A stretch of DNA of 61,828 nt from assembly GCA_903918755.1 (NCBI GenBank), contig CAIXFN010000087.1:1-61828 (forward strand). The letters run 5' to 3'. The translations under genes were made by a program, and so were the position numbers. Position 1 is the first letter of the stretch. Every line of letters starts with the position of its first letter. Positions 1 through 61,828 of this stretch are shown here, one piece after another. Below the pieces are notes generated by a model. The model searched no databases. It was not told the DNA's origin and saw nothing but the letters and a program-made list of their open reading frames with translations. Source of the DNA: an uncultured Pedosphaera sp. Lineage in GTDB: Bacteria; Verrucomicrobiota; Verrucomicrobiia; Limisphaerales; Pedosphaeraceae.

Positions 1-322
1 TGCGCTCGCCTCGCTACGCTCGCCTTCGCTCCGCCTCACCCCGGAGGGGTGGCGGCGGGGAGAAGAAAGACAAATTACAGAAAGAGTTTTACACCGGCTA
101 CCAAAGCGTGAACTCGATGGATCGAATCCACACTTTTTACTCTTGTAACTCATACGGCACACTGCAATTTTTGTCAAGTTCTTTGTTTGAATATTTTATA
201 AAGCGCGGTCATTATTTTCCTGATTTCGCCATCAGCACTCACCACGCAAGTTTCTCGCAGGAAACATTTTAGGCATATTTTGTAGTTTTTTCAGAAAAAA
301 ATTACAGACTGCGCCCAACCTC

Positions 323-343
323 TCCGGGACGAAACGTCCCGGG
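323..343. repeat. Short perfect hairpin
   Basis: CCGGGACG and CGTCCCGG pair perfectly over eight bases around an AAA loop. No T-tract follows on either strand, so this is not a convincing terminator. It is more likely a REP-like extragenic hairpin. Confidence 0.45.
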
Positions 344-862
344 CAGCTGTCGAACTACCATATTTTCTGAACCTGACACGGTTCGTTGAATTGCCAGAGC
401 GCATGATTCGCCATTTCCGAGTCTCATTATCGGGGGGGGCCGGAAGCACCTGACCACATCAATTTTCCCGAAAAATTCACCGAAATTAAGCCAAAGAACG
501 ATACTCGACGACCTGCCATTCACCTGGCCATCGGGATCAATGTATTTCCAATCGAAACTTCAATGGGCCTTTAGCACCTGCCATGCCACGGGCAGAAAAA
601 GCTCTTTTGCTGGGTTTTTCCGCAATGGATGATCAGGTGGCTCACCCAGCGGCTAAAACGCTCGCAACCATGCCACACGCATGCAATGCATTTGCAATTG
701 CAACATTGCACAAACGGGTATTAACCTGCTTGATCAAACGGGGGGACACCCTCCCTCCAGCTGTTACCTGGGTCGATTATATGCCTCCCCGTGATCAGCG
801 CGGCTTTTCACACGGTTATCCGGGACCTCTATCCCCAACACCAAAGGTGTTGTGCCAGCTAG

Positions 863-899
863 CCCAAGGTCGGCGCGAGGCACGAGCGCCTACCTTGGG
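863..899. repeat. Long hairpin, probable dispersed repeat
   Basis: A 14-base arm (CCCAAGGT, one mismatch, GGCGC) pairs with its complement across a nine-base loop. The surrounding 780-905 reads like the dispersed intergenic repeats that are often mis-called as small proteins in Planctomycetes-Verrucomicrobia genomes; that resemblance is from memory. No gene is supported here. Confidence 0.5.
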
Positions 900-1014
900 T
901 TCCCATCATTAAATTCCGCCAACCCTGAAAGCCTTGGTGGCAAGCTCGTCCCAGTCCCAAAAATAGATTTGCCAACGTCCTCGCCGGTGTCCTGAATCGG
1001 GGCAACCTGGCGAG

Positions 1015-1046
1015 CGACAATTAAAAGTGGCCACTAATAATTGTCG
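1015..1046. repeat. 32-bp near-perfect nested palindrome
   Basis: Outer arms CGACAATTA and TAATTGTCG flank AA, then the perfect palindrome AGTGGCCACT, then AA. Only the two AA pairs break full symmetry. It resembles terminal-repeat words of IS21-type elements, and may be two abutting element ends or a dyad-symmetric protein-binding site. No transposase is nearby. Confidence 0.45.
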
Positions 1047-1357
1047 TTGACCAGCAACCCGCCACCGTGATTCCTTTGCTTAAGGCCCCGTTGGCGAAAA
1101 CCCTATTTGTTTGCCGCCCAACACTTTACCAACCAACTGTGCCTAAAGTCCTCCCGTAGCAAATCAAAGCGCCCCCACTCGTGCTAAAAATGCATGGGGG
1201 CCGATCCCGTTTCGGCTGCCGCCCTGCCGCCTGCCCGGCAACGTCCGGTTTTTGGCCGTCCGGAACCAAGCTTCCGCCCGACCTGCTCTTTGACATATTA
1301 ATACTGCTGCCTGCCTCCGCCCGACCAGCCGGGGCGGGGTCCTGATGATGGTCATCG

Positions 1358-1384
1358 CCGCGCGCCGTCTCAACCGGCGCGCGG
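1358..1384. repeat. GC hairpin
   Basis: CCGCGCGCCG pairs with CGGCGCGCGG over ten perfect bases around a seven-base loop. There is no T-run, so termination is not supported. Confidence 0.4.
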
Positions 1385-1496
1385 CCCTCCGCCCCACCGA
1401 CAGCACGTTCAGCCCACGCCGTTATCGATAAACTCCCATATTCGTACGCTCCCCCGCCCCCGAAAGAGGTGCTACCCCCGCGGCCAAATCCCGCCA

Positions 1497-2312
1497 AGTC
1501 CAGGTTAAACAAACTTAATCCAGTTTCGCGGTCAATCTGCCTGCCGACAGTTTCGGAGTCCCGGCTTTACTGGCCCCCGAAGCTTTTAGCGAAGGGGGCA
1601 GCCGGCCTGCCCAGTGTAGCTTCGAGGGAAACGGGGTCGGGTCGCCCGTGCGCCGCCAGCGATGTCGCCTTTTCGAACACTTAATCCAGTTTCGAGTGGA
1701 TGACGGACGAAATGCTCCATGCCAGCCTCGATCTGCGCTCATTGGCTCCCTTTTGGCGATTTTTGCGCATCCTCGCGGCCAATCCATCTCCGAGCATCCC
1801 CTCCGAGTCCAACCTCCACAAACTTAATCCAGTTTCGAGTTCATTTCAGGCAGAATGCACGTCACCGGCTTCGCTCAGGGTTAATTGCATTTCTATTGTG
1901 GTCTTTGTGCCCTCTCGTGGCCAATCAACCTCCGGCATTTCGCTCGAAGTCCAGGTTCCGGACACTTAATCCAGGTTTGGGTCCACCGGCATTGCCCGAA
2001 GCGCGCCGCTCCCCGGCCCTGTCTCCGTGATAACTGACCTGCAATCCCTTGCGCCCCAAAGCCTTCGCGACCTCCCTGCCCTGCGTAGCTTTCAGCGAAG
2101 CAAGGGTTGCGATCTTCTGTTAATGGTTCCCCTCCCGTTCGAGTCCAGGTTGCGGACACTTAATCCAGTTTCGATCCATCACAGGCAGAATCCACCTCGC
2201 CAACAGTGTTTTCAGTTTAATCAATTCCCCTGTGTGCTCTCTGCCCTCTGTGGTTAATCATTCTCCGGCGCTCCTCCCCGAGTCCAGGTCCCGGACACTT
2301 AATCCAGTTTCG
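1497..2312 (+). repeat. Six-copy direct repeat array
   Basis: The word CTTAATCCAGTTTCG starts at 1514, 1680, 1823, 1965 (one inserted G, slightly diverged), 2159 and 2298. Five copies are preceded by a GAGTCCAGGT-like half, diverged at 1805 and shortened to AGTCCAGG at 1497, and copies 4 to 6 have GGACA between the halves. Core spacings are 166, 143, 142, 194 and 139 bases. Some spacers are related to each other: those after copies 3 and 5 both carry CAGGCAGAAT followed by a CCCTCTSTGG-like word and CTCCGGC. So the duplicated unit is larger than the core. No gene lies between the copies. Confidence 0.75.
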
Positions 2313-2440
2313 CGTCGGCGCCCAGCTTGAAACTGACCGTCAAAGTCCCGGACTCCCCGGATGGCGGCGGGTCTTTTTTACGGCGAATGGACTTGCCAAG
2401 AAGCGTTTGATGGCGTCCGATTTGGGGGTTCCATATCGTT

Positions 2441-4150
2441 ATGATGACGCGCATTTTTCGGGTTTTTGGCTGGCTGATTTTACCGGGGTGTCTGGCGGCG
2501 ACTCCGGATGTCCAGGGGCAGTCAGTCCCGGGAACAGCCCGTCCCCGGGCGGATTACCTGAAAGCCGCGCTTTTGAAAGAGGGCGACGTGGCGCGGGGCG
2601 CCCGTTTGTTCCTGGATGAGGCGCGCCTCGGTTGCACGCGGTGTCATTCCTACGACGGCAAAGGGGGAAAAGCAGCGCCCGATTTGTTCGCCATCGGGGA
2701 CAAGTTTGGCCGGCGGGAGATTATCGAGTCCATCCTCACCCCCTCAGCCACGATCGCGGTGGGTTACAACACCACCACCATCAGCACAAAATCCGGGGCG
2801 GAATATTCGGGCGTCGTGAAAGATGCCACCGCAGAATATGTTGAATTGATCGGGGCCGATGCCCACCGCGACCGGATCGCCGTGGCGGACATCGAGGAAC
2901 GGCACACCAGCGACATCTCGCTGATGCCGGAGGATTTGCAGGCGGGCTTGTCCCTCACGGAATTCACGGACCTGGTGGAATACCTGGTGAGTCGGAAGGT
3001 GCCGGCCAGCACCGATCTGGTGGAGCACGGCATGCCCGCGACCATTCCCCCGCTCAAGCAGCCCATTGGCTTGCGCCCCCTGCTGGCCGAAAGCAACCGC
3101 TTCAATCACCCCGTCTGGTTCGGCCGCGTGCCCGGAACACCCCGTTCCTACCTGGTGGCCGAGCATGAAACCGGGCGGATCTGGTGGTTGGAAAAGCGCG
3201 CGGACGGCGAAACCAAAACCGTGTTTGCGGAACTGGGACCGCTGGGAAAAGGTACCCACGGATTCATCGGCATGGTGCTGCATCCGCAATTCACGGAAAA
3301 TCACAAATATTACACGTCGCAGCACGAGGTGGAGAAAGGCAGGTTCGCCACCGTCATCCGCGAGCGGGAGGCCACGGCAGATAACTTCCGGGATTCCGGG
3401 AAGCCACCGCGCCAGATCCTGAAGGTGGACGGGCTCTCCAACGGCGATCACGGCGGCGAAATGGTGTTCGGCCCGGATGGCTATATGTATGTGGGCATGG
3501 GAGACAGCGGGCCGGGGGAGGATCCGCAAGGCAACGGGCAAAACCTGGGGCTCCTGCTGGGAAAAATGCTCCGCCTGGATGTGGATCACCCCGGAGCGGA
3601 CCGCCCCTATGGAATTCCGGCCAACAATCCGTTTGTGGGAAAAGCCGGCGCCCAGCCCGAGATTTGGGCGTATGGATTGCGCGTGCCCTGGCGGCTCAGC
3701 TTTGACCCGGTGACCCAGGAACTGTGGACCGGCGACGTGGGGCAGGACCGGTACGAGGAAGTGGACATCGTGCGTCCTGGCGAAAACTACGGCTGGAACG
3801 TTTACGAAGGCTTTGAGCGCTTCTCCAACCGCTACCACCAGGAGGGCGCGACCTACGTGCCCCCGGTTTTCGCCTATAACCGCCGGTACGGCATCTGCGT
3901 CACGGGTGGCTTTGTCTATCGCGCTGATCCGCAATCGCCCTTTTACGGGGTTTACGTTTTCGGCGACTATCAATCAAAGCACATTTTCGGTTTGACCCAG
4001 GAGAATCGAAAACTGAAAACCGTCCGGGAACTGGCGATTGCGCCCGAGGCTTTTGCCGCGTTTGCGACGGACGAAGCTGGCGCCCTCTATCTGGTCGGAT
4101 ATGAAGGGATGATCTATCAACTTGACTTCTCCGGCACCCGTTTTGAGTGA
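2441..4150 (+). CDS. Cytochrome c / PQQ-type sugar dehydrogenase fusion
   Basis: An exported 569-residue redox protein. Residues 1-27 look like a signal peptide. A small cytochrome c domain follows, with heme motif CTRCH at 65-69 and Met162 as a possible axial ligand. From about 215 a six-bladed GSDH-type propeller (soluble aldose sugar dehydrogenase family) carries the family words GPDGYMYVGMGDSG, NGQNLGLLLGKMLRLDVDH, EIWAYGLRVPWRLSFDP and DVGQDRYEEVD. Family knowledge: such propellers oxidise sugars or alcohols with PQQ and pass electrons to cytochrome c, so the fusion would be self-contained electron transfer in the periplasm. The next gene is a paralog 40 bases downstream. Start at the first of two adjacent ATG codons; 2444 is equally possible. 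The substrate is unknown. Confidence 0.88.
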   Translation: MMTRIFRVFGWLILPGCLAATPDVQGQSVPGTARPRADYLKAALLKEGDVARGARLFLDEARLGCTRCHSYDGKGGKAAPDLFAIGDKFGRREIIESILTPSATIAVGYNTTTISTKSGAEYSGVVKDATAEYVELIGADAHRDRIAVADIEERHTSDISLMPEDLQAGLSLTEFTDLVEYLVSRKVPASTDLVEHGMPATIPPLKQPIGLRPLLAESNRFNHPVWFGRVPGTPRSYLVAEHETGRIWWLEKRADGETKTVFAELGPLGKGTHGFIGMVLHPQFTENHKYYTSQHEVEKGRFATVIREREATADNFRDSGKPPRQILKVDGLSNGDHGGEMVFGPDGYMYVGMGDSGPGEDPQGNGQNLGLLLGKMLRLDVDHPGADRPYGIPANNPFVGKAGAQPEIWAYGLRVPWRLSFDPVTQELWTGDVGQDRYEEVDIVRPGENYGWNVYEGFERFSNRYHQEGATYVPPVFAYNRRYGICVTGGFVYRADPQSPFYGVYVFGDYQSKHIFGLTQENRKLKTVRELAIAPEAFAAFATDEAGALYLVGYEGMIYQLDFSGTRFE

Positions 4151-4190
4151 GCGAGGCGCCGGTCGCACCAAATCCTGAATGCGCGCAAGC

Positions 4191-5882
4191 ATGACTCAAA
4201 ACCTATCGCGGTGGTCCCTCACGCTGCTGGCCTGCGCCCTCGCGTTAACGCCGGCGGCGGCCCAAAGACCGCCCGCGCGGGCCGAGTATTTGCGAGTGGC
4301 GCTTCTCCAGCAAGGTGACCCCAACCGGGGTAGCCAGGTGTTCGCCGACGAACGCCGGTTGGGTTGCACCCGCTGTCATACCATCGACGGCCAAGGCGGC
4401 AAAGCGGGACCCGACCTCGCCGCGGTGGGGGATAAATTCGGACGCCGGGAAATCATCGAAGCCATCCTCACGCCCTCCGCCACGATTGCCGTGGGCTACA
4501 GCACCACCACGATCACCACCCGCGCCGGGGAAGAGTTTTCCGGGGTCGTCAAGGATGCCACGGACGCCTATGTGGAATTGGTCGGGGTGGACGCGCAGCG
4601 GAAGCGCATCGCCACGCGGGACATTGCGGACCGGCGCACGAGCGAGATTTCCCTGATGCCGGAGGATTTGCAGGCGGGACTTTCACCGGCGGAATTCACT
4701 GATCTGGTGGAGTACCTGGTCAGCCGGAAAGTGCCAGCCAGCGCGGATCTGACGGCGCACGGCATGCCCGCGACCATTCCTGCCCTCGCGCGGCCGATTG
4801 CCTTGCGGCCGTTCCTCGCCGAAAGCAACCGATTTGCCCATCCGATCTGGTTCGGCCCGGTGCCGGGAAGTACCAACGCTTTTTTCGTGGTGGAACATGA
4901 AACCGGAATCATCTGGCGACTGGAAAAGGGACCCACGGGCGAACGAAAAACCCGGTTTGCGGAATTGGGCGTTTACACCAAGGGAACCCGTGGGCTGATC
5001 GGGATGGTCACGCATCCAAGATTTCAGGAAAACCGGAAGTATTACTCCGCGCAGCATGGGGTCGAGGCGGGCCATTTTGCCACAACTATTTGGGAGCGGG
5101 AAGCCGCTGCGGAGGGCACGCATGACTCGGGGCAACCGGCCCGCCGCATCCTGAAACTGGACGCGGTTACCGATGTCCATTACGGCGGCGGGCTGGCCTT
5201 TGGACCGGATGGCTACCTCTATATCGGGATGGGGGACACCGGCCCGCAGGAGGATCCGCGCGGCAATGGTCAAAACCTGGGCCTGCCGTTGGGAAAGATG
5301 CTGCGCATTGATGTGGATCATCCGGAGGCCGACCGGGCTTACCGGATTCCGCAGGATAATCCGTTCGTCGGTCAACCGGGGGTCCGCCCGGAGATTTGGG
5401 CGTACGGGTTCCGCGAGCCCTGGCGGTTTAGTTTCGATCCGCTGACCCAGGACCTGTGGGTGGGCGATGTGGGGCAGGATCGGTATGAGGAGGTGGATAT
5501 CGTCCGTCGTGGGGAGAATTTTGGTTGGAATGTGTATGAAGGATTTGAGCGGTTTTCGAACCGGTACCGCCGCGAAGGCGTGAGCTACGTGCCCCCCGTA
5601 TTCGCTTACAACCGCCGCTACGGTCCTTCGGTCACCGGCGGCTTCGTTTATCGTGGCGATCCCTCCTCCACCTTTTACGGTGTTTACATCTTCGGGGATT
5701 ACCAATCCAAACGCGTCTTTGGTCTCACGCAGGAAAATCGGTTGCTGCAGCAGGTTCGCCAATTGGGCACCGCGCCGGAAACCTTTGCGGCCTTCGGGAC
5801 CGACGAAACCGGCGGCCTTTACCTCGTGGGCTACGAGGGGATGATTTACACGCTGGATTTTACGGGGACGCGGTTTGAATGA
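4191..5882 (+). CDS. Cytochrome c / PQQ-type sugar dehydrogenase fusion, paralog
   Basis: A tandem paralog of the preceding gene with the same architecture (563 residues). It has a clear signal peptide ending near AAAQ, a heme motif CTRCH at 59-63, and a GSDH propeller from about 205 with PDGYLYIGMGDTG and EIWAYGFREPWRFSFDP. Long stretches are identical to the paralog, including SLMPEDLQAGLS and the ending GTRFE. The start at 4191 is chosen because it begins the signal peptide; an in-frame ATG lies at 4179. The two genes are probably co-transcribed. Differences cluster in the propeller faces, so substrate specificity may have diverged. The 3' end overlaps the convergent hydrolase gene by 23 bases. 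Confidence 0.87.
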   Translation: MTQNLSRWSLTLLACALALTPAAAQRPPARAEYLRVALLQQGDPNRGSQVFADERRLGCTRCHTIDGQGGKAGPDLAAVGDKFGRREIIEAILTPSATIAVGYSTTTITTRAGEEFSGVVKDATDAYVELVGVDAQRKRIATRDIADRRTSEISLMPEDLQAGLSPAEFTDLVEYLVSRKVPASADLTAHGMPATIPALARPIALRPFLAESNRFAHPIWFGPVPGSTNAFFVVEHETGIIWRLEKGPTGERKTRFAELGVYTKGTRGLIGMVTHPRFQENRKYYSAQHGVEAGHFATTIWEREAAAEGTHDSGQPARRILKLDAVTDVHYGGGLAFGPDGYLYIGMGDTGPQEDPRGNGQNLGLPLGKMLRIDVDHPEADRAYRIPQDNPFVGQPGVRPEIWAYGFREPWRFSFDPLTQDLWVGDVGQDRYEEVDIVRRGENFGWNVYEGFERFSNRYRREGVSYVPPVFAYNRRYGPSVTGGFVYRGDPSSTFYGVYIFGDYQSKRVFGLTQENRLLQQVRQLGTAPETFAAFGTDETGGLYLVGYEGMIYTLDFTGTRFE

Positions 5883-6888
5883 CCGGCGCCGCCAGCCATT
5901 GCAAAACCGGCGGGACGAGCTCGGTGAAAAAATAAGTAACGGCCTCGTGGGTGGCGTCCGGCACTTCGATCAACTGGCTGCCCGGACCGGCGAGCGCGGC
6001 CAGCTGACGCACCTCCGCCAGCGGTGTGACCCGGTCGGCCGTGCCGGCGGCAAACAACGCGCTGACGGATCCCCGTTGGACCACGGTCGTGGTATCCAAC
6101 TCGGCCTGATTCGTATGGAGAATCGCCGGGAGTTGCCGTAAACCGGCGCGGATCAATGCATCCGGCACCCAGGCGGCGTAATCATGGCTGATATTAATCA
6201 CGGAGTTGGACAAATTCGCATAGGGCGCGATGGCCACCACCGGGCCCAGGCGAGGTTCCGTCGTTTTCCAGCGCAAGGCGAGCGCCGCCCCGTAGGATTC
6301 GCCCACCGCGGCCACCGGCAGCACCAGTTTCCGGTCGCTCGCCAGCCGGTCCAGCAACTGGCTCAAGTCGGTGGTTTCCCGCAGTCCAAAATAAATCTGC
6401 CGGCCGGTGGAGCGACCATGACCGCGCAGGTCCACCAGGACGCATTGCCATCCCTCCTGCGCGAGGCGCAAGGCCCAGGGCGCCATCGCAAACTGGCTGA
6501 CCCCCCAGCCGTGCAGCAGGACCACCGTTCCGCGCGGGGCATGCGTCCATTGATTGGTGGGCGCCGGCACGTCCGCATGAAACGTGAAATCATACTGGCG
6601 GACACCCTGCGCCAGCCAGTTCGTGGAAGCCACCGTGAGCCCATAATCCCCCGGCGGTACGACCCGGTACCGCAGGCGGGCGGCGGGCGGCCCCACAGTG
6701 ACAAAACGGGCGGGAAAGTTGGTGAGGAATTTGACGTCAAACCCGAGCACCACGCGGGCTTCCGGCGCAAACCAGGTGGGGTAGGTGTTGGGCGCCTGGG
6801 CCAATCGGTGCGCCAGGAAAGTCCCGCAACCAGAACTGCCCAGAAGCAGGGCGGCCAGGGACACCCAGATGGAAAATCGTGCAGCCAT
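5860..6888 (-). CDS. Lipoprotein alpha/beta hydrolase
   Basis: 342 residues starting at the ATG that begins a lipoprotein signal (LLGSSGC, Cys21), so it is probably anchored in a membrane. A small N-terminal beta domain precedes an alpha/beta hydrolase fold with HGWG at 126-129 (oxyanion loop), nucleophile elbow GESYG with Ser198, likely Asp285 in GTADRVTP and His314 in DATHEA. It resembles the serine aminopeptidase S33/BAAT-like hydrolases; the substrate is unknown. The open frame extends upstream to 7080, but that part has no domain and precedes the signal peptide. It converges on and overlaps the sugar dehydrogenase gene by 23 bases. Confidence 0.8.
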   Translation of the reverse strand: MAARFSIWVSLAALLLGSSGCGTFLAHRLAQAPNTYPTWFAPEARVVLGFDVKFLTNFPARFVTVGPPAARLRYRVVPPGDYGLTVASTNWLAQGVRQYDFTFHADVPAPTNQWTHAPRGTVVLLHGWGVSQFAMAPWALRLAQEGWQCVLVDLRGHGRSTGRQIYFGLRETTDLSQLLDRLASDRKLVLPVAAVGESYGAALALRWKTTEPRLGPVVAIAPYANLSNSVINISHDYAAWVPDALIRAGLRQLPAILHTNQAELDTTTVVQRGSVSALFAAGTADRVTPLAEVRQLAALAGPGSQLIEVPDATHEAVTYFFTELVPPVLQWLAAPVIQTASP

Positions 6889-7130
6889 TAGCGGGAGAAA
6901 ACCACGCAAGCTACCCCGAAGTGGGCGCCGGAGTGCAACGGATTGGGGCACGGAAACAGCATCGATATTCAGATTGGGGACTGCGTTGACAACCGGCAAT
7001 GCAAAAATGGCCCGCATCAGTTGTCCCAGTCCCACCGGAACGGCGGAAACTTCAAAACCGGCCGAACCAAAAAGTGACAAAAGGACAGTTCCCCTTTTTC
7101 CGCGGGGAGGTTAAGGTGGGCGATTCTGGT

Positions 7131-10100
7131 ATGGCTGACGCCCGCATGGATGAAATTCAAGCGTTGCTGCCGCAAGGGATGCTGCCCGACTGGGTGCGTC
7201 TCGGTTCGCGGCTCGTGCGGCTTTTGCGGGATCAACACCACCCGGCCTCGCACGACGCCATCCTCGACCGGTTGCTCGCGCAGGCGCGGGAATCCGTGGC
7301 CTGGCGCCAGCGGCGTCTCGCGGAGCTGCCCCCAATAACCTACCCTCCCGATCTGCCGATCACCGCGCGGAAGGACGACATCGTGGCGGCCATCCGGGCC
7401 AATCAGGTGGTGATCATCGCCGGGGAAACGGGTTCGGGGAAAACCACCCAATTGCCCAAGATGTGCCTGGAGGCGGGCCTGGGAATTGCCGCGGCGATCG
7501 GCTGCACCCAGCCGCGCCGGGTCGCCGCCCTGTCCATTTCCCAGCGCATTGCGGAGGAATTGAACGTCGGCTGGGGACGTGGCGTCGGCTGCAAGATCCG
7601 GTTCGACGATCGGTCCAGCCGGGAGACCTACATCAAATTGATGACCGACGGCATCCTTCTGGCGGAGACGCAGGGCGATCCGCTGTTATCCGAATACAAC
7701 GCCATTATCATCGATGAGGCGCATGAACGCAGCCTCAACATCGATTTCCTGCTGGGTTACCTGAAGGGATTGCTGGAGAAGCGGCGCGATCTGAAATTGA
7801 TCGTGACCTCGGCCACGATCGACACCGAAGCCTTTTCCCGGGCGTTCAACAACGCCCCGATCATTGAAGTCTCCGGCCGGCTGTTTCCCGTGGAAGTAAT
7901 TTACGCGCCGTATGATTCGCAATCCGAGGAAAACGGGGACATTACTTATATCGAAGCCGCGGTGCGCGCGGCGGAGACCGCGCTGTGCGAACCGGGCGAC
8001 GGCGATGTGCTCATTTTCATGCCGGGCGAGCGGGACATCCGGGAAACGAGTGATTTGTTGGAAGGACGTTTCGGCCGGGAGGCGGAAATCATTCCCCTGT
8101 TTGGGCGGCTGAGCGCCGGCGACCAGCAGCGGGTGTTCTCGCCCTCCGCGCGGCGGAAGCTGATCGTGGCAACGAACATCGCAGAGACCTCCCTGACGAT
8201 TCCCGGCATCCGCTATGTGATTGATTCCGGACTCGCGCGCCTGAGCCGATACAATCCCCGCACCCGCACCCGGCGGCTGCCGGTGGAACCCATTTCCCAG
8301 AGCAGCGCCAACCAGCGCAAGGGCCGAAGCGGGCGGGTGCGCAACGGCATCTGCATCCGCCTTTACTCCGAGGAGGATTTTGCGGAACGACCGGCCTTCA
8401 CCCAGCCGGAAATCCAACGGGCCAACCTGGCGGAAGTGATTCTGCGGATGAAGGCATTCCGGCTTGGGGAAATCGAAACTTTTCCCTTCCTGAACCCGCC
8501 CCCGCCCGCGGCCATTTCCGGCGGCTACACGCTGCTGCGGGAACTGGGCGCGCTGGACGAGAAGCAAGAACTGACGGACCTGGGGCGGGACCTGGCGCGG
8601 CTGCCGATTGATCCTACGCTGGGCCGGATGCTGCTGCAATCCCAGCAGGAGCATGCAACCCGCGAATTGCTGATCATCGCCGCCGGCCTGAGCATCCAGG
8701 ACCCTCGCGAGCGCCCGCTGGACCAGAAGGAGGCGGCCGCGGCGGCCCACAAACGATTCACCGACCCGCGCTCGGATTTTCTCACGCTGTTAAATGTGTG
8801 GAACGCCGTGCACGACCAATGGGAGGCGTTGCGCACCCAGGGGCAACGCCGCAAGTTCTGCAAGGCGCACTTCCTGTCCTATCTGCGGTTGCGCGAATGG
8901 CAGGATTTGCACGCGCAACTGCACGGCGCGCTGGAAAATCTGGGCAATCTGCGGTTGAACGAAAGCAACGCCGCCTACGAAGCCATCCACCGCTCCATCC
9001 TCACGGGCCTGCTGGGCCACGTGGCCACCCGGACGGAGAAGAATGTTTACAAAGGCGCCGGCAACCGCGAGTTGAACGTCTTTCCCGGCTCCGCTCTTTA
9101 CGAGCGCGGCGAAAAGCCGAAGCCGGGCCGGGCGCGCCACCCGCAAAAGAGCGCCCCGGCGCCCGCCGGCAACCAACCCGCCTGGGTGGTGGCCGGGGAA
9201 ATCGTCGAAACCTCGCAATTGTTTGCCCGGACGCTGGCGGGCATCGAACCCGAATGGATCGTGCAACTGGCGCCGCATTTCTGCCAGTTCACCCACCAGA
9301 ATCCCCGGTGGAGCGTCACCGCCGGCAAAGTCCTGGTGGACGAACGCGTGACCCTCTACGGGTTGGAGGTGTTCCGCCGCGCCGTGGCTTACGGCAATAT
9401 CAATGCCACCGATGCCACGGCGATTTTCATCCGCTCCGCCCTGGTGGAGGAGGACCTGCTGCCCGAACCGCCCCGCGGACGCCACGACGACGATGACCTG
9501 CGACCGGAACCGGAACCCGCCAAGTTGCCCGCCCGCTATGCCTTCGTCGAACACAACCGCCAGGTGCGGCACAAGATCGCCACCTGGCAAACCCGGGCGC
9601 GGCGCCACGATTTTGGCAACCTGGATGAAGCCATGTTCGCCTATTACAGTCGGCACCTCACACAAGTCTCCTCGATCCAGGAACTCAACCGGGCGTTGGG
9701 AGAAAAAACCGTCCCGGATTTCCTGCATGCCACCGAGGCGGAACTGACCGGCGGGATCGACCTAAGCTACGACGCGGAGGCGTTTCCCGACGCCGCGCAC
9801 CTGGGCGGGCAACCGGTGCCCCTCTCATACGCCTACGCCCCCGGTGAGGAACGAGACGGCGTGACCATCGAGTTGGCTTTGGGACTGGCCCAAACGCTCC
9901 CGGCCGCGGCGGTGGAATGGGCGGTGCCGGGATTGCGGGAGGCCCAGATTGCGGAACTACTGCGGGCTCTACCCAAAGCGCTCCGCCGCGATTTGATGCC
10001 CTTTCCGCCCAAGGTCACGGAAATTGCCCGGGATTTGCGACCGACCGGCCAATCGTTGCTTCAGGATCTGGCCCGCTTCATCCGGGAACGCTACGGCGTG

Positions 10101-11225
10101 GTGGTGAGCGCTTCGGCCTGGGCGCCGGACGCCCTGCCGGCGCATTTGCGCCCGCGGGTGGCCATCGTGGGAAACGACCGCAAGGAACTGGCCGCCGGCC
10201 GCGATCTGGCCCTCCTGTGCGCCAACCTGGAGAAAGTCAAAACCCAACCCGCCGGGGAACCCCCGGAATGGCGCCGACTGGCCGCAGAGTGGGAACGCTT
10301 CAGCCTGACCGGCTGGACTTTCGGCGAACTGCCGGAGCGCTTGACGGTCATCGAAGATCCCAAGGTGCCACTTTACGCTTGGCCCGGCCTGCTGGTGGAG
10401 GAGGGCAATGTCAGCGTGCGGCTTTTCCGGAACCGCGAGATCGCCCGGCGGGCGAGTCTGGCGGGGGCGCAGCGGTTGGTGGAGCTGGCGGTGCAGAAAG
10501 ATCTGGGCTGGCTGGAACGCGATCTGCGCGCCCTGGCGCGCTTTGACGCTCTGAATGGGGCGGACGCGCGGGAAGAATTGCAGGCGGATGCCCTGGAACA
10601 TTTGAAGCGGCACATCCTGCCGGGCGACCCCCTGCCCGCTTTGGCCGAAGTGCATTTTCGGGCGGCCGTGGAACAGGCCCGCACCCGGTTACCGGGACTG
10701 GCCAACCAATTGATGGACCGCCTGGCGGGCCTTTTTCAATTACGACAGGAAATCCTGAAGCGCGCCGGGCCCGCCGCTCCCCCCGCCGGCCGCCCCCGGG
10801 CCCTGACCGACCTCAAACAACTCGGAGCCAGTCCGGCTCCGGCCGCCGCCCGACCCGCGTCGCCGATGGCCGCCGAGTTGACGGCACTCATGCCCCGACG
10901 GTTCCTGACCACGGTGCCGTTTGGAAAGTTGCCGGATTATGCGCGCTATTTGAAGGCGTTGCAGATTCGGTGCGAACGGGCGGCCCTGAATCCCGTCAAG
11001 GATCAGGAGCGGGCCCGCCAGGTGGCGCCGTATGTGGCGGCGGGCAAAGAATTGCAGGCCGCCACCCTCCGCACCGTGGAAGCCCGCCAGCGGGTGGAGG
11101 AGTTCCGCTGGCTCATCGAGGAATTCAAAGTGTCATTGTTTGCCCAAGAACTCGGCACCGCGACGCCCGTGTCCGCCAAGCGCCTGGACGAGGCACTGGA
11201 ACGGGCGCGCACCGCGGTGGGTTGA
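7131..11225 (+). CDS. hrpA: ATP-dependent RNA helicase HrpA
   Basis: A DEAH-box helicase of 1364 residues, close to the usual HrpA length of about 1300. Walker A GETGSGKT is at 98-105, the DEAH box at 195-198, SAT at 227-229, and motif VI QRKGRSGR at 395-402. These are followed by the helicase-associated HA2/OB region and a long C-terminal DUF3418 half. HrpA acts in the cytoplasm on RNA; in E. coli it processes mRNA and helps rescue stalled ribosomes. The start at 7131 (MADARMDE) is chosen because the upstream in-frame extension from 6999 has no family similarity. An insertion rich in Asp, Arg and Pro near 785-800 is specific to this protein. Transcribed alone, divergent from the lipoprotein hydrolase. 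Confidence 0.95.
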   Translation: MADARMDEIQALLPQGMLPDWVRLGSRLVRLLRDQHHPASHDAILDRLLAQARESVAWRQRRLAELPPITYPPDLPITARKDDIVAAIRANQVVIIAGETGSGKTTQLPKMCLEAGLGIAAAIGCTQPRRVAALSISQRIAEELNVGWGRGVGCKIRFDDRSSRETYIKLMTDGILLAETQGDPLLSEYNAIIIDEAHERSLNIDFLLGYLKGLLEKRRDLKLIVTSATIDTEAFSRAFNNAPIIEVSGRLFPVEVIYAPYDSQSEENGDITYIEAAVRAAETALCEPGDGDVLIFMPGERDIRETSDLLEGRFGREAEIIPLFGRLSAGDQQRVFSPSARRKLIVATNIAETSLTIPGIRYVIDSGLARLSRYNPRTRTRRLPVEPISQSSANQRKGRSGRVRNGICIRLYSEEDFAERPAFTQPEIQRANLAEVILRMKAFRLGEIETFPFLNPPPPAAISGGYTLLRELGALDEKQELTDLGRDLARLPIDPTLGRMLLQSQQEHATRELLIIAAGLSIQDPRERPLDQKEAAAAAHKRFTDPRSDFLTLLNVWNAVHDQWEALRTQGQRRKFCKAHFLSYLRLREWQDLHAQLHGALENLGNLRLNESNAAYEAIHRSILTGLLGHVATRTEKNVYKGAGNRELNVFPGSALYERGEKPKPGRARHPQKSAPAPAGNQPAWVVAGEIVETSQLFARTLAGIEPEWIVQLAPHFCQFTHQNPRWSVTAGKVLVDERVTLYGLEVFRRAVAYGNINATDATAIFIRSALVEEDLLPEPPRGRHDDDDLRPEPEPAKLPARYAFVEHNRQVRHKIATWQTRARRHDFGNLDEAMFAYYSRHLTQVSSIQELNRALGEKTVPDFLHATEAELTGGIDLSYDAEAFPDAAHLGGQPVPLSYAYAPGEERDGVTIELALGLAQTLPAAAVEWAVPGLREAQIAELLRALPKALRRDLMPFPPKVTEIARDLRPTGQSLLQDLARFIRERYGVVVSASAWAPDALPAHLRPRVAIVGNDRKELAAGRDLALLCANLEKVKTQPAGEPPEWRRLAAEWERFSLTGWTFGELPERLTVIEDPKVPLYAWPGLLVEEGNVSVRLFRNREIARRASLAGAQRLVELAVQKDLGWLERDLRALARFDALNGADAREELQADALEHLKRHILPGDPLPALAEVHFRAAVEQARTRLPGLANQLMDRLAGLFQLRQEILKRAGPAAPPAGRPRALTDLKQLGASPAPAAARPASPMAAELTALMPRRFLTTVPFGKLPDYARYLKALQIRCERAALNPVKDQERARQVAPYVAAGKELQAATLRTVEARQRVEEFRWLIEEFKVSLFAQELGTATPVSAKRLDEALERARTAVG

Positions 11226-11237
11226 CCCACACCGGGC

Positions 11238-11597
11238 TTAGCGGATCAACCGGATGCAGGCGGGGTACTGGTATTCCACCCCATCCGACCCTTTGACCGC
11301 GGCGACGATCGACAGGATGAGCGAGCCGATGCTGATCACAAACAGCAAGGGGATCCCGATCAAGATGAGGGCCAGCGGGATGCAAAGCACCGCGTAGATG
11401 ATCAGCGAAATGTGGAAGTTCAAGGCTTCCCGGGCATTGCTGGCCACGATCGGCGATTCGTTGCGCATCACGAGGTAAACCACCAACGGCAGCAGAAAGG
11501 GGACCCCGAGCAGCGGGGAAAGGTGGCTAAGAACAATCCAGATCCGCTCGGAACCGGTGAGACCGATGCGGGGCGGTTCAATAATTTGGTATTCCAT
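11238..11597 (-). CDS. DUF4870 membrane protein
   Basis: A 119-residue protein with three to four hydrophobic segments and the DUF4870/Tic20-like pattern: SHLSPLLG, then VMRNESP, then NAREALNFHIS, and paired C-terminal helices. The function is unknown; family members are inner-membrane proteins. The ATG at 11597 is preferred over a TTG at 11624. Convergent with hrpA, 12 bases from its stop. Confidence 0.8.
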   Translation of the reverse strand: MEYQIIEPPRIGLTGSERIWIVLSHLSPLLGVPFLLPLVVYLVMRNESPIVASNAREALNFHISLIIYAVLCIPLALILIGIPLLFVISIGSLILSIVAAVKGSDGVEYQYPACIRLIR

Positions 11598-11710
11598 AAG
11601 TTGGGCCAGTTTTGGCGGGAACAACCCCGCCCGTTCATTCTGTCATAAAGACCCTGCCCGATCGCCAAAGTTTCAGCAATTATAATGCCCCGAACGGATT
11701 GTAAACTGAT

Positions 11711-14700
11711 CTAACCGGCGAGGAGGTCCTGGATTTCGTCCCAACTCAAAGCCCCGGTGAGTTGCTCCTCCCCGGCCAGCATCCCTGCGAAGAGGGCCCG
11801 CTTGCGGGACTGGAGTTGCAGAATCTTCTCCTCCACGGTGTCGCGGGCGATGAGCTTGTAGCTGGTCACGACATTGCGCTGGCCGATCCGGTGGGCGCGG
11901 TCGGTGGCCTGCGCTTCGACCGCCGGATTCCACCAGGGATCGAAATGGATGACGGTGTCCGCGCCCGTCAGGTTCAAGCCCACGCCGCCGGCCTTGAGGC
12001 TGATCAGGAAAACGGGGATGCCGGCATCCCGCTGGAATTTGGCCACCTCGCCAGCCCGATCCCGGGTGGAACCGTCCAGGTAGCAATAAGTCAACTCACG
12101 CGCCTGCAATTCCTCGCGCAGCAAATCCAGCATGCTCGTGAACTGGCTGAAGACCAGGACGCGGTGACCGCCATCCAGGATTTCCTCCAGCAGTTCCCCA
12201 AACAACTCCACCTTCCCGGAAGGCTCCAGGGGGCGATCCCCCAGGCCGGCCGCCAGCAGGCGGGCATCGCAACAAATCTGGCGCAACCGCAGCAGGGTGG
12301 TGAGGGCGAGCATCCGGCCTTTCCCGGCGGCGCTGGCATCGGCGGCCGCTTGGATTTCCTGGCGACCGGCTTCGAGCACCTGCTGATAGAGAGCGCGCTG
12401 CTGGGCGCCGAGTTCGCAATAGCTCACCTGCTCGATCTTCTCCGGCAAGTCCTGCGCTACTTCCCGCTTCAAGCGACGCAAAAGGAAGGGTCGCAACCGC
12501 CGGGCGAGCCGGGACTGCGCGGCGGCGTTTTTCTCCCGCACGATGGGAATCTCGTAGCGTTCCCGGAAATCCGCCGCCACCCCAAGGTAACCGGGCATGA
12601 GAAAGTCGAAGATCGACCACAGGTCCAACACCGAGTTTTCCAACGGTGTGCCGGTGAGCACCAGCCGATGGGCGGCCCGGATGGCTTTAACCGCCTGGGC
12701 GTTCTGAGTCTGGCGGTTTTTAATGTGCTGGGCCTCATCCAGCACGACAGTCTCAAAATCCCAGCTGCGGTAAGCTTCCGCATCGCGGCGCAACAAACTG
12801 TAGCTGGTGATCACCAAATCGTGGCTCGGAACCGTGGCAAACTGTTCCTGCCGGCGGGGGCCGTGCAGGGCCAGCACCCGCAAATCCGGCGTGAATTTTG
12901 CCGCTTCGGCGGCCCAGTTGAAAACGAGGGAGGTGGGACAGACGATGAGCCAGGGTCGCCGCGCGCCCGTCCCAGCGGAACTCCGCAGCGAGTTGACCAG
13001 GGCAAGCACTTGGAGGGTTTTACCCAAACCCATTTCATCCGCCAGGATGCCGCCGAAATGATTGCTCCGCAGGAAACTCAACCAGGCCACCCCCTCCTTT
13101 TGGTAGGGGCGCAAGACACTTTCCAGCGGCCCCAAAGGCAGAGCGGTTACTTTGACTTCCCCCCGCTGTTGGGCCGAGCGTTGGGACCAGGCGGCGGGAG
13201 CCTGCACCTGCCAAGTCGTCTGTGCCCGCAGCGTGGCATCCAGAAAACCGGCCTGGCGGTTGTCGAGCCGGTAGCCGGCGGCATGCTGACGGGGGGCGCA
13301 ATCCAGCAGCACCTCCTGCAATTCCTCCACCGCTCCGGTGTCGAGCAGGGCGAACTTGCCATTTTTCAACCGGGTGTGGCTTTGACCTGAAAGAAGCAAC
13401 CGTTGAATATCCGCCGGGGCAAATTGTTCGCCGCCCGTGGTCTTGTAGGCCACGTTGAGATCAAACCATTGCTCGCCGGAGGGCGTAATTTGGAACCGGG
13501 GCTCGATGCGTTCGAGGTTTTGGCGGGTGCTGCGATCCAAGCGCTCTTCCAGGGTCACTTCCCATTCGCGCTCCAGGCGGGGAAATTCCCGGGCGAAAAA
13601 GTCCAGTACCGGATTCTGGCCGCGAATATGCAGCAACCCGGCAGCGTCCGGACCGAGAAAGCCGGAACGCTGCAATCGCTGGAGCGCGGCCTGCTCGGCG
13701 GCAATGTCCCGGGTGCCGTAGCGCAGCGGGGAAGCCGGATCCGGCAGCCAGAGTGCATCCGTCGCCGCGGCGAGCCCGGGCGTTACGCGGTCGTTGCCGT
13801 AAAGGCACTCCAACTTGGCATCGAGCATCGCCAACCCGCCGGTGAGCTGCAGGCGGAAACGCGGCCGGGCCGTCTCCAAAACAAAGTCCGCCGGATCAAA
13901 ATTGGCGGTGAGATCGCATTGCTCCGCCAGACGGGGCCAGTCCACATTCATGAATTGCGGCACCCGGAGACGCGGCAAGCGCAGCTCGTCGGTCAATAAT
14001 CCTTCCATTCCGGCGGGCAGTCCCAAAGGTCGGAGGGTGCGTCCCAGCAGCACCCAGGCCACCGCGCCCCGGAGAAGACCGGCGGGGATGGCTCCCGTGA
14101 CGCGGAGGGTGATTTCACCGTTGGGTTCCAACCGGGCCACCACTGGTAGGCGCAGAGGCTCCGCCGAAATCGAAATCGCATCCGCTTTACCCAGCGTCAC
14201 GCGGGGGTGCCCCGTGAGCAGGGGCAGCAGATTGGCCAGCCCCGGGGCGTCCAACATCATCATGGCCGGCGCCTCGCCGCCGTTCAGAGCCTCCAGTGCT
14301 TCCAGGATGGCGGTGTCCGCCGGGGAGAGCGTAAAGGCAAGGTCCCGCGGCACGGCATTCAAGGGCGCACGACCAGCCCGCCAGTGGCCTTCCCAATACA
14401 ACATCACCTTGCCCCGGGCGAGGGCCTCAGAAAAATTGGGTGGTAGTATGAGGGACAACTCCAGGGGTTCACCGGCCACGCTGGGCAGCGAGCGGCGCAA
14501 GGTATTGACGGGTTTGGCGGGCCGGGCCGGCGCGGCGGGTGCGGCCGCCGGGCGCCCCGTCGATCCGGGGGTGGTGGCGGCGCTGGCCGCCGGCGCCGCG
14601 GGCAACCGACTTTTCACATAATGCAAGCCCACCGCCACGGAATGGGCGCAAATCATGCCCCGTTGCCGGGAATCGCGACAGGGGCAAAGATTTTCCGCAT

Positions 14701-14881
14701 CCGAGGCACTGCGAATGATCAGTCCAGCCCGGTAGGTGGTGGAACCCTCCTGCACCTGCCCTTTGAGATGCGGGGGCTCCCATTCGGAAGCCAGCACCCG
14801 CCCCCCCGCCAGCAGGGTTCGGGCCGTTTTGACCGCTTCCCAACCCGCCAGCTTGGCGAACAATATGTCATTCAATTCCAT
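11711..14881 (-). CDS. SWIM zinc-finger SNF2-family helicase
   Basis: A 1056-residue SWI2/SNF2-type ATPase. The N-terminus has a SWIM zinc finger with Cys66, Cys68, Cys78 and His80. The middle is a bacterial SNF2-associated region. The motor starts near 590 with a Walker A in LADEMGLGKTLQ (Lys about 621), a DEAQ box near 715, LTGTPLENS, and the C-terminal lobe with YLDGSTRDR, LKAGGVGLNLTGAD and TDRAHRIGQ. Such proteins translocate on duplex DNA and remodel protein-DNA or RNA polymerase complexes; the target here is unknown. It lies 31 bases after a hypothetical gene on the same strand, probably one operon. Confidence 0.9.
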   Translation of the reverse strand: MELNDILFAKLAGWEAVKTARTLLAGGRVLASEWEPPHLKGQVQEGSTTYRAGLIIRSASDAENLCPCRDSRQRGMICAHSVAVGLHYVKSRLPAAPAASAATTPGSTGRPAAAPAAPARPAKPVNTLRRSLPSVAGEPLELSLILPPNFSEALARGKVMLYWEGHWRAGRAPLNAVPRDLAFTLSPADTAILEALEALNGGEAPAMMMLDAPGLANLLPLLTGHPRVTLGKADAISISAEPLRLPVVARLEPNGEITLRVTGAIPAGLLRGAVAWVLLGRTLRPLGLPAGMEGLLTDELRLPRLRVPQFMNVDWPRLAEQCDLTANFDPADFVLETARPRFRLQLTGGLAMLDAKLECLYGNDRVTPGLAAATDALWLPDPASPLRYGTRDIAAEQAALQRLQRSGFLGPDAAGLLHIRGQNPVLDFFAREFPRLEREWEVTLEERLDRSTRQNLERIEPRFQITPSGEQWFDLNVAYKTTGGEQFAPADIQRLLLSGQSHTRLKNGKFALLDTGAVEELQEVLLDCAPRQHAAGYRLDNRQAGFLDATLRAQTTWQVQAPAAWSQRSAQQRGEVKVTALPLGPLESVLRPYQKEGVAWLSFLRSNHFGGILADEMGLGKTLQVLALVNSLRSSAGTGARRPWLIVCPTSLVFNWAAEAAKFTPDLRVLALHGPRRQEQFATVPSHDLVITSYSLLRRDAEAYRSWDFETVVLDEAQHIKNRQTQNAQAVKAIRAAHRLVLTGTPLENSVLDLWSIFDFLMPGYLGVAADFRERYEIPIVREKNAAAQSRLARRLRPFLLRRLKREVAQDLPEKIEQVSYCELGAQQRALYQQVLEAGRQEIQAAADASAAGKGRMLALTTLLRLRQICCDARLLAAGLGDRPLEPSGKVELFGELLEEILDGGHRVLVFSQFTSMLDLLREELQARELTYCYLDGSTRDRAGEVAKFQRDAGIPVFLISLKAGGVGLNLTGADTVIHFDPWWNPAVEAQATDRAHRIGQRNVVTSYKLIARDTVEEKILQLQSRKRALFAGMLAGEEQLTGALSWDEIQDLLAG

Positions 14882-14912
14882 GCGAATCGTCGGCTCGGGC
14901 GACTCCCGGGCA

Positions 14913-15593
14913 TCAACGCGGTGGCAGGGAACGCAGGACCTTGATGGCCTCGGGGGTCTTGTAATGGCGCTTGAGGCCGAGTTCCGTCAGCATACCCGCC
15001 GGCACACGCTGGATGAACTCCGGAAAGGTGCGATCCACGCGGTCGCGGATCAGTTTCTGGCCCGTTTTGGAAGCCCAGAATTCCTCCTCCACCTTGGCGA
15101 GCGCAATACCCGCCTCGTCGGGAGTCATGTTTTCGCGCTTGGCCAGATACCAAACCAATTCCTGATCCCCCGGCAGGCAGACCGGGAACGGGATGAATTT
15201 CAGCACCACATCCTGCTCGCCATCAGCCGCGGCATCCACCGGACGGACTTTGACGGCGCCCACGAACTGGTTGCCGTCGGGCAACGCCACTTCCACGGAG
15301 AGGGTTTGCTCCTTCTTGTCCGGCTTGACGGTGATGTCGCCATCGCCAAAGGAAGCGGCAAGCTGCAATTTCACCGCGTCAATGCTCTTGGCATCCAGGT
15401 CCGGAAGTTCCAGCTTTTCGCAAAATTTGTCAAAGGCCATGACGCGGGCCTTCGCTCGCAATTCCTGTTCCACCGCTTCGTAAATCTTGCCGGCCAGCCC
15501 GGCGTCATGGGTGGCCTTGGGCAACACCCGCTTGAGCAACTCCAGCAACTGGGCTTCGTTGGTCTTCGAAACCTTGGTTTTTTCTTTTTTCAT
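14913..15593 (-). CDS. Hypothetical protein upstream of SNF2 helicase
   Basis: A 226-residue soluble protein with a lysine-rich N-terminus (MKKEKTKVSK) and no signal peptide or membrane segment. I do not recognise the family. The N-terminal half is alpha-helical and charged. The middle looks like a beta-sheet domain (QTLSVEVALPDGNQFVG). The C-terminus is a helical region with FPEFIQRVPAGM. It probably starts the transcript that includes the SNF2 helicase 31 bases downstream, so a shared DNA-related role is possible but unproven. Confidence 0.65.
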   Translation of the reverse strand: MKKEKTKVSKTNEAQLLELLKRVLPKATHDAGLAGKIYEAVEQELRAKARVMAFDKFCEKLELPDLDAKSIDAVKLQLAASFGDGDITVKPDKKEQTLSVEVALPDGNQFVGAVKVRPVDAAADGEQDVVLKFIPFPVCLPGDQELVWYLAKRENMTPDEAGIALAKVEEEFWASKTGQKLIRDRVDRTFPEFIQRVPAGMLTELGLKRHYKTPEAIKVLRSLPPR

Positions 15594-15840
15594 AGTTCAA
15601 AAATGGGACGCATTTGTGCGGCATTTCCGCCCGCAACGCAATGCTTTGGTGGCGGAATCGGCAGGGGATTGCCCCCCGAACTATTCCCGCCGACGGGCCG
15701 GCCCTGGCGACGGAATGAACATCGTGACAATTCGCCGTTGTAATCTCCCAAATTCCGGCGTTTACTCAACTTGCGAGAAGAGGCAACCGACCTTTTCCTC
15801 GCGTTTCACACGCCGTTCAGTCACATAGTTTATCCCGAAA

Positions 15841-16767
15841 ATGGCTGCCAAAAGGCAACGCAAGCAAGCACCCAACCGCCGCCTCGGGACCCGTCCCGGA
15901 AACACATGGGGCTTCACGCTGATCGAACTTCTGGTGGTGATCGCGATCATTGCAATCCTCGCGGCGCTGCTCCTGCCCGCCTTGAGCAAGGCCAAAGCGA
16001 AGGCCAAAGGCATCAGTTGCCTCAGCAACATGCGCCAACTCACCCTGGCCTGGGTGCAGTATTGCCATGACAGCAACGACCGGGTGCCCTACTCCGATTC
16101 GGCCACCCCGGCCTCGCCCGACCCCAAGACTGACCCTTATACCTGGGTGACGGGCTGGCTGGATTATAACCCTGACAACCGCTCCAATTGGGACGTGAGC
16201 GCGGACATCCAGCGGAGCCCCTTGTGGCCTTATTGCGGGAGTTCCACCGCCATCTGGAAATGTCCGGCGGACGACTCCGCGGTGATTCCATCGTCCGGCC
16301 CCTTCCAGAGCCAAAAGGTGCCCCGAGTGCGGAGCATGGCAATGGCCGCCTGGTTTGGTGGCTTTGGCGGCAGCATGGCCGCGCCGAGCGGGGGCCCGGG
16401 TGTGAGCAGCCCGCCGTGGCAACTTTACCTCAAATTGTCGGACGTGCGGGATCCGGGTCCGTCGCTGACCTTGTTGCTCTGGGACCAGCGCAATGACTCC
16501 ATCAGCACCGGGAATTTCTGGATCGACATGACGGGGTATCCTGACCACCCGGAATTGGCCCAGTTTAATTGGGACTTTCCTGCCAGCTACCACAACGGCG
16601 CCGGGGGGCTTTCGTATGCGGATGGCCACGCGGAAATCAAACGCTGGCAGGATCCCCGGACCACGCCACCGATCCGGGGCGATGACTGGACGTGGAAAAT
16701 CATCCCCTCGCCCAGAAATCATGACATCGGCTGGTTGCAATTCCGCAGCACCCGGAAGGCGCAATAG
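15841..16767 (+). CDS. Type II secretion-like pseudopilin with H-X9-DG tail
   Basis: 308 residues with the prepilin motif GFTLIEL at 24-30: cleavage is expected after Gly24 and Glu29 is the conserved +5 residue. A single hydrophobic helix follows. The large C-terminal domain ends in an H-X9-DG signature (YHN...ADGH). This family is greatly expanded in Verrucomicrobiota and Planctomycetes and resembles major pseudopilins of type II secretion or type IV pili. It is processed by a prepilin peptidase and acts at the inner membrane/periplasm. The basic 23-residue leader is typical. No other pilus genes are adjacent, so it is probably one of many stand-alone copies. Confidence 0.88.
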
Positions 16768-16872
16768 CTGGAACCAGGCCGCGGGCAGGCGCCCCCCGCT
16801 CCGGCTAAATGTCTGCTTGCAGTGACCTTCGAATTGGGGCAGAATCGGGTGATCGCCAGCAAATATTGTGTC

Positions 16873-17877
16873 ATGACCACGCAACAATTCATCGCTGGCC
16901 TGGCTTGCATCTTTGCGTTGTTGCAACCGCCCGCCCGGGCTTCCGCCGGTGCCGCCACCGGCACGGAAGGTGTCTCCTCCGCGCCTGCCTATGTTTTCAC
17001 TTACTTTACCGGCAATGGGGAAGATGGATTGCACCTGGCGACGAGTACAGATGGCTATCACTGGGAAACCCTGAATGGCGGCCGGAGTTATCTTAAACCG
17101 TTGGTGGGCGAATCCAAGTTAATGCGGGATCCGTGTGTGTTACTCGGACCGGATGGCACATTTCACCTGGTGTGGACCACCGCCTGGGCGGGGAAAACGG
17201 TCGGCTACGCCAATTCGAAGGATCTCGCGCATTGGTCGCCACAACGCGCCCTGCCGGTCATGACTAATGAACCGGCGACGGCCAACTGCTGGGCACCGGA
17301 GATCGCTTATGACGAGCAACGGCGGGAGTTCGTCATTTTCTGGTCCAGCACCATCGCCGGCAAGTATCCTGAAACCCTGGGCACGGCAGAGCAAAAGAAC
17401 AACCACCGGATCTATCGCACCACAACGCGGGATTTCCAGACTTTCAGTCCGGCACAATTGTTCTTCGACCCCGGTTTTGTCGTGATTGATGCCACTTTCT
17501 TGCGAACGGAGAAACAGCTCTGGTTGATCTTTAAGGACGAAACATTAAAACCGGAGCGCAAGTATCTGCGCATGGTCAAGGCGGCGGGCTATGAAGGACC
17601 TTTTACGGACTTATCAGCCCCCTTCACGCCGGGCTGGGTGGAAGGTCCCACGGCGCTAAAAGTAGGGGAGGACTACGTGGTCTATTTCGATTGTTACCGC
17701 GATCACCACTACGGAGCGGTGCGCTCGCCGGACCTGAAAACCTGGGAGGACGTCACGGCACGTCTTAGTTTCCCCAAAGCGGCGCGGCACGGGACCATTA
17801 TTGCCGTGCCAGCGGGCATTATTAATGCCTTGCGGACCTTGCCACCGTCCCCAGCGGAATCCGCCGGACAACCCTGA
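16873..17877 (+). CDS. Exported GH43-like five-bladed propeller hydrolase
   Basis: 334 residues from an ATG that begins a signal peptide (cleavage near ARASA). The rest is a five-bladed beta-propeller of the GH43/GH117/levanase-like type. Asp in LMRDPCVLL is the likely general base, HWSPQRALPV and WAPEIAYDEQ are family-typical blade words, and WVEGPTALKVG supplies the likely acid Glu. Members act on plant or algal polysaccharide side chains outside the cytoplasm. The exact substrate is not predictable here. A GTG at 16822 would extend the frame but lengthen the signal region unnaturally. Confidence 0.75.
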   Translation: MTTQQFIAGLACIFALLQPPARASAGAATGTEGVSSAPAYVFTYFTGNGEDGLHLATSTDGYHWETLNGGRSYLKPLVGESKLMRDPCVLLGPDGTFHLVWTTAWAGKTVGYANSKDLAHWSPQRALPVMTNEPATANCWAPEIAYDEQRREFVIFWSSTIAGKYPETLGTAEQKNNHRIYRTTTRDFQTFSPAQLFFDPGFVVIDATFLRTEKQLWLIFKDETLKPERKYLRMVKAAGYEGPFTDLSAPFTPGWVEGPTALKVGEDYVVYFDCYRDHHYGAVRSPDLKTWEDVTARLSFPKAARHGTIIAVPAGIINALRTLPPSPAESAGQP

Positions 17878-17929
17878 ACACCGACTCAAGGTGTGAATTG
17901 TCCGACGGATTCGGCGAGCGGTGCGGGAT

Positions 17930-18304
17930 TTACTTTTGCCGTTTGCGCAAAACCTGCTTCAACTCATCCACATCGCCGGCGCTGAACTTATGGCGCTCGA
18001 TATAATGCAGGAGAAGTGATTTGACCGTCCCGCCATAGACGCGCTCCAGAAAGGCGGCACTCTCAGCCTTCACACACGCGCCCTCGCCGACCTCCGCGCT
18101 GAACAGGTAGTGATTGCGCTCGGGTTTGGCGGAAACGGCCTTCTTCTTGACCAGACGGGTCAGAAGGGTCTTCACCGTATTGGGATGCCAATCAGCGACC
18201 GGCGCGAGGGCAGCCATGATTTCGCTGCTGCGCTGCGGGGATTTGGCCCATAGTACTTTCATGACTTTCCACTCGGCTTCCGAGATTGATGGTACTTGTG
18301 ACAT
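17930..18304 (-). CDS. BlaI/MecI-family repressor
   Basis: A 124-residue winged-helix repressor: SEAEWKVMKVLW, then HPNTVKTLLTRLVKK as the recognition helix region, then a C-terminal dimerisation helix pair. BlaI-type repressors bind short dyads and are usually inactivated by a partner BlaR1/M56 membrane protease. No M56 protease is present next to this gene, so the signal input is not visible. A serine hydrolase of the class C beta-lactamase fold lies 3.5 kb away, but no link is shown. Confidence 0.87.
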   Translation of the reverse strand: MSQVPSISEAEWKVMKVLWAKSPQRSSEIMAALAPVADWHPNTVKTLLTRLVKKKAVSAKPERNHYLFSAEVGEGACVKAESAAFLERVYGGTVKSLLLHYIERHKFSAGDVDELKQVLRKRQK

Positions 18305-18387
18305 ATGTTGTTGTTCTGCTTTTTGTCTTTTGCCTTCGAAACAAGCCCCGAAGGATGTTTTCCGCGCTTGGAGAAAATGAAATATTT

Positions 18388-19302
18388 TCAGCGCGCTTCC
18401 GGCTCCAAGTTTAACTGACCCGCCTGATCGAGCCTTTGGATTTCGGCGGTGTAGCCTTTGCGAAAATTAGGGTACTTGAATTGATAGCCGATTTCCATCT
18501 TTAGTTTGCGGTTTTGCACTTTTTTGTTCGTCAGACCACGCTTGCGCGCGGGATCCTCCGGCCCTTCCGCGTAAGGCGGCATCCATTTGCCGAGCGTTTC
18601 CGACAGCCAGCGCAAAAAATGAATCTGCGCCACCGGTTCATCATCCACGACATTGTAAACCTCGCCCCCCCGCCCGTTTTTAAGTGCCGCCACCATAATC
18701 CCGACCAGATCATCCCGGTGAATCATGTTAATGAACCGCTCCCCCTGGCCGGCAATGCGCGCCTGATTCTTCAGGTATTGCAGGAACAAATGGCCCCGTT
18801 CCGGTCCATAAATGCCCGCCACGCGCAGAATGACGGAGGGGAATTTGGTCTGTTGAAACGCCTCGAGCAGCAGTTGCTCGGCGGCCAGCAGCACTTCGCT
18901 GGTCGCGGTGACCGGCACGGTGGGGCTGGTTTCCTTGACCGGCAAGCCATCGTCCTGGCCGTAAACGCTCGTACTACCAGTGTAAACAAATTTGCGGGGC
19001 GGGGTGGCGGCCAGGTGTTGCAGCAAGTTGCGGGTGCCTTCCAGGTAAACCCGCCGGTATTCCTCCACCCCGCCGGGCGGGCTGGCGGCCGCACAGTGGA
19101 CCACCCAATCGGGGCGTTCGGGCAGCTTTTGCAGTTCCGCCGGCTGGCTGATATCCACCAGCACCGGTTTAATCCCGGCCGCCGTCAGCACCGGCACGGC
19201 AGCCGGATCCCGCCGCACTCCGAACACTTCATGCCCCAGGCGAACTAATTCCGCACCCAAGGGAATTCCAACGTAACCACAACCCACGATCAATACGCGC
19301 AT
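18388..19302 (-). CDS. NAD-dependent epimerase/dehydratase family protein
   Basis: An extended-SDR enzyme of 304 residues. The Rossmann nucleotide-binding motif is VGCGYVGIPLG at the N-terminus. TGSTSVYGQ carries the catalytic Ser and the Tyr of a YxxxK-like site, though the usual Lys is replaced in this divergent YeeZ-like group. RVAGIYGPERG is the family substrate-loop word. It is a probable cytoplasmic sugar-nucleotide or related oxidoreductase; the substrate is unknown. It is 83 bases upstream of the BlaI-type repressor on the same strand and divergent from panB. Confidence 0.8.
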   Translation of the reverse strand: MRVLIVGCGYVGIPLGAELVRLGHEVFGVRRDPAAVPVLTAAGIKPVLVDISQPAELQKLPERPDWVVHCAAASPPGGVEEYRRVYLEGTRNLLQHLAATPPRKFVYTGSTSVYGQDDGLPVKETSPTVPVTATSEVLLAAEQLLLEAFQQTKFPSVILRVAGIYGPERGHLFLQYLKNQARIAGQGERFINMIHRDDLVGIMVAALKNGRGGEVYNVVDDEPVAQIHFLRWLSETLGKWMPPYAEGPEDPARKRGLTNKKVQNRKLKMEIGYQFKYPNFRKGYTAEIQRLDQAGQLNLEPEAR

Positions 19303-19400
19303 GGCCCGATGCTAAAGCGCGGCCGGTCGAACGTCGAGAACGCCCTTCCCCAAACGGAGCGGTTCGCCGGCCGCTGGTCGCTTACGGGAAAACTGTGAAA

Positions 19401-19430
19401 TTGACACCGCCCGGTCGTGCCTGCGATGTT
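19401..19430 (+). promoter_or_regulatory. Candidate promoter for panB-moaC
   Basis: A perfect -35 TTGACA at 19401-19406 is followed after 18 bases by GATGTT at 19425-19430, a weak -10. The panB start is 20 bases downstream. The -10 is poor, so confidence is low. Confidence 0.3.
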
Positions 19431-19449
19431 GCCCCCGATTCGCAGCCAA

Positions 19450-20229
19450 ATGAATTCAACCAAGATCACGCCGGAAATCCTCATTCAAATGAAAGCGCGC
19501 GGGGAAAAAATCCCCGCCCTGACGGCTTACGACTATCCGCAGACCAAATTGCTGGATGAAACGGGGGTGCCGTTTTTGTTGGTGGGTGATTCCCTGGGGA
19601 TGGTGGTGCTGGGTTATCCGGACACCACGCTCGTGACCATGGCGGATATGGAGCATCATGTGCGTGCCGCCGCCCGCGCCCAACCCCGGGCCTTGCTGGC
19701 CGCCGACCTGCCCTTTCAGAGTTATGAAAACGTGGCGGACGCGCTGACCAACGCCCGGCGACTCATGACCGCCGGCGCGGAAGCCGTCAAAGCCGAGGGG
19801 GGCCGGAACATCCTCCCGCAAGTGCGCGCCCTCGTGGTGGCGGGAATCCCCTTTTGCGGGCATCTGGGAATGCTGCCCCAAAGTGTCCGGCTGGAGGGCG
19901 GCTATCACATCAAGGGCCGGGCCGAGGCGGAGAAGCAGGCCCTGCTCGCGGACGCGCAGGCGCTGGCGGAAGCCGGTGCCTTTGCCATCGTGCTCGAGTT
20001 GGTGACCCCGCCGGTGGCGGCGGAACTGACGCGCGCCCTGCTCATCCCCACCATCGGGATTGGTTCAGGGCCCGATTGCGACGGGCAAATCCTGGTCACT
20101 CCGGACCTGCTGGGGACTTTTCCCTGGTTTACCCCCCGCTTCGTCAAACCCCGCCTGAACGGCGCGGAACAGATGCGCACCGCCATCGCCGGCTGGATGG
20201 CCGCCCTGCAAGCCCCGCCCGTCCCATGA
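19450..20229 (+). CDS. panB: 3-methyl-2-oxobutanoate hydroxymethyltransferase
   Basis: The first committed step of pantothenate (coenzyme A) synthesis: transfer of a hydroxymethyl group from 5,10-methylene-THF to ketoisovalerate. 259 residues, the usual length. Family words [24 protein letters not shown] (metal-binding Asp), [16 protein letters not shown], a catalytic Glu in IVLELV and [15 protein letters not shown] are all present. The ATG at 19450 is chosen because homologous sequence begins there; an upstream in-frame ATG at 19417 adds an unrelated peptide. Its stop overlaps the moaC start (ATGA). No panC or panD is adjacent. Confidence 0.95.
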
Positions 20230-20684
20230 CCAAACTGACCCACCTTAATGCCGCCGGCGAAGCTTCCATGGTGGATGTTTCGCACAAACCAACCGTACAG
20301 CGCACCGCCGTGGCGGCCGGGGAAATTCTCCTGCAACCCGCCACGCTGGATTTGATCCGCTCCCGGGATGTACCCAAAGGCGATGTGTTGGCCGCCGCCC
20401 GACTGGCCGGCATCATGGCCGCCAAGAAGACCGGCGACCTGATTCCCTTGTGCCATCCCCTGCCCATCTCCCATTGCGAGGTAAACTTTGAATTTCCCGA
20501 ATCTCGGGACCGCATTGCCATCAGCGCCAGTGCGCGGATTACCGCGCAGACTGGCGTGGAGATGGAAGCGTTGACCGCCGTCACCATCGCTGCCCTGACC
20601 ATTTACGACATGTGCAAGGCGGTGGACAAAACCATGCAAATCACCGCCATCCGGCTGGTGTCCAAGACGAAGACCCCGCTCTGA
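20226..20684 (+). CDS. moaC: Cyclic pyranopterin monophosphate synthase MoaC
   Basis: Makes cPMP from the MoaA product in molybdenum cofactor synthesis. 152 residues with the family blocks [34 protein letters not shown], and the ending [20 protein letters not shown] with catalytic Asp and Lys. Starts inside the panB stop (ATGA), so the two are translationally coupled. The partners moaD and moaE lie about 31 kb away in this window; moaA is not seen. Confidence 0.95.
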
Positions 20685-20693
20685 TTTGAGCCC

Positions 20694-20710
20694 CGGCAGG
20701 CTACCTGCCG
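20694..20710. terminator. Hairpin between convergent genes
   Basis: CGGCAGG and CCTGCCG pair perfectly around a CTA loop in the 35-base gap between the convergent moaC and serine hydrolase genes. No strong T-tract follows on either side. The position suggests a shared bidirectional terminator. Confidence 0.45.
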
Positions 20711-20719
20711 TTGGTTCGC

Positions 20720-21871
20720 CTACTTCTTGAATTGTTCCAACGCCCAGTCGCGGAACACTCCCTGGGCCTGACCGCCCTTCCCGGGAAAGCCGGCGTGTTG
20801 CACCATCCAGACGAGGGCAAGACCCTGCCCCGGGCGGATTTCCATGTTGGTGGCGTGCGCCCCGCCATGCCCGAACCAATCCGGCCCCACTGCCACCGCC
20901 AAGCCATAACTCTCATTCACCGCAGCCGGTGTCTGGCGCTTCGTCATTTCCCGGAACGCCGTTTCACTGAGATAGCGGCGACCGTTGAGTTCGCCACCCC
21001 GGAGCAACATCCGGCAAAAAAGTGCCGTGTCCTGCGCGGTGGAAAACAATCCGCCCGCCGGCATGGGAAACCGATGCCCGCGGTCCGAGAGCGGATAAAT
21101 CAACTGGGTAATGGGAGTTTCGCGGCGACCGGTCTTGGCCTCATCGGGACGGTAGGATTTCGCCAGGCGCCGCACCTGGTCCGCATCCGGCCAGAACGTC
21201 GTGTCCTTCATCCCCAACGGACCGAACAAGCGCTGCTGCATGAAATCCTCATACTTCATCCCCGTCACCACTTCCAGCACACGGGCGGCGGTGTTGATTC
21301 CCGCGTTGGAGTATTGGTAGTGGGTGCCGGGTTCCGTTTGCAACGGGGCTGCGGCATAGCTGCGCACGGCGGTCGCCAACGGCAACCCATCCAGCGTGGG
21401 TTGTTCCAGCGTGGATTGAAAGGGTAGTCCGCTCATGTGACTGAGCACTTCGTGAAGTGTGATCGGGTGTGCGGGCTTGCGCAAGAGCACGTGTTCAGGG
21501 TCCTTTTCCACCACCACCAGCTGGCCGCGAAATTCCGGCAGGTATTTCTCGACGGCATCGTCCAGGGCAATGTTCCCTTCGTCCACCAGCATCATCACCG
21601 CCGTGGCGGTCATTGCCTTCGACTGGGAGGCGATCCAAAATAGCGCGTCCGGAACCAGGCGCGTGGCGGCTCCAATGTCCGCATAACCGACGGAGGTCAC
21701 CGCGAGGACCTGATCGCGATCCAACACAAGCGCCACCGCACCCGCCAGCTCATGCCGGTCCACAAAGGGTTGCAGTCGGTCAGCCACACTGGACGGCGGA
21801 GCGGCGCAAGCGGCGCCAACTGCAAGCTGCAGAGCCAGCAACCAAACGAGGAGACGAAGCAGGGGATTCAT
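20720..21871 (-). CDS. Exported class C beta-lactamase-fold serine hydrolase
   Basis: 383 residues with an N-terminal signal peptide ending near ACAAP. Active-site motifs are SQSK at 82-85 (nucleophile Ser82, Lys85), YSN at 187-189 and HGG in WFGHGG. This is the beta-lactamase-related family (PF00144) that includes EstB-like esterases and D-amino-acid peptidases. Its role as an antibiotic-resistance enzyme is not implied. Periplasmic or extracellular. Convergent with moaC. Confidence 0.87.
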   Translation of the reverse strand: MNPLLRLLVWLLALQLAVGAACAAPPSSVADRLQPFVDRHELAGAVALVLDRDQVLAVTSVGYADIGAATRLVPDALFWIASQSKAMTATAVMMLVDEGNIALDDAVEKYLPEFRGQLVVVEKDPEHVLLRKPAHPITLHEVLSHMSGLPFQSTLEQPTLDGLPLATAVRSYAAAPLQTEPGTHYQYSNAGINTAARVLEVVTGMKYEDFMQQRLFGPLGMKDTTFWPDADQVRRLAKSYRPDEAKTGRRETPITQLIYPLSDRGHRFPMPAGGLFSTAQDTALFCRMLLRGGELNGRRYLSETAFREMTKRQTPAAVNESYGLAVAVGPDWFGHGGAHATNMEIRPGQGLALVWMVQHAGFPGKGGQAQGVFRDWALEQFKK

Positions 21872-22032
21872 TGGGAGGAAGTCTAAGCCTTCGTAAGCCG
21901 CGTCTGCCAGCGCGATTTTGTGGCATTGCGGCGATGATCCCGGACGGCAATAACTTTGGAATTGCCAATTATTCGATGGTGGATTACGTTATCACCAATG
22001 TTAGCGCTCGTCCGCACAACTACGACTTTATA

Positions 22033-22095
22033 GCGTCCCCGGAATTACCGCGGACGCCAACGCCTCGACTTGCCTTCGAGGCGTTTTTCTTTTCT
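22033..22095 (+). promoter_or_regulatory. Putative thrS leader with terminator-like attenuator
   Basis: Two hairpins lie just before thrS. The first (22033-22057) has arms GCGTCC and GGACGC with an inner CGG/CCG. The second (22059-22085) is a perfect ten-base stem of AACGCCTCGA with its complement, followed by TTTTTCTTTT. This is a good intrinsic terminator, about 50 bases before the thrS ATG and in the same direction. The gene upstream faces away, so the terminator has nothing to end except a thrS leader transcript. This suggests attenuation, as known for some aminoacyl-tRNA synthetase genes. No T-box consensus was recognised. Confidence 0.55.
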
Positions 22096-22143
22096 CGACC
22101 TGTACGCCGCGAAACCTGATAACCCAACCCAACACTAAACTTT

Positions 22144-24225
22144 ATGCCAAACGCCGAACAACCTGCGGATCGGAAAACTCTGGATGACCGCCAGAAAATG
22201 ACGGACCTCGAGCGCCTGCGCCATTCCTGCGCCCACGTGCTGGCCACCGCGATCCTGCGGCTCTGGCCGGAAGCCCAGTTCGCGGCCGGCCCGCCGGTGG
22301 AAAACGGCTTTTACTACGACCTCGACCTCGGCCACCGAATCTCGCCCGAGGATTTTGAGAAAATCGAGGCGGAGATGAAAAAGGAAATCAAGGCCAACAA
22401 TGTGTTCGAACGCATTGTCGTCACCCGCGAGCAGGCGCTGGCTGACGCCGCGAGCGGCCGGCTGGGCGGTTTGGGCGAGCGCCCGGGGAATCCGAGCAAG
22501 TTCAAAATCGGCAACCTGGCGGACATCCCGGAAGGCGAACCGATCTCGTACTATCGGAATGGTGATTTTCTGGACCTTTGCGCCGGGCCGCATGTGATGC
22601 GCACGGGCAACATCGGGGCCTTCAAGCTCACGCATGTGGCGAGCGCGTATTACAAAGGGGACGAGAAAAATCCCCAACTCCAGCGCATTTACGGCACCGC
22701 CTTCAAGAACAAGACGGAGCTGGAGGCCTATTTCACGATGATCGAAGAGGCCAAACGCCGCGATCACCGAAAGATTGGCCAGGAGATGGGCCTGTTCGCG
22801 CTGGATTCCGAATACGTCGGCCCCGGTCTGGCGCTCTGGCTGCCCAATGGCACTGCCATTGTCGAAGCCTTGGAAACCCTCGCCAAGGAAGCGGAGTTTG
22901 CGGCCGGTTATGTGCGCGTCAAGACCCCGCACCTGGCGCGGGAGAAAATGTATAAGACCTCGGGGCATTTGCCGTACTACGCCGAGTCCATGTTCCCGCC
23001 GATGCAGATCGATGAAGTGGCACCGCGGCGCAGCGAACTCGCGGCGAAGAAGCAACAGCTTTGGGAACTGTGCCGGTCCAACGGTGCGGCAGAAATCCTG
23101 AACGTCAGCGCGACGGAGCAAGCCGCCCTGAGTTCCGGGCAGGAGTTCCAGTTGCTCGACCAGCGGACCCGCGAGCTGGATCCAGCCCTCCCGGCGGAAA
23201 CTAAACGCGTTCTTTTGGAATTGCGCGACATTGCGCGCGCCCTGTTTCAATTGCCACCCGCCGAGGTCTATTACCTCAAGGCGATGAACTGCCCGCATCA
23301 TCATCGCATTTTTGCCGCGGAACCGCGCAGTTACCGCGACCTGCCGTTGCGCCTCGCGGAATATGGAACCTGCTATCGTTACGAACAATCGGGTGAGTTG
23401 TTTGGCCTGATGCGGGTGCGGGCGTTGAACATGAATGACGCGCACATTTATTGCACCGCGGAACAGTTCGCGGAGGAATTCCGCGCGGTCAATGACATGT
23501 ACCTGAAGTATTTCCAGATTTTCGGCCTGAGCAAATACCAGATGCGCTTCAGCACCCACTCGGCCGAAGGCCTGGGTAAGAAGTATGTCAATGAACCAGA
23601 GCTGTGGCACAAGACCGAGGACATGGTCCGCCGCGTCCTGATCGAGTCCGGCATCAACTACGTGGAGGTGGCCAACGAAGCCGCCTTCTACGGTCCAAAG
23701 ATTGACGTGCAGGTCTGGAGCGCCATCGGCCGGGAATTCACGATCGCCACCAACCAGGTGGATTTCGCGGTGCCCGCCAAATTCGGACTGACCTATCGCG
23801 ACCGGGATAATACGGACAAGACCCCGCTCTGCATTCACCGCGCCCCGCTAGGCACGCATGAACGGTTCATCGGCTTCCTGATCGAACACTATGCCGGAAA
23901 TTTTCCGCTGTGGCTGGCCCCCGAACAGGTCCGGGTCATGACCATCGGCGACGAGGAACCCCTGGTCACCTACGCCCAGGCCATCGTGGCGGAACTCCGG
24001 GCCAACCAGGTCCGGGTGAAGGCGGATTTCACGACCAACAAGATCAACGGCAAGATTCAGGACGCCGAAAAGGCCAAGGTCCATACCATGCTGGTGATCG
24101 GCTCCCGCGACATGGAGGCCGGCAACGTCTCCCTCCGCCTCCACGGCAAGGGCAACATTGGCGCCAAACCGAAGGCGGACGCGGTGGCGGAAATCCTGGT
24201 CGCCATCAAGGAACGAAGGGGTTAG
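22144..24225 (+). CDS. thrS: Threonyl-tRNA synthetase
   Basis: Charges tRNA-Thr in the cytoplasm. 693 residues. The usual N-terminal TGS domain is absent: the protein enters almost directly into the editing domain with His27 and His31 (HSCAH) and Cys146/His150 (CAGPH). The class II core has FGLMRVRALNMNDAHIYC, the zinc ligand Cys383 in MNCPHHHRIF (normally MNCPGH), and CIHRAPLGTHERF. An extra segment of about 80 residues, 290 to 372, sits between the TSGH strand and the zinc Cys. The anticodon-binding domain closes the protein. It is followed by an intrinsic terminator and preceded by a putative attenuator. Confidence 0.95.
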   Translation: MPNAEQPADRKTLDDRQKMTDLERLRHSCAHVLATAILRLWPEAQFAAGPPVENGFYYDLDLGHRISPEDFEKIEAEMKKEIKANNVFERIVVTREQALADAASGRLGGLGERPGNPSKFKIGNLADIPEGEPISYYRNGDFLDLCAGPHVMRTGNIGAFKLTHVASAYYKGDEKNPQLQRIYGTAFKNKTELEAYFTMIEEAKRRDHRKIGQEMGLFALDSEYVGPGLALWLPNGTAIVEALETLAKEAEFAAGYVRVKTPHLAREKMYKTSGHLPYYAESMFPPMQIDEVAPRRSELAAKKQQLWELCRSNGAAEILNVSATEQAALSSGQEFQLLDQRTRELDPALPAETKRVLLELRDIARALFQLPPAEVYYLKAMNCPHHHRIFAAEPRSYRDLPLRLAEYGTCYRYEQSGELFGLMRVRALNMNDAHIYCTAEQFAEEFRAVNDMYLKYFQIFGLSKYQMRFSTHSAEGLGKKYVNEPELWHKTEDMVRRVLIESGINYVEVANEAAFYGPKIDVQVWSAIGREFTIATNQVDFAVPAKFGLTYRDRDNTDKTPLCIHRAPLGTHERFIGFLIEHYAGNFPLWLAPEQVRVMTIGDEEPLVTYAQAIVAELRANQVRVKADFTTNKINGKIQDAEKAKVHTMLVIGSRDMEAGNVSLRLHGKGNIGAKPKADAVAEILVAIKERRG

Positions 24226-24263
24226 TCAGGAATCGGTGGGGCGGCAGAATGGTCGAGCCTAAA

Positions 24264-24292
24264 CCCGGGGAGCGTTTCCCCGGGAACTTTTT
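24264..24292 (+). terminator. Intrinsic terminator after thrS
   Basis: A perfect eight-base stem (CCCGGGGA with TCCCCGGG, five-base loop) is followed by AAC and TTTTT, 39 bases after the thrS stop. Confidence 0.75.
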
Positions 24293-24359
24293 CACTCTCC
24301 CCTTCCGCCCCGCAAAAGGTCCATTGAAATCCCGCCTGTGATGCGGCATCCTGCCAGCT

Positions 24360-25211
24360 ATGAGCCGTAAATCAAATCGCCGCCCGGCGCCACCAACGCC
24401 GCCCGCCGCCCAGTCCCCGAATCTGGCCTGGGTGGCCATTCCGGTGATGGTGTTGGTGGTTGGCGGAGTGGTCTGGGCGATAGCCTCCGGTGCCTTCCGA
24501 CCCGATCCGGCCCGTCGCAATCTGCTGCAAAACGGCACCAATCAGCCGGCTGCCGAGACGGTATTCATCCCTCCCGTTATCACCCCGCCAGTGACCGTAA
24601 CCACGAAGCCTCCGGCAGAACCGGAAAAAGAATTGGGCGACACGGAGAAGTCTGCCCTCCGGCAAAATCACGCGAATGAGTTGTTGAAGGAAGGCAAGTT
24701 CAAGGAAGCGGTCGCCGAATACGAAGCGGCGGTGAAATTGACGCCGGAGGACGAGGATGCGCATTACAATCTGGCCTTTGCCCTCGCCAAGGCCGGCGAC
24801 CGGGAAGCCGCCCGGAAAGAATACGAGGAAGCACTCCGGATTTACGCCGATTATACCGAGGCGCATAATAATCTGGGCAACCTCCTGCTCGCCGACGGAA
24901 ATATCGAGGAGGCAGTGGCCCACTTCAAAGCGGCGCTCCAACAATCCGCCGATGATCCATTGACGCAAAATAACCTGGGCCACGGTCTGGCCCTGCAAGG
25001 CAAAACGGCGGAAGCAGTCCCCTGTTTCAAGGAAGCCCTGCGGCTGAAGCCGGATTACCTCGAAGCCCGGCAGAATCTGGGGGTGAGCTACCTGCAGTCC
25101 CAAAAATACCAGGAAGCCATCACGGAATTTAAGGAAGTATTGCGCACCAAGCCGGATTTTGAGCCCGCCCTGAAAGGATTGGCCCGGGCGCAGAAACTCA
25201 TCGGGCCTTAA
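24360..25211 (+). CDS. Membrane-anchored TPR protein
   Basis: 283 residues: a short basic proline-rich cytoplasmic start, one transmembrane helix at about 24-43, a Pro/Thr-rich linker, then five to six tetratricopeptide repeats from about 100 to the end (for example AHNNLGNLLLADGNIEEAV). TPR arrays bind partner proteins; the N-in anchor puts the array outside the cytoplasm. Probably monocistronic after the thrS terminator. No specific partner can be named. Confidence 0.82.
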   Translation: MSRKSNRRPAPPTPPAAQSPNLAWVAIPVMVLVVGGVVWAIASGAFRPDPARRNLLQNGTNQPAAETVFIPPVITPPVTVTTKPPAEPEKELGDTEKSALRQNHANELLKEGKFKEAVAEYEAAVKLTPEDEDAHYNLAFALAKAGDREAARKEYEEALRIYADYTEAHNNLGNLLLADGNIEEAVAHFKAALQQSADDPLTQNNLGHGLALQGKTAEAVPCFKEALRLKPDYLEARQNLGVSYLQSQKYQEAITEFKEVLRTKPDFEPALKGLARAQKLIGP

Positions 25212-25227
25212 ATGGAGCCTCTTCCTT

Positions 25228-28200
25228 TTAACGGGTGGTACACCGACCCGCCATCTCCACGGTCAATTCCCGGGCCCCGGCGGGCACCGGATAAGTGAGC
25301 GTCTTTCCGCCGGGCCAGCGCACCCAGAGTTCCTGCGGCGAATCCCGCAGCCCTAACACCTGCACCGCATCATCCTGCGACCAGTAGCCACCTCCTCCGT
25401 GAATTTCGCGGCTGGGACCGGCACCCCGGGCATCCCGCAACCGCATCTGGGCGCCGTAAGCGGAGAGATTTCCGGGTGATCCCACCAGGCGCACCCGCAG
25501 GCCGGGTCGGCCGGTTTCGTTGTGGAACAAACGGGTGGCCTGGCCGCTCTGCCCCACCACCAGGTCCACCCGGCCATCCCCATCAAAATCCGCGAGCGCG
25601 GCGCCGCGTTGCTCTCCGTAAACGGTCACCCCGCTCTCCTGGCCGGGCACGGGAACAAAACCTCCCCGTCCATCGCCGCGGAGCCATACTCCCCGGCCCC
25701 CGTCGTAGCGAGGTGTTTCGGCATTGACGGCAAAAAAATTCTGGCTGAGAAACAAGTCCTCCTTTCCGTCCCCATCAAAATCCCCCACCGCCAGGCCGAA
25801 GGCCGGGGCAAATTGAGCTTCCGCCGGCAAAGCGTGCGCCTCAAAATGATCCCCCCGATTCAGGAATACCATCGACTCCAGAGTGTTGGCCTCCCAACTC
25901 CGCGCGGCGGCGAAACGCTCGCCCAAAACCTCGGCCACCCCCGCCTCACCGTAGGCGCGAAAAGTCGCGTAGCGTTCCTGCAACCATGGCAGGGCATGGC
26001 GCACCGGCTCGAAACCACGCAGCGGCACATATTTCCGCAGCCCGGAATCAAAACCAGCTTCGAGGACATCGATTGCCTCCGCCCCGCTCCAGCTGCCGTA
26101 GAATATTTTGAGCGGGGCTGAACGCTGGCGTTCGTAACGCGTGTTGCGACCCCAGTTGGAGGCCACGATATCCATTCGCCCGTCGCCGTCAAAATCCCCC
26201 ACCGCCACCCCATTCCACCAGCCGGTGAATTTGTCCAATCCCAACTCCGCCGTGATTTCGTGGAATTTTCCGTGATCATTGTGGAACACCCGCACCGGTC
26301 CCCATTCGACCGCCAGGATGAGATCCGGCCAGCCATCCCCATCCAAATCACTGAAAATCGCCCCATTCACCAAGCCGGCCTCCTTGAGGAGGGCTTCGGT
26401 ATCCGGCACCACCTGCGAACCGCCACCGACGGCTAGTTGATAAAGGTGCGAGGCAGCGGGTAGCGGAAACTTTCCCGGCACCACGCGGCCGCCGACAAAC
26501 AAGGCCAGGCGGCCATCCCCATTGATATCTCCCAGTGCCATTGGCCCCGGACAGGCCGATGAAGCCGGCAAACCGTCACCCATCCGTATTCCGGCCCTGC
26601 CAAAATCAACTCGCATCACCGCCTTGGTTCCCGGCGATTCCAGATTGGATTGAGCAATCAAGACCGCGGCTCCTTCCGGCGAAGGCAGGCCGACGATGCC
26701 TCCTTGCTCCAAGGTCAGACCGCTGAGGGAAGCCGGAACGGGCTTGGCGACAAATCCGCCTTGCCGATTGTTCTCGAAGAGAGCCAGCGCACCACCCCGG
26801 CCACCGCCAACCAGCAGATCCGGCCAGCCATCGCCATTCACGTCCAACCACGCCACGGCGGGGCCAGCTTGCGATAGTCGGTGGGGCAACAGCGGTTGCC
26901 GGGCGAAGTCATCAAATGGAGTAGCAACGTGAGTATGGTTCAGCCGCTCTGAAACATCGCGAAACATCCGCGGGGGTGTCGACTTCTGAGTTGGCGAATC
27001 CGCCTGCGCCTGCGCTTCATCAATTTCCAGGACACAATTCGCCGTGACATTGGTGAGCAGGGAGTGCCGGCCGCTCCGCCAGAAAACCTCGACCGAAAAG
27101 GGTCCCGATCCCGCGCCGGCGGCGAAAACGCGCTCGGTGTCATCGGATGACAGATAACGCCCGCCGCAGATCATCTGCTGACTCTGAACTACCGGCCCGC
27201 CGCGGAAAACAATCCGCGAGCCAATCCCCCGCGTATTGGGGGCTAGGCCCTGCAAACGGACTGCCACGCGCGGCGCGGTCGCCTCGTTGCGATAAATGGT
27301 GGGAGGGGCGTCAAAGTTATTGATGACCACATCCAGGTCGCCGTCGTTATCAAGATCCACCAAACACATGCCCTGCGAAACCGCCACTTCATTAAAACCC
27401 CACCGGTCACTGGTATCCTCAAATGTCAGGTCGCCGAGATTGCGAAAGGCCACCTTGGGCTGGGTATGGCGGGGAAACATCCGGCTCTGCAAATCCAGCG
27501 CGGCGCGCCCGCCCAGTCGTAACTGGCTCTTCTGCCGCTCAAACTCCGCGCTCAGATCTGCGTTGAGGGAATCGCGAAAATAGCCGGTCGTAAACAGCAA
27601 GTCCTCGTAGCCGTCCAGATCGACATCCAGAAAAAGCGGTTGCCAGGACCATTCCGAGGCATCCACCCCGGCGAGGGCGCCAATCTCGGCGTAGGTGCCA
27701 TCCCCCCGGCCGAGGAACAGGGTGTTTTCATTGTACTGCGGCCGCTCGTCCGGGCCGACCGAGCCCGACTGGTCCATCTCGACGCCGTTCACATCGAGGA
27801 TCCGCTGCGTGTGGTTCCGGCTGAGCATGTCCACCACCAGGAGATCATCGATGCCATCCCGGTTGATGTCCGCAAAGTCCACCCCCATCGAAAATCGGCT
27901 GGTGTGCCGGAAGGCTTCACGGCTGGCCGCGCGGAAATGCCCCCTGCCGTCGTTGATCCAGATCCGGTCGGGAGAGAAGAGATCGTTGCAAACGTAAAGA
28001 TCGGGGATCCCATCCCCATTGAGATCGCGAAACATCGCCGATAAACCCCAGTCGAGCGGCGGGGAGGACAAAGCCTTGCCCGCCTCGTCGAGGAATCGCC
28101 CGTCCGTCCAGGTTTGCGCCGCAAACACCCCGTCTCCCCGGTTGAGATACAAAACGTCGGGCTCTCCCATCTGCTTGATGGTGCCCTTGCCGGTTTCCAC

Positions 28201-29016
28201 CACGAAGCGGCCTTTCAGTTCCGCATTCGTTTCGATGCTCCGACCGTTGATCGCGACCACCACGGGTTTGCCATCATCCATGCGCACCGTAAACTTGGCT
28301 TCCGGATGGTCCGCCAGACTGGAAGTAGCGTAGTTGGACACATACAGGTCCAGGGTGCCGTTGCCATCGATGTCCGCCACCGCGAGGGAAGTGCTGCCGA
28401 AGCGACGCACGAGGCCCGCATCGGTCTTTTCCGTGAAATGGCCGTGGCCGTCATTCAGAAAGAGCCGCGTGCCCCCACCATAAATGTTGACGAGCAAATC
28501 CAGGTCCCCGTCCCCATCCACATCCGCAAACGTCGCCCCGCTCGTAAACAGACCCGTGCAAGCCACCCCGGCCTCATCGGTGATTTCCACAAACTGGCAT
28601 TTACCCACGTTTCGGTAGAGATGGCTGCGCCCCTCCAGGCTGCAAAAGAACAAATCCGGCAGACCGTCCCCATCCACATCCCCGGCCGCCACGCCGCAGC
28701 CATTGTAACGCACCTGGTTCTCCAGCATCCGCCCCGGGGGCGGGGTGTTGGTGAAAGTTATCCCGGTGTCCACCAGCCGGTGGAAACCCGGAGCGGCCGG
28801 GACCAGACCGGGCAATTGGGCGCGCCGCCCTCCAGGTACGGCCAGCCAGGACAAGGCTTGCCCCGGTGCTCTGCCAGGGCTCAAAACGAGTGCCAGCGCC
28901 AACCAAGCAGTTACTCTTGCCTCCGGGCAAAACCCCGATTTCCATGAGGCAAAAAAAGAGCGCGGCTGGGCAGTCCCCTTCCCGGGAACTAAATGTCGCG
29001 TGGTCATGGGAACCAT
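25228..29016 (-). CDS. FG-GAP/VCBS repeat protein with two ASPIC/UnbV domains
   Basis: A 1262-residue exported protein. The hydrophobic signal is near residues 36-55. The body is a long series of FG-GAP/VCBS propeller repeats with calcium-binding DVDGDGLPDLFF-type loops, seen at least a dozen times. ASPIC/UnbV domains occur twice: once mid-protein (GSRIVFRGGPVVQSQQ, then ICGGRYLSSDD) and once at the C-terminus (HGGGGYWSQDD). Related CRTAC1-like proteins are extracellular or surface-attached in marine and soil bacteria; their binding partner is unknown. It is the last gene of a probable transcript with the octaheme cytochrome and a small membrane protein, after a 72-base gap that contains the inverted repeat ATTCAA/TTGAAT. 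Confidence 0.85.
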   Translation of the reverse strand: MVPMTTRHLVPGKGTAQPRSFFASWKSGFCPEARVTAWLALALVLSPGRAPGQALSWLAVPGGRRAQLPGLVPAAPGFHRLVDTGITFTNTPPPGRMLENQVRYNGCGVAAGDVDGDGLPDLFFCSLEGRSHLYRNVGKCQFVEITDEAGVACTGLFTSGATFADVDGDGDLDLLVNIYGGGTRLFLNDGHGHFTEKTDAGLVRRFGSTSLAVADIDGNGTLDLYVSNYATSSLADHPEAKFTVRMDDGKPVVVAINGRSIETNAELKGRFVVETGKGTIKQMGEPDVLYLNRGDGVFAAQTWTDGRFLDEAGKALSSPPLDWGLSAMFRDLNGDGIPDLYVCNDLFSPDRIWINDGRGHFRAASREAFRHTSRFSMGVDFADINRDGIDDLLVVDMLSRNHTQRILDVNGVEMDQSGSVGPDERPQYNENTLFLGRGDGTYAEIGALAGVDASEWSWQPLFLDVDLDGYEDLLFTTGYFRDSLNADLSAEFERQKSQLRLGGRAALDLQSRMFPRHTQPKVAFRNLGDLTFEDTSDRWGFNEVAVSQGMCLVDLDNDGDLDVVINNFDAPPTIYRNEATAPRVAVRLQGLAPNTRGIGSRIVFRGGPVVQSQQMICGGRYLSSDDTERVFAAGAGSGPFSVEVFWRSGRHSLLTNVTANCVLEIDEAQAQADSPTQKSTPPRMFRDVSERLNHTHVATPFDDFARQPLLPHRLSQAGPAVAWLDVNGDGWPDLLVGGGRGGALALFENNRQGGFVAKPVPASLSGLTLEQGGIVGLPSPEGAAVLIAQSNLESPGTKAVMRVDFGRAGIRMGDGLPASSACPGPMALGDINGDGRLALFVGGRVVPGKFPLPAASHLYQLAVGGGSQVVPDTEALLKEAGLVNGAIFSDLDGDGWPDLILAVEWGPVRVFHNDHGKFHEITAELGLDKFTGWWNGVAVGDFDGDGRMDIVASNWGRNTRYERQRSAPLKIFYGSWSGAEAIDVLEAGFDSGLRKYVPLRGFEPVRHALPWLQERYATFRAYGEAGVAEVLGERFAAARSWEANTLESMVFLNRGDHFEAHALPAEAQFAPAFGLAVGDFDGDGKEDLFLSQNFFAVNAETPRYDGGRGVWLRGDGRGGFVPVPGQESGVTVYGEQRGAALADFDGDGRVDLVVGQSGQATRLFHNETGRPGLRVRLVGSPGNLSAYGAQMRLRDARGAGPSREIHGGGGYWSQDDAVQVLGLRDSPQELWVRWPGGKTLTYPVPAGARELTVEMAGRCTTR

Positions 29017-29088
29017 CCTAGGACCGGACCGGCCACCGATTCAACCTTATTGAATTAATTAGCGCCGAAAATCTGCTCAGAGATAGGA

Positions 29089-29607
29089 CTAAGGGGCTTC
29101 CGCTGCGCGATGTTTCAGGGCCAGAGCCGTGAGGAGCACCGCGAGAAACAAGAGTGCCCCGGCCAGCGGGACCAGGACAATACCAAGGCCGGGATCACCA
29201 CCATAAATAAACAGCCCGCCGAGGAAGAATCCCGCGGGCATCAGCGCGGTGGCAGCCGCCAGGGAAACGGCAGCAAGCCGGCGGGAAGAGTTCGGCCACG
29301 AGGGTATCCAGCGGAGCGTCGCGGCGAAGGCCAAATTGAGCAGTCCCAGGAGCGTGCCATGCGCATGGGCCAGCGTCCACATCAACCGGCGCGTCTCGTT
29401 GTTGACATTCAGATATGCCCCGACTTTGAATCCATGGAGCGCTTCGAGCACCAAGCCGGCGGTGAGAAACACCAGCAGCGACCACCAACCAAGGCTCAGG
29501 TGCCGCGCAAACAGGCCGCCGACAGCAGCGCCCGCGGGTGTCGGAGCGGGAGAACCGGCTGTCTCCGTGCGCGGAGTGGCGGTGGTGGCAGGGGTGGCAG
29601 ATTTCAT
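29089..29607 (-). CDS. Four-helix membrane protein with HAH motif
   Basis: 172 residues: an Ala/Thr/Pro-rich start, then four predicted transmembrane helices. LAHAHGTLLGLLNLAF carries a histidine pair inside a helix, which could bind heme or a metal. I do not recognise the family. Its ATG overlaps the stop of the octaheme cytochrome gene (ATGA), so translation is coupled. That argues it is a membrane partner of the cytochrome, for example a quinol-side electron donor or anchor. This is inference from context. Confidence 0.65.
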   Translation of the reverse strand: MKSATPATTATPRTETAGSPAPTPAGAAVGGLFARHLSLGWWSLLVFLTAGLVLEALHGFKVGAYLNVNNETRRLMWTLAHAHGTLLGLLNLAFAATLRWIPSWPNSSRRLAAVSLAAATALMPAGFFLGGLFIYGGDPGLGIVLVPLAGALLFLAVLLTALALKHRAAEAP

Positions 29608-31514
29608 TCGTTTAATTCCACAATCCTATTGTTTCGCGCCCGCAACAGATTGTTCAGGGCCGCGCGGTCCAGGCGATCCTCGGAGCGCAGCAGGAGACAG
29701 GGATTGTCCGCCGGTTTGGCCTCTGTCCACCAGGTGGCCAGGGCCGCTTCGCTGGCCTGATGCAGGCGGGCAGACGGCGCGACAAAATCATAATCCAACT
29801 TGGCAAATCCCGGTTCCAGCTTCAGCGAGCGTGCGGCCATGAAGCGGACCGGCGGATATGGATCCTCCAGCAGCACCGCCAGGTAGGGGGCAAACCACCC
29901 ACTGCCGGAGATGGCCCGCGCGGGCTCCCAACCCATGTGCCACGCCAACAACGCCCGTTGGCCTGCGTCGCCCTTGGTGGCCCACAGAATGGATGCCGCA
30001 ACGGTTTGATTCTCCGGGGTGAGCTCCTCCGCGGGGGCGCCATACCATTCGGTCAACTTTTGCCCAGTCCAGGCCAGGGTCTTGTCCAGATGGCACAGGT
30101 TGCAAGCATCCGGGCGGCCAGTTTGCAAGGTGGTTTTTAGACTGGGGCTGCTGATTTGGTGGCTGCGCAGGCCTTTCATCAAACCATAGGTGGTGTAAGG
30201 CATGTGGCAATTGTAGCAGAGGCTGCCGGTGGAACCGGCGGCATGATGTGTATGGGCGGGCACATTGGCCGCGAGTTTCTGGTGACAGGGCAGACACGCC
30301 GCATTGCTTTCCATATTGGTGGCCACCTGGTAAACCGGGGAACTTTGGTGCAGGGAATGGCAGGAGAGACAGGTCAGGTCGCCCTTTTGGTAACAGGGGG
30401 ACTTGATCAATCCGTTATACTCGCGCCCGGAGACCCGGATCATGTCATCACTCCAAAACAGGGCTTTGCGCTTTTCCACCGACTTCATGTGGCGGTTCAC
30501 CACGAAGGCCTTCTCCAGTTCTCCGCCGGGCCGGAATTGCGTCCCTTGCGCCATCCACTTCTCGTCGTCGAAGGGCGCATGCGCACTGTGACAACGGCCA
30601 CAAACATCCGCGGACCGTTTGGGATCCAGCCGCCCCGGGTTCACAATGCTGGGATCTCCTTTCGCCGCGGAATGCAATTGATAGCGACGTCGTGGATCCG
30701 CGTTCAACCGCACATGTTCGGCCGCCGGCCCGTGACAGGCTTCGCAGGCGATGCCGAATTCCGCGGCGCGGGTGTCGAAGTCCGTCGGTCCGGGCAGTTT
30801 GCCCGGCTGGCCGGCGGTGGCGTGACAGTCCACACAGCCGAGGTTCCAGACTTGCGCCCAACCCTTGGCCGCGGGATCCCGAACAAACACGGCCGGTCGG
30901 GGCACCCAGCGTTCGCCTTCAAAGAGATAAGTAAACGGCAGGCTGAGTTGCTGATTACCATGCTGGTTGTCCAACCAGTAGGCCTGCATGTAATGCGAGC
31001 CGGTCACCAAGGAAACCCGCCGGCGCACCCGCGGGGCAACCGCCGCCCGGGCCAGCGTGGCATTCGTGGCCGCGATTCCCTTTTCCTGGTGAATGCGCCA
31101 ATCCGGATCCACCATTTCCACCCAGAATTCCTCCCCCTGCCGTTCCAGATGATATTTGTCCCCCTCAAACTCGAGGTCCACGTCATCAAACTTACCCCGG
31201 ATGGATTCAGGTGAAGCCACCTGGGTCATGGTGCGATGATAGGAACGGTGCCAGGAGGCGTACTGATCCGGATGACAGGCCCGGCAGGCGGCCGCCCCGG
31301 CAAACTCTTCCCGCCTGCCTTCGAGCGGGGTGGTGACGCTTGTCCGGGAGGTGAGTCGCAACTGCAGGTGGCGTTGCCAGCCCCAAACCGAGCCGACACT
31401 CACCAGCAGAAATGCGCCCACGAACCAGCGGCTCCGGGGATTAGGCCAATGGGCCAGGAACAACACCGAAACCCCGGCCAGCGCACTTAGAATCAGGATC
31501 CATTGGCCGACCAC
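29604..31514 (-). CDS. Octaheme cytochrome c, membrane anchored
   Basis: A 636-residue multiheme cytochrome. Two N-terminal hydrophobic segments (about 5-22 and 29-45) anchor it. Eight CxxCH heme motifs are visible at residues 77, 227, 257, 305, 382, 407, 433 and 471. The wide gap between hemes 1 and 2 holds a beta-rich insert (SLVTGSHYMQAYWLDNQ). After the last heme the C-terminal 150 residues are helical, without hemes. It resembles the cytochrome c554/NrfB-like group seen in Planctomycetes and Verrucomicrobiota. Periplasmic electron transfer is likely; the donor and acceptor are unknown. A GTG start is used. First gene of a probable three-gene transcript. Confidence 0.85.
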   Translation of the reverse strand: MVGQWILILSALAGVSVLFLAHWPNPRSRWFVGAFLLVSVGSVWGWQRHLQLRLTSRTSVTTPLEGRREEFAGAAACRACHPDQYASWHRSYHRTMTQVASPESIRGKFDDVDLEFEGDKYHLERQGEEFWVEMVDPDWRIHQEKGIAATNATLARAAVAPRVRRRVSLVTGSHYMQAYWLDNQHGNQQLSLPFTYLFEGERWVPRPAVFVRDPAAKGWAQVWNLGCVDCHATAGQPGKLPGPTDFDTRAAEFGIACEACHGPAAEHVRLNADPRRRYQLHSAAKGDPSIVNPGRLDPKRSADVCGRCHSAHAPFDDEKWMAQGTQFRPGGELEKAFVVNRHMKSVEKRKALFWSDDMIRVSGREYNGLIKSPCYQKGDLTCLSCHSLHQSSPVYQVATNMESNAACLPCHQKLAANVPAHTHHAAGSTGSLCYNCHMPYTTYGLMKGLRSHQISSPSLKTTLQTGRPDACNLCHLDKTLAWTGQKLTEWYGAPAEELTPENQTVAASILWATKGDAGQRALLAWHMGWEPARAISGSGWFAPYLAVLLEDPYPPVRFMAARSLKLEPGFAKLDYDFVAPSARLHQASEAALATWWTEAKPADNPCLLLRSEDRLDRAALNNLLRARNNRIVELNE

Positions 31515-31634
31515 AATCAGCTAAAATAACAATTGAGCCGCCCCGGGATGGCTTTCCTTAGAACATGGGGACGGTGAATTCTTGTCGCCGTTTCCGGGGC
31601 TTGTGACAAGCGGATTATTTTTCCCAAAAATTAT

Positions 31635-31674
31635 TTGACGAACATCTCCAACTGTCCTACTGTTCTATAACAGT
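31635..31674 (+). promoter_or_regulatory. Promoter and operator of the GntR-ABC operon
   Basis: TTGACG at 31635-31640, then 17 bases, then TACTGT at 31658-31663 fit a sigma-70 promoter. A perfect inverted repeat ACTGTT-CTAT-AACAGT at 31659-31674 covers the -10 and the start of transcription, 13 bases before the GntR start codon. YtrA-type GntR repressors typically control their own operon from such a dyad. Autoregulation is inferred. Confidence 0.6.
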
Positions 31675-31687
31675 TATCAACACGGCT

Positions 31688-32095
31688 ATGATTTTTCAAA
31701 TCGATTTCCAAGCGGGCAAGCCGGTTTACCTTCAGTTGGCCGACCAGATCCGGTATGCGGCGGCGTGTGGCCGCCTGCAACCGGGAGAAGCGTTACCCGC
31801 GCTCCGGCCGCTCAGCGAGGAGCTGCGCGTCAACCGCAACACGATTGCCAAGGCCTATGCCGAGTTGGAGGCCCAGGGTATCGTGGAAACCCATCCCGGC
31901 AAGGGTTGCTTTGTAACCGCAAACCGCTCGCCGTTCACGGAACCCGTGCGCAAAAGCCTGCTCCTGACCGAGATCGACGAGGCGGTGGTGATGGCCCATC
32001 ACCTGCAGGTGGATAAGGAAACATTCCTGCAGTTGGTTCGGGAACGACTCGACTATTTCGAAACCAAATTGGAGGCCGCGCAAAATGGCAAATAA
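31688..32095 (+). CDS. GntR-family repressor, YtrA type
   Basis: 135 residues. A GntR winged helix (GEALPALRPLSEELRVNRNT, then AYAELEAQGIVETHPGKGCF) is followed by only a short helical tail, the form seen in the YtrA subfamily, which regulates adjacent ABC transporters. It overlaps the ATPase gene by 11 bases and is the first gene of a four-gene operon. The palindrome over the promoter is its likely operator. The effector is unknown; short YtrA tails often lack a ligand pocket. Confidence 0.9.
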   Translation: MIFQIDFQAGKPVYLQLADQIRYAAACGRLQPGEALPALRPLSEELRVNRNTIAKAYAELEAQGIVETHPGKGCFVTANRSPFTEPVRKSLLLTEIDEAVVMAHHLQVDKETFLQLVRERLDYFETKLEAAQNGK

Positions 32096-33026
32096 TCCGT
32101 CCGCAACATTGGATCCTATGGAAACCAACCCGCCCATCATCGAAATCAAGGACCTCGCCCGCCGCTACGGCAAGGTGGATGCCGTCAAGGGACTCAGCCT
32201 CACGGTGCGCCCCGGCAGTTGTTACGGCTTCTTTGGCCGCAATGGCGCCGGCAAAACCACCACGATCAAGTGCCTGCTCAATCTGCTGCAACCCGACACG
32301 GGCTCGGTCCGCGTCTTCGGACTGGACCCGCGCAAAAACGAGGTGGCGGTGAAGTCCCGTTTATCCTACGTGCCGGATGCGGTCGCCTTTTACCCGTGGA
32401 TGACGGTCGCCCAGACCCTGGAATTCCTGGCCTCCTTTCGCCCCCGCTGGAACCGTCAAATGGAGACCGACTTATTGGCGCGCTTTCACCTGGATCCCAG
32501 CCAGAAAGCCAGCCACCTCTCCAAGGGCCAGAAAACGCAGGTGGCCTTGATCGGCGCGGTCTGTCCGGAACCCGAATTGCTCGTGCTGGATGAACCCACC
32601 TCCGGGCTGGATCCGATTGTGCGTCGTGAGTTTATCGAGACCGTCATTGGGGCGTATCACGCCACGGATCCAGAACACCGCACCGTATTCGTGTCCACCC
32701 ACTTGATCAGCGAGTTTGAGGGGTTGATTGATCAATTCACCATCATCGAACAGGGTCGTGAATTGCTGACCCTGGGGGCTGACGCCGCGCGGGATCGTTT
32801 CCAAAAAATTCGCGCTTCCTTCGCCAGCCCGCCAACGGACCTGGCCTTAAAAGGCGTGTTGAGCGTGCGCCAGTCCGGCTGCGATGTGGAAGTACTGGTG
32901 GATGGGGATCACGAGACGGTTTTGGAGAGGCTCCGTGCCCGGCAACCTGAGGAACTGCGGTGCACTTCCCTCTCGCTGGAGGAGATCTTCGTTGCGGCGG
33001 GAACTTTGGGGAGGAGCAAAGCATGA
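32085..33026 (+). CDS. ABC transporter ATP-binding protein
   Basis: 313 residues. Walker A GRNGAGKT is at 51-58, the signature is LSKGQ at 145-149 instead of LSGGQ, Walker B LLVLDE at 165-170, D-loop SGLDP, and H-loop STHLISE. The C-terminal 80 residues form the accessory domain seen in CcmA/YtrB-type exporters of the ABC-2 class. It drives the two permeases encoded next and overlaps both neighbours (11 bases upstream, ATGA downstream). An in-frame ATG at 32118 is an alternative start. Cytoplasmic face of the inner membrane. Confidence 0.92.
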   Translation: MANNPSATLDPMETNPPIIEIKDLARRYGKVDAVKGLSLTVRPGSCYGFFGRNGAGKTTTIKCLLNLLQPDTGSVRVFGLDPRKNEVAVKSRLSYVPDAVAFYPWMTVAQTLEFLASFRPRWNRQMETDLLARFHLDPSQKASHLSKGQKTQVALIGAVCPEPELLVLDEPTSGLDPIVRREFIETVIGAYHATDPEHRTVFVSTHLISEFEGLIDQFTIIEQGRELLTLGADAARDRFQKIRASFASPPTDLALKGVLSVRQSGCDVEVLVDGDHETVLERLRARQPEELRCTSLSLEEIFVAAGTLGRSKA

Positions 33027-35662
33027 ACGCCATTTGGCAAAAGGAGTTCCGGTTGTTATCGCAAAGCCCGCTGCTGGCCAAGGAAATCCGGCTGCTCCGG
33101 CCGGCCTTTTACGCCGCCCTCCTCCTAGCGGTGGTTCCGGTCTGGTTTCTGGGCCAGTTCTTTCCCGGGTTGGAGCGCGGGGAGTCCGTTGAATATATTT
33201 CGGTACCGCTTTGGTTGGGCGGCCTGCTGCTGGCCCTGTCCGCGTTTGGCCGGGAGTTTGGGCTGAACACCTTTCCGTTGCTGCTGGCGCAACCCTTGAA
33301 CCGCTCCCGGGTATGGCAAACCAAGGTTTTCGTGGCGGTTGGCGGGCTGCTCCTCACATTCGTCGCCGCGGACCTTTCGTATGCCGTCTGGCAGGCCAAT
33401 TACTCAAATTATCAGGCCACCTCGTGGGTCTTGCGCAACGGTGGCTGGACCGGGCTGGCAGTCACCTTGCTCGTCCTGCTGGCCAGCGGCTTATGGACCT
33501 CGCTCCTGCTGCGACAATTGGTCGCGGCCTTCTGGGTGGCGCTGCTGGTTCCCTTGCTGATTCTGGCGTTCGTCTCGGGGCGCGGTGGCAGCGCGGTGGA
33601 AGTGGAACTGGCGCTGGGAGCCTATGCCGTGATCGCATTGTGGTGGGCCCGGCGACACTTCCTCCGCGCCCAGGAAGCCGCGTGGGACGGCGGGGAAGTG
33701 GACTTGCTGCCCCGTTCCGCCGGCCGCTCCGCCGCCCGCGCGCGCGACCGGTCCTACGGCCCCTTCCGGGCAATGTGTGGAAAAGAATTACGCTCGCAGG
33801 CCACCGGACTGATCGGGATGGCGGGATTGCTCGCGCTGCATTTGGGGGTTGCCGTCGCGCGGAGGTTCCTGCCAGATGGTCCGGAAAACAACGATGTTCG
33901 GCTGGTCTTGGAGGCGTTTGGGGCAATGTGGTTTTTGGTGGCAGTATTGACCGCCAGTCTGAGTGTGGCCGAGGAGCGACGCGCCGGAACATGGGCGGGC
34001 GAATTGTGTCTGCCGATACCGCCCTGGCAACATTTCGCCATCAAACTCGGCGGAACGCTGCTGCTCAACGGCGTGGTGAGCGGGACGCTGTTTCTGATCG
34101 CGGAAAGCCTGGGCAATTCGACTGGCGGCGGCAGCGGCTTGCTGCCGCACACCCTGGATTTGCCGGATGTGCTCCAGGTATTAGGCGTTTTCATGGCGCT
34201 CGCGTTCCTCGGCTTTTATGCTTCCACCCTGGCCCGCAATTGGATGCAGGCCATCGCCATCGTGGTGGCGACGCTGGTTCTTTTGGCCGTCGGCTTCGGC
34301 GGGGCTTGGGAGTTGACCCAATGGGTGGGACTGAATGGCTGGCAGGATAACCTGCTGGTTTTGCTTTATTGGCCACTGGCAGGGGTGGCGGCGTTCGGGC
34401 TGGCCATCACTAATTTCCGGGATCTGGGGGAACCCCACCGGCGATGGTTCCGCAATCTCGCCGGGTTGCTGGTGGTGGTGGTGCTAAGTTCCGGAATCAC
34501 CATGGGAGCCTTTTATCGGATTTGGGACAAATTCACTCCGCTGGAGCCGGCCCACGGCCCGGCGCGCTTGAAAATGCCCGCGCGGAACCTTCTCTCGACG
34601 GAGGGTGGTCACCTCGGGGTGCCTTATCCCGATGGCCGCCTTTGGGTGGACCGGGTAGCCTACACGGAATCGGGCCAGGAAATAACCTGGTTCCGCCAAT
34701 CCACCGGTTTCGAGCACCCCGGAGAATGGCAGGGATCGCGTGGACCTCATTTCTTGGAGGGTTCGAACTGGGTGTGCGTTGTGCACCTCAATCAAATCGT
34801 GGCCATCCGATCCGATGGATCCTTGTGGCTATCCGCCTCCCCGAGCGCAACCAACTCGCCGCCCGCCTGGATGGTGGCACCCCGTTTGGAGCGCTATGGT
34901 GAGGAGAATGATTGGCAACTCGCCGTCCGCTGTCACTTCGGCAACGCGCTACTGTTGTTAAAAACCAACGGCACTTTATGGTTGTGGCCCGTCGGTAAAC
35001 ATCCCCCCGCCAACGGACTCCAAGCTATCCCCCTCCGTCCGTTGACCATAAAGTCGGACTGGGTGGATATCTCTGTCGGTCAAGGGCAAAGTTTCGGTTT
35101 GGACAAGATGGGAAAAGCATGGGACCTCAACCGCAGTCTGGGAATACAGCTAGTGCCACGTTCGGGCGATCCGCGCCGCGGCGAAAGCCCCGAGCTGGAA
35201 AACGCGCGGATTACCAAACTGGACGGGGCGGCTTGGTGCCATTTGACAAGCGAAGGGTATGGCATCCACCGGGACGGCAGCCTCTGGCAGTTCCAAGCGC
35301 AGGCCGACCCGATACAAATCAGCGCCGATCATGACTGGCTGGCGGTGGCTGGCGGCGAATTGAAATTGGTCGCGCTTAAATCGAATGGCACATTGTGGCA
35401 ATGGGATACGGATGTTATTCCGGACCGGCAACAGGTGAGGTGGCGGGTCACCGGAAAGCCGCGCCGACTCGGTTCCCACCACGACTGGGTCGGGTTGGGT
35501 AATTCCGGGCGGGGGATTGTGGCATTGGCCGCGGATGGCGGACTGTGGGACTGGTCTGGCCTGGAAGGCAATTCCATCCGCGTGCTCGCCCGCAGTGGCC
35601 CCCTGGTCCTGGAACCTTCCAACAAACCAAAACTGATTGAGAACATTTTTGAACGCCCATGA
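33023..35662 (+). CDS. ABC-2 permease fused to seven-repeat RCC1-like propeller (1)
   Basis: 879 residues. Residues 1-505 are membrane-embedded, with many helices and two halves that look like a duplicated ABC-2 unit: EIRLLRPAF with FGREFGLNTFPLLLAQP early, and KELRSQ with SVAEERRAGTW later. The last helix ends near 502. The remaining 360 residues contain seven repeats of a G-x-L/A-W type (DGRLWVDR, DGSLWLSA, NGTLWLWP, MGKAWDLN, DGSLWQFQ, NGTLWQWD, DGGLWDWS), as in RCC1-type seven-bladed propellers. Topology suggests the propeller is outside. It ends in ENIFERP, as does its paralog. Both ends overlap neighbours (ATGA). Ligand and cargo are unknown. Confidence 0.85.
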   Translation: MNAIWQKEFRLLSQSPLLAKEIRLLRPAFYAALLLAVVPVWFLGQFFPGLERGESVEYISVPLWLGGLLLALSAFGREFGLNTFPLLLAQPLNRSRVWQTKVFVAVGGLLLTFVAADLSYAVWQANYSNYQATSWVLRNGGWTGLAVTLLVLLASGLWTSLLLRQLVAAFWVALLVPLLILAFVSGRGGSAVEVELALGAYAVIALWWARRHFLRAQEAAWDGGEVDLLPRSAGRSAARARDRSYGPFRAMCGKELRSQATGLIGMAGLLALHLGVAVARRFLPDGPENNDVRLVLEAFGAMWFLVAVLTASLSVAEERRAGTWAGELCLPIPPWQHFAIKLGGTLLLNGVVSGTLFLIAESLGNSTGGGSGLLPHTLDLPDVLQVLGVFMALAFLGFYASTLARNWMQAIAIVVATLVLLAVGFGGAWELTQWVGLNGWQDNLLVLLYWPLAGVAAFGLAITNFRDLGEPHRRWFRNLAGLLVVVVLSSGITMGAFYRIWDKFTPLEPAHGPARLKMPARNLLSTEGGHLGVPYPDGRLWVDRVAYTESGQEITWFRQSTGFEHPGEWQGSRGPHFLEGSNWVCVVHLNQIVAIRSDGSLWLSASPSATNSPPAWMVAPRLERYGEENDWQLAVRCHFGNALLLLKTNGTLWLWPVGKHPPANGLQAIPLRPLTIKSDWVDISVGQGQSFGLDKMGKAWDLNRSLGIQLVPRSGDPRRGESPELENARITKLDGAAWCHLTSEGYGIHRDGSLWQFQAQADPIQISADHDWLAVAGGELKLVALKSNGTLWQWDTDVIPDRQQVRWRVTGKPRRLGSHHDWVGLGNSGRGIVALAADGGLWDWSGLEGNSIRVLARSGPLVLEPSNKPKLIENIFERP

Positions 35663-38600
35663 ATACTTCCACTGCCTCAGCCCTTCCCAGGTTTACTGCC
35701 ACTCCGCTTTGGGAAAAGGAAATCCGGCTTTTACGCCCCGCCTTTCTCGCGGCCCTGCCGCTGGCCGTGTTACCCGTTTGGCTTTTGGGAATGTTCCATG
35801 TGATCGGGGGAGAATCCCTCCGCATGGTGACACCGCCCCTGTGGTGCGGGGCGCTTTTCCTGGCAATTTCCTCCTTCGGACGTGAATTTGGCCTGAATAC
35901 CTTTCCCTTGCTACTGGCGCAACCCGCCGAGCGGATGCGCATTTGGAAAACCAAGCTCACCGTGCTCGCCCTCGCGTTGCTGACCGTCTTTTCAGCCAGC
36001 GCACTCTCCACCCTCCTTTGGCGTCCGCTGCACGCCGGAACACAAGTCAATCCCTGGCTTGCGGAGAATGGCGGTTTTGCCGGGCTGGCGATTGCCGGGC
36101 TGGTAATTCTCGCCAGTGGACTTTGGACGACCCTGCTTCTCCGCCAAATGGCTTCCGCCTTCTGGGTCGCGCTACTCGTGCCCCTGACAATACTCATGGT
36201 CATTCTGGCCTTCGGGGGAAATACCCCCATGGTCGAAGTGGCGCTGGCGCTCTACTCTTTCACCGCACTGGCTTGGGCGCGCCGGGAATTTCTCCGGGCG
36301 CAGGAAGCGCCCCGCACCGGCGGCGAAGTGACCATTGAGCGCTGGCGCACCACCCAGGTGCTCGCCGACCGGGCGTACGGCGCTGGCGGGTTCATCCGGG
36401 CTCAACTTTGGCAAAACCTGGCCTGGTACCAACTCGGCCTGCTCGCGGTCGCGGCTTGGTACCTGGCGGGACGCGGCTTTACGGGCAGCACGGTTCTGGC
36501 CCTGGCCTTCAGCGTTGCCCTTTGGACCACCGGTCTGGCCCGGTTTGGCCGGCCGGCATTTTGGAGTGCTCTGTTGCTGACCGGTAGCATTCTCGGACTG
36601 GCGCTCTGGTTGGGCAATTATGTTTCCATCGTTGGCGGGGTTTCGCCGGAATCAATCCGCCGGGCCATCAATTTCACCCTGGGCCTCCACTTCCTTGCCG
36701 GTTTAGTTTTGGCCATCCGACATGTCGGGCAAGCACGATCGCTTGGGGATATCGGGTCCGGATTGCCGGCTCTGGTGAAGGAATCCTCCGGGGGCGCTCG
36801 CCAGCCGTTCGCGGCCTTGTGCCGGAAGGAACTCCGACTGCACCAGGTGGGGCTGCTCGGCATGGCGGGATTATTCCTGCTGCACCTGGGCGTGCTTTGG
36901 TTGCGCAAAAATCCGGTCGGAGAGATTTCCATCCTCCACACGATGCTGGAGGAATTTGGTGGCCTCTGGCTGTTGGTCGCGGTGTTGACCGCCGGCCAGA
37001 GTGTGGCCGAAGAGCGCCGGTTGGGAACGTGGGAAAGCCAGTTGTGTCAACCGGTCTCGAGCCGCCGTCAGTTTGCCGTCAAACTGCTGTTTGTGCTCGG
37101 ACTGGATGGTTTGCTGAGCGGTGCGCTCCTTTGGCTGGCCGAAGGTTTGGGAGCCAGCTGGGGCGCCAGCCATGGTCTGGGCGGCATCGAAATTAACTTG
37201 GCGGGAAACGGTCTGGGCGCTCTGCTGGCAACCGCGGTGGCGCTGGCCCTGCTGGGATTCCATGCTTCGACGCTGAGCCGCAACCTGATTCAGTCTGTCG
37301 CCCTGACCATTTTGACGGCGGTCACTTTGTCGATTTGGGTCAGCCTGGCCCGCTCCCGGGAGATCGAACTCCTGTTCAACCCCCTGCTGGCGTTGATCGC
37401 GTGGCCCGCCCTGGCCGGCATCTTGATCACCCTGGCCTTGGGAAACTTTCGCCGCCCGGTCGAAGTCCGTCGCCTTGCCATCCGCAACGTCAGCGTTCTG
37501 GCCATCGCCCTGGTTGGCATCATCGCCGTCACCGGCGCGGTTTACCGACGCGCGTGGGAAATGGTGATTCCGGCCGATGCATCGCCCGGTCCCGCCCGAA
37601 TGAGCCTCGCCTCCCCGCCCCGGTTCCAGTCCACCTCCCTCGGCACTGTGGTGATCCTGCCCGACGGACGGCTTTGGCAGAACAGGTTTCATTTCGAAGA
37701 AGGTACCCGGTTGGGAAGTGTGGGCAGCGGAACACCGATCCACGCGACGGGTCAATGGCGGGATTTGCCCGGCCTGCACTTCGCCAATGGCTCCAATTGG
37801 CTGGCGCAAGCCACCGTCAACGCGCAGTACGTCGCCATCCGCTCGGATGGCACGCTCTGGAGTTCGGAGCGGGCGGTCGCCCCGTTCGAATACCAACCAG
37901 ATTCCCCCCAACTACTGCCGCAAAAGCCCGCGCCGCTGGTGCAGTTTGGGAATGAGCGGAATTGGAAAATGGTGATTCCCGACCCGGGCCAGACGGCGGT
38001 GCTGCTGTTGAAAACGAATGGCACATTGTGGCGTTGGGGCGGCTCCAGTTACGTGGAACCCGAATTGCGTGCCCACGCCCCGCGCCAATTGGGAGCGGAA
38101 TCAGATTGGGCAGAACTCTATCATACCGGGATTGTCTTCTTCGCGCGGAAACAAAACGGACAGGTCTGGGCTTTTGATTTCTACCGGGAAAAACGTTGGC
38201 ATTCCAACGGCTTTGAACCGGCCGGCCATCAACCCGACGTCCGCTTCGATGAGGAGACCGGTCTGGATCGGGTCGCAAGCTTGGATAACATCCACTGGCG
38301 CAACGTGGAATTTCCCCGCTTCGGAGTACGGGAAGACGGCTCGCTCTGGGAATTGGAGGCGGTCGTGAGCCAAACCGGGGCGACCCTCAATCCCGTCCGG
38401 ATTGGCCAGGGGAACGATTGGGTGGCGGCCAAATTATCCGCCCCTAATCTGGTGGCGCTGAAAGCCGACGGTTCACTCTGGCGCTGGGATTTTCACTCGT
38501 CGGAATGGTCCGAGAAACGCCAGCAGATTCCCACGCGCATGGGCCACCGCCAGGATTGGGTCGGCCTCGGAACCAGCGGGCATGGCATCGTGGCCCTGGC

Positions 38601-38706
38601 CGCGGACGGGGGGTTGTGGGATTGGTCCGGTCGGGATGCCCTTTCCGATTTCCTGGTCCCCTCGCGGCGGCCGCGCTTGATGGAAAACATTTTTGAGCGG
38701 CCTTGA
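35659..38706 (+). CDS. ABC-2 permease fused to seven-repeat RCC1-like propeller (2)
   Basis: A 1015-residue tandem paralog of the preceding permease. The N-terminal unit is very similar (KEIRLLRPAF, FGREFGLNTFPLLLAQP), and the second unit has KELRLHQVGL and SVAEERRLGTW. Between them an extra segment of about 130 residues (36382-36800) with about four helices is absent from the first paralog. The last helix is near 608-628. The C-terminal part again has seven repeats (DGRLWQNR, DGTLWSSE, NGTLWRWG, NGQVWAFD, DGSLWELE, DGSLWRWD, DGGLWDWS) and ends in ENIFERP. The two permeases probably form a heterodimer with the shared ATPase, with two different sensor or docking propellers. Last gene of the operon. 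Confidence 0.85.
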   Translation: MNTSTASALPRFTATPLWEKEIRLLRPAFLAALPLAVLPVWLLGMFHVIGGESLRMVTPPLWCGALFLAISSFGREFGLNTFPLLLAQPAERMRIWKTKLTVLALALLTVFSASALSTLLWRPLHAGTQVNPWLAENGGFAGLAIAGLVILASGLWTTLLLRQMASAFWVALLVPLTILMVILAFGGNTPMVEVALALYSFTALAWARREFLRAQEAPRTGGEVTIERWRTTQVLADRAYGAGGFIRAQLWQNLAWYQLGLLAVAAWYLAGRGFTGSTVLALAFSVALWTTGLARFGRPAFWSALLLTGSILGLALWLGNYVSIVGGVSPESIRRAINFTLGLHFLAGLVLAIRHVGQARSLGDIGSGLPALVKESSGGARQPFAALCRKELRLHQVGLLGMAGLFLLHLGVLWLRKNPVGEISILHTMLEEFGGLWLLVAVLTAGQSVAEERRLGTWESQLCQPVSSRRQFAVKLLFVLGLDGLLSGALLWLAEGLGASWGASHGLGGIEINLAGNGLGALLATAVALALLGFHASTLSRNLIQSVALTILTAVTLSIWVSLARSREIELLFNPLLALIAWPALAGILITLALGNFRRPVEVRRLAIRNVSVLAIALVGIIAVTGAVYRRAWEMVIPADASPGPARMSLASPPRFQSTSLGTVVILPDGRLWQNRFHFEEGTRLGSVGSGTPIHATGQWRDLPGLHFANGSNWLAQATVNAQYVAIRSDGTLWSSERAVAPFEYQPDSPQLLPQKPAPLVQFGNERNWKMVIPDPGQTAVLLLKTNGTLWRWGGSSYVEPELRAHAPRQLGAESDWAELYHTGIVFFARKQNGQVWAFDFYREKRWHSNGFEPAGHQPDVRFDEETGLDRVASLDNIHWRNVEFPRFGVREDGSLWELEAVVSQTGATLNPVRIGQGNDWVAAKLSAPNLVALKADGSLWRWDFHSSEWSEKRQQIPTRMGHRQDWVGLGTSGHGIVALAADGGLWDWSGRDALSDFLVPSRRPRLMENIFERP

Positions 38707-38778
38707 GTCAGGACCGATCCGATTGACTTGCCTTGCCCCCGGAATTAGGGTTGCGCCATTGCTCAACCCGATTCCATT

Positions 38779-41700
38779 GTGAAAAGGCTTTCATCCGCTT
38801 CCGTCATTTTGCTGTTCTTAATTGTGGCGTCCGCCCCCGTGCGGGGTGACGCGATGCTCCAGTTATTCAACGTCAACTGGAATACCCTGATCCAAAAAAT
38901 GCCGGAGCTCGCCGAAGCGGGGTACACCAGCCTGTGGCTGCCGCCCCCGGCCAAGGCCGGCAGCGTGTTCTCCGTCGGTTACGACTTGTTTGATCCCTTC
39001 GATTTGGGGGACAAAAATCAGCGGGGCACAGTGCCCACTTTGTACGGCACGAAGGCCCAATTGCTCCAGGTAGTGCAGGTGGCCCACCGCTTCGGCATCC
39101 GCGTTTACCTGGATAACATCTCCAACCATCGCGGGTTTGATATCCCGGGGTACAATGCCGCCAGCCCTACCAACACCTATCCCGGCATGTTGCCCCAGGA
39201 TTTTCATCTCCAGACCATCGCGGGTGGCTTTTATCGCAACTGGCCGAACATCGGGAATTTCAACAACCAGTGGGAGGTGCAATACCAACCGCTCTCGGGT
39301 CTGCTGGACATCGCCAACGAACCGGGGTCCGTAAACGGCAATTTTGGCACCACCCTGGGCAGCACCATTCCCAAGTATTCGTTTGTCCGGCACCCCGCCA
39401 ATCCCGAGTATTACATGGTCCCCACCGGCGTTTCGCTCGGCGGTCCCTGGCATCCTTTCGGCGGTTCGAATGGCGTGCCCGTGAGCGAGGATGTGGGTGC
39501 GTATCTCATCCGCGCCGCGATGTGGACCTTGAATGAAACCAAGTGCGACGGTTTCCGGTTGGACGCGGTCAAGCACGTGCCGTCGGGATTTTTCGGCGAT
39601 GCCACCCCGACCTTCAACGGCTACACGGGCGGGATCCAGGCGATGTTTGATTATATCCACGGCTACGGGAACAACGTGACCGGCAACGGCTACGTGGAGG
39701 CGGATGACAGCCGGAATAGTTGTTACGACACCGAAGCGCCCCGCAATGACGCGCTGATTTTTGGCGAACACCTCGGCGAACCGCCCACGTTTGGCGAATA
39801 CCTTTCGCGCGGTATGCGCCTGTTGAACAGTCCTTACCACACCCAGCTCAACAGCATTCTCGGCAATCCCAGCGCCACTCTCTCGGGCCTGGATCAGCGT
39901 GATTACATTCCCTCCACCGATGCCTACAGCGGCGCGCAAAGCGTCATGTTTGCCCAAAGCGCGGATGATGACATCTGCAACCACCGCGAATTGCAGTTGG
40001 CCTATTTTTTTATGCGCGAGGGCGTGCCGGAGATTTATTCCGATGGCTACAACCAATCCGCGGCTGGCGCGGGGCAAACGCCCTTTCCGCGCCACGCCAA
40101 CGCGCCGTATCTCGGCGAGTTCGGCGATCCTAAAATGCCGGATCTGGCCTATCTGCACCAGCAACTGGCCCGCGGGGGAACCCGCTCCCGGTGGAGCGAC
40201 AACGACATCGTGGCGTTCGAACGGTACGACTATCGGGAAGGTTCATCCGCCGCCCCGCAAGACCAAAGCGTCGTTTTGTTCGCCATGAACGACAATTACG
40301 GCAATCCGGGGGATATCAGTTTTGACGACGGCGTGGCGCAAACCACGGACGGAACGTACTATGAATGCTTTCCCGTCCAGAATTCGCGCGGTCTGGGCTT
40401 GGTGACCGGCTTTCCCCCCGGCACCGTTCTGGTGCAATTGGCCAACGCCCCTGGCGCGGATCGCGCGTGCAGCCGGTTGCTCGTGCGGTTGGCCACCCAG
40501 AGCCTCACGGAAGCCCAGACCACCGCCAACGATCCCAATCCGGTCAACCGGAAGGTTTACGTGGGCGGGCAATCCCTGGCCCCGGGCGGCGGCGCCATCG
40601 AATTCAAAATTCCCAGCGGCGGCTACGTCATGTATGGCCTCCAATGGCCGGAGGCCAGTCGGGCCAGCCTCAAGGATGCAATCACCTTGCAACAAGGCGG
40701 GAGCGACGCGCCCCGGATGAAGCTGTTTCGCCAGGACGGCGTCAACGGGGACGCCGGCTTCAACCCCCTGTACCCCTTCAAAATGCGGGGCAGTATTGAC
40801 CAATCCGGGCAGGTAATCACCGGAGGGAATGTCTCCAACCTGACTTATGCCATCGATGTTCCCGTGGTCACCAACGCGGTCTTTGACATTCTGGTGCGCA
40901 ATGACGCCTCCTCCGTCAACACTCTGGTGAAGCTGGATGGCGGGATCGATATCAACAGCCAGATGGCCCTCGGCCCCACAGGTGCGGGCGACCTGCGGGA
41001 CAATCGGCCCGGTTACGCCACCGATGTTTTTCTTGGTTACGAACAGACCCTGTTTCAATTTCGCAATGGTCCCGAGAAATTTGCGGCCCGCAACATCCTC
41101 AGCAATAATCTCGTTTCCACGGGGGCCGAGACCTACGCTTATATTGTGGGTGGATCCAGTTCCAGCAGTCCCGGCACGGGCACGGGGGCGGCAATCACCA
41201 ACCAGACCGCCAATTGGGTATATCATGACCCGACTAATGGGGTCACTGCTCTCGGGACCGTGCCCGCCACCCAACGCTTTCCCGCCAACCCGACCGCGGG
41301 TCAAGCGGTGGATCTCTGGGTGAAGGTTGGTTACCAATCCCTGATCAACACCGGTTTTATTTATTACACCATCGATGGCAGCCAGCCGTTGGGATCCTTC
41401 GGGGTGGGCAAAGGCAGCACCAAGGTGGTCCCCGCTTACTTCGCCAATCACGATGGCGCCAACCCGGCCATCGATTGGTGGAAGGGCACGCTGCCGGCCA
41501 TCAGCCAGACAGCGGGCGCGTCGATCCGTTATCAGGTGGCCTTCTTCGCCACGGGGATCAATCCCATTTCCGACGCCGAGGCCTCCGGCTCCAAACGCTA
41601 CGGCCTCACCCAAACGGCCATCACCAATTTCAACCCGGCAGGGGCCCGCGTCTGGTTGCACAACGACCTCAATCCCGGTCTGACGGTCACCGGTTTGGAG

Positions 41701-42825
41701 GAGGGTTTTCACATCGTGCGCGCCCGCACCTTCTTGCCGCGCACCGGCAAGGCGAGTGTCTATAACACCTTTCTCCAAACGTTTTACTATGACGCCCAGC
41801 TTCCCAACGGGGTGATCGCTTTCCCGACCGCGGACGGCGCTTCCTTGACCAACGGCACCTATACCCTGGTCATCCGGGCGGACGCGGCCACCACCGGGGT
41901 GGAATGCAATATCGCTGACAGCAACGCCGGCAACGACGATGCTGTTACGGGCCAGAACAATGGTAATGGGCTGACGAATGGCATTCCAGTCTATGCCCCG
42001 GCCGCCTCTGTCGCGCCCGATCCCACGCTGGACGCGCAGTATCCCAACCTGCCTCAGGAATTCCGTTTCACTTACGGGTCGATCCCCAGCCAGGGAGCGG
42101 CGACGATCAGCGTTCATTTGCAAAAGCGAACCACCGCCGTTTTTCCCACCCGGTTCACCGCCCTCACACGCACGGTCAACACGTCGGCGCCTTCGCAGAG
42201 CGTCAAGATTCTGGCGCCAGCCACCAACGGCACGGTCCTCAATCTGACCTCAAACCCGACGTACACGGTGCAAGCTTGCTTCAGCCAAAGCCTGACTGCC
42301 ACCAACATTGATTATTTCTCCGTGACCTTGAATGGCATGCTTCAGCCCCGGCGGAACGGCGGTACACCGCTGTACCAAATCTTCAGCGCCAGCCCCTGTG
42401 GTGCCGGCTTTCACACGCTATATGCCACCACGGCCGGCTGGGTCGCGGGCACCAATACCCTCACCGTGACGTTCACCAATGGAACCCAGGTCGGCGACAC
42501 CCGGCTCGTGGAGGTGCAATTCCCGCTGGATCCCCGCCTGGATTCCGACGGGGACGGCGTGCCGGATTGGCAGGAACTCCTCGCCGGCACGGATCCGCAT
42601 GATCCGCTGTCTTATTTCCATATCACTGGTTTTGAGCGCGACAACCGGCTGCTGGTCTGGTCGAGCGTGGCGGGCAAGAATTACCAAGTGCTGGCCACGA
42701 CCAACCTCAACCGCCCATTTCTCCCCATCAGTAACCTCATCCCCGGCACCGGGACCTCCACCTTCTACTCGGATACCGGTAACCCGGCCACGAACAGCTA
42801 CTACCGGGTGCTGTTGGTGCAGTAG
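38779..42825 (+). CDS. Exported GH13-like alpha-amylase family protein
   Basis: 1348 residues with a signal peptide (GTG start). The N-terminal 450 residues are a GH13-type barrel: region I DNISNH at 112-117, region II GFRLDAVKH with nucleophile Asp262, and region III FGEHLGE with acid Glu330. Region IV reads FAQSADDD: Asp396 is kept but the usual preceding His is Ala395. The rest is several beta-sandwich modules, then a thrombospondin type 3-like calcium loop DSDGDGVPDWQELLAGTDP from 1255 and a C-terminal beta module. Likely extracellular starch or alpha-glucan binding or hydrolysis. Because of region IV, activity is uncertain. It is 72 bases after the ABC operon but faces its own role. Confidence 0.8.
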   Translation: MKRLSSASVILLFLIVASAPVRGDAMLQLFNVNWNTLIQKMPELAEAGYTSLWLPPPAKAGSVFSVGYDLFDPFDLGDKNQRGTVPTLYGTKAQLLQVVQVAHRFGIRVYLDNISNHRGFDIPGYNAASPTNTYPGMLPQDFHLQTIAGGFYRNWPNIGNFNNQWEVQYQPLSGLLDIANEPGSVNGNFGTTLGSTIPKYSFVRHPANPEYYMVPTGVSLGGPWHPFGGSNGVPVSEDVGAYLIRAAMWTLNETKCDGFRLDAVKHVPSGFFGDATPTFNGYTGGIQAMFDYIHGYGNNVTGNGYVEADDSRNSCYDTEAPRNDALIFGEHLGEPPTFGEYLSRGMRLLNSPYHTQLNSILGNPSATLSGLDQRDYIPSTDAYSGAQSVMFAQSADDDICNHRELQLAYFFMREGVPEIYSDGYNQSAAGAGQTPFPRHANAPYLGEFGDPKMPDLAYLHQQLARGGTRSRWSDNDIVAFERYDYREGSSAAPQDQSVVLFAMNDNYGNPGDISFDDGVAQTTDGTYYECFPVQNSRGLGLVTGFPPGTVLVQLANAPGADRACSRLLVRLATQSLTEAQTTANDPNPVNRKVYVGGQSLAPGGGAIEFKIPSGGYVMYGLQWPEASRASLKDAITLQQGGSDAPRMKLFRQDGVNGDAGFNPLYPFKMRGSIDQSGQVITGGNVSNLTYAIDVPVVTNAVFDILVRNDASSVNTLVKLDGGIDINSQMALGPTGAGDLRDNRPGYATDVFLGYEQTLFQFRNGPEKFAARNILSNNLVSTGAETYAYIVGGSSSSSPGTGTGAAITNQTANWVYHDPTNGVTALGTVPATQRFPANPTAGQAVDLWVKVGYQSLINTGFIYYTIDGSQPLGSFGVGKGSTKVVPAYFANHDGANPAIDWWKGTLPAISQTAGASIRYQVAFFATGINPISDAEASGSKRYGLTQTAITNFNPAGARVWLHNDLNPGLTVTGLEEGFHIVRARTFLPRTGKASVYNTFLQTFYYDAQLPNGVIAFPTADGASLTNGTYTLVIRADAATTGVECNIADSNAGNDDAVTGQNNGNGLTNGIPVYAPAASVAPDPTLDAQYPNLPQEFRFTYGSIPSQGAATISVHLQKRTTAVFPTRFTALTRTVNTSAPSQSVKILAPATNGTVLNLTSNPTYTVQACFSQSLTATNIDYFSVTLNGMLQPRRNGGTPLYQIFSASPCGAGFHTLYATTAGWVAGTNTLTVTFTNGTQVGDTRLVEVQFPLDPRLDSDGDGVPDWQELLAGTDPHDPLSYFHITGFERDNRLLVWSSVAGKNYQVLATTNLNRPFLPISNLIPGTGTSTFYSDTGNPATNSYYRVLLVQ

Positions 42826-42867
42826 CACCGCCGCGGGCTGATCACGGCGCCCGCAACCGCGCCAAAT

Positions 42868-44415
42868 ATGGCGCAAAATCTTGTGAGCGCGCGGAGAATC
42901 TGGGACACTGCCGGGATGTGGGCTGAATTGAACTGGGTGACGAGGGATGTGCTGCTGGCACTTTCGGTTCCGGGGTTGTATTGCCTCTTGCTCCTTTTCG
43001 GTCGGCGGTTGAAACGTCATCACGGAGTTCGCCTCGGCTGGGCCTACCAACTCTTCGCTGTCTGTTTCGCGCTTTACGCTCCGGCCCTGATTTTGGAGTT
43101 TAATTGGCCATTCATCCGGCATCTCGGCGCGCTGACCGTGCTCTTGGGGGCGCTCTTCCTCATCGCCCTCGTGGACCGGTATATCTGGGACCTCTATTTC
43201 CTCCAGCGACACCACGTCAAGGTGCCCAAGTTTCTCAGCGAACTGGCCCGGCTGATCATCCTGGTGGTCACACTTTTCCTGGTCCTGGATGTGGGTTATG
43301 ACCAGACGCTCAAGGGTCTGCTGCTCGCCCCCGGGATCCTGGCGGTCGTGCTCGGCATCGCCATGCAGGATTTGATGGGTAATATCATCGCCGGGGTGGC
43401 GCTGCAAATCGGCAAGCCGTTCGTGCATGGCGACTGGCTGCACGTGAACAACACCTATGCGGAAGTGATCGAGGTGAACTGGCGCTCCACGCGCCTGCGC
43501 ACGGTGGACGCCATCTCGATCGAGATTCCCAACCGGGATCTGGCCAAGGCCACGGTCACCAATCTCAACCAACCGACCCGCCGGCACGCCATGCGGCTCG
43601 CCCTCAACGTCGACGATTCCGCCCCGCCGACCGAGGTGAAAGACATCTTGCGCCAGGCGGCGGCCAGCGCGGCGGGAGTGGCTTCGGATCCGCCGCCCAA
43701 GGTGTTCCTAAAGCATTTTGGCGATTTTGCCATCGAGTATGAAATCCAGTTTTGGATGGATGATCATGCGCTCTACAATGACATTTGCGACGCCATCCGC
43801 ACCAATATCTGGTATAGTTTCCGCCGCCAGGGTCTGCGCTTCCCGCATCCGGTGCAAACGGTCTGGTTGGAGCGCCTGGGACGGGAAAAGCCGGCGGAAG
43901 TGCCCCGGGCGGCCCGGGCGATCCTCCGCCAGCAACCGCTCTTCAGTTGCCTTACCGAGGAACAGTTGGATCAGTTGCTGCCCCGCGGACGGGTGGCTCA
44001 TTTCGGCGCCGGCGAGACTATTATCCACCAAGGGCGGGGCGGCGATTCCATGTTCATCCTCGTCAAAGGGGAAACCCAGGTGCTGGTGGAACGCAACCGC
44101 ACCATGATGCCAGTGGCGAGTTTGCAGGCCGGGGATTGCTTTGGTGAAATGTCCCTTCTCACCGGGGAACCCCGCAGCGCCACCATCAAAGCCCAATCCG
44201 ATTGCGAGGTGGTGGAAATTGACAAGGCCGGTTTGACCACCAGCCTGCGGGAGAATCCGCAGTTGCTGCACCAGTTGAGCGAGTTGCTGGCGCGGCGGCA
44301 AATGGCCACGGAAGGCATGCTGGCGGCCAATCTGGGCACCGCCGCCGCCGCCGCCCGGCAGAGCGAGTACCAGACCACTTTTACCACCAAATTGCAGGCC
44401 TTCTTCAAACTGTGA
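42868..44415 (+). CDS. MscS-type channel with cyclic nucleotide-binding domain
   Basis: 515 residues: four to five transmembrane helices; the MscS pore helix and beta domain (LLLAPGILAVVLGIAMQD, then GKPFVHGDWLHV); a cytoplasmic alpha/beta domain; then from about 355 a cNMP-binding domain. Its phosphate-binding cassette FGEMSLLTGEPRSATI keeps the Glu and Arg that contact the nucleotide. Known relatives (bCNG-like channels) are gated or modulated by cyclic nucleotides and often have lost mechanosensitivity. Inner membrane. An in-frame ATG at 42916 is an alternative start. Confidence 0.9.
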   Translation: MAQNLVSARRIWDTAGMWAELNWVTRDVLLALSVPGLYCLLLLFGRRLKRHHGVRLGWAYQLFAVCFALYAPALILEFNWPFIRHLGALTVLLGALFLIALVDRYIWDLYFLQRHHVKVPKFLSELARLIILVVTLFLVLDVGYDQTLKGLLLAPGILAVVLGIAMQDLMGNIIAGVALQIGKPFVHGDWLHVNNTYAEVIEVNWRSTRLRTVDAISIEIPNRDLAKATVTNLNQPTRRHAMRLALNVDDSAPPTEVKDILRQAAASAAGVASDPPPKVFLKHFGDFAIEYEIQFWMDDHALYNDICDAIRTNIWYSFRRQGLRFPHPVQTVWLERLGREKPAEVPRAARAILRQQPLFSCLTEEQLDQLLPRGRVAHFGAGETIIHQGRGGDSMFILVKGETQVLVERNRTMMPVASLQAGDCFGEMSLLTGEPRSATIKAQSDCEVVEIDKAGLTTSLRENPQLLHQLSELLARRQMATEGMLAANLGTAAAAARQSEYQTTFTTKLQAFFKL

Positions 44416-44452
44416 TCAGCCGGCGCCCGGCGGTCGCCGCGCGATTGGGCCA

Positions 44453-44481
44453 TTGACAGGGCGCGCGCGGCCCAGCCATCT
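44453..44481 (+). promoter_or_regulatory. Candidate promoter for L,D-transpeptidase gene
   Basis: A perfect TTGACA at 44453-44458 is followed after 17 to 18 very GC-rich bases by CATCTT-like sequence near 44477, then the ATG ten bases later. The -10 is weak. Confidence 0.3.
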
Positions 44482-44490
44482 TTTTCATTC

Positions 44491-45765
44491 ATGCGCCGCC
44501 GCCCGAAATATAAGCTGCCGCGCCGGGGCAATTCCCCCGGCCAGGCCTTTTACTGGCTGCTGGCGCTCGGCCTGGTGGCGTTGATTGGCTGGGTTTGGTG
44601 GAAGGCTTCCGACTACACCCGGACTCCGGCAGTGGCGGCCCGACCCCAAACAAGACCAACGGCCCCAGTCTCGCCGCCCTCCAGCAACCCGGCCTCGCTG
44701 GCCACTCCCGTCGTGCCCCGCCCGGTCGCCATTCCGGTGCCAGCACCGACCAATTTCAGCATCCCCACCCCACCCCCGGTCCCGCCCCCCGCTTTCGCGG
44801 CGGATCCCGGTGCGGTGCGGGGCCCGCCCGAACCCTCCATTCCCGGCACCAACCCCCTGCCGGTGGTGGTCGCGCCACCGCCCCCACCACCGCCCCCCGA
44901 TACGTGGCCACGGCCGGCGGCGGATACATTCGAAGCGCAGGTGGCGCTCTTGCAACACGGAATTTCCTGCGGCTCGCTGGACGGTGCCGCGGGATCGCAG
45001 ACCCGGGCGGCGCTGCTGGTCTTCCAGCACCATTCCCGGTTGCCGGAAACCGGCACGCTGGATCCCGCCACCGGCACCGGACTGACGCTGCCACAATCTC
45101 CCTGGACCACGTATGTGGTAAGTTCCAACGACCTGGCCCGCCTCCAACCCATCGCCCGGACGTGGCTGGGGAAGTCCAAACAAACTGCGTTGGACTATGA
45201 AACCATTCTGGAACTGGTGGCGGAAAAGCATTTTGCTCACCCCGGCTTGATCCGCCGGTTGAATCCCGGTGTGGATTGGAATTTGGTCCGCCCGGGAGCC
45301 CGGCTGAAGGTGCCCCGGGCCGCCTACCCGGAACCGCGCGTGAAGGCCGCTTTGATCCGCATCCACCTGGCCGATAAGACCCTCGAAGCCTTCGACTCCA
45401 ACGGGCGTTTGCTGGCGCACTTTCCATGCAGCATTGCGCACCGCGCCGAAAAACGCCCGGTCGGAGATTTGCACGTCGCGGGCATCGCGCCCCACCCCAC
45501 CTACACCTTTGATCCGGACGTTTTTCCAGAATCCGCGGAAGCCCATAAACTCAACCGGCGGCTGATTCTCCCGCCCGGCCCCAACAACCCCGTGGGCGTG
45601 GCGTGGATCGGTCTCGACAAGCCGGGTTACGGCATTCACGGCACGCCTTCCCCCGAAGAGGTCGGGCGCACCGAGTCGCATGGCTGTTTCCGCCTGGCGA
45701 ACTGGAACGCGGCCTACCTGGTGCGCCTGGTCAACATCGGCACGCTGGTGCGGGTGACCGAGTAG
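44491..45765 (+). CDS. L,D-transpeptidase (YkuD family), membrane anchored
   Basis: 424 residues. One N-terminal transmembrane helix at about 20-37 is followed by a 100-residue Pro-rich linker containing an uninterrupted Pro run. A peptidoglycan-binding-like helical domain lies near 148-195 (GSLDGAAGSQTRAALLVFQ), then a LysM-like segment, then the YkuD catalytic domain. The active site is HGTPSP followed by ESHGCFRL with nucleophile Cys399. It cross-links peptidoglycan (3-3 bonds) or attaches proteins to it in the periplasm. The long linker could span the periplasm to reach the wall. The next gene starts three bases after its stop. Confidence 0.9.
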   Translation: MRRRPKYKLPRRGNSPGQAFYWLLALGLVALIGWVWWKASDYTRTPAVAARPQTRPTAPVSPPSSNPASLATPVVPRPVAIPVPAPTNFSIPTPPPVPPPAFAADPGAVRGPPEPSIPGTNPLPVVVAPPPPPPPPDTWPRPAADTFEAQVALLQHGISCGSLDGAAGSQTRAALLVFQHHSRLPETGTLDPATGTGLTLPQSPWTTYVVSSNDLARLQPIARTWLGKSKQTALDYETILELVAEKHFAHPGLIRRLNPGVDWNLVRPGARLKVPRAAYPEPRVKAALIRIHLADKTLEAFDSNGRLLAHFPCSIAHRAEKRPVGDLHVAGIAPHPTYTFDPDVFPESAEAHKLNRRLILPPGPNNPVGVAWIGLDKPGYGIHGTPSPEEVGRTESHGCFRLANWNAAYLVRLVNIGTLVRVTE

Positions 45766-45767
45766 CC

Positions 45768-46316
45768 ATGAGCACCAAGTATAGTTTCCGGCTGCAAAGC
45801 CGCGATCACCGGCGCCCGTTGCCGGACAAGGTGATCATCGGTCAGCAGGACACCGAAACCGTGACTCACGTGCTCCTGAAATTCCTGGCCTACGTGATTT
45901 TTTTCCGGGAGCGCCTCCAACTCGAAACCAACCTGCATCAGGAGAGCATCCCCTTCGTGCCAGACCTCGTGCAATTGGACTACGAGCTGCGGCCCAAACT
46001 ATGGGTCGAGTGCGGCGAATGCACCGTGAACAAGCTGAACAAACTGGCCGTGAAGGTGCCTGAAGCGGAGATTTGGGTCCTCAAACGCTCTCCGGAGGCC
46101 GTGGCGCAATTGTTGAAAGCCATGGCCCGTGAGGATCTCCGACGGAACCGTTACCGCCTGATCGCCCTGGAGCCGGAGATGTCTGATGAAATGATCGCGC
46201 TCCTCAAACCCCGGAACGAAATGCTGTGGGTCGCCGGCGACTGGGAACCGCCGAATCTCCAGTTTGATTTCAACGGCCTCTGGTTTGACGTACCCTTCAC
46301 CGTTCACGAATTCTGA
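45768..46316 (+). CDS. YaeQ-family protein
   Basis: 182 residues, YaeQ-like (compact PD-(D/E)XK-like fold). Matching features are a TETVTHVLLKFLAYVIFFRE helix, then LWVECGECTVNKLNKL with the conserved acidic strand, and a C-terminal domain ending in FDVPFTVHEF. The biochemical function of the family is unknown; nuclease activity has not been shown. The ATG at 45768 is used, three bases after the L,D-transpeptidase stop; the upstream frame extension overlaps that gene and is not real. Confidence 0.75.
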   Translation: MSTKYSFRLQSRDHRRPLPDKVIIGQQDTETVTHVLLKFLAYVIFFRERLQLETNLHQESIPFVPDLVQLDYELRPKLWVECGECTVNKLNKLAVKVPEAEIWVLKRSPEAVAQLLKAMAREDLRRNRYRLIALEPEMSDEMIALLKPRNEMLWVAGDWEPPNLQFDFNGLWFDVPFTVHEF

Positions 46317-46394
46317 TCGCCCGCCCGCGAGTTATTCACCAGGACAGGCAATGTCCGACCCCGTCCGCCAGACTCGCAAAAAAAGGAGTATGCG

Positions 46395-46559
46395 ATGAAT
46401 CGGAAGGAAGAATTCTTGCGCGCCGTCCAACAGCGGAACCCCGGCCGGACCAACAACCCGCGGCTGGCCTTCGGCTGGGCCTTGAATCTGAAGGCCAAAT
46501 CGATTCCGGTGGACATGAAAAACGCCGCCCGCCGTTTCGCCGCCCGGGTCGGTCGCTGA
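46395..46559 (+). CDS. Small basic protein, 54 residues
   Basis: ATG at 46395 with a strong Shine-Dalgarno GGAG six bases upstream, one of the better ones in the window. The product begins MNRKEEFLRAVQQRNPGR and is rich in Arg, Lys and Asn (many N-P-R words), with no hydrophobic segment. It is predicted cytoplasmic and may bind nucleic acid. I do not recognise the family. It lies between the YaeQ-like gene and the Kelch gene. Confidence 0.5.
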   Translation: MNRKEEFLRAVQQRNPGRTNNPRLAFGWALNLKAKSIPVDMKNAARRFAARVGR

Positions 46560-46572
46560 CCGGCGCCCCTGC

Positions 46573-46602
46573 CCTGCTCCGGTGTCGCCTGCTCCGGTGT
46601 CG
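46573..46602 (+). repeat. Tandem 15-bp duplication
   Basis: CCTGCTCCGGTGTCG occurs twice with no gap, directly after the 54-residue gene and just before TTGACT at 46604, which could be a -35 for the Kelch gene. Confidence 0.6.
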
Positions 46603-46670
46603 CTTGACTAACGGTCGGGGCGGGTTAGTTTTCGATCGGTTTGCACAATTTTAACGAGACGTTTCCGCTT

Positions 46671-49355
46671 ATGAAATTCCCCCTCCCGGCCTGCCTGTTA
46701 CCCGTTTTGCTGCTCACTGGAGGGTACGCCCTCGGCCAGAGCACTGCCTTCACTTACCAGGGACGGTTGACCGCATCTGGCTCCCCGGCCAACGGCAGCT
46801 TTGATTTGACCTTCACCGTGTTCGCGGCGGGCACCGGCGGCTCGGCCAGCGCCGGCCCCCTGACTAATCGCGCCACGGCCGTGAGCAATGGTTTGTTTGT
46901 CGCGACCTTGGATTTTGGCTCCGGGATTTTCACCGGCCACGACGCGTGGCTGGAAATCGGCGCGCGCACCAACGGCAACGGCGCGTTCACCACCCTGACG
47001 CCCCGCCAGCCGCTGACCCCCGTGCCGACGGCCCTGTACGCCGCCAATGCCGGAGTGGCGGGCATCGCCGGTTCGGTGGCCGCCGCGAATATTTCGGGGA
47101 CTATCGCCGCCACCCAGATTGCCGCCGGGGCGATCGGCGCGGCGCAATTGGCGCCCGGGGCCGCCGCGGCCAATCTCGCGACTGGCGGTCAAAGTGGGGT
47201 CGGCAGCAGCGGGGTGATCCTGTCCACGAACAGCGCCTCCCCGGATTTATTGAATGCCGGCTACGTCAAGCTCGGACAGACCACCATCGGCGAAAGTTGG
47301 ACCCCGCGGGCCGGGGGCCCGCCGGCCGGTCGCAGCAGTTCCACTGCGGTTTGGACCGGCACCGAGATGCTCATCTGGGGCGGTTACAATGGCGGCACTT
47401 ACCTGGGCGACGGCGGCCGCTATAATCCCACCCTGAACACCTGGACCCCGGTTTCCCCTACGGGCGCGCCCGCGCCGCGTTTTCTGCACACGGCGGTCTG
47501 GACCGGCACCGAAATGCTGATCTGGGGCGGAAATTTCGGCACTTATTTGAATGACGGCGGCCGCTACAACCCGGCCACGGACAGTTGGTCCCCCTTGCCC
47601 ACGACCGGCGCACCGTCTCCGCGCTCCGGACACACCGCGGTCTGGACCGGGAGCCAGATGTTGGTCTGGGGCGGCAATAACAATGCGAATTACCTCGGGG
47701 ACGGCGCCAGCCTCGATCCCACGGCCAATACCTGGACCGCCATCACCACGAACAGCGCTCCCCTGGCTCGGAACTACCACACCGCGGTATGGGCCAAAAA
47801 TGTCATGGTCATCTGGGGCGGCTTCAACGGTGCCAGTCTCCGCGATGGCAGCCGCTATAATCCCGTGGCCAATGCCTGGGCCGCCACCACTCTCTCGGGC
47901 GCTCCTTCCGCCCGTAACGCGCAATCCGCCGTGTGGTCGGGAACGGAAATGATCGTCTGGGGAGGAGTCATCGGTGCGACCCCGCAAAGTGATGGCGCCC
48001 GCTATAATCCGGTGACGGACAATTGGGGGGCAGTGAACCCAACCGGCGCCCCGACCGCCCGGTTCGCCCATCTCGCGGCCTGGAGCGGCACGGAAATGTT
48101 GATCTGGGGCGGGGAAAACGCCGGGGGAACGGCGCTGGCCACCGGCGCGCGCTACAACCCCGCCACCAACGGTTGGGCCGTCATTGCCACCACCAACGCG
48201 CCCACCGCGCGTTTCCTGCTCACCGGAGTCTGGACCGGCACTGAGTTAATCGCCTGGGGCGGCGGCACTGGCAGCGCCAATTATGCGGACGGCGGCCGTT
48301 ATAACCCGGCCAACGACACCTGGATCGGATTCAGCACGAACAACGTCCCCGCTCCGCGCTACAACCACACCGCGGTTTGGACCGGCAGCGAAATGTTGAT
48401 TTGGGGTGGCTTGGATGGTTCCGGATTATTTGGCGACGGCGGCAAATACAACCCGGCCGCCAACACGTGGACCGCCCTCTCCACCACCAACGCGCCCACG
48501 GCACGGTATCGCCATACCGCCGTCTGGACCGGGACAGAAATGGTGATTTGGGGCGGGCTCAACAGCGTGGCCTATCTCAACTCCGGCGGGCGTTACAACC
48601 CGGCCTTGAATACCTGGTCCAACACCCCCGCCAGCGGCGTCCCCAGCGGTCGGGAGCGCCACTCCGCCGTCTGGACCGGCAACTCCATGATTGTGTGGGG
48701 CGGTTACAATGGCAGCCTGCTGGCCGACGGCGCCCAATTCAATCCGGTAGCCAACACCTGGACCGCCACCTCCACCAGTGGCGCGCCCATTGCCCGGCGG
48801 GCGCACACCGCCGTCTGGACCGGCGGGGAAATGGTCGTGTGGGGCGGCTCCGGCGCGAATGCCAACCTGAATGACGGCGGACGCTACAACCCCGGCGCCA
48901 ATACCTGGACCGCCGTCACCGCCAACGGAGCCCCAACCGGCCGCTACGCCCATACCGCATTGTGGACCGGCAACCAGATGATCGTCTGGGGCGGATTCGA
49001 CAACACCAATCCATTTGGCGACGGCGGCATGTATGTGCCGGCGGCCAACAGTTGGACCGCCACCGCCAGCGTGGGCGCCCCCTCGGCGCGCTACGACCAT
49101 TCCGCGGTGTGGACGGGTAATCAGATGATTGTCTGGGGTGGCTATGGCACCAATAGTCTTGCGGATGGCGCGCGCTTCAATCCCACCGCCAACGCCTGGA
49201 CCCCGACCGCCAACCTGCCCGCCGCCCGGTATTTTCACACTGCCGTCTGGACTGGTAACCAGATGCTTGTTTGGGGCGGGGCGAATCTTGGCTATTTCGC
49301 CGATACCTACAGTTACACCCCCGGCGGGGTCCTTTACCTTTACCTGAAGCCATAA
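46671..49355 (+). CDS. Exported protein with 14 Kelch-type repeats
   Basis: 894 residues with a signal peptide from the ATG at 46671 (cleavage near GYALG). Residues 25-190 form a beta/collagen-like head seen in Verrucomicrobia surface proteins (TAFTYQGRLTASGSP, then Ala/Gly-rich repeats). The rest is 14 near-identical repeats of about 48 residues, each with HTAVWTGTEMLIWGG-like Kelch strands, typically followed by a GGRYNP turn; this is enough for two propellers. Strong repeat identity suggests recent expansion. Likely surface or extracellular binding. Confidence 0.85.
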   Translation: MKFPLPACLLPVLLLTGGYALGQSTAFTYQGRLTASGSPANGSFDLTFTVFAAGTGGSASAGPLTNRATAVSNGLFVATLDFGSGIFTGHDAWLEIGARTNGNGAFTTLTPRQPLTPVPTALYAANAGVAGIAGSVAAANISGTIAATQIAAGAIGAAQLAPGAAAANLATGGQSGVGSSGVILSTNSASPDLLNAGYVKLGQTTIGESWTPRAGGPPAGRSSSTAVWTGTEMLIWGGYNGGTYLGDGGRYNPTLNTWTPVSPTGAPAPRFLHTAVWTGTEMLIWGGNFGTYLNDGGRYNPATDSWSPLPTTGAPSPRSGHTAVWTGSQMLVWGGNNNANYLGDGASLDPTANTWTAITTNSAPLARNYHTAVWAKNVMVIWGGFNGASLRDGSRYNPVANAWAATTLSGAPSARNAQSAVWSGTEMIVWGGVIGATPQSDGARYNPVTDNWGAVNPTGAPTARFAHLAAWSGTEMLIWGGENAGGTALATGARYNPATNGWAVIATTNAPTARFLLTGVWTGTELIAWGGGTGSANYADGGRYNPANDTWIGFSTNNVPAPRYNHTAVWTGSEMLIWGGLDGSGLFGDGGKYNPAANTWTALSTTNAPTARYRHTAVWTGTEMVIWGGLNSVAYLNSGGRYNPALNTWSNTPASGVPSGRERHSAVWTGNSMIVWGGYNGSLLADGAQFNPVANTWTATSTSGAPIARRAHTAVWTGGEMVVWGGSGANANLNDGGRYNPGANTWTAVTANGAPTGRYAHTALWTGNQMIVWGGFDNTNPFGDGGMYVPAANSWTATASVGAPSARYDHSAVWTGNQMIVWGGYGTNSLADGARFNPTANAWTPTANLPAARYFHTAVWTGNQMLVWGGANLGYFADTYSYTPGGVLYLYLKP

Positions 49356-49452
49356 GCCCGGCGCGCGCGCCAAGATGTGATTGCCGGACCACCGCGGGAT
49401 CGTTAAGTTGGTCCGGACCGAACAGAAACAAATCAACCAACGATTTCATCCC

Positions 49453-50148
49453 ATGGCTGTTCCCACACTGCTGACCACCTCCGCGCTAAACGAAACCTAC
49501 GGCGGCGTCACCTACCACATCGAGGGCGAACTCGTGCCGGTGCTGCACTTGGAATTATCCCAGGTGGGTGTTTATTTTGAGCACCACATTTTGCTCTGGA
49601 AAGACCCGGCGGTGGATGTCCACTTGAAACCGATGCGGGGCGCGCTTAAACGGATGCTGGCCGGGATGCCCGTGTTCCTGACCGGAGCCAAGGGCCCGGG
49701 GCGCATTGCTTTCAGCCGCGACGGCGTCGGCCATGTGTTCGCGCTGCACTTGGAACCCGGCAGCGCGGTGGATGTGCGGGAGCACCAGTTTGTGGCCGCC
49801 ACCGACCCCGTGGAATTCACGTTCACCCGGGTGCGCGGCGCCGCCAACATGCTTCTGGGGGGCAGTGGTTTCTTCATCGACACTTTTTCCAGTCCCAACC
49901 AGGCCGGCATTCTGTGGTTGCACGGTTACGGCAATGTTTTTGAAGTCGATTTGAAACCGGGCGAGCAAATCGATATCGAACCGGGCGGCTGGATCTACAA
50001 GGAACAGACGGTGGAAATGGAGACCATCTTCCAACGCCTCCCGGTCGGCATTTTCGGCGGAGCGGGACAAATTTTTTGGAACCGTTTCACCGGTCCGGGC
50101 CGCATCGGGCTCCAATCCATGTATTTGCACGCGGAAACCGCGGAGTAA
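49453..50148 (+). CDS. AIM24-family protein
   Basis: 231 residues without signal peptide or membrane helix. The AIM24/TraL-like beta-prism fold is indicated by a series of short strand repeats: GPGRIAFSRDGVGHVFALHL, DVREHQFVAAT, and GAGQIFWNRFTGPGRIGLQS. Family members are mitochondrial biogenesis factors in yeast and uncharacterised in bacteria. The ATG at 49453 starts the conserved region. It is followed after 15 bases by the DUF4864 gene. Confidence 0.87.
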   Translation: MAVPTLLTTSALNETYGGVTYHIEGELVPVLHLELSQVGVYFEHHILLWKDPAVDVHLKPMRGALKRMLAGMPVFLTGAKGPGRIAFSRDGVGHVFALHLEPGSAVDVREHQFVAATDPVEFTFTRVRGAANMLLGGSGFFIDTFSSPNQAGILWLHGYGNVFEVDLKPGEQIDIEPGGWIYKEQTVEMETIFQRLPVGIFGGAGQIFWNRFTGPGRIGLQSMYLHAETAE

Positions 50149-50163
50149 ACCGCGCTTCGAGGA

Positions 50164-50727
50164 ATGATGCGGCCATCTTCCCAACCAATTCGCTGGCCAC
50201 TGGTGATCCTACTGGGGGCGACGCTGGGTTGTGTGTATGTCTGGCTCGGCCTGGCGCTGGGTCCGCCGCCCCACGCCAAGTCCCGCTCTCGTCGCACGGA
50301 AATTGTGCGGATTGTGCCCCAGGAACGCCGGAGACCACTTTTTCCCAGTGATGACGATGTCCGCGAAGAATTGACCGGTGTGGTAACCGCCCAATTGGCC
50401 GCCTTTCGCACGGACAATTATCCCGGCGCCTATCACCTCGCCGGGGCGGTCCTGCGGGACAGCCTCCCCCTGCCCGCGTTTGAAAAAATGGTGCGCACCA
50501 GTTACCCCGCCATCGCCCATTCCCGGTCTGCCTCCTTTGGCCCGGTGCTCGACAATGGCCAGGAGGCCGTGGTCAACGTCATCATCCTGAGCGAAAACCG
50601 GCAAATGATGCATTACCAATACCGGTTGCGGAATGAACGTTCCGGCTGGCGGATCGATGGGGTTGTCGAGTCAAAAACCAGCTCGCCCCTGGCTTCCCGG
50701 ACTGGACAAGCCGGGGCCACCGCCTAA
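50164..50727 (+). CDS. DUF4864 membrane-anchored protein
   Basis: 187 residues. The N-terminal hydrophobic anchor is at about 12-32, then a basic linker, then a DUF4864/NTF2-like domain (QLAAFRTDNYPGAYHLAG, FEKMVRTSYP, then RSGWRIDGV). The fold resembles NTF2-like ligand-binding proteins; the function is unknown. The globular part should be outside the cytoplasm. Confidence 0.75.
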   Translation: MMRPSSQPIRWPLVILLGATLGCVYVWLGLALGPPPHAKSRSRRTEIVRIVPQERRRPLFPSDDDVREELTGVVTAQLAAFRTDNYPGAYHLAGAVLRDSLPLPAFEKMVRTSYPAIAHSRSASFGPVLDNGQEAVVNVIILSENRQMMHYQYRLRNERSGWRIDGVVESKTSSPLASRTGQAGATA

Positions 50728-50768
50728 GAATCAGGCATGATTTGTTGTCCGGTATACCGCCCCTTCGC

Positions 50769-51428
50769 ATGACCCCCAAGCCCGCTACCGTCATCCCGCG
50801 CGTTCGTTCCCGCCCCGTCCCCGCCCGCTGGCAGGGGGAAGTGGAGCACGTGCTCTTTAGTGACCGCCAGATCGCCCGCCGGGTGCGGGAGTTGGCCACC
50901 GAAATTGAAGCCGAATTTCAAGACCGGGAACTGGTGATCGTGTCCCTCCTGAATGGCACCGTCATGTTCCTCGCCGACCTCATCCGCCACCTCTCCCTGC
51001 CGCTCCGCCTGGATTTCATGGGCGTGTCCAGTTACGGCGCCGGCACCGAATCCGGCGAACTGGTTTATACCAAGGAGTTGCGCCTGGATGTGCGCGGCCG
51101 CGATGTCCTCCTCGTGGATGACATCCTCGACACCGGCCGGACTCTCCACAAGGTGCTGGCCAAATTGCGCGCCCTCAAGCCCCGCCGGATCAAAACCTGC
51201 GTGTTGCTGGACAAAGTCGCCCGGCGGGTGGAAAAGGTACAGGCCGATTTCGTGGGCTTTCCGATACCTGACCATTTCGTGGTGGGTTACGGCCTGGACT
51301 ATGCCGAGCGCTACCGCAACCTTCCCTTTGTCGGCGTGTTGCACCCCCGGATGTATCAGACCGGCGCCGACGCTGCCGTCATCGCGGGCCGTCCAGCGAA
51401 AAAGCCAGGCACAAGGAAATCCGCATGA
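50769..51428 (+). CDS. hpt: Hypoxanthine phosphoribosyltransferase
   Basis: 219 residues; purine salvage from hypoxanthine or guanine plus PRPP to the nucleotide. The PRPP loop is VLLVDDILDTGRTL; further family features are LLNGTVMFLADL, SSYGAGTESG (flexible loop) and VVGYGLDYAERYRNLP near the C-terminus. An extra 20 to 25 residues precede the conserved start, and the C-terminus ends in a basic tail. ATG at 50769 is chosen over 50742. Its stop overlaps the moaD start (ATGA). Confidence 0.92.
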   Translation: MTPKPATVIPRVRSRPVPARWQGEVEHVLFSDRQIARRVRELATEIEAEFQDRELVIVSLLNGTVMFLADLIRHLSLPLRLDFMGVSSYGAGTESGELVYTKELRLDVRGRDVLLVDDILDTGRTLHKVLAKLRALKPRRIKTCVLLDKVARRVEKVQADFVGFPIPDHFVVGYGLDYAERYRNLPFVGVLHPRMYQTGADAAVIAGRPAKKPGTRKSA

Positions 51429-51709
51429 GCGGGGCAAGTGTCGCACCCGGCGGGAATCCGATCCGGAAATATCCGGTACATTTTTATTCCTATTTCAAGG
51501 AATTCACCGGCTGTCCGGAGGCAACCGTTGAATTGGTCGCGGGCGCCACCATTCAGGATTTGCTCGTGGAAGTGAACCGCCATTTTCCCCGGATGGCAGG
51601 CCTCCAGGACTCTCTCCTCATCGCTGTGGGTGTGGAATATCAGGGGCGCAATTACCAATTGCAACCCGGTGACGAAGTCTCGCTCTTCCCCCCCGTGCAG
51701 GGCGGTTGA
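51425..51709 (+). CDS. moaD: Molybdopterin synthase small subunit MoaD
   Basis: 94 residues, ubiquitin-like beta-grasp. The C-terminus ends in the GG needed for thiocarboxylation (PPVQGG), and PGDEVSLFPPVQGG is the family signature. It supplies sulfur to molybdopterin in a complex with MoaE, encoded next with overlapping stop and start. It begins inside the hpt stop. Confidence 0.9.
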   Translation: MSGASVAPGGNPIRKYPVHFYSYFKEFTGCPEATVELVAGATIQDLLVEVNRHFPRMAGLQDSLLIAVGVEYQGRNYQLQPGDEVSLFPPVQGG

Positions 51710-52143
51710 GACCGGACGGTTACGCGGACTTTCCCATCACCCGGCCCAATTCCTTGAAACGCGAATTAATCATCAGCCCGGAACCCATTGACGAAGCGGG
51801 GCTAGTGGCCCGGCGGACACTCTCCAGCGGCATGGGTGCCGTGGTGTATTTCGCCGGCGTGGTGCGGGGGACGGAGGGAACCACCAGCATCCAGGCCATC
51901 GATTATGAATGTTTTGACCGGATGGCCCGGCACCAATTCGACCTGCTCTTCGACGAAATCGAAAAACGCTGGCCCATTGAATCCGTCCGACTGACGCACC
52001 GCCTCGGCGTGGTCAAAGTGGGCGAAGCCTCCCTCTGGTTGGAAATCATCGCACCCCACCGCGGCGAGGCGCTGGCCGCCTGCGAATGGCTGATCAACGA
52101 AATGAAACGCGTCGTCCCCATCTGGAAGCGCCCCGTACCCTGA
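51706..52143 (+). CDS. moaE: Molybdopterin synthase large subunit MoaE
   Basis: 145 residues; converts cPMP to molybdopterin with MoaD. Family words: GAVVYFAGVVRG, the LGVVKVGEASLWLEIIAPHR core, and KRVVPIWKR with the catalytic Lys. The reading frame starts with TTG inside the moaD stop (TTGA). The next Met is only at residue 43, within the fold, so TTG is the likely start and translation is coupled. moaC is elsewhere in the window. Confidence 0.92.
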   Translation: MRPDGYADFPITRPNSLKRELIISPEPIDEAGLVARRTLSSGMGAVVYFAGVVRGTEGTTSIQAIDYECFDRMARHQFDLLFDEIEKRWPIESVRLTHRLGVVKVGEASLWLEIIAPHRGEALAACEWLINEMKRVVPIWKRPVP

Positions 52144-52191
52144 ATCGTCGCCGCGAGGCCGGCTCTTCACCCGCCCCAATTCAAGACCCGC

Positions 52192-52219
52192 TTGACAAGG
52201 TCACTTTGTAATGCAAAGC
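52192..52219 (+). promoter_or_regulatory. Promoter and operator-like palindrome, site 1
   Basis: TTGACA at 52192-52197 is a perfect -35. The palindrome ACTTTG-TAATG-CAAAG at 52203-52218 lies in the spacer/-10 region, ten bases before the membrane protein ATG. A site with the same arms lies before ispH. Likely operator of the winged-helix regulator encoded downstream. Confidence 0.6.
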
Positions 52220-52228
52220 TTGACCCGC

Positions 52229-52849
52229 ATGAACACGAACTGGGCCGCCGAGAACATCCAGACCATCCGGACGCTGATGGAACGCGCCACGATTTATCGC
52301 CGCGCGCTGGCCCCAGTGATGACCTTTACCGGCGTGGTCGGAATCGCCGCGGCGTACGCGGGGGAACGGATGAATATCCATGCCAGCCATGACTTCGCCC
52401 GTTACTGGATGGTGATCAGTGCCATTGCCGTGGCTGGCGTCGGCGTGCTGGTGCGCCGCCAGGCCCTAAAGGATGGCGAAGCCTTTTGGTCCCCGCCCAC
52501 CCGCCGGGTTACCCAGGCGCTGCTCCCCGCCTTTTCCGGTGGCTTGCTGGCCGGAGTGGTATTTTGGTGGAAAGTCGATGGCGTGGAATGGACCCCGTTT
52601 CTGCCGCCCATCTGGGTGCTCCTCTATGGCTGCGGCTTGCATGCCGCGGGTTTTTTCATGCCGCGCGGCATTCGCTTGCTGGCGTGGATGTTTGTGCTCG
52701 GAAGTGCCGGATCGTTGCTGACCATCCTCGGCTTTGACCTCCTCTCACCCCGCTTGAGCCATCCCCTGATGGGCGGATTTTTTGGCGTGTTGCAACTGGC
52801 CTACGGCCTCTATCTGTACCTGACGGAGCAGCGGAAACGCGTCGTGTGA
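52229..52849 (+). CDS. Membrane partner of winged-helix regulator
   Basis: 206 residues with about five predicted transmembrane helices, starting at an ATG ten bases after the operator-like palindrome. I do not recognise a catalytic motif. Similar-sized membrane proteins often sit next to HTH_34-type regulators. Its stop overlaps the GTG start of the regulator (GTGA), so both are one translational unit. It may modulate the regulator or be its target; both are inference. Confidence 0.7.
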   Translation: MNTNWAAENIQTIRTLMERATIYRRALAPVMTFTGVVGIAAAYAGERMNIHASHDFARYWMVISAIAVAGVGVLVRRQALKDGEAFWSPPTRRVTQALLPAFSGGLLAGVVFWWKVDGVEWTPFLPPIWVLLYGCGLHAAGFFMPRGIRLLAWMFVLGSAGSLLTILGFDLLSPRLSHPLMGGFFGVLQLAYGLYLYLTEQRKRVV

Positions 52850-53154
52850 ACCCGGAACCATTTCTCAACCTGGATCGGGTGATCCATGAAAAGGGGCGCC
52901 TGTTCATCATGTCCCTGCTGGCGGCGGCCCCGGAGCTCTCGTTCACGGAATTGCGCGACACCCTGGCCATGACCGATGGCAATTTGACCACGCACATCCG
53001 CACGCTCCAGGAAGCGGGCTATGTCTCGGTGACCAAGTCCTTCCAGAACAACCGCTCCCACACGAGCTGCGCGCTGACCAGCGCCGGGCGCAAGGCCTTT
53101 GCCGCCCACATCAATTTTCTCGAGGAAATAGTCCGGCAAACCAAACCGCAGTAA
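52846..53154 (+). CDS. Winged-helix transcriptional regulator (HTH_34 type)
   Basis: 102 residues, GTG start overlapping the previous stop. The family pattern is clear: LDRVIHEKGRLFIMSLL, then LSFTELRDTLAMTDGNLTTH (recognition helix), LQEAGYVSV, then LTSAGRKAF. Such regulators are small MarR/ArsR-like dimers, usually without a visible ligand domain. Two copies of one palindrome flank the regulator gene, before its partner and before ispH, and are the likely binding sites. Confidence 0.85.
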   Translation: MNPEPFLNLDRVIHEKGRLFIMSLLAAAPELSFTELRDTLAMTDGNLTTHIRTLQEAGYVSVTKSFQNNRSHTSCALTSAGRKAFAAHINFLEEIVRQTKPQ

Positions 53155-53189
53155 GTCTCATTGAACAAAATCACCGACCCATGGTCTTA

Positions 53190-53206
53190 ACTTTGTAACG
53201 CAAAGT
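53190..53206 (+). promoter_or_regulatory. Operator-like palindrome, site 2
   Basis: ACTTTG-TAACG-CAAAGT is a perfect palindrome around a five-base centre, with the same arms and spacing as the site at 52203. It ends ten bases before the ispH ATG, the same offset as site 1. Confidence 0.6.
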
Positions 53207-53216
53207 GTTTACCACT

Positions 53217-54113
53217 ATGAAAATTCTCCGGGCAGAACATTTGGGCATGTGTTTTGGCGTCCGCGACGCCATCACCCTGGCGTTGCGCCAGCAATCACCC
53301 GCCACGCCCCTCACCATCCTGGGCGATCTCGTGCACAACGAAACCGTTCTGGCGGAGTTGCGCTCCCGCGGCATCCGGATTGAGCGGGACTTGCACAACG
53401 TGCGCACGCCCACGGTCATGATCACCGCCCACGGCACTTCGGAGCGAACCCTCGAGCGCGTCAAAGCCCACGGATTGAGCGTGTTGGAGGCCACGTGCCC
53501 GCTCGTCACCGTCGCGCACCGGGCGGTGGCGGACCTCGTGAAACAGGGCTTTCACCCGGTCATCGTCGGCCAGCGCGATCATGTCGAAGTGCGCGGGATG
53601 ACGGACGATTTGCGCGAATTCGATGTCGTGTTGACGGAGGCTGACGTCCGACAATTGACCGAACGCCCGCGCTTCGGCGTGGCGGCCCAGACCACCCAAC
53701 CGGTGGAACGCGTGCGCCGGCTGCTGGCGGTGCTGCGCGAGCGCTTTCCCCATTCGGAAATCCGGTTTGCCGACACGGTCTGCCGCCCCACGAAACAACG
53801 GCAGGAAGCCGCCGTGGAACTGGCCCGCCAATGCGACGTTGTGGTGGTGATCGGCGGCGCGCACAGCAACAACACCCATGAACTGGTGGCGACCTGTCGC
53901 CGCCACTGCGCCCGGGTTCACCATGTGCAATCCGCCGACGGCCTGCGGGAGGAGTGGTTTGTCGAGGCTGAAACGGTGGGCATCACCGCGGGAACCTCCA
54001 CCCCGGACAGCCTGATCGACGCCGTGGAGAATTGGTTGCAGGCCCTGGCCACGCCCCAGGCGGAGTCCCGCGGCGAAAGCGTCGCGGAACTCGCTCACGC
54101 CCATGTCGACTGA
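53217..54113 (+). CDS. ispH: 4-hydroxy-3-methylbut-2-enyl diphosphate reductase
   Basis: The last step of the MEP pathway: makes IPP and DMAPP. 298 residues. The three cysteines that hold the iron-sulfur cluster are Cys12 (GMCFGV), Cys94 (ATCPLV) and Cys189 (TVCRPT). The likely substrate and acid residues are His40, His122 and Glu124, plus GGAHSNNTHEL and AGTSTPD. The active-site words are somewhat diverged from the E. coli form (HVEV for HPEV). The ATG at 53217 is chosen over a GTG at 53205 that lies inside the operator. Confidence 0.9.
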   Translation: MKILRAEHLGMCFGVRDAITLALRQQSPATPLTILGDLVHNETVLAELRSRGIRIERDLHNVRTPTVMITAHGTSERTLERVKAHGLSVLEATCPLVTVAHRAVADLVKQGFHPVIVGQRDHVEVRGMTDDLREFDVVLTEADVRQLTERPRFGVAAQTTQPVERVRRLLAVLRERFPHSEIRFADTVCRPTKQRQEAAVELARQCDVVVVIGGAHSNNTHELVATCRRHCARVHHVQSADGLREEWFVEAETVGITAGTSTPDSLIDAVENWLQALATPQAESRGESVAELAHAHVD

Positions 54114-54126
54114 AGGAGCCACCCAC

Positions 54127-54834
54127 ATGAACAATCGCCAACGCTGGTTCATCGTCGCCATTTTCGCCGTCGCCATGGCTTGGCTGGAATCCGCCGTGGT
54201 CTTTTATCTACGCACGTGGTGCAACCGCATCGATCCCTATCAGGCCGAACCACTGCCCAACATCGCCGGACTCGGCGGAGTGGAGATCATCCGCGAGGCG
54301 GCCACTCTCATCATGCTTTGGCTCGTGGGCATGCTGGCCGGCAATACGCCACGGAGCCGCTGGGGCTACAGCGCCGTGGCCTTCGGCGTCTGGGACATTT
54401 TCTATTACGTCTTCCTCCGGCTCATCTGCCCGTGGCCCAAGAGCCTCCTGGATTGGGATATCCTCTTCCTCCTGCCCCTGCCGTGGTGGGGTCCCGTGCT
54501 CGCCCCGGTCTTGATCGCCGTATTGATGATTCTCTGGGGCACGCTGGCCAGCCAAGGGGAGCCGTTCCTGCACCCGTTCCGGGTGGAATGGCGGGCGTGG
54601 TTGCTCAATTTCGCCGGGACGGCCGTGGCCCTTTATGTCTTCATGGCCGACGCCTTGCAGGCGGCCAAAGGCGGGCCCACCGCCATCCGGCAGGTCCTCC
54701 CGCCGCCCCATGGCTTTAACTGGCCTTTGTTTACAGTGGCCCTGGCCTTGATGGCGGCCCCGGTTGTCCACACCGCCCGCCAACTGCGCGCCCGGGCAGG
54801 CGCGCCGGAATTCCGCACCGCCAAATCGACATGA
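54127..54834 (+). CDS. Membrane protein of ispH cluster (1)
   Basis: 235 residues with about six predicted transmembrane helices. It has a good ribosome site (AAGGAG) before the ATG at 54127; a longer start at 54103 overlaps ispH. I do not recognise the family. The helix ending WLESAVVFYLRTW and the loop GVWDIFYYVFLRL are notable aromatic, conserved-looking parts. Its stop overlaps the next gene (ATGA). Confidence 0.7.
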   Translation: MNNRQRWFIVAIFAVAMAWLESAVVFYLRTWCNRIDPYQAEPLPNIAGLGGVEIIREAATLIMLWLVGMLAGNTPRSRWGYSAVAFGVWDIFYYVFLRLICPWPKSLLDWDILFLLPLPWWGPVLAPVLIAVLMILWGTLASQGEPFLHPFRVEWRAWLLNFAGTAVALYVFMADALQAAKGGPTAIRQVLPPPHGFNWPLFTVALALMAAPVVHTARQLRARAGAPEFRTAKST

Positions 54835-55553
54835 AGCCGGCCGCACCCACCTTTGATCCCGGGCAGGTCAGCGCCCTCCTGCGGGGCGAGCCGGGCCTGC
54901 TCCAGGACTGGATCCGCCATTGGTCCGCGGGCCGCATGTTTCTCTACGGCGCCTACATCCTCCTCGGCGCGGGAACCTTCGGTGCCGCCATCGGCGCCTG
55001 GCGCGGTCCGGAGCAGGCGGTTTACACCGCGCTCAAATTCCCGCTGGTCATCCTGCTCACCTCCCTGGGCAACGCGCTGCTCAACGGCATGCTCGCGCCC
55101 CTCCTGGGATTGAATCTCGGCTTCCGGCAATCGTTGCTCGTCATCTTCATGAGCTTCACCATCGCCGCCGCCATCCTGGGATCGTTCAGTCCCCTGCTGC
55201 TGTTCATCGTCTGGAACACGCCGCCCCCGAATTTATCCGCCCACAGTGTTTCATTGGGTTATGATTTCATGCAACTGGCCACGGTGGGATTCATCGCCTT
55301 CGCCGGTGTCGTGGCGAACGTGCGCCTGGTGCCGCTCCTCCAGACCCTGGGCGGCAGCCGCGCGATCGCGTACAAAGTTTTGCTCGCCTGGCTCGCGGGC
55401 AACCTGTTCCTCGGCAGTCAAATCTCCTGGATCCTGCGACCCTTCATCGGGAATCCCCGGACCCCGATTGAATTTCTCTCCCAGCACCCCTGGGAAGGCA
55501 GCTTCTACGAATCGGTATTTCACGCCCTCCAACATTTACTGACCCAACCATAA
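54831..55553 (+). CDS. Membrane protein of ispH cluster (2), Yip1-like
   Basis: 240 residues with five to six predicted helices. A hydrophilic N-terminus carries GEPGLLQDWIRHW, then GPEQAVYTALKFPLVILLTS starts the membrane part. The pattern resembles Yip1/DUF-type five-helix proteins, though I cannot confirm the family. The next gene appears to be a distant paralog by its similar layout and the A-PLK-type start of the first helices. Confidence 0.65.
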   Translation: MKPAAPTFDPGQVSALLRGEPGLLQDWIRHWSAGRMFLYGAYILLGAGTFGAAIGAWRGPEQAVYTALKFPLVILLTSLGNALLNGMLAPLLGLNLGFRQSLLVIFMSFTIAAAILGSFSPLLLFIVWNTPPPNLSAHSVSLGYDFMQLATVGFIAFAGVVANVRLVPLLQTLGGSRAIAYKVLLAWLAGNLFLGSQISWILRPFIGNPRTPIEFLSQHPWEGSFYESVFHALQHLLTQP

Positions 55554-55558
55554 CGACT

Positions 55559-56365
55559 ATGAGCGACTACAATTCCCCACCGCCCGGCCAACTGCCCGGC
55601 TATACTCCCAATCCTACTCCTGCCCAAGTTCCGCCCCCCATCATCCCGGGACCAACTCCGCGACCCGTTCCGGACGCCAGCCTGGGCTCCCGTCCCGAAG
55701 ACCGCGCCCCCATCCTAGGTTGGGCCGGCATCATCGACGCCCTCCTGCGCGAGCCGCGCCGCGTCCATTATCAATTGCGGCAGGCCAACGCGGGCCGGTT
55801 GATCGCCGCCCTCGTGTTCATTGCCGCAGCCTGCGCCCTGGTTTACGGCCTCGTGGTGGGCACGTTCTCCGGCGGCACGCAACTCTGGGCCGCGCCCCTT
55901 AAAGTGGCCGCGGGCCTGCTCATTTCCGGCGCCATCTGCCTGCCGAGCCTCTACATCTTTTCGTGCCTCAGCGGGTCCAGCGGACGCCTGGTCGAGGTGG
56001 GCGGATTGACCGCGGGGTTGCTGGCGCTGCTGACCTTGCTCCTCGGCGGCTTCGCGCCGGTGGCCTGGGTCTTCTCGCAATCCACCCAATCGGTCGCCGC
56101 CATGGGCGCCTTGCACCTGGCCTTTTGGGCCGTCGCCGCCGGGTTTGGTCTGCGCTTTCTGCGCGCGGGCTTTCTCCGAACGAACGCCCGTTCCACCGCC
56201 GGCCTCAACGTCTGGATCGTGGTCTTCCTGCTGGTCTCCTTGCAGATGACCACGGCGCTCCGCCCCATTCTTGGCACCGCCGACACCCTGCTGCCCAAAT
56301 CTTCCGAGAAACAGTTCTTCCTGAGCCATTGGTGGCAATGCCTGGATGCCAGCAACCACAACTAA
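55559..56365 (+). CDS. Membrane protein of ispH cluster (3), Yip1-like
   Basis: 268 residues. The N-terminal 50 residues are Pro-rich and disordered, then IIDALLREPRRVHYQLRQAN leads into five to six helices, with GTQLWAAPLKVAAGLLISG resembling the start of the preceding protein's membrane part. It lies five bases after the previous gene and six before the next. Probably a partner of the preceding protein. Confidence 0.65.
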   Translation: MSDYNSPPPGQLPGYTPNPTPAQVPPPIIPGPTPRPVPDASLGSRPEDRAPILGWAGIIDALLREPRRVHYQLRQANAGRLIAALVFIAAACALVYGLVVGTFSGGTQLWAAPLKVAAGLLISGAICLPSLYIFSCLSGSSGRLVEVGGLTAGLLALLTLLLGGFAPVAWVFSQSTQSVAAMGALHLAFWAVAAGFGLRFLRAGFLRTNARSTAGLNVWIVVFLLVSLQMTTALRPILGTADTLLPKSSEKQFFLSHWWQCLDASNHN

Positions 56366-56371
56366 ACCTTT

Positions 56372-57058
56372 ATGAGCCATTCCGAACCAAGAACACACAA
56401 CCCTCCCGCCTTGCCGCTTCTCCTGCTGCTGGTGGCCTCCGTCATGGGCGCGGCGCAAGTCGGCTTGCGGATCGCCTGGTCGCACAATTGGAACTATTTG
56501 TTCCTCATCTGGAACCTGGTCCTCGCCTGGTTGCCGGTCTATTTCGCGCTGCACGTCCGGCAGCGACACCAGGCCGGCGCGAGCGATGGGAGCCTGTGCC
56601 TGCCGGCGGGCCTTTGGCTTCTGTTCCTCCCCAACGCGCCGTATATCTTCACCGACCTGGTCCATCTGCAAAATTGGTTCGCGGGCCATTACTGGGTGGA
56701 CTTCAGCCTGATCCTGCAATTCGGTCTGACCGGCTTCCTGCTGGGCTTCATTTCCCTCTACCTGGTGCACGCCGTTGTCCGCGACCGATTCGGCGCGTTG
56801 GCGGGCTGGCTGTTCGTGCTGGTCTCGGCAGGACTCTGCGGCATCGGCGTCGGTTTGGGCCGGTTCGGTCGCTGGAATTCCTGGGACCTCGTCGTCCACC
56901 CCTTTGGCCTGGTGCATGACATTGGCCGGTGGGCAGTCCATCCGCTCATGCACGCCAAGACCCTCGTCTTCGCCACGCTGTTCGCCAGTTTCCTCTTCGT
57001 GAGCTACCTGATGCTGTATGGCCTCACCCTGTTGCAAAACGAATCCCCGCGCCGCTAA
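56372..57058 (+). CDS. DUF1361 membrane protein
   Basis: 228 residues with about six helices. DUF1361 signature words are visible: FLIWNLVLAWLP, LWLLFLPNAPYIFTDLVHL and GLGRFGRWNSWD. The family has no known function; the conserved Asn-Ala-Pro-Tyr and Arg-Trp-Asn-Ser-Trp-Asp loops suggest an active or binding site at the membrane surface. The stop is adjacent to the ATG of the next gene. Confidence 0.85.
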   Translation: MSHSEPRTHNPPALPLLLLLVASVMGAAQVGLRIAWSHNWNYLFLIWNLVLAWLPVYFALHVRQRHQAGASDGSLCLPAGLWLLFLPNAPYIFTDLVHLQNWFAGHYWVDFSLILQFGLTGFLLGFISLYLVHAVVRDRFGALAGWLFVLVSAGLCGIGVGLGRFGRWNSWDLVVHPFGLVHDIGRWAVHPLMHAKTLVFATLFASFLFVSYLMLYGLTLLQNESPRR

Positions 57059-58249
57059 ATGAAAAAGCCTGGCCAATCTCGAATTGGGCGGAGTCTTTCG
57101 GCCTTGGCCGTGGCCACGGCGATCTGGATTCCGAGCCTGCACTGGTTCTTCACAGCCAAGGAGGGGGACTTTCACCAACCATCCGGGATTTCCACCAAGG
57201 CCAGGCAATTGGCGTCGCGCCACCTGGCGCTATGGAGCGAACCGGAGGCGAGACAGCAGGAATTGAATCGGATGCGCGCGAGCAACGCGGAGTGGGATTT
57301 TATGGGGCGCACATTTCTGGTCTGGTCGCTAGCCGACATGAGTTTGCGAAACCCGGAGGGAAAGTCGCAATATGTGGCGGTGATGGATCAGATTATCGTC
57401 GAAACCTTGCGCCTGGAAAAAGAACATGGGATGTATTTCTTCCTGATGCCGTATGCGCGGGCGGGCAATTTTGTGATGCAGCCGCCCCGCAGCCAGTTTC
57501 TGGACAGTGAAATTGCCCTGATGCTCGCTTCACGCCGCTGGGTGGCCGAAAAGGCTGAATACATTCCCTTGCTTCGAGAGCGGATCGCCTTCATGGGGGA
57601 GCGGATGGCACAGGGAGCCGTCTTATCGACCGAAAGTTATCCGAACGAATGCTGGATGTTTGACAACGCGGCGGCCTTGGCGGCATTTCGCTTGAGCGAT
57701 CGTTTGGACGGCGGTGACCATTCCGATTTCATCCACCGCTGGATCCAAACGGCCCGGGCCAAATTAACGGATCCCGTCACCGGGATTTTGATCTCCAGTT
57801 ACACCGTGGATGGCCGGGCGCTCGATGGACCGGAGGGTTCCTCCATCTGGATGGTTACGCATTTTCTGCGGCTGGCGGACGGATCCTTTGCGCGAGACCA
57901 ATATCAACGGGCGCGGAAAGAACTGGCCAGAGGCCTGGCTGGATTTGCCTGGTCACGCGAATGGCCGGCTTCCTGGCAAGGGCCAACGGACATTGATTCC
58001 GGCCCCGTTATTCCCGTCCTGGGAATTAGCGCCGGAGCCAGTGGCATGGCCTTGATCGGGGCCAGCTCGGCGGGCGATGAAGATTATCTGCAGCGACTCG
58101 TCACAACGCTTGATTTCGCCGCCTTTCCGGCGCGGAAGAACGGGCGTCTGCGGTACTGTGCGAGCAATGCCGTGGGCGACGCGGCGCTGCTCTACGCCAG
58201 CGTGCTGGGACCCGTTTGGAATGAAGCTATCACCCATCACCAACCATGA
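57059..58249 (+). CDS. LDI-like (alpha/alpha)6 barrel protein, membrane anchored
   Basis: 396 residues. One N-terminal hydrophobic helix at about 12-32, then an all-helical barrel. Layout and words such as DPVTGILISSYTVDG, SREWPASWQGPTDIDSGPVI and GRLRYC resemble the linalool dehydratase/isomerase (Ldi) and six-hairpin fold group, and the length equals that of Ldi. This assignment is from memory of family patterns; catalytic residues are not confirmed. Its position in an operon with ispH makes an isoprenoid-related substrate thinkable. An alternative is a glycosidase-like barrel. Confidence 0.5.
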   Translation: MKKPGQSRIGRSLSALAVATAIWIPSLHWFFTAKEGDFHQPSGISTKARQLASRHLALWSEPEARQQELNRMRASNAEWDFMGRTFLVWSLADMSLRNPEGKSQYVAVMDQIIVETLRLEKEHGMYFFLMPYARAGNFVMQPPRSQFLDSEIALMLASRRWVAEKAEYIPLLRERIAFMGERMAQGAVLSTESYPNECWMFDNAAALAAFRLSDRLDGGDHSDFIHRWIQTARAKLTDPVTGILISSYTVDGRALDGPEGSSIWMVTHFLRLADGSFARDQYQRARKELARGLAGFAWSREWPASWQGPTDIDSGPVIPVLGISAGASGMALIGASSAGDEDYLQRLVTTLDFAAFPARKNGRLRYCASNAVGDAALLYASVLGPVWNEAITHHQP

Positions 58250-58617
58250 TTGCCAAAACTCAATGCGCGAAACCACAACCGTGGGGAGGGGGGTTCCTTT
58301 CATCGCGCTACCTTGGGCTACGGGCGGTCGCGCTCGTTTTGCTCTTCGGCGCCGCCCACCTGGCGGGATTGCGGGAATCCACCACCTTTCTCACGGGCAC
58401 CGCCGCTGCTTCGGGGGCGAGCCTCCAATCTTCCGCGTATGCCGGCGGCCTCTACATCTTGCTTTACCTGGGATTTGTGGTTCTTGCGCCGATTCTAGCC
58501 CTCGCGGCGGCTCTCCTTTATTTCTGGGAGCGGCGGGATAGGCGTGTGAGCTTGCCCTCCGCTACCAAAGCTCAACCCACCGCAACCGAACCCCCAATCA
58601 GCCATGAACCCCTCTGA
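58246..58617 (+). CDS. Small membrane protein of ispH cluster
   Basis: 123 residues with two predicted helices (about 25-40 and 66-92), a Gly/Ala-rich periplasmic loop between them and a charged tail. It overlaps the LDI-like gene (ATGA) and the next gene by 14 bases, so it is in one translational chain. No family recognised. Confidence 0.6.
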   Translation: MIAKTQCAKPQPWGGGFLSSRYLGLRAVALVLLFGAAHLAGLRESTTFLTGTAAASGASLQSSAYAGGLYILLYLGFVVLAPILALAAALLYFWERRDRRVSLPSATKAQPTATEPPISHEPL

Positions 58618-59143
58618 CGCCGTCCTCCGCCGCCGCATCAAATGGTTGACCTGGTTCTTCATCGTGGGCTTGTTCCTGAGCGGCGCCACCGCCATTCCGC
58701 TGGAATCGGAGCTGAACCTCCTCGCGCGCCTGGTCGGGGCTGACATCGGTTCCTCCGGAGTCCCACCCGCAGCGAGCGGACTGGCTCATTGGATTCTGAT
58801 GGTCCGTGACGCCCTGCACACTACGAACACCCGCTTCCCGTTCATGGCCTACGGCACCGACTGGCTGGCCTTTGGCCACTTCGTCATCGCCATCGCCTTC
58901 ATTGGCGCCTTGCGCGATCCCGTGCGGAACATCTGGTTATTCACCTTCGGCATGATTGCCTGCGTCCTGCTGATCCCCTACGCCTTCGTAATGGGTGCGG
59001 TACGCGGCATTCCCCTGGAATGGGGGTTGATCGACTGTTCCTTCGGCATCGGCGGTATCGTGCCCGTGCGGCTCTGCCGCAAGTGGGCCCGCGAACTGGA
59101 ACTCCGCCAGACCACGAAACATTCAAGCGATGACGATCGATAG
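58604..59143 (+). CDS. Conserved membrane protein of ispH cluster
   Basis: 179 residues with about four helices. Words RDPVRNIWLFTFGMIAC and RGIPLEWGLIDCSFGI look like a widely conserved uncharacterised family of Bacteroidetes and Verrucomicrobiota (from memory). The N-terminus overlaps the previous gene by 14 bases. The function is unknown. Confidence 0.7.
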   Translation: MNPSDAVLRRRIKWLTWFFIVGLFLSGATAIPLESELNLLARLVGADIGSSGVPPAASGLAHWILMVRDALHTTNTRFPFMAYGTDWLAFGHFVIAIAFIGALRDPVRNIWLFTFGMIACVLLIPYAFVMGAVRGIPLEWGLIDCSFGIGGIVPVRLCRKWARELELRQTTKHSSDDDR

Positions 59144-59241
59144 GGACGGGACAAACAAGCACCAGCGGCGCGGCGCGCACCACCAAACGAATCCTCCCGA
59201 CCGTCATTGCCAACACTCCCAGCGGTCACTACACTGCCGCC

Positions 59242-59481
59242 ATGAGCGAACCCACCATCGCGCGCAAAGCGCCCTACGTCCTCCCCACACTGCCGGGCTC
59301 CTATTACTGGTGCAGTTGCGGCAAATCGAAAGCCCAACCCTTCTGCGACGGCTCCCACGCCGGCTCCGGCTTTAACCCCGTGAAAGTGGACATCACCGAA
59401 GCCAAAACCGTGGCTTGGTGCGGCTGCAAACACTCCAAGAATGGCGCCTTCTGCGACGGCAGCCACGCCAAACTGCCGTAA
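59242..59481 (+). CDS. Twin CDGSH iron-sulfur protein
   Basis: 79 residues with two CDGSH-type clusters: CSCGKSKAQPFCDGSH and CGCKHSKNGAFCDGSH, each with the three Cys and one His that bind a 2Fe-2S cluster. Small bacterial CDGSH proteins handle electrons or iron-sulfur clusters in the cytoplasm. It lies 98 bases after the membrane protein run and may have its own promoter. Since IspH needs an Fe-S cluster and electrons, a link is possible but unproven. Confidence 0.88.
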   Translation: MSEPTIARKAPYVLPTLPGSYYWCSCGKSKAQPFCDGSHAGSGFNPVKVDITEAKTVAWCGCKHSKNGAFCDGSHAKLP

Positions 59482-59684
59482 ATAATCCGCGCGCCGTAAT
59501 TGCGGCAACCAAGCGCCAGCGGCGCGCCATGTTTATAGCCCGCGGCCTCACCAATCCATCCGAAGACCCAGCGGGGCGCCATATGCACCCACGCCGTGGT
59601 TAGGTGAACGGGTTTGCCGGAATCGTCTGGGCGCGTATGATTGCGTAATCCAATCAAATGCCCTTTCCCGTTTCCCTGTGCTTT

Positions 59685-60773
59685 TCACCAAGAGCTGATC
59701 TTTTCAAACTCCAGCCCAGCCAGCAATTTGGGCGCGACCGCGAAAAAGTGCCGGCATTGATCGAGCACCGCATCGCAGGCACGTTCGACCTCCTCCGGAT
59801 TTGCCAGGTACTCCCATTGCGTCTGACTACAGATCCCGAGCCAGGAGCAAAAAGAAATCATACTGCCCAATACCAGGCTTCCCTCGTACGGTCCCCTTGC
59901 TCCTTGCTGTACGACCTTGGCCTCACTGAAAATCCCATGGCAGTAGTCAAGGAGACCGGCGCCCCGACCAAACCAAAAGTGGGTGGAAATGCGCCAGCCA
60001 CCCGGGCCTCGGATCTCGTATAGTGAATGTGGGTCGCATAGGTCATCGTAGCTGGACGCTACGCATTGTGGGCCAAACTCCTTCTCGAACCTGGCCATCA
60101 TCATCTTTTGCAACTTGAACTTGCTGACAAATCGGACTTTTTCGCCCGCCTTCTTTCTGGCGGCAATCTCCTCCTCGCAGGGCACCGGGATGGGTCGAAA
60201 GAGTTCTTCCAGCTTTGCCCGGAGGGCGGCATCGTGCTGCTGCTTGAGTGATCCTCCCCCCGGTCCCTCAATTTCACCCAGTAGCATAACTGCGCGACTG
60301 CGCATAATTTGCCAAACCAAGGGTGCGAACTCGCGATCCGCGCTGGCCTCCAACTGGCACAAGCCCCAATACTCCCTTCGCAGACGAAAGAAATCATCCG
60401 TTCTCGCTCGGAAATTCTCTTCGTCCGGCGAACATGTTTCGCCCATAGTTTTGACCGCATCCGGGTGAAATCTCTTGAACAGGCCACCGACCACCAACTC
60501 CTGCTCCCGTCGGTTCAACTGCCGTAGGTACTGAAGCGTTTCCCAGGCTGGGCCACCTTTGAACGTGAGCAAATTCGGAAACGCTTCGTTGATTTCCCGC
60601 TCCCATTCCGACTTGGCCCAAAGATAGCGCCGAATATCGAACTCCTCTTTAACCTTCGCGAAAGTTACGCTCATGTGCTGATGGAATGTTGCCTCGAAAT
60701 GTCGTCTCTTAAAAGCTGGCCGTAAAGCTGCTTTTGCGACATCCATTCTCAAATGAATCCCGTCGAGCCCCAC
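59685..60773 (-). CDS. Hypothetical protein, 362 residues
   Basis: A soluble, mostly helical protein rich in charged and aromatic residues, without signal peptide or membrane helix. The middle has LEELFRPIPVPCEEEIAARK, and the C-terminal part RISTHFWFGRGAGLLDYCHG. I do not recognise the family. A GTG at 60773 gives the longest form; an ATG at 60746 is an alternative. Codon use and composition are less GC-rich than the neighbours. Last in a minus-strand run with the zinc-ribbon gene 46 bases upstream. Confidence 0.65.
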   Translation of the reverse strand: MGLDGIHLRMDVAKAALRPAFKRRHFEATFHQHMSVTFAKVKEEFDIRRYLWAKSEWEREINEAFPNLLTFKGGPAWETLQYLRQLNRREQELVVGGLFKRFHPDAVKTMGETCSPDEENFRARTDDFFRLRREYWGLCQLEASADREFAPLVWQIMRSRAVMLLGEIEGPGGGSLKQQHDAALRAKLEELFRPIPVPCEEEIAARKKAGEKVRFVSKFKLQKMMMARFEKEFGPQCVASSYDDLCDPHSLYEIRGPGGWRISTHFWFGRGAGLLDYCHGIFSEAKVVQQGARGPYEGSLVLGSMISFCSWLGICSQTQWEYLANPEEVERACDAVLDQCRHFFAVAPKLLAGLEFEKISSW

Positions 60774-60819
60774 TGAAGTGTCACCCTTCGAACCCGGGCA
60801 CTGCTGTTCTTCGTCTCGA

Positions 60820-61038
60820 TCACGGCTCCCGCGGAAACTTCGCTTTCACCTTGGCCAGGCTTTCCTGCGTGATGAACCAGTCCATGAGCCCGCAATGCCC
60901 GCACACCCGGAGCTGGACATCCGCGTGGGCAAAGAAACCGACCGGCACGAGCGGCTGGAGGTAGCCACCAATAGCCACTTCCTTGCTATAAAATTCCCGC
61001 GCGCCGCAATTGCGGCATTGATTCGTTGGAGGTTGCAT
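60820..61038 (-). CDS. Small zinc-ribbon protein
   Basis: 72 residues with two knuckles, CRNCG at the N-terminus and CGHCG near residue 47, which together make a four-Cys zinc ribbon. The stretch between them (VAIGGYLQPLVPVGFF) is hydrophobic. The function is unknown; such proteins often bind nucleic acid or act as small regulators. A degenerate copy of its N-terminal segment appears near 59482-59516 on the same strand. Confidence 0.7.
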   Translation of the reverse strand: MQPPTNQCRNCGAREFYSKEVAIGGYLQPLVPVGFFAHADVQLRVCGHCGLMDWFITQESLAKVKAKFPREP

Positions 61039-61137
61039 AAATTGATTCGCTTGGACTGGTCGGTATGGTCGTCGTCAGTGTTGCGTTTCTGTGCGGGACT
61101 CCCCGCATCCGGATAGCTTTGATGACAATGCCCTCAG

Positions 61138-61479
61138 CTACTTTCGGGATTCAGACCGGCGTCGCCACCAGGCGCCCGGCTCCCCGAATAAATCGGGCGC
61201 CAACCAGCGGGACGCCCAATAAATCACGGGCGGGCCAAACACAATCCACAAGGGAATGGAAACGATTGGCGGCAAAAGATCCACCAAAAACCCAAGCACA
61301 CCCATAATCAGCGAGACACAAAATAAATACGCGCCAATGCTGATTCCGCGTGCCCAAGCTTTAAGAAATGATTTCATACGTGTGAAGTCGCCGATCAAAA
61401 ATGCTGAACCACCGCTTGCTCGTGGCATGAACTGCTGCAGAGTGGCCACCGGGAAGGGCGCCTGGCTTAGGCGACTCAT
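61138..61479 (-). CDS. Small membrane protein
   Basis: 113 residues with two predicted helices (about 48-68 and 70-90) and a basic C-terminus (WWRRRSESRK). The ATG at 61479 shares a base with the stop of the upstream fragment (TGATG), which supports coupled translation. A second ATG at 61377 begins just before the helices and would give a 79-residue form. No family recognised. Confidence 0.5.
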   Translation of the reverse strand: MSRLSQAPFPVATLQQFMPRASGGSAFLIGDFTRMKSFLKAWARGISIGAYLFCVSLIMGVLGFLVDLLPPIVSIPLWIVFGPPVIYWASRWLAPDLFGEPGAWWRRRSESRK

Positions 61480-61690
61480 CAGGCCACACCCTTCGATTGA
61501 TTATGTAGCTCTCGGGCATGAACAATAAACTCCAAAAATGGCAAACGGTATCCGCAGCTCGAACAGCACTTGTCTTTGGTGATGACCGGCTGAACATCAC
61601 GGACAAAAATCCAACCATGCTCCATGCCAACTCGCTGGCCGGGCACCAATCCAAAAAATGTCGGATCGTAGGAACTGAAGTCTGCCTGGC
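61479..61690 (-). pseudogene. C-terminal fragment of a zinc-knuckle protein cut by IS21 end
   Basis: An open frame of 69 codons runs from the IS21 boundary to a TGA at 61479-61481. It encodes DPTFFGLVPGQRVGMEHGW early and KCCSSCGYRLPF later, the latter a CxxC knuckle, then FIVHARELHNQ. The sense of the protein is good but it has no proper start, so it is probably the end of a gene truncated by the insertion. An intact short form from the GTG at residue 15 or the ATG at residue 22 is possible. The family is unknown. Confidence 0.35.
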
Positions 61691-61828
61691 TGTCAGGGGA
61701 CGGTCAAAACCAGCCACTCGGGGTCGAATCAAAACCAGCCAGTTTGAGGATGAGATAATTGGCCGGTGGGCTCGCGAAGCGAGCACGCTGGCTGATGTAT
61801 CAACTCAAATTGAACCAGCAGCACGCCA
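61691..61828 (+). mobile_element. IS21-family element, left end (partial)
   Basis: The sequence starts TGTCAGGGGACGGTC, in the style of IS21-family termini with TG at the outer end. It contains two copies of TCAAAACCAGCCA at 61704-61716 and 61729-61741, 25 bases apart, as in the multiple terminal repeats bound by IstA. A transposase start follows 53 bases later. The element continues beyond the window. Confidence 0.6.
61795..61828 (+). CDS. istA: IstA transposase, first 11 codons (partial)
   Basis: ATG at 61795 opens MYQLKLNQQHA, matching the remembered start of IS21-family IstA integrases, before the window ends. The position just inside the terminal repeats fits an IS21 element. Identification rests on eleven residues plus the terminal repeats. 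Confidence 0.5.
   Translation, partial: MYQLKLNQQHA

Follow-up and report, generated by a model that had tools for sequence, protein, structure and literature searches.

Organization of the locus

The window, meaning the whole 61,828-nucleotide stretch of uncultured Pedosphaera sp. DNA that was analysed, carries ten tightly packed genes on the forward strand between positions 52229 and 59143, in the order M1–HTH_34–ispH–M2–YipA–YipB–DUF1361–LDI-like–M3–M4. The successive gaps from M1 to M4 are −4, 50, −11, −4, 5, 6, 0, −4 and −14 bp. Order and gaps confirm the close-packed grouping of ispH with membrane-protein genes and a regulator described in the first-pass annotation, with the count corrected from nine genes to ten. 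The first gene, M1 (52229–52849), encodes a membrane protein and putative regulator partner; it is followed by a gene for an HTH_34 winged-helix regulator (52846–53154; PF13601, E = 8.7e-26, 90.3 bits against a cut-off of 27) and by ispH (53217–54113). Downstream lie genes for the membrane proteins M2 (54103–54834), YipA (54831–55553), YipB (55559–56365) and DUF1361 (56372–57058; PF07099, E = 1e-39), an LDI-fold protein (57059–58249), the small membrane protein M3 (58246–58617) and the membrane protein M4 (58604–59143). The starts ATG 52229 (M1) and ATG 53217 (ispH) are the conserved ones; those originally listed (52192 or 52211 for M1, 53205 for ispH) lie before or inside the palindromes described below and were corrected. 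None of M1, M2, YipA, YipB, M3 and M4 exceeded the Pfam or NCBIfam cut-offs (YipA/YipB, like moaD/moaE and hpt, are labels coined in this analysis), and the predicted model of M2 (pLDDT 81.0) had no PDB match at E ≤ 0.001.

The same layout recurs beyond this genus and family within the order. Fifteen genomes have this LDI-like family; in five of them (G023, G041, G047, G111 and G141) the LDI-like gene stands apart from M1–HTH_34–ispH, and in five more the contig ends ahead of it. A CDGSH gene lies 98 bp beyond M4. Its product, which the first-pass annotation placed after the nine genes, gave no tblastn match in the other loci searched (L031–L150, L161–L172) and was rejected as a module member.

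A second, short-type ispH

The ispH product matches PF02401 (E = 1.5e-77, 261 bits) and TIGR00216 (250.2 bits against a cut-off of 187.85). It is a second copy: the window genome also has a long-type ispH, which the first-pass annotation had suggested looking for, and at least two LytB matches are present in 101 of 146 genomes of the order, among the matches listed. Both the second ispH and the gene order are established by sequence. Residues C16, C98, C193, H44, H126 and E128 are invariant across 22 aligned sequences; we take the first three to be the cluster cysteines and the others to be the active-site His/Glu residues. The SSN motif of Escherichia coli IspH appears as SNN in the 21 short-type sequences of this alignment. 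The protein shares its LytB domain, three cluster cysteines and other invariant residues with the short-type IspH of Aquifex and E. coli, whereas here it is a second genomic copy with its own regulator and palindrome. An HTH_34 gene lies directly upstream of short-type ispH in 91 of 98 cases in the order among the matches listed, a set from which weakly scoring copies may be missing and in which short and long types were assigned by matched length.

A palindrome at the M1 and ispH promoters

A 17-letter inverted repeat, ACTTTG-N5-CAAAGT, is present at both the M1 and ispH promoters. Before M1, a promoter-like −35 element, TTGACA (52192–52197, forward strand), is followed 11 bp on by candidate operator 1, ACTTTGTAATGCAAAGC (52203–52219), with one mismatch; before ispH, the promoter-like element TTGAAC (53161–53166, forward strand) is followed 29 bp on by candidate operator 2, ACTTTGTAACGCAAAGT (53190–53206), which is exact. 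With up to two mismatches within 200 bp of the start, the palindrome was found before 30 of 30 M1 and 32 of 34 ispH genes, counts that are partly circular because the motif was derived from these regions. By the same criteria it was found before 0 of 41 HTH_34, 0 of 17 YipA, 0 of 15 DUF1361, 0 of 15 M3 and 0 of 20 M4 genes, and in 0–1.3% of shuffled regions. These counts used conserved starts and left out an M1 region of less than 100 bp, together with regions whose final 60 bp duplicated those of an earlier region. TTGAC lies 11–12 bp ahead of the palindrome in 19 of 30 M1 regions, and a promoter-like element lies 30–31 bp ahead in 21 of 32 ispH regions and 29 bp ahead in two.

The exact palindrome occurs in 85 of 104 genomes with an HTH_34 gene against 8 of 42 without one (Fisher test ignoring kinship; the 104 leave out G054, a weak match with E = 2.6e-9). 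Two genomes, G103 and G018, have the palindrome at ispH though their HTH_34 gene is located elsewhere; G088 has neither; and G052, which is 82% complete, has the palindrome at ispH with no HTH_34 gene found. In the window genome, sites with up to one mismatch number 11, equal to a reversed-pattern control, and exact sites number three against one for the control; the number of sites in the window alone is not significant (3 against 1.27 expected, with 19 of 100 shuffles reaching 3).

Scattered sites in relatives

In one relative, G141, five of the six exact sites precede M2, a BchE-type gene, ispH–xseB–dxs (dxs standing two genes behind ispH), long-LDI–LDI and CreD, and M2 has its own candidate operator where it stands apart. 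B12-radical-SAM and di-iron proteins, as well as CreD and DUF4153, also appear in the module or at its sites in relatives; the window's own genome lacks CreD and DUF4153. Sites away from the main locus were examined in 42 loci, and in 26 of these the site heads no module-family gene. M2 is fused to a di-iron protein in two loci (L042 and L101). Among the di-iron proteins, that of L229 has no convincing PDB match (best E = 0.97) and none in Pfam or NCBIfam, and that of L162 has sub-cut-off matches only (AurF, 27.2 against 29.6 bits). The radical-SAM protein of L219 has one PDB sequence match, an apramycin biosynthesis oxidoreductase. Palindrome conservation, co-occurrence with HTH_34 and these scattered targets are likewise read directly from the DNA, and the palindrome-marked genes look like a regulon.

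An LDI-fold protein lacking the LDI catalytic cysteines

The protein encoded at 57059–58249 exceeds the Pfam Ldi cut-off (29.6 against 26.1 bits), and its predicted structure matches linalool dehydratase-isomerase (LDI) with a Foldseek E-value of 2.8e-11 and a Z score of 34.2 (r.m.s.d. 3.3, 336 aligned), the next-ranked fold reaching Z 24. Alpha/alpha-barrel glycoside hydrolases (GH76 and others) are alike in the general barrel and match less well (E = 3.7e-5; Z about 22). LDI is closer than any glycosidase, and a glycosidase role is disfavoured.

PMC6600392 describes four essential cysteines in LDI and inactive Cys-to-Ser forms. In two alignments, the catalytic Cys170 and Cys179 of LDI (171 and 180 in PDB entry titles) correspond to Ser193 and Asp202 of the window protein, whose only cysteines are C198 and C367; the capping disulphide cysteines 48 and 101 of LDI are not present either. 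H129 and D39 are presumably also catalytic residues of LDI. Because neither catalytic cysteine is present, linalool-type chemistry is not supported; of the terpene-type chemistry entertained in the first-pass annotation, the LDI kind was rejected for this protein. The LDI fold is common to Castellaniella LDI, Thauera linalool isomerase and the window protein, whereas here Ser193 and Asp202 replace the cysteines and the gene context is not terpene breakdown. A membrane-anchored arrangement is described for linalool isomerase in PMC4791888. From its model and sequence, the window protein may be membrane-anchored, although a Kyte–Doolittle scan did not flag its N-terminal helix as transmembrane. 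M3 lies within 400 bp downstream of the LDI gene in 73 of 79 loci in a cross-phylum search; the phyla are named there from record titles, and several MAG contigs, L083 and L089 among them, may have been placed in the wrong bin.

Plasmid-borne M1-like and HTH_34 units outside the phylum

Each of the eight plasmid records examined encodes a hypothetical protein of 135–217 amino acids directly before the HTH_34 gene. The palindrome before this M1-like gene is exact in Thermomicrobium and has two mismatches in one record and three in two others; the remaining four have no close palindrome there. These units share the two-gene arrangement, whereas most of their neighbours, among them an ABC transporter and cyo genes, are unrelated: in seven of the eight, they are not cis-prenyltransferase or LDI genes. 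In the eighth record, an Aureimonas plasmid, the unit is followed by a cis-prenyltransferase gene whose start carries the palindrome with one mismatch, and by an LDI-domain gene in which both catalytic cysteines are retained. The isoprenoid connection is thus seen again in a second phylum.

A proposed link between isoprenoid supply and the envelope

We propose, with a probability of roughly 55%, that isoprenoid or polyprenyl supply is controlled jointly with envelope proteins, in a regulon whose core includes the M1/HTH_34 pair. M1 and the HTH_34 protein would form a self-regulated pair, with the latter binding the palindrome at its own promoter and at that of ispH and the downstream membrane genes. 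Conserved palindromes make the local winged-helix control of ispH proposed in the first-pass annotation likely; as to the repression implied there, the HTH_34 protein is most likely a repressor rather than an activator, because the palindrome sits within or just after promoter elements. M1 would sense membrane state, the putative signal, and repression would be relieved. Targets would be short ispH, M2, YipA/B, DUF1361, LDI-like–M3 and M4, to which relatives would add CreD, DUF4153, B12-radical-SAM and di-iron proteins. A dedicated second IspH, presumably active as an HMBPP reductase, would boost the supply of isoprenoid precursors during a change in the inner membrane or envelope, the link probably lying at the level of the polyprenyl (undecaprenyl-type) carrier lipid.

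We infer this polyprenyl link from the one Aureimonas case, the one dxs case and the precedent of SigM. According to PMC11081497, Bacillus subtilis SigM controls ispD and ispF, is activated on depletion of IspH or UppS and, with YhdLK, serves undecaprenyl phosphate homeostasis. In both systems, a single regulator that has a membrane partner would govern isoprenoid and envelope genes; SigM, however, belongs to a sigma/anti-sigma factor system with other targets, whereas here a winged-helix protein and a palindrome are involved and the sensed lipid is putative. The earlier idea of a module joining isoprenoid supply to membrane change gains support for its isoprenoid theme from dxs and the Aureimonas genes, and loses LDI-type terpene chemistry. 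The polyprenyl explanation does not account for the B12-radical-SAM and di-iron partners. Judged by titles and the beginnings of abstracts among the matches listed, no description of this regulon was found in the literature.

A more speculative extension, which we consider doubtful, is that a membrane-sensing circuit in at least two phyla, using one palindrome, controls polyprenyl-lipid homeostasis, with an inducible IspH or cis-prenyltransferase supplying the chain and LDI-fold membrane proteins working on long polyprenols at their allylic head. If true, long polyprenols would be a new substrate class for the LDI fold.

An alternative is a lipid or terpenoid biosynthesis regulon, in which IspH (and Dxs in one genome) feeds precursor and LDI-fold, B12-radical-SAM and di-iron enzymes build or oxidize an unusual isoprenoid membrane lipid. 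B12-radical-SAM genes (two above the NCBI BchE cut-off) and di-iron genes do carry the palindrome or sit in the module, and the M2–di-iron fusions and the LDI fold point the same way; yet inspection of the window module found no prenyltransferase, cyclase or lipid synthase, small membrane proteins make up most of its genes, the LDI catalytic cysteines are missing, and CreD and DUF4153 indicate the envelope, which makes this reading unlikely. Less probable again is an oxygen or iron response, with the second IspH as an Fe–S enzyme form for other redox conditions, alongside alternative proteins that are oxygen-independent (BchE-type) or oxygen-dependent (di-iron): one regulon would combine Fe–S, radical-SAM and di-iron proteins, but most targets are membrane proteins without recognized metal motifs, CDGSH is not conserved as a neighbour, and the Aureimonas target is a cis-prenyltransferase. 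A true LDI in monoterpene breakdown or synthesis is very improbable: the Pfam score and the fold favour it, against two replaced catalytic residues, two cysteines in place of four essential ones, and the anabolic role of IspH. Finally, a chance cluster of membrane genes after a housekeeping ispH, which would fit the differing downstream gene content among genomes, is scarcely credible given HTH_34 upstream of 91 of 98 short-type ispH genes among the matches listed, the conserved triad, the palindrome, the scattered targets and the existence of a second ispH.

On the preferred reading of joint isoprenoid and envelope control, a regulator pair and palindrome controlling a spare ispH together with membrane proteins suggest that lipid-precursor supply is tied to envelope change. 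The reason for two ispH copies, which are common in the order, is made testable by a defined palindrome and target list, and the spare copy is tied to a membrane-protein programme. M2, YipA/B, DUF1361, M4 and LDI–M3 form a shortlist of unknown membrane families that probably serve one common process, and the LDI fold turns up in a context that is not monoterpene breakdown. Should the polyprenyl explanation be correct, Gram-negative phyla would have, in this system, a counterpart to control by SigM.

Operon organization and the second ispH

The ten genes of the block (52229–59143, forward strand) encode, in order, M1, HTH_34, IspH, M2, YipA, YipB, a DUF1361 protein, a linalool dehydratase-isomerase (LDI)-like protein, M3 and M4, and from M1 through M4 they overlap or are spaced by at most 50 bp. 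Pfam and NCBIfam identify the winged-helix regulator HTH_34, IspH, the DUF1361 protein and the Ldi-domain protein; M1, M2, YipA, YipB, M3 and M4 fall below every cut-off of both libraries. By hydropathy, these six and the DUF1361 protein are membrane proteins, and a helix at the N terminus of the LDI-like protein (residues 4–31) may be an anchor. The starts first listed for M1 and ispH, on or before palindromic sequences, were too early; the conserved proteins begin at 52229 and 53217. The CDGSH gene that follows is not counted as part of the conserved module; no other locus searched contains one. Upstream, at 49381–51428, lie AIM24-family, DUF4864 and phosphoribosyltransferase genes, the last of which was not seen adjoining the module in relatives' loci.

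A further ispH, for which the first-pass annotation had proposed a search, is present elsewhere in the genome. The assembly (7.19 Mb, 118 contigs) carries two LytB genes: the short copy in the window and a long-type copy on contig C17 (about 1,020 bp matched versus about 815 bp). Among the matches listed, 139 of 146 genomes of the order, this one included, have a LytB gene, with two copies in 97, three in four and one in 38. Short-type E-values occur in only four of the 38 single-copy genomes listed (G029, G083, G097 and G119), which indicates that the long type is the usual single-copy ispH. The window gene is an extra copy, and in alignment its product retains the cluster cysteines along with further invariant residues.

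The LDI-like protein and M3

A profile search of PDB sequences with the LDI-like protein returned LDI only (E = 7e-10). For its structural model (pLDDT 82.9), Foldseek placed LDI first (E = 2.8e-11) and GH76 next (E = 3.7e-5), and structural Z scores were 34.2 for LDI and 24.0 for the next match, cellobiose epimerase. The barrel has the LDI fold and matches LDI better than any glycosidase, so the outcome that would have counted against the initial proposal was not observed. In the window protein, however, Ser193 and Asp202 stand at the positions of LDI's catalytic cysteines, and LDI with Cys-to-Ser changes is reported to be inactive (PMC6600392). In three relatives (L073, L098 and L108), the second catalytic position is Cys. 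M3 lies within 400 bp downstream in 73 of the 79 relatives with sufficient 3′ DNA, which, judged by record titles, come from several phyla.

The genome that contains the window encodes, at another place, a longer, 520-residue LDI-family paralogue (G000:C24:65609–66208; L049:9157–10719). In two relatives, the open frame of the LDI-like domain also encodes a large extension at the N terminus (L073:8840–11194, 784 residues; L093:8846–11158, 770 residues), and in L122 a separate 378-residue gene product with a similar start is encoded directly 5′ of LDI.

Conservation of the layout

Of the 146 genomes, 15 encode the LDI-like protein with a score of at least 438 bits, and 22 do so at E ≤ 1e-5. Five of these 15 (this genome, G002, G097, G057 and G033) carry the triad M1–HTH_34–ispH and the membrane genes as a single run that extends to LDI; in another five (G006, G143, G076, G105 and G100), the contig ends too early to show this; and in the last five (G023, G041, G047, G111 and G141), LDI stands apart from the triad. 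Four further runs with the triad were found in named MAGs (L077, L079, L088 and L101). The conservation on which the first-pass annotation had made its proposal depend is borne out. M1–HTH_34 precedes the short ispH in 17 of 20 fetched loci and, by coordinates, a co-oriented HTH_34 gene lies no more than 2 kb upstream in 91 of 98 genomes among the short-type genes listed. The genes 3′ of ispH vary, being M2, YipA–YipB, DUF1361, CreD, radical-SAM, di-iron or xseB–dxs; DUF4153 is found in the LDI run of G105, and M2 and the di-iron protein are joined in one 493-residue open frame in L042:181–1662 and L101:6861–8342.

A further family of the class also carries the triad (L162–L165), followed in two loci (L162 and L163) by the di-iron gene. 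At greater distance (L073, L093, L166, L167 and L172), M1-like–HTH_34 units precede YipB–YipA, CreD, LDI-family or radical-SAM genes, with no ispH in these stretches. L098 is mixed, combining the terminal part of a short ispH with a BchE-like gene, an M1-like–HTH_34 unit, two LDI-family genes and M3. In L169:5372–7310 (G360), the protein encoded after M1–HTH_34 and its palindrome is IspH-like but very divergent (24% identity).

A palindrome at the M1 and ispH promoters

The upstream DNA of both M1 and ispH contains the inverted repeat ACTTTG-N5-CAAAGT, a candidate operator, with one mismatch at 52203–52219 and exact at 53190–53206. In non-redundant loci, allowing two mismatches within 200 bp of the start, it precedes M1 in 30/30 and ispH in 32/34 cases. 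The corresponding counts are 0/41 for HTH_34, 1/16 for M2, 0/17 for YipA, 1/10 for YipB, 0/15 for DUF1361, 3/62 for LDI, 0/15 for M3 and 0/20 for M4, and shuffled controls gave 0–1.3%. The single M2 site (L103) and two of the LDI sites (L085 and L111) belong to genes outside the main locus; the third LDI site (L138) has two mismatches. As for the ispH exceptions, L063 comes from a genome without an HTH_34 gene (G088), and L084 (G097) has an exact site at 16830–16846 of its contig, ahead of a small inserted gene. G103 and G018 carry the palindrome at ispH without an adjoining HTH_34 and encode HTH_34 elsewhere; a contrary case is G052 (82% complete), in which the palindrome is at ispH, yet HTH_34 was not found. 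Of 30 M1 regions, 19 have a TTGAC that begins 11–12 bp 5′ of the palindrome, and of 32 ispH regions, 21 have a TTGAAC that begins 30–31 bp 5′ of it; these spacings suit a repressor without proving one. In the distant units, the M1-like gene is preceded by an exact palindrome in L073, L093 and L172 and by one with a single mismatch in L167 and L168; L098 has none at up to two mismatches, and L166 none at up to one.

Across the order, the 104 genomes with HTH_34 contain 149 exact sites, versus 50 for a reversed-pattern control, and the 42 genomes without it contain 9 versus 17. At least one exact site occurs in 85/104 and 8/42 genomes, respectively (Fisher P = 1.6e-12, kinship ignored). The present genome has three exact sites (control, one): before ispH, at a gene whose product, a small membrane protein, resembles one that relatives encode between ispH and M2 (E = 2e-7), and at a gene for another hydrophobic protein. 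At up to one mismatch, its 11 sites equal the control, and the window's three sites at up to two mismatches are not unusual.

We fetched 42 loci (22 + 20), a part of all those with sites outside the M1–ispH locus. In 13 of them, the start of a module-family gene lies no more than 160 bp from the site (L184, L219, L229, L235, L258, L260–L263, L265, L266, L268 and L269). The L235 site was known before the fetch, and L260 and L263 were found through similarity to L220, itself a palindrome-site locus outside M1–ispH. BchE-type genes were counted as module family because they adjoin LDI in L231 and L098. The gene headed by the L220 site is of BchE type, and module genes lie near the sites in L228 and L231. 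The other 26 sites head no module-family gene: some precede other membrane genes (a DUF2975 gene in L218; a shared one in L226 and L254), L256 is a contig end, and others may be chance. The six exact sites in G141 precede M2, a BchE-type gene, ispH–xseB–dxs, long-LDI–LDI, CreD and a gene for an unknown 295-residue protein. The position of the sites, their co-occurrence with HTH_34 and the gene content are shown by these data and look like those of a regulon. Two B12-radical-SAM proteins exceed the NCBI BchE cut-off of 481.35 (L220:2803–4392, 521.5 bits; L231:1990–3717, 494.7 bits).

Plasmid-borne units

In another phylum, plasmid pAU20b of Aureimonas sp. AU20 (L272, 2385–6294) carries an M1-like gene, HTH_34 (46% identical), a cis-prenyltransferase gene whose start bears the palindrome (one mismatch), an LDI-domain gene and, 112 bp beyond it, a gene annotated as diacylglycerol kinase family. 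The 642-residue Ldi-domain protein (233 bits) keeps both catalytic cysteines, and the run is a possible polyprenol operon. An HTH_34 match occurs in 39 plasmid records, this one included; eight records were viewed, drawn from these and from another list, and in all seven besides Aureimonas the neighbours of HTH_34 are different. Ahead of the M1-like gene, Thermomicrobium has an exact site, whereas the site is off by two in one plasmid, by three in two (Aureimonas included) and by at least five in four. The same two-gene arrangement, a hypothetical protein and an HTH_34-like regulator, occurs in an archaeon (Natronosalvus halobius plasmid, L280, 1876–2782).

Proposed regulation

We infer DNA binding, the sign of control, the signal and the chemistry as follows. 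The HTH_34 protein would be an autorepressor with M1 as its membrane partner; a membrane signal would open the M1 and ispH promoters, and more IspH would be made together with the set of membrane proteins. A precedent for linking isoprenoids and the envelope is SigM of Bacillus subtilis (PMC11081497). The putative targets include isoprenoid genes in both phyla, and CreD and DUF4153 are among the companions; together these point to polyprenyl supply and the envelope.
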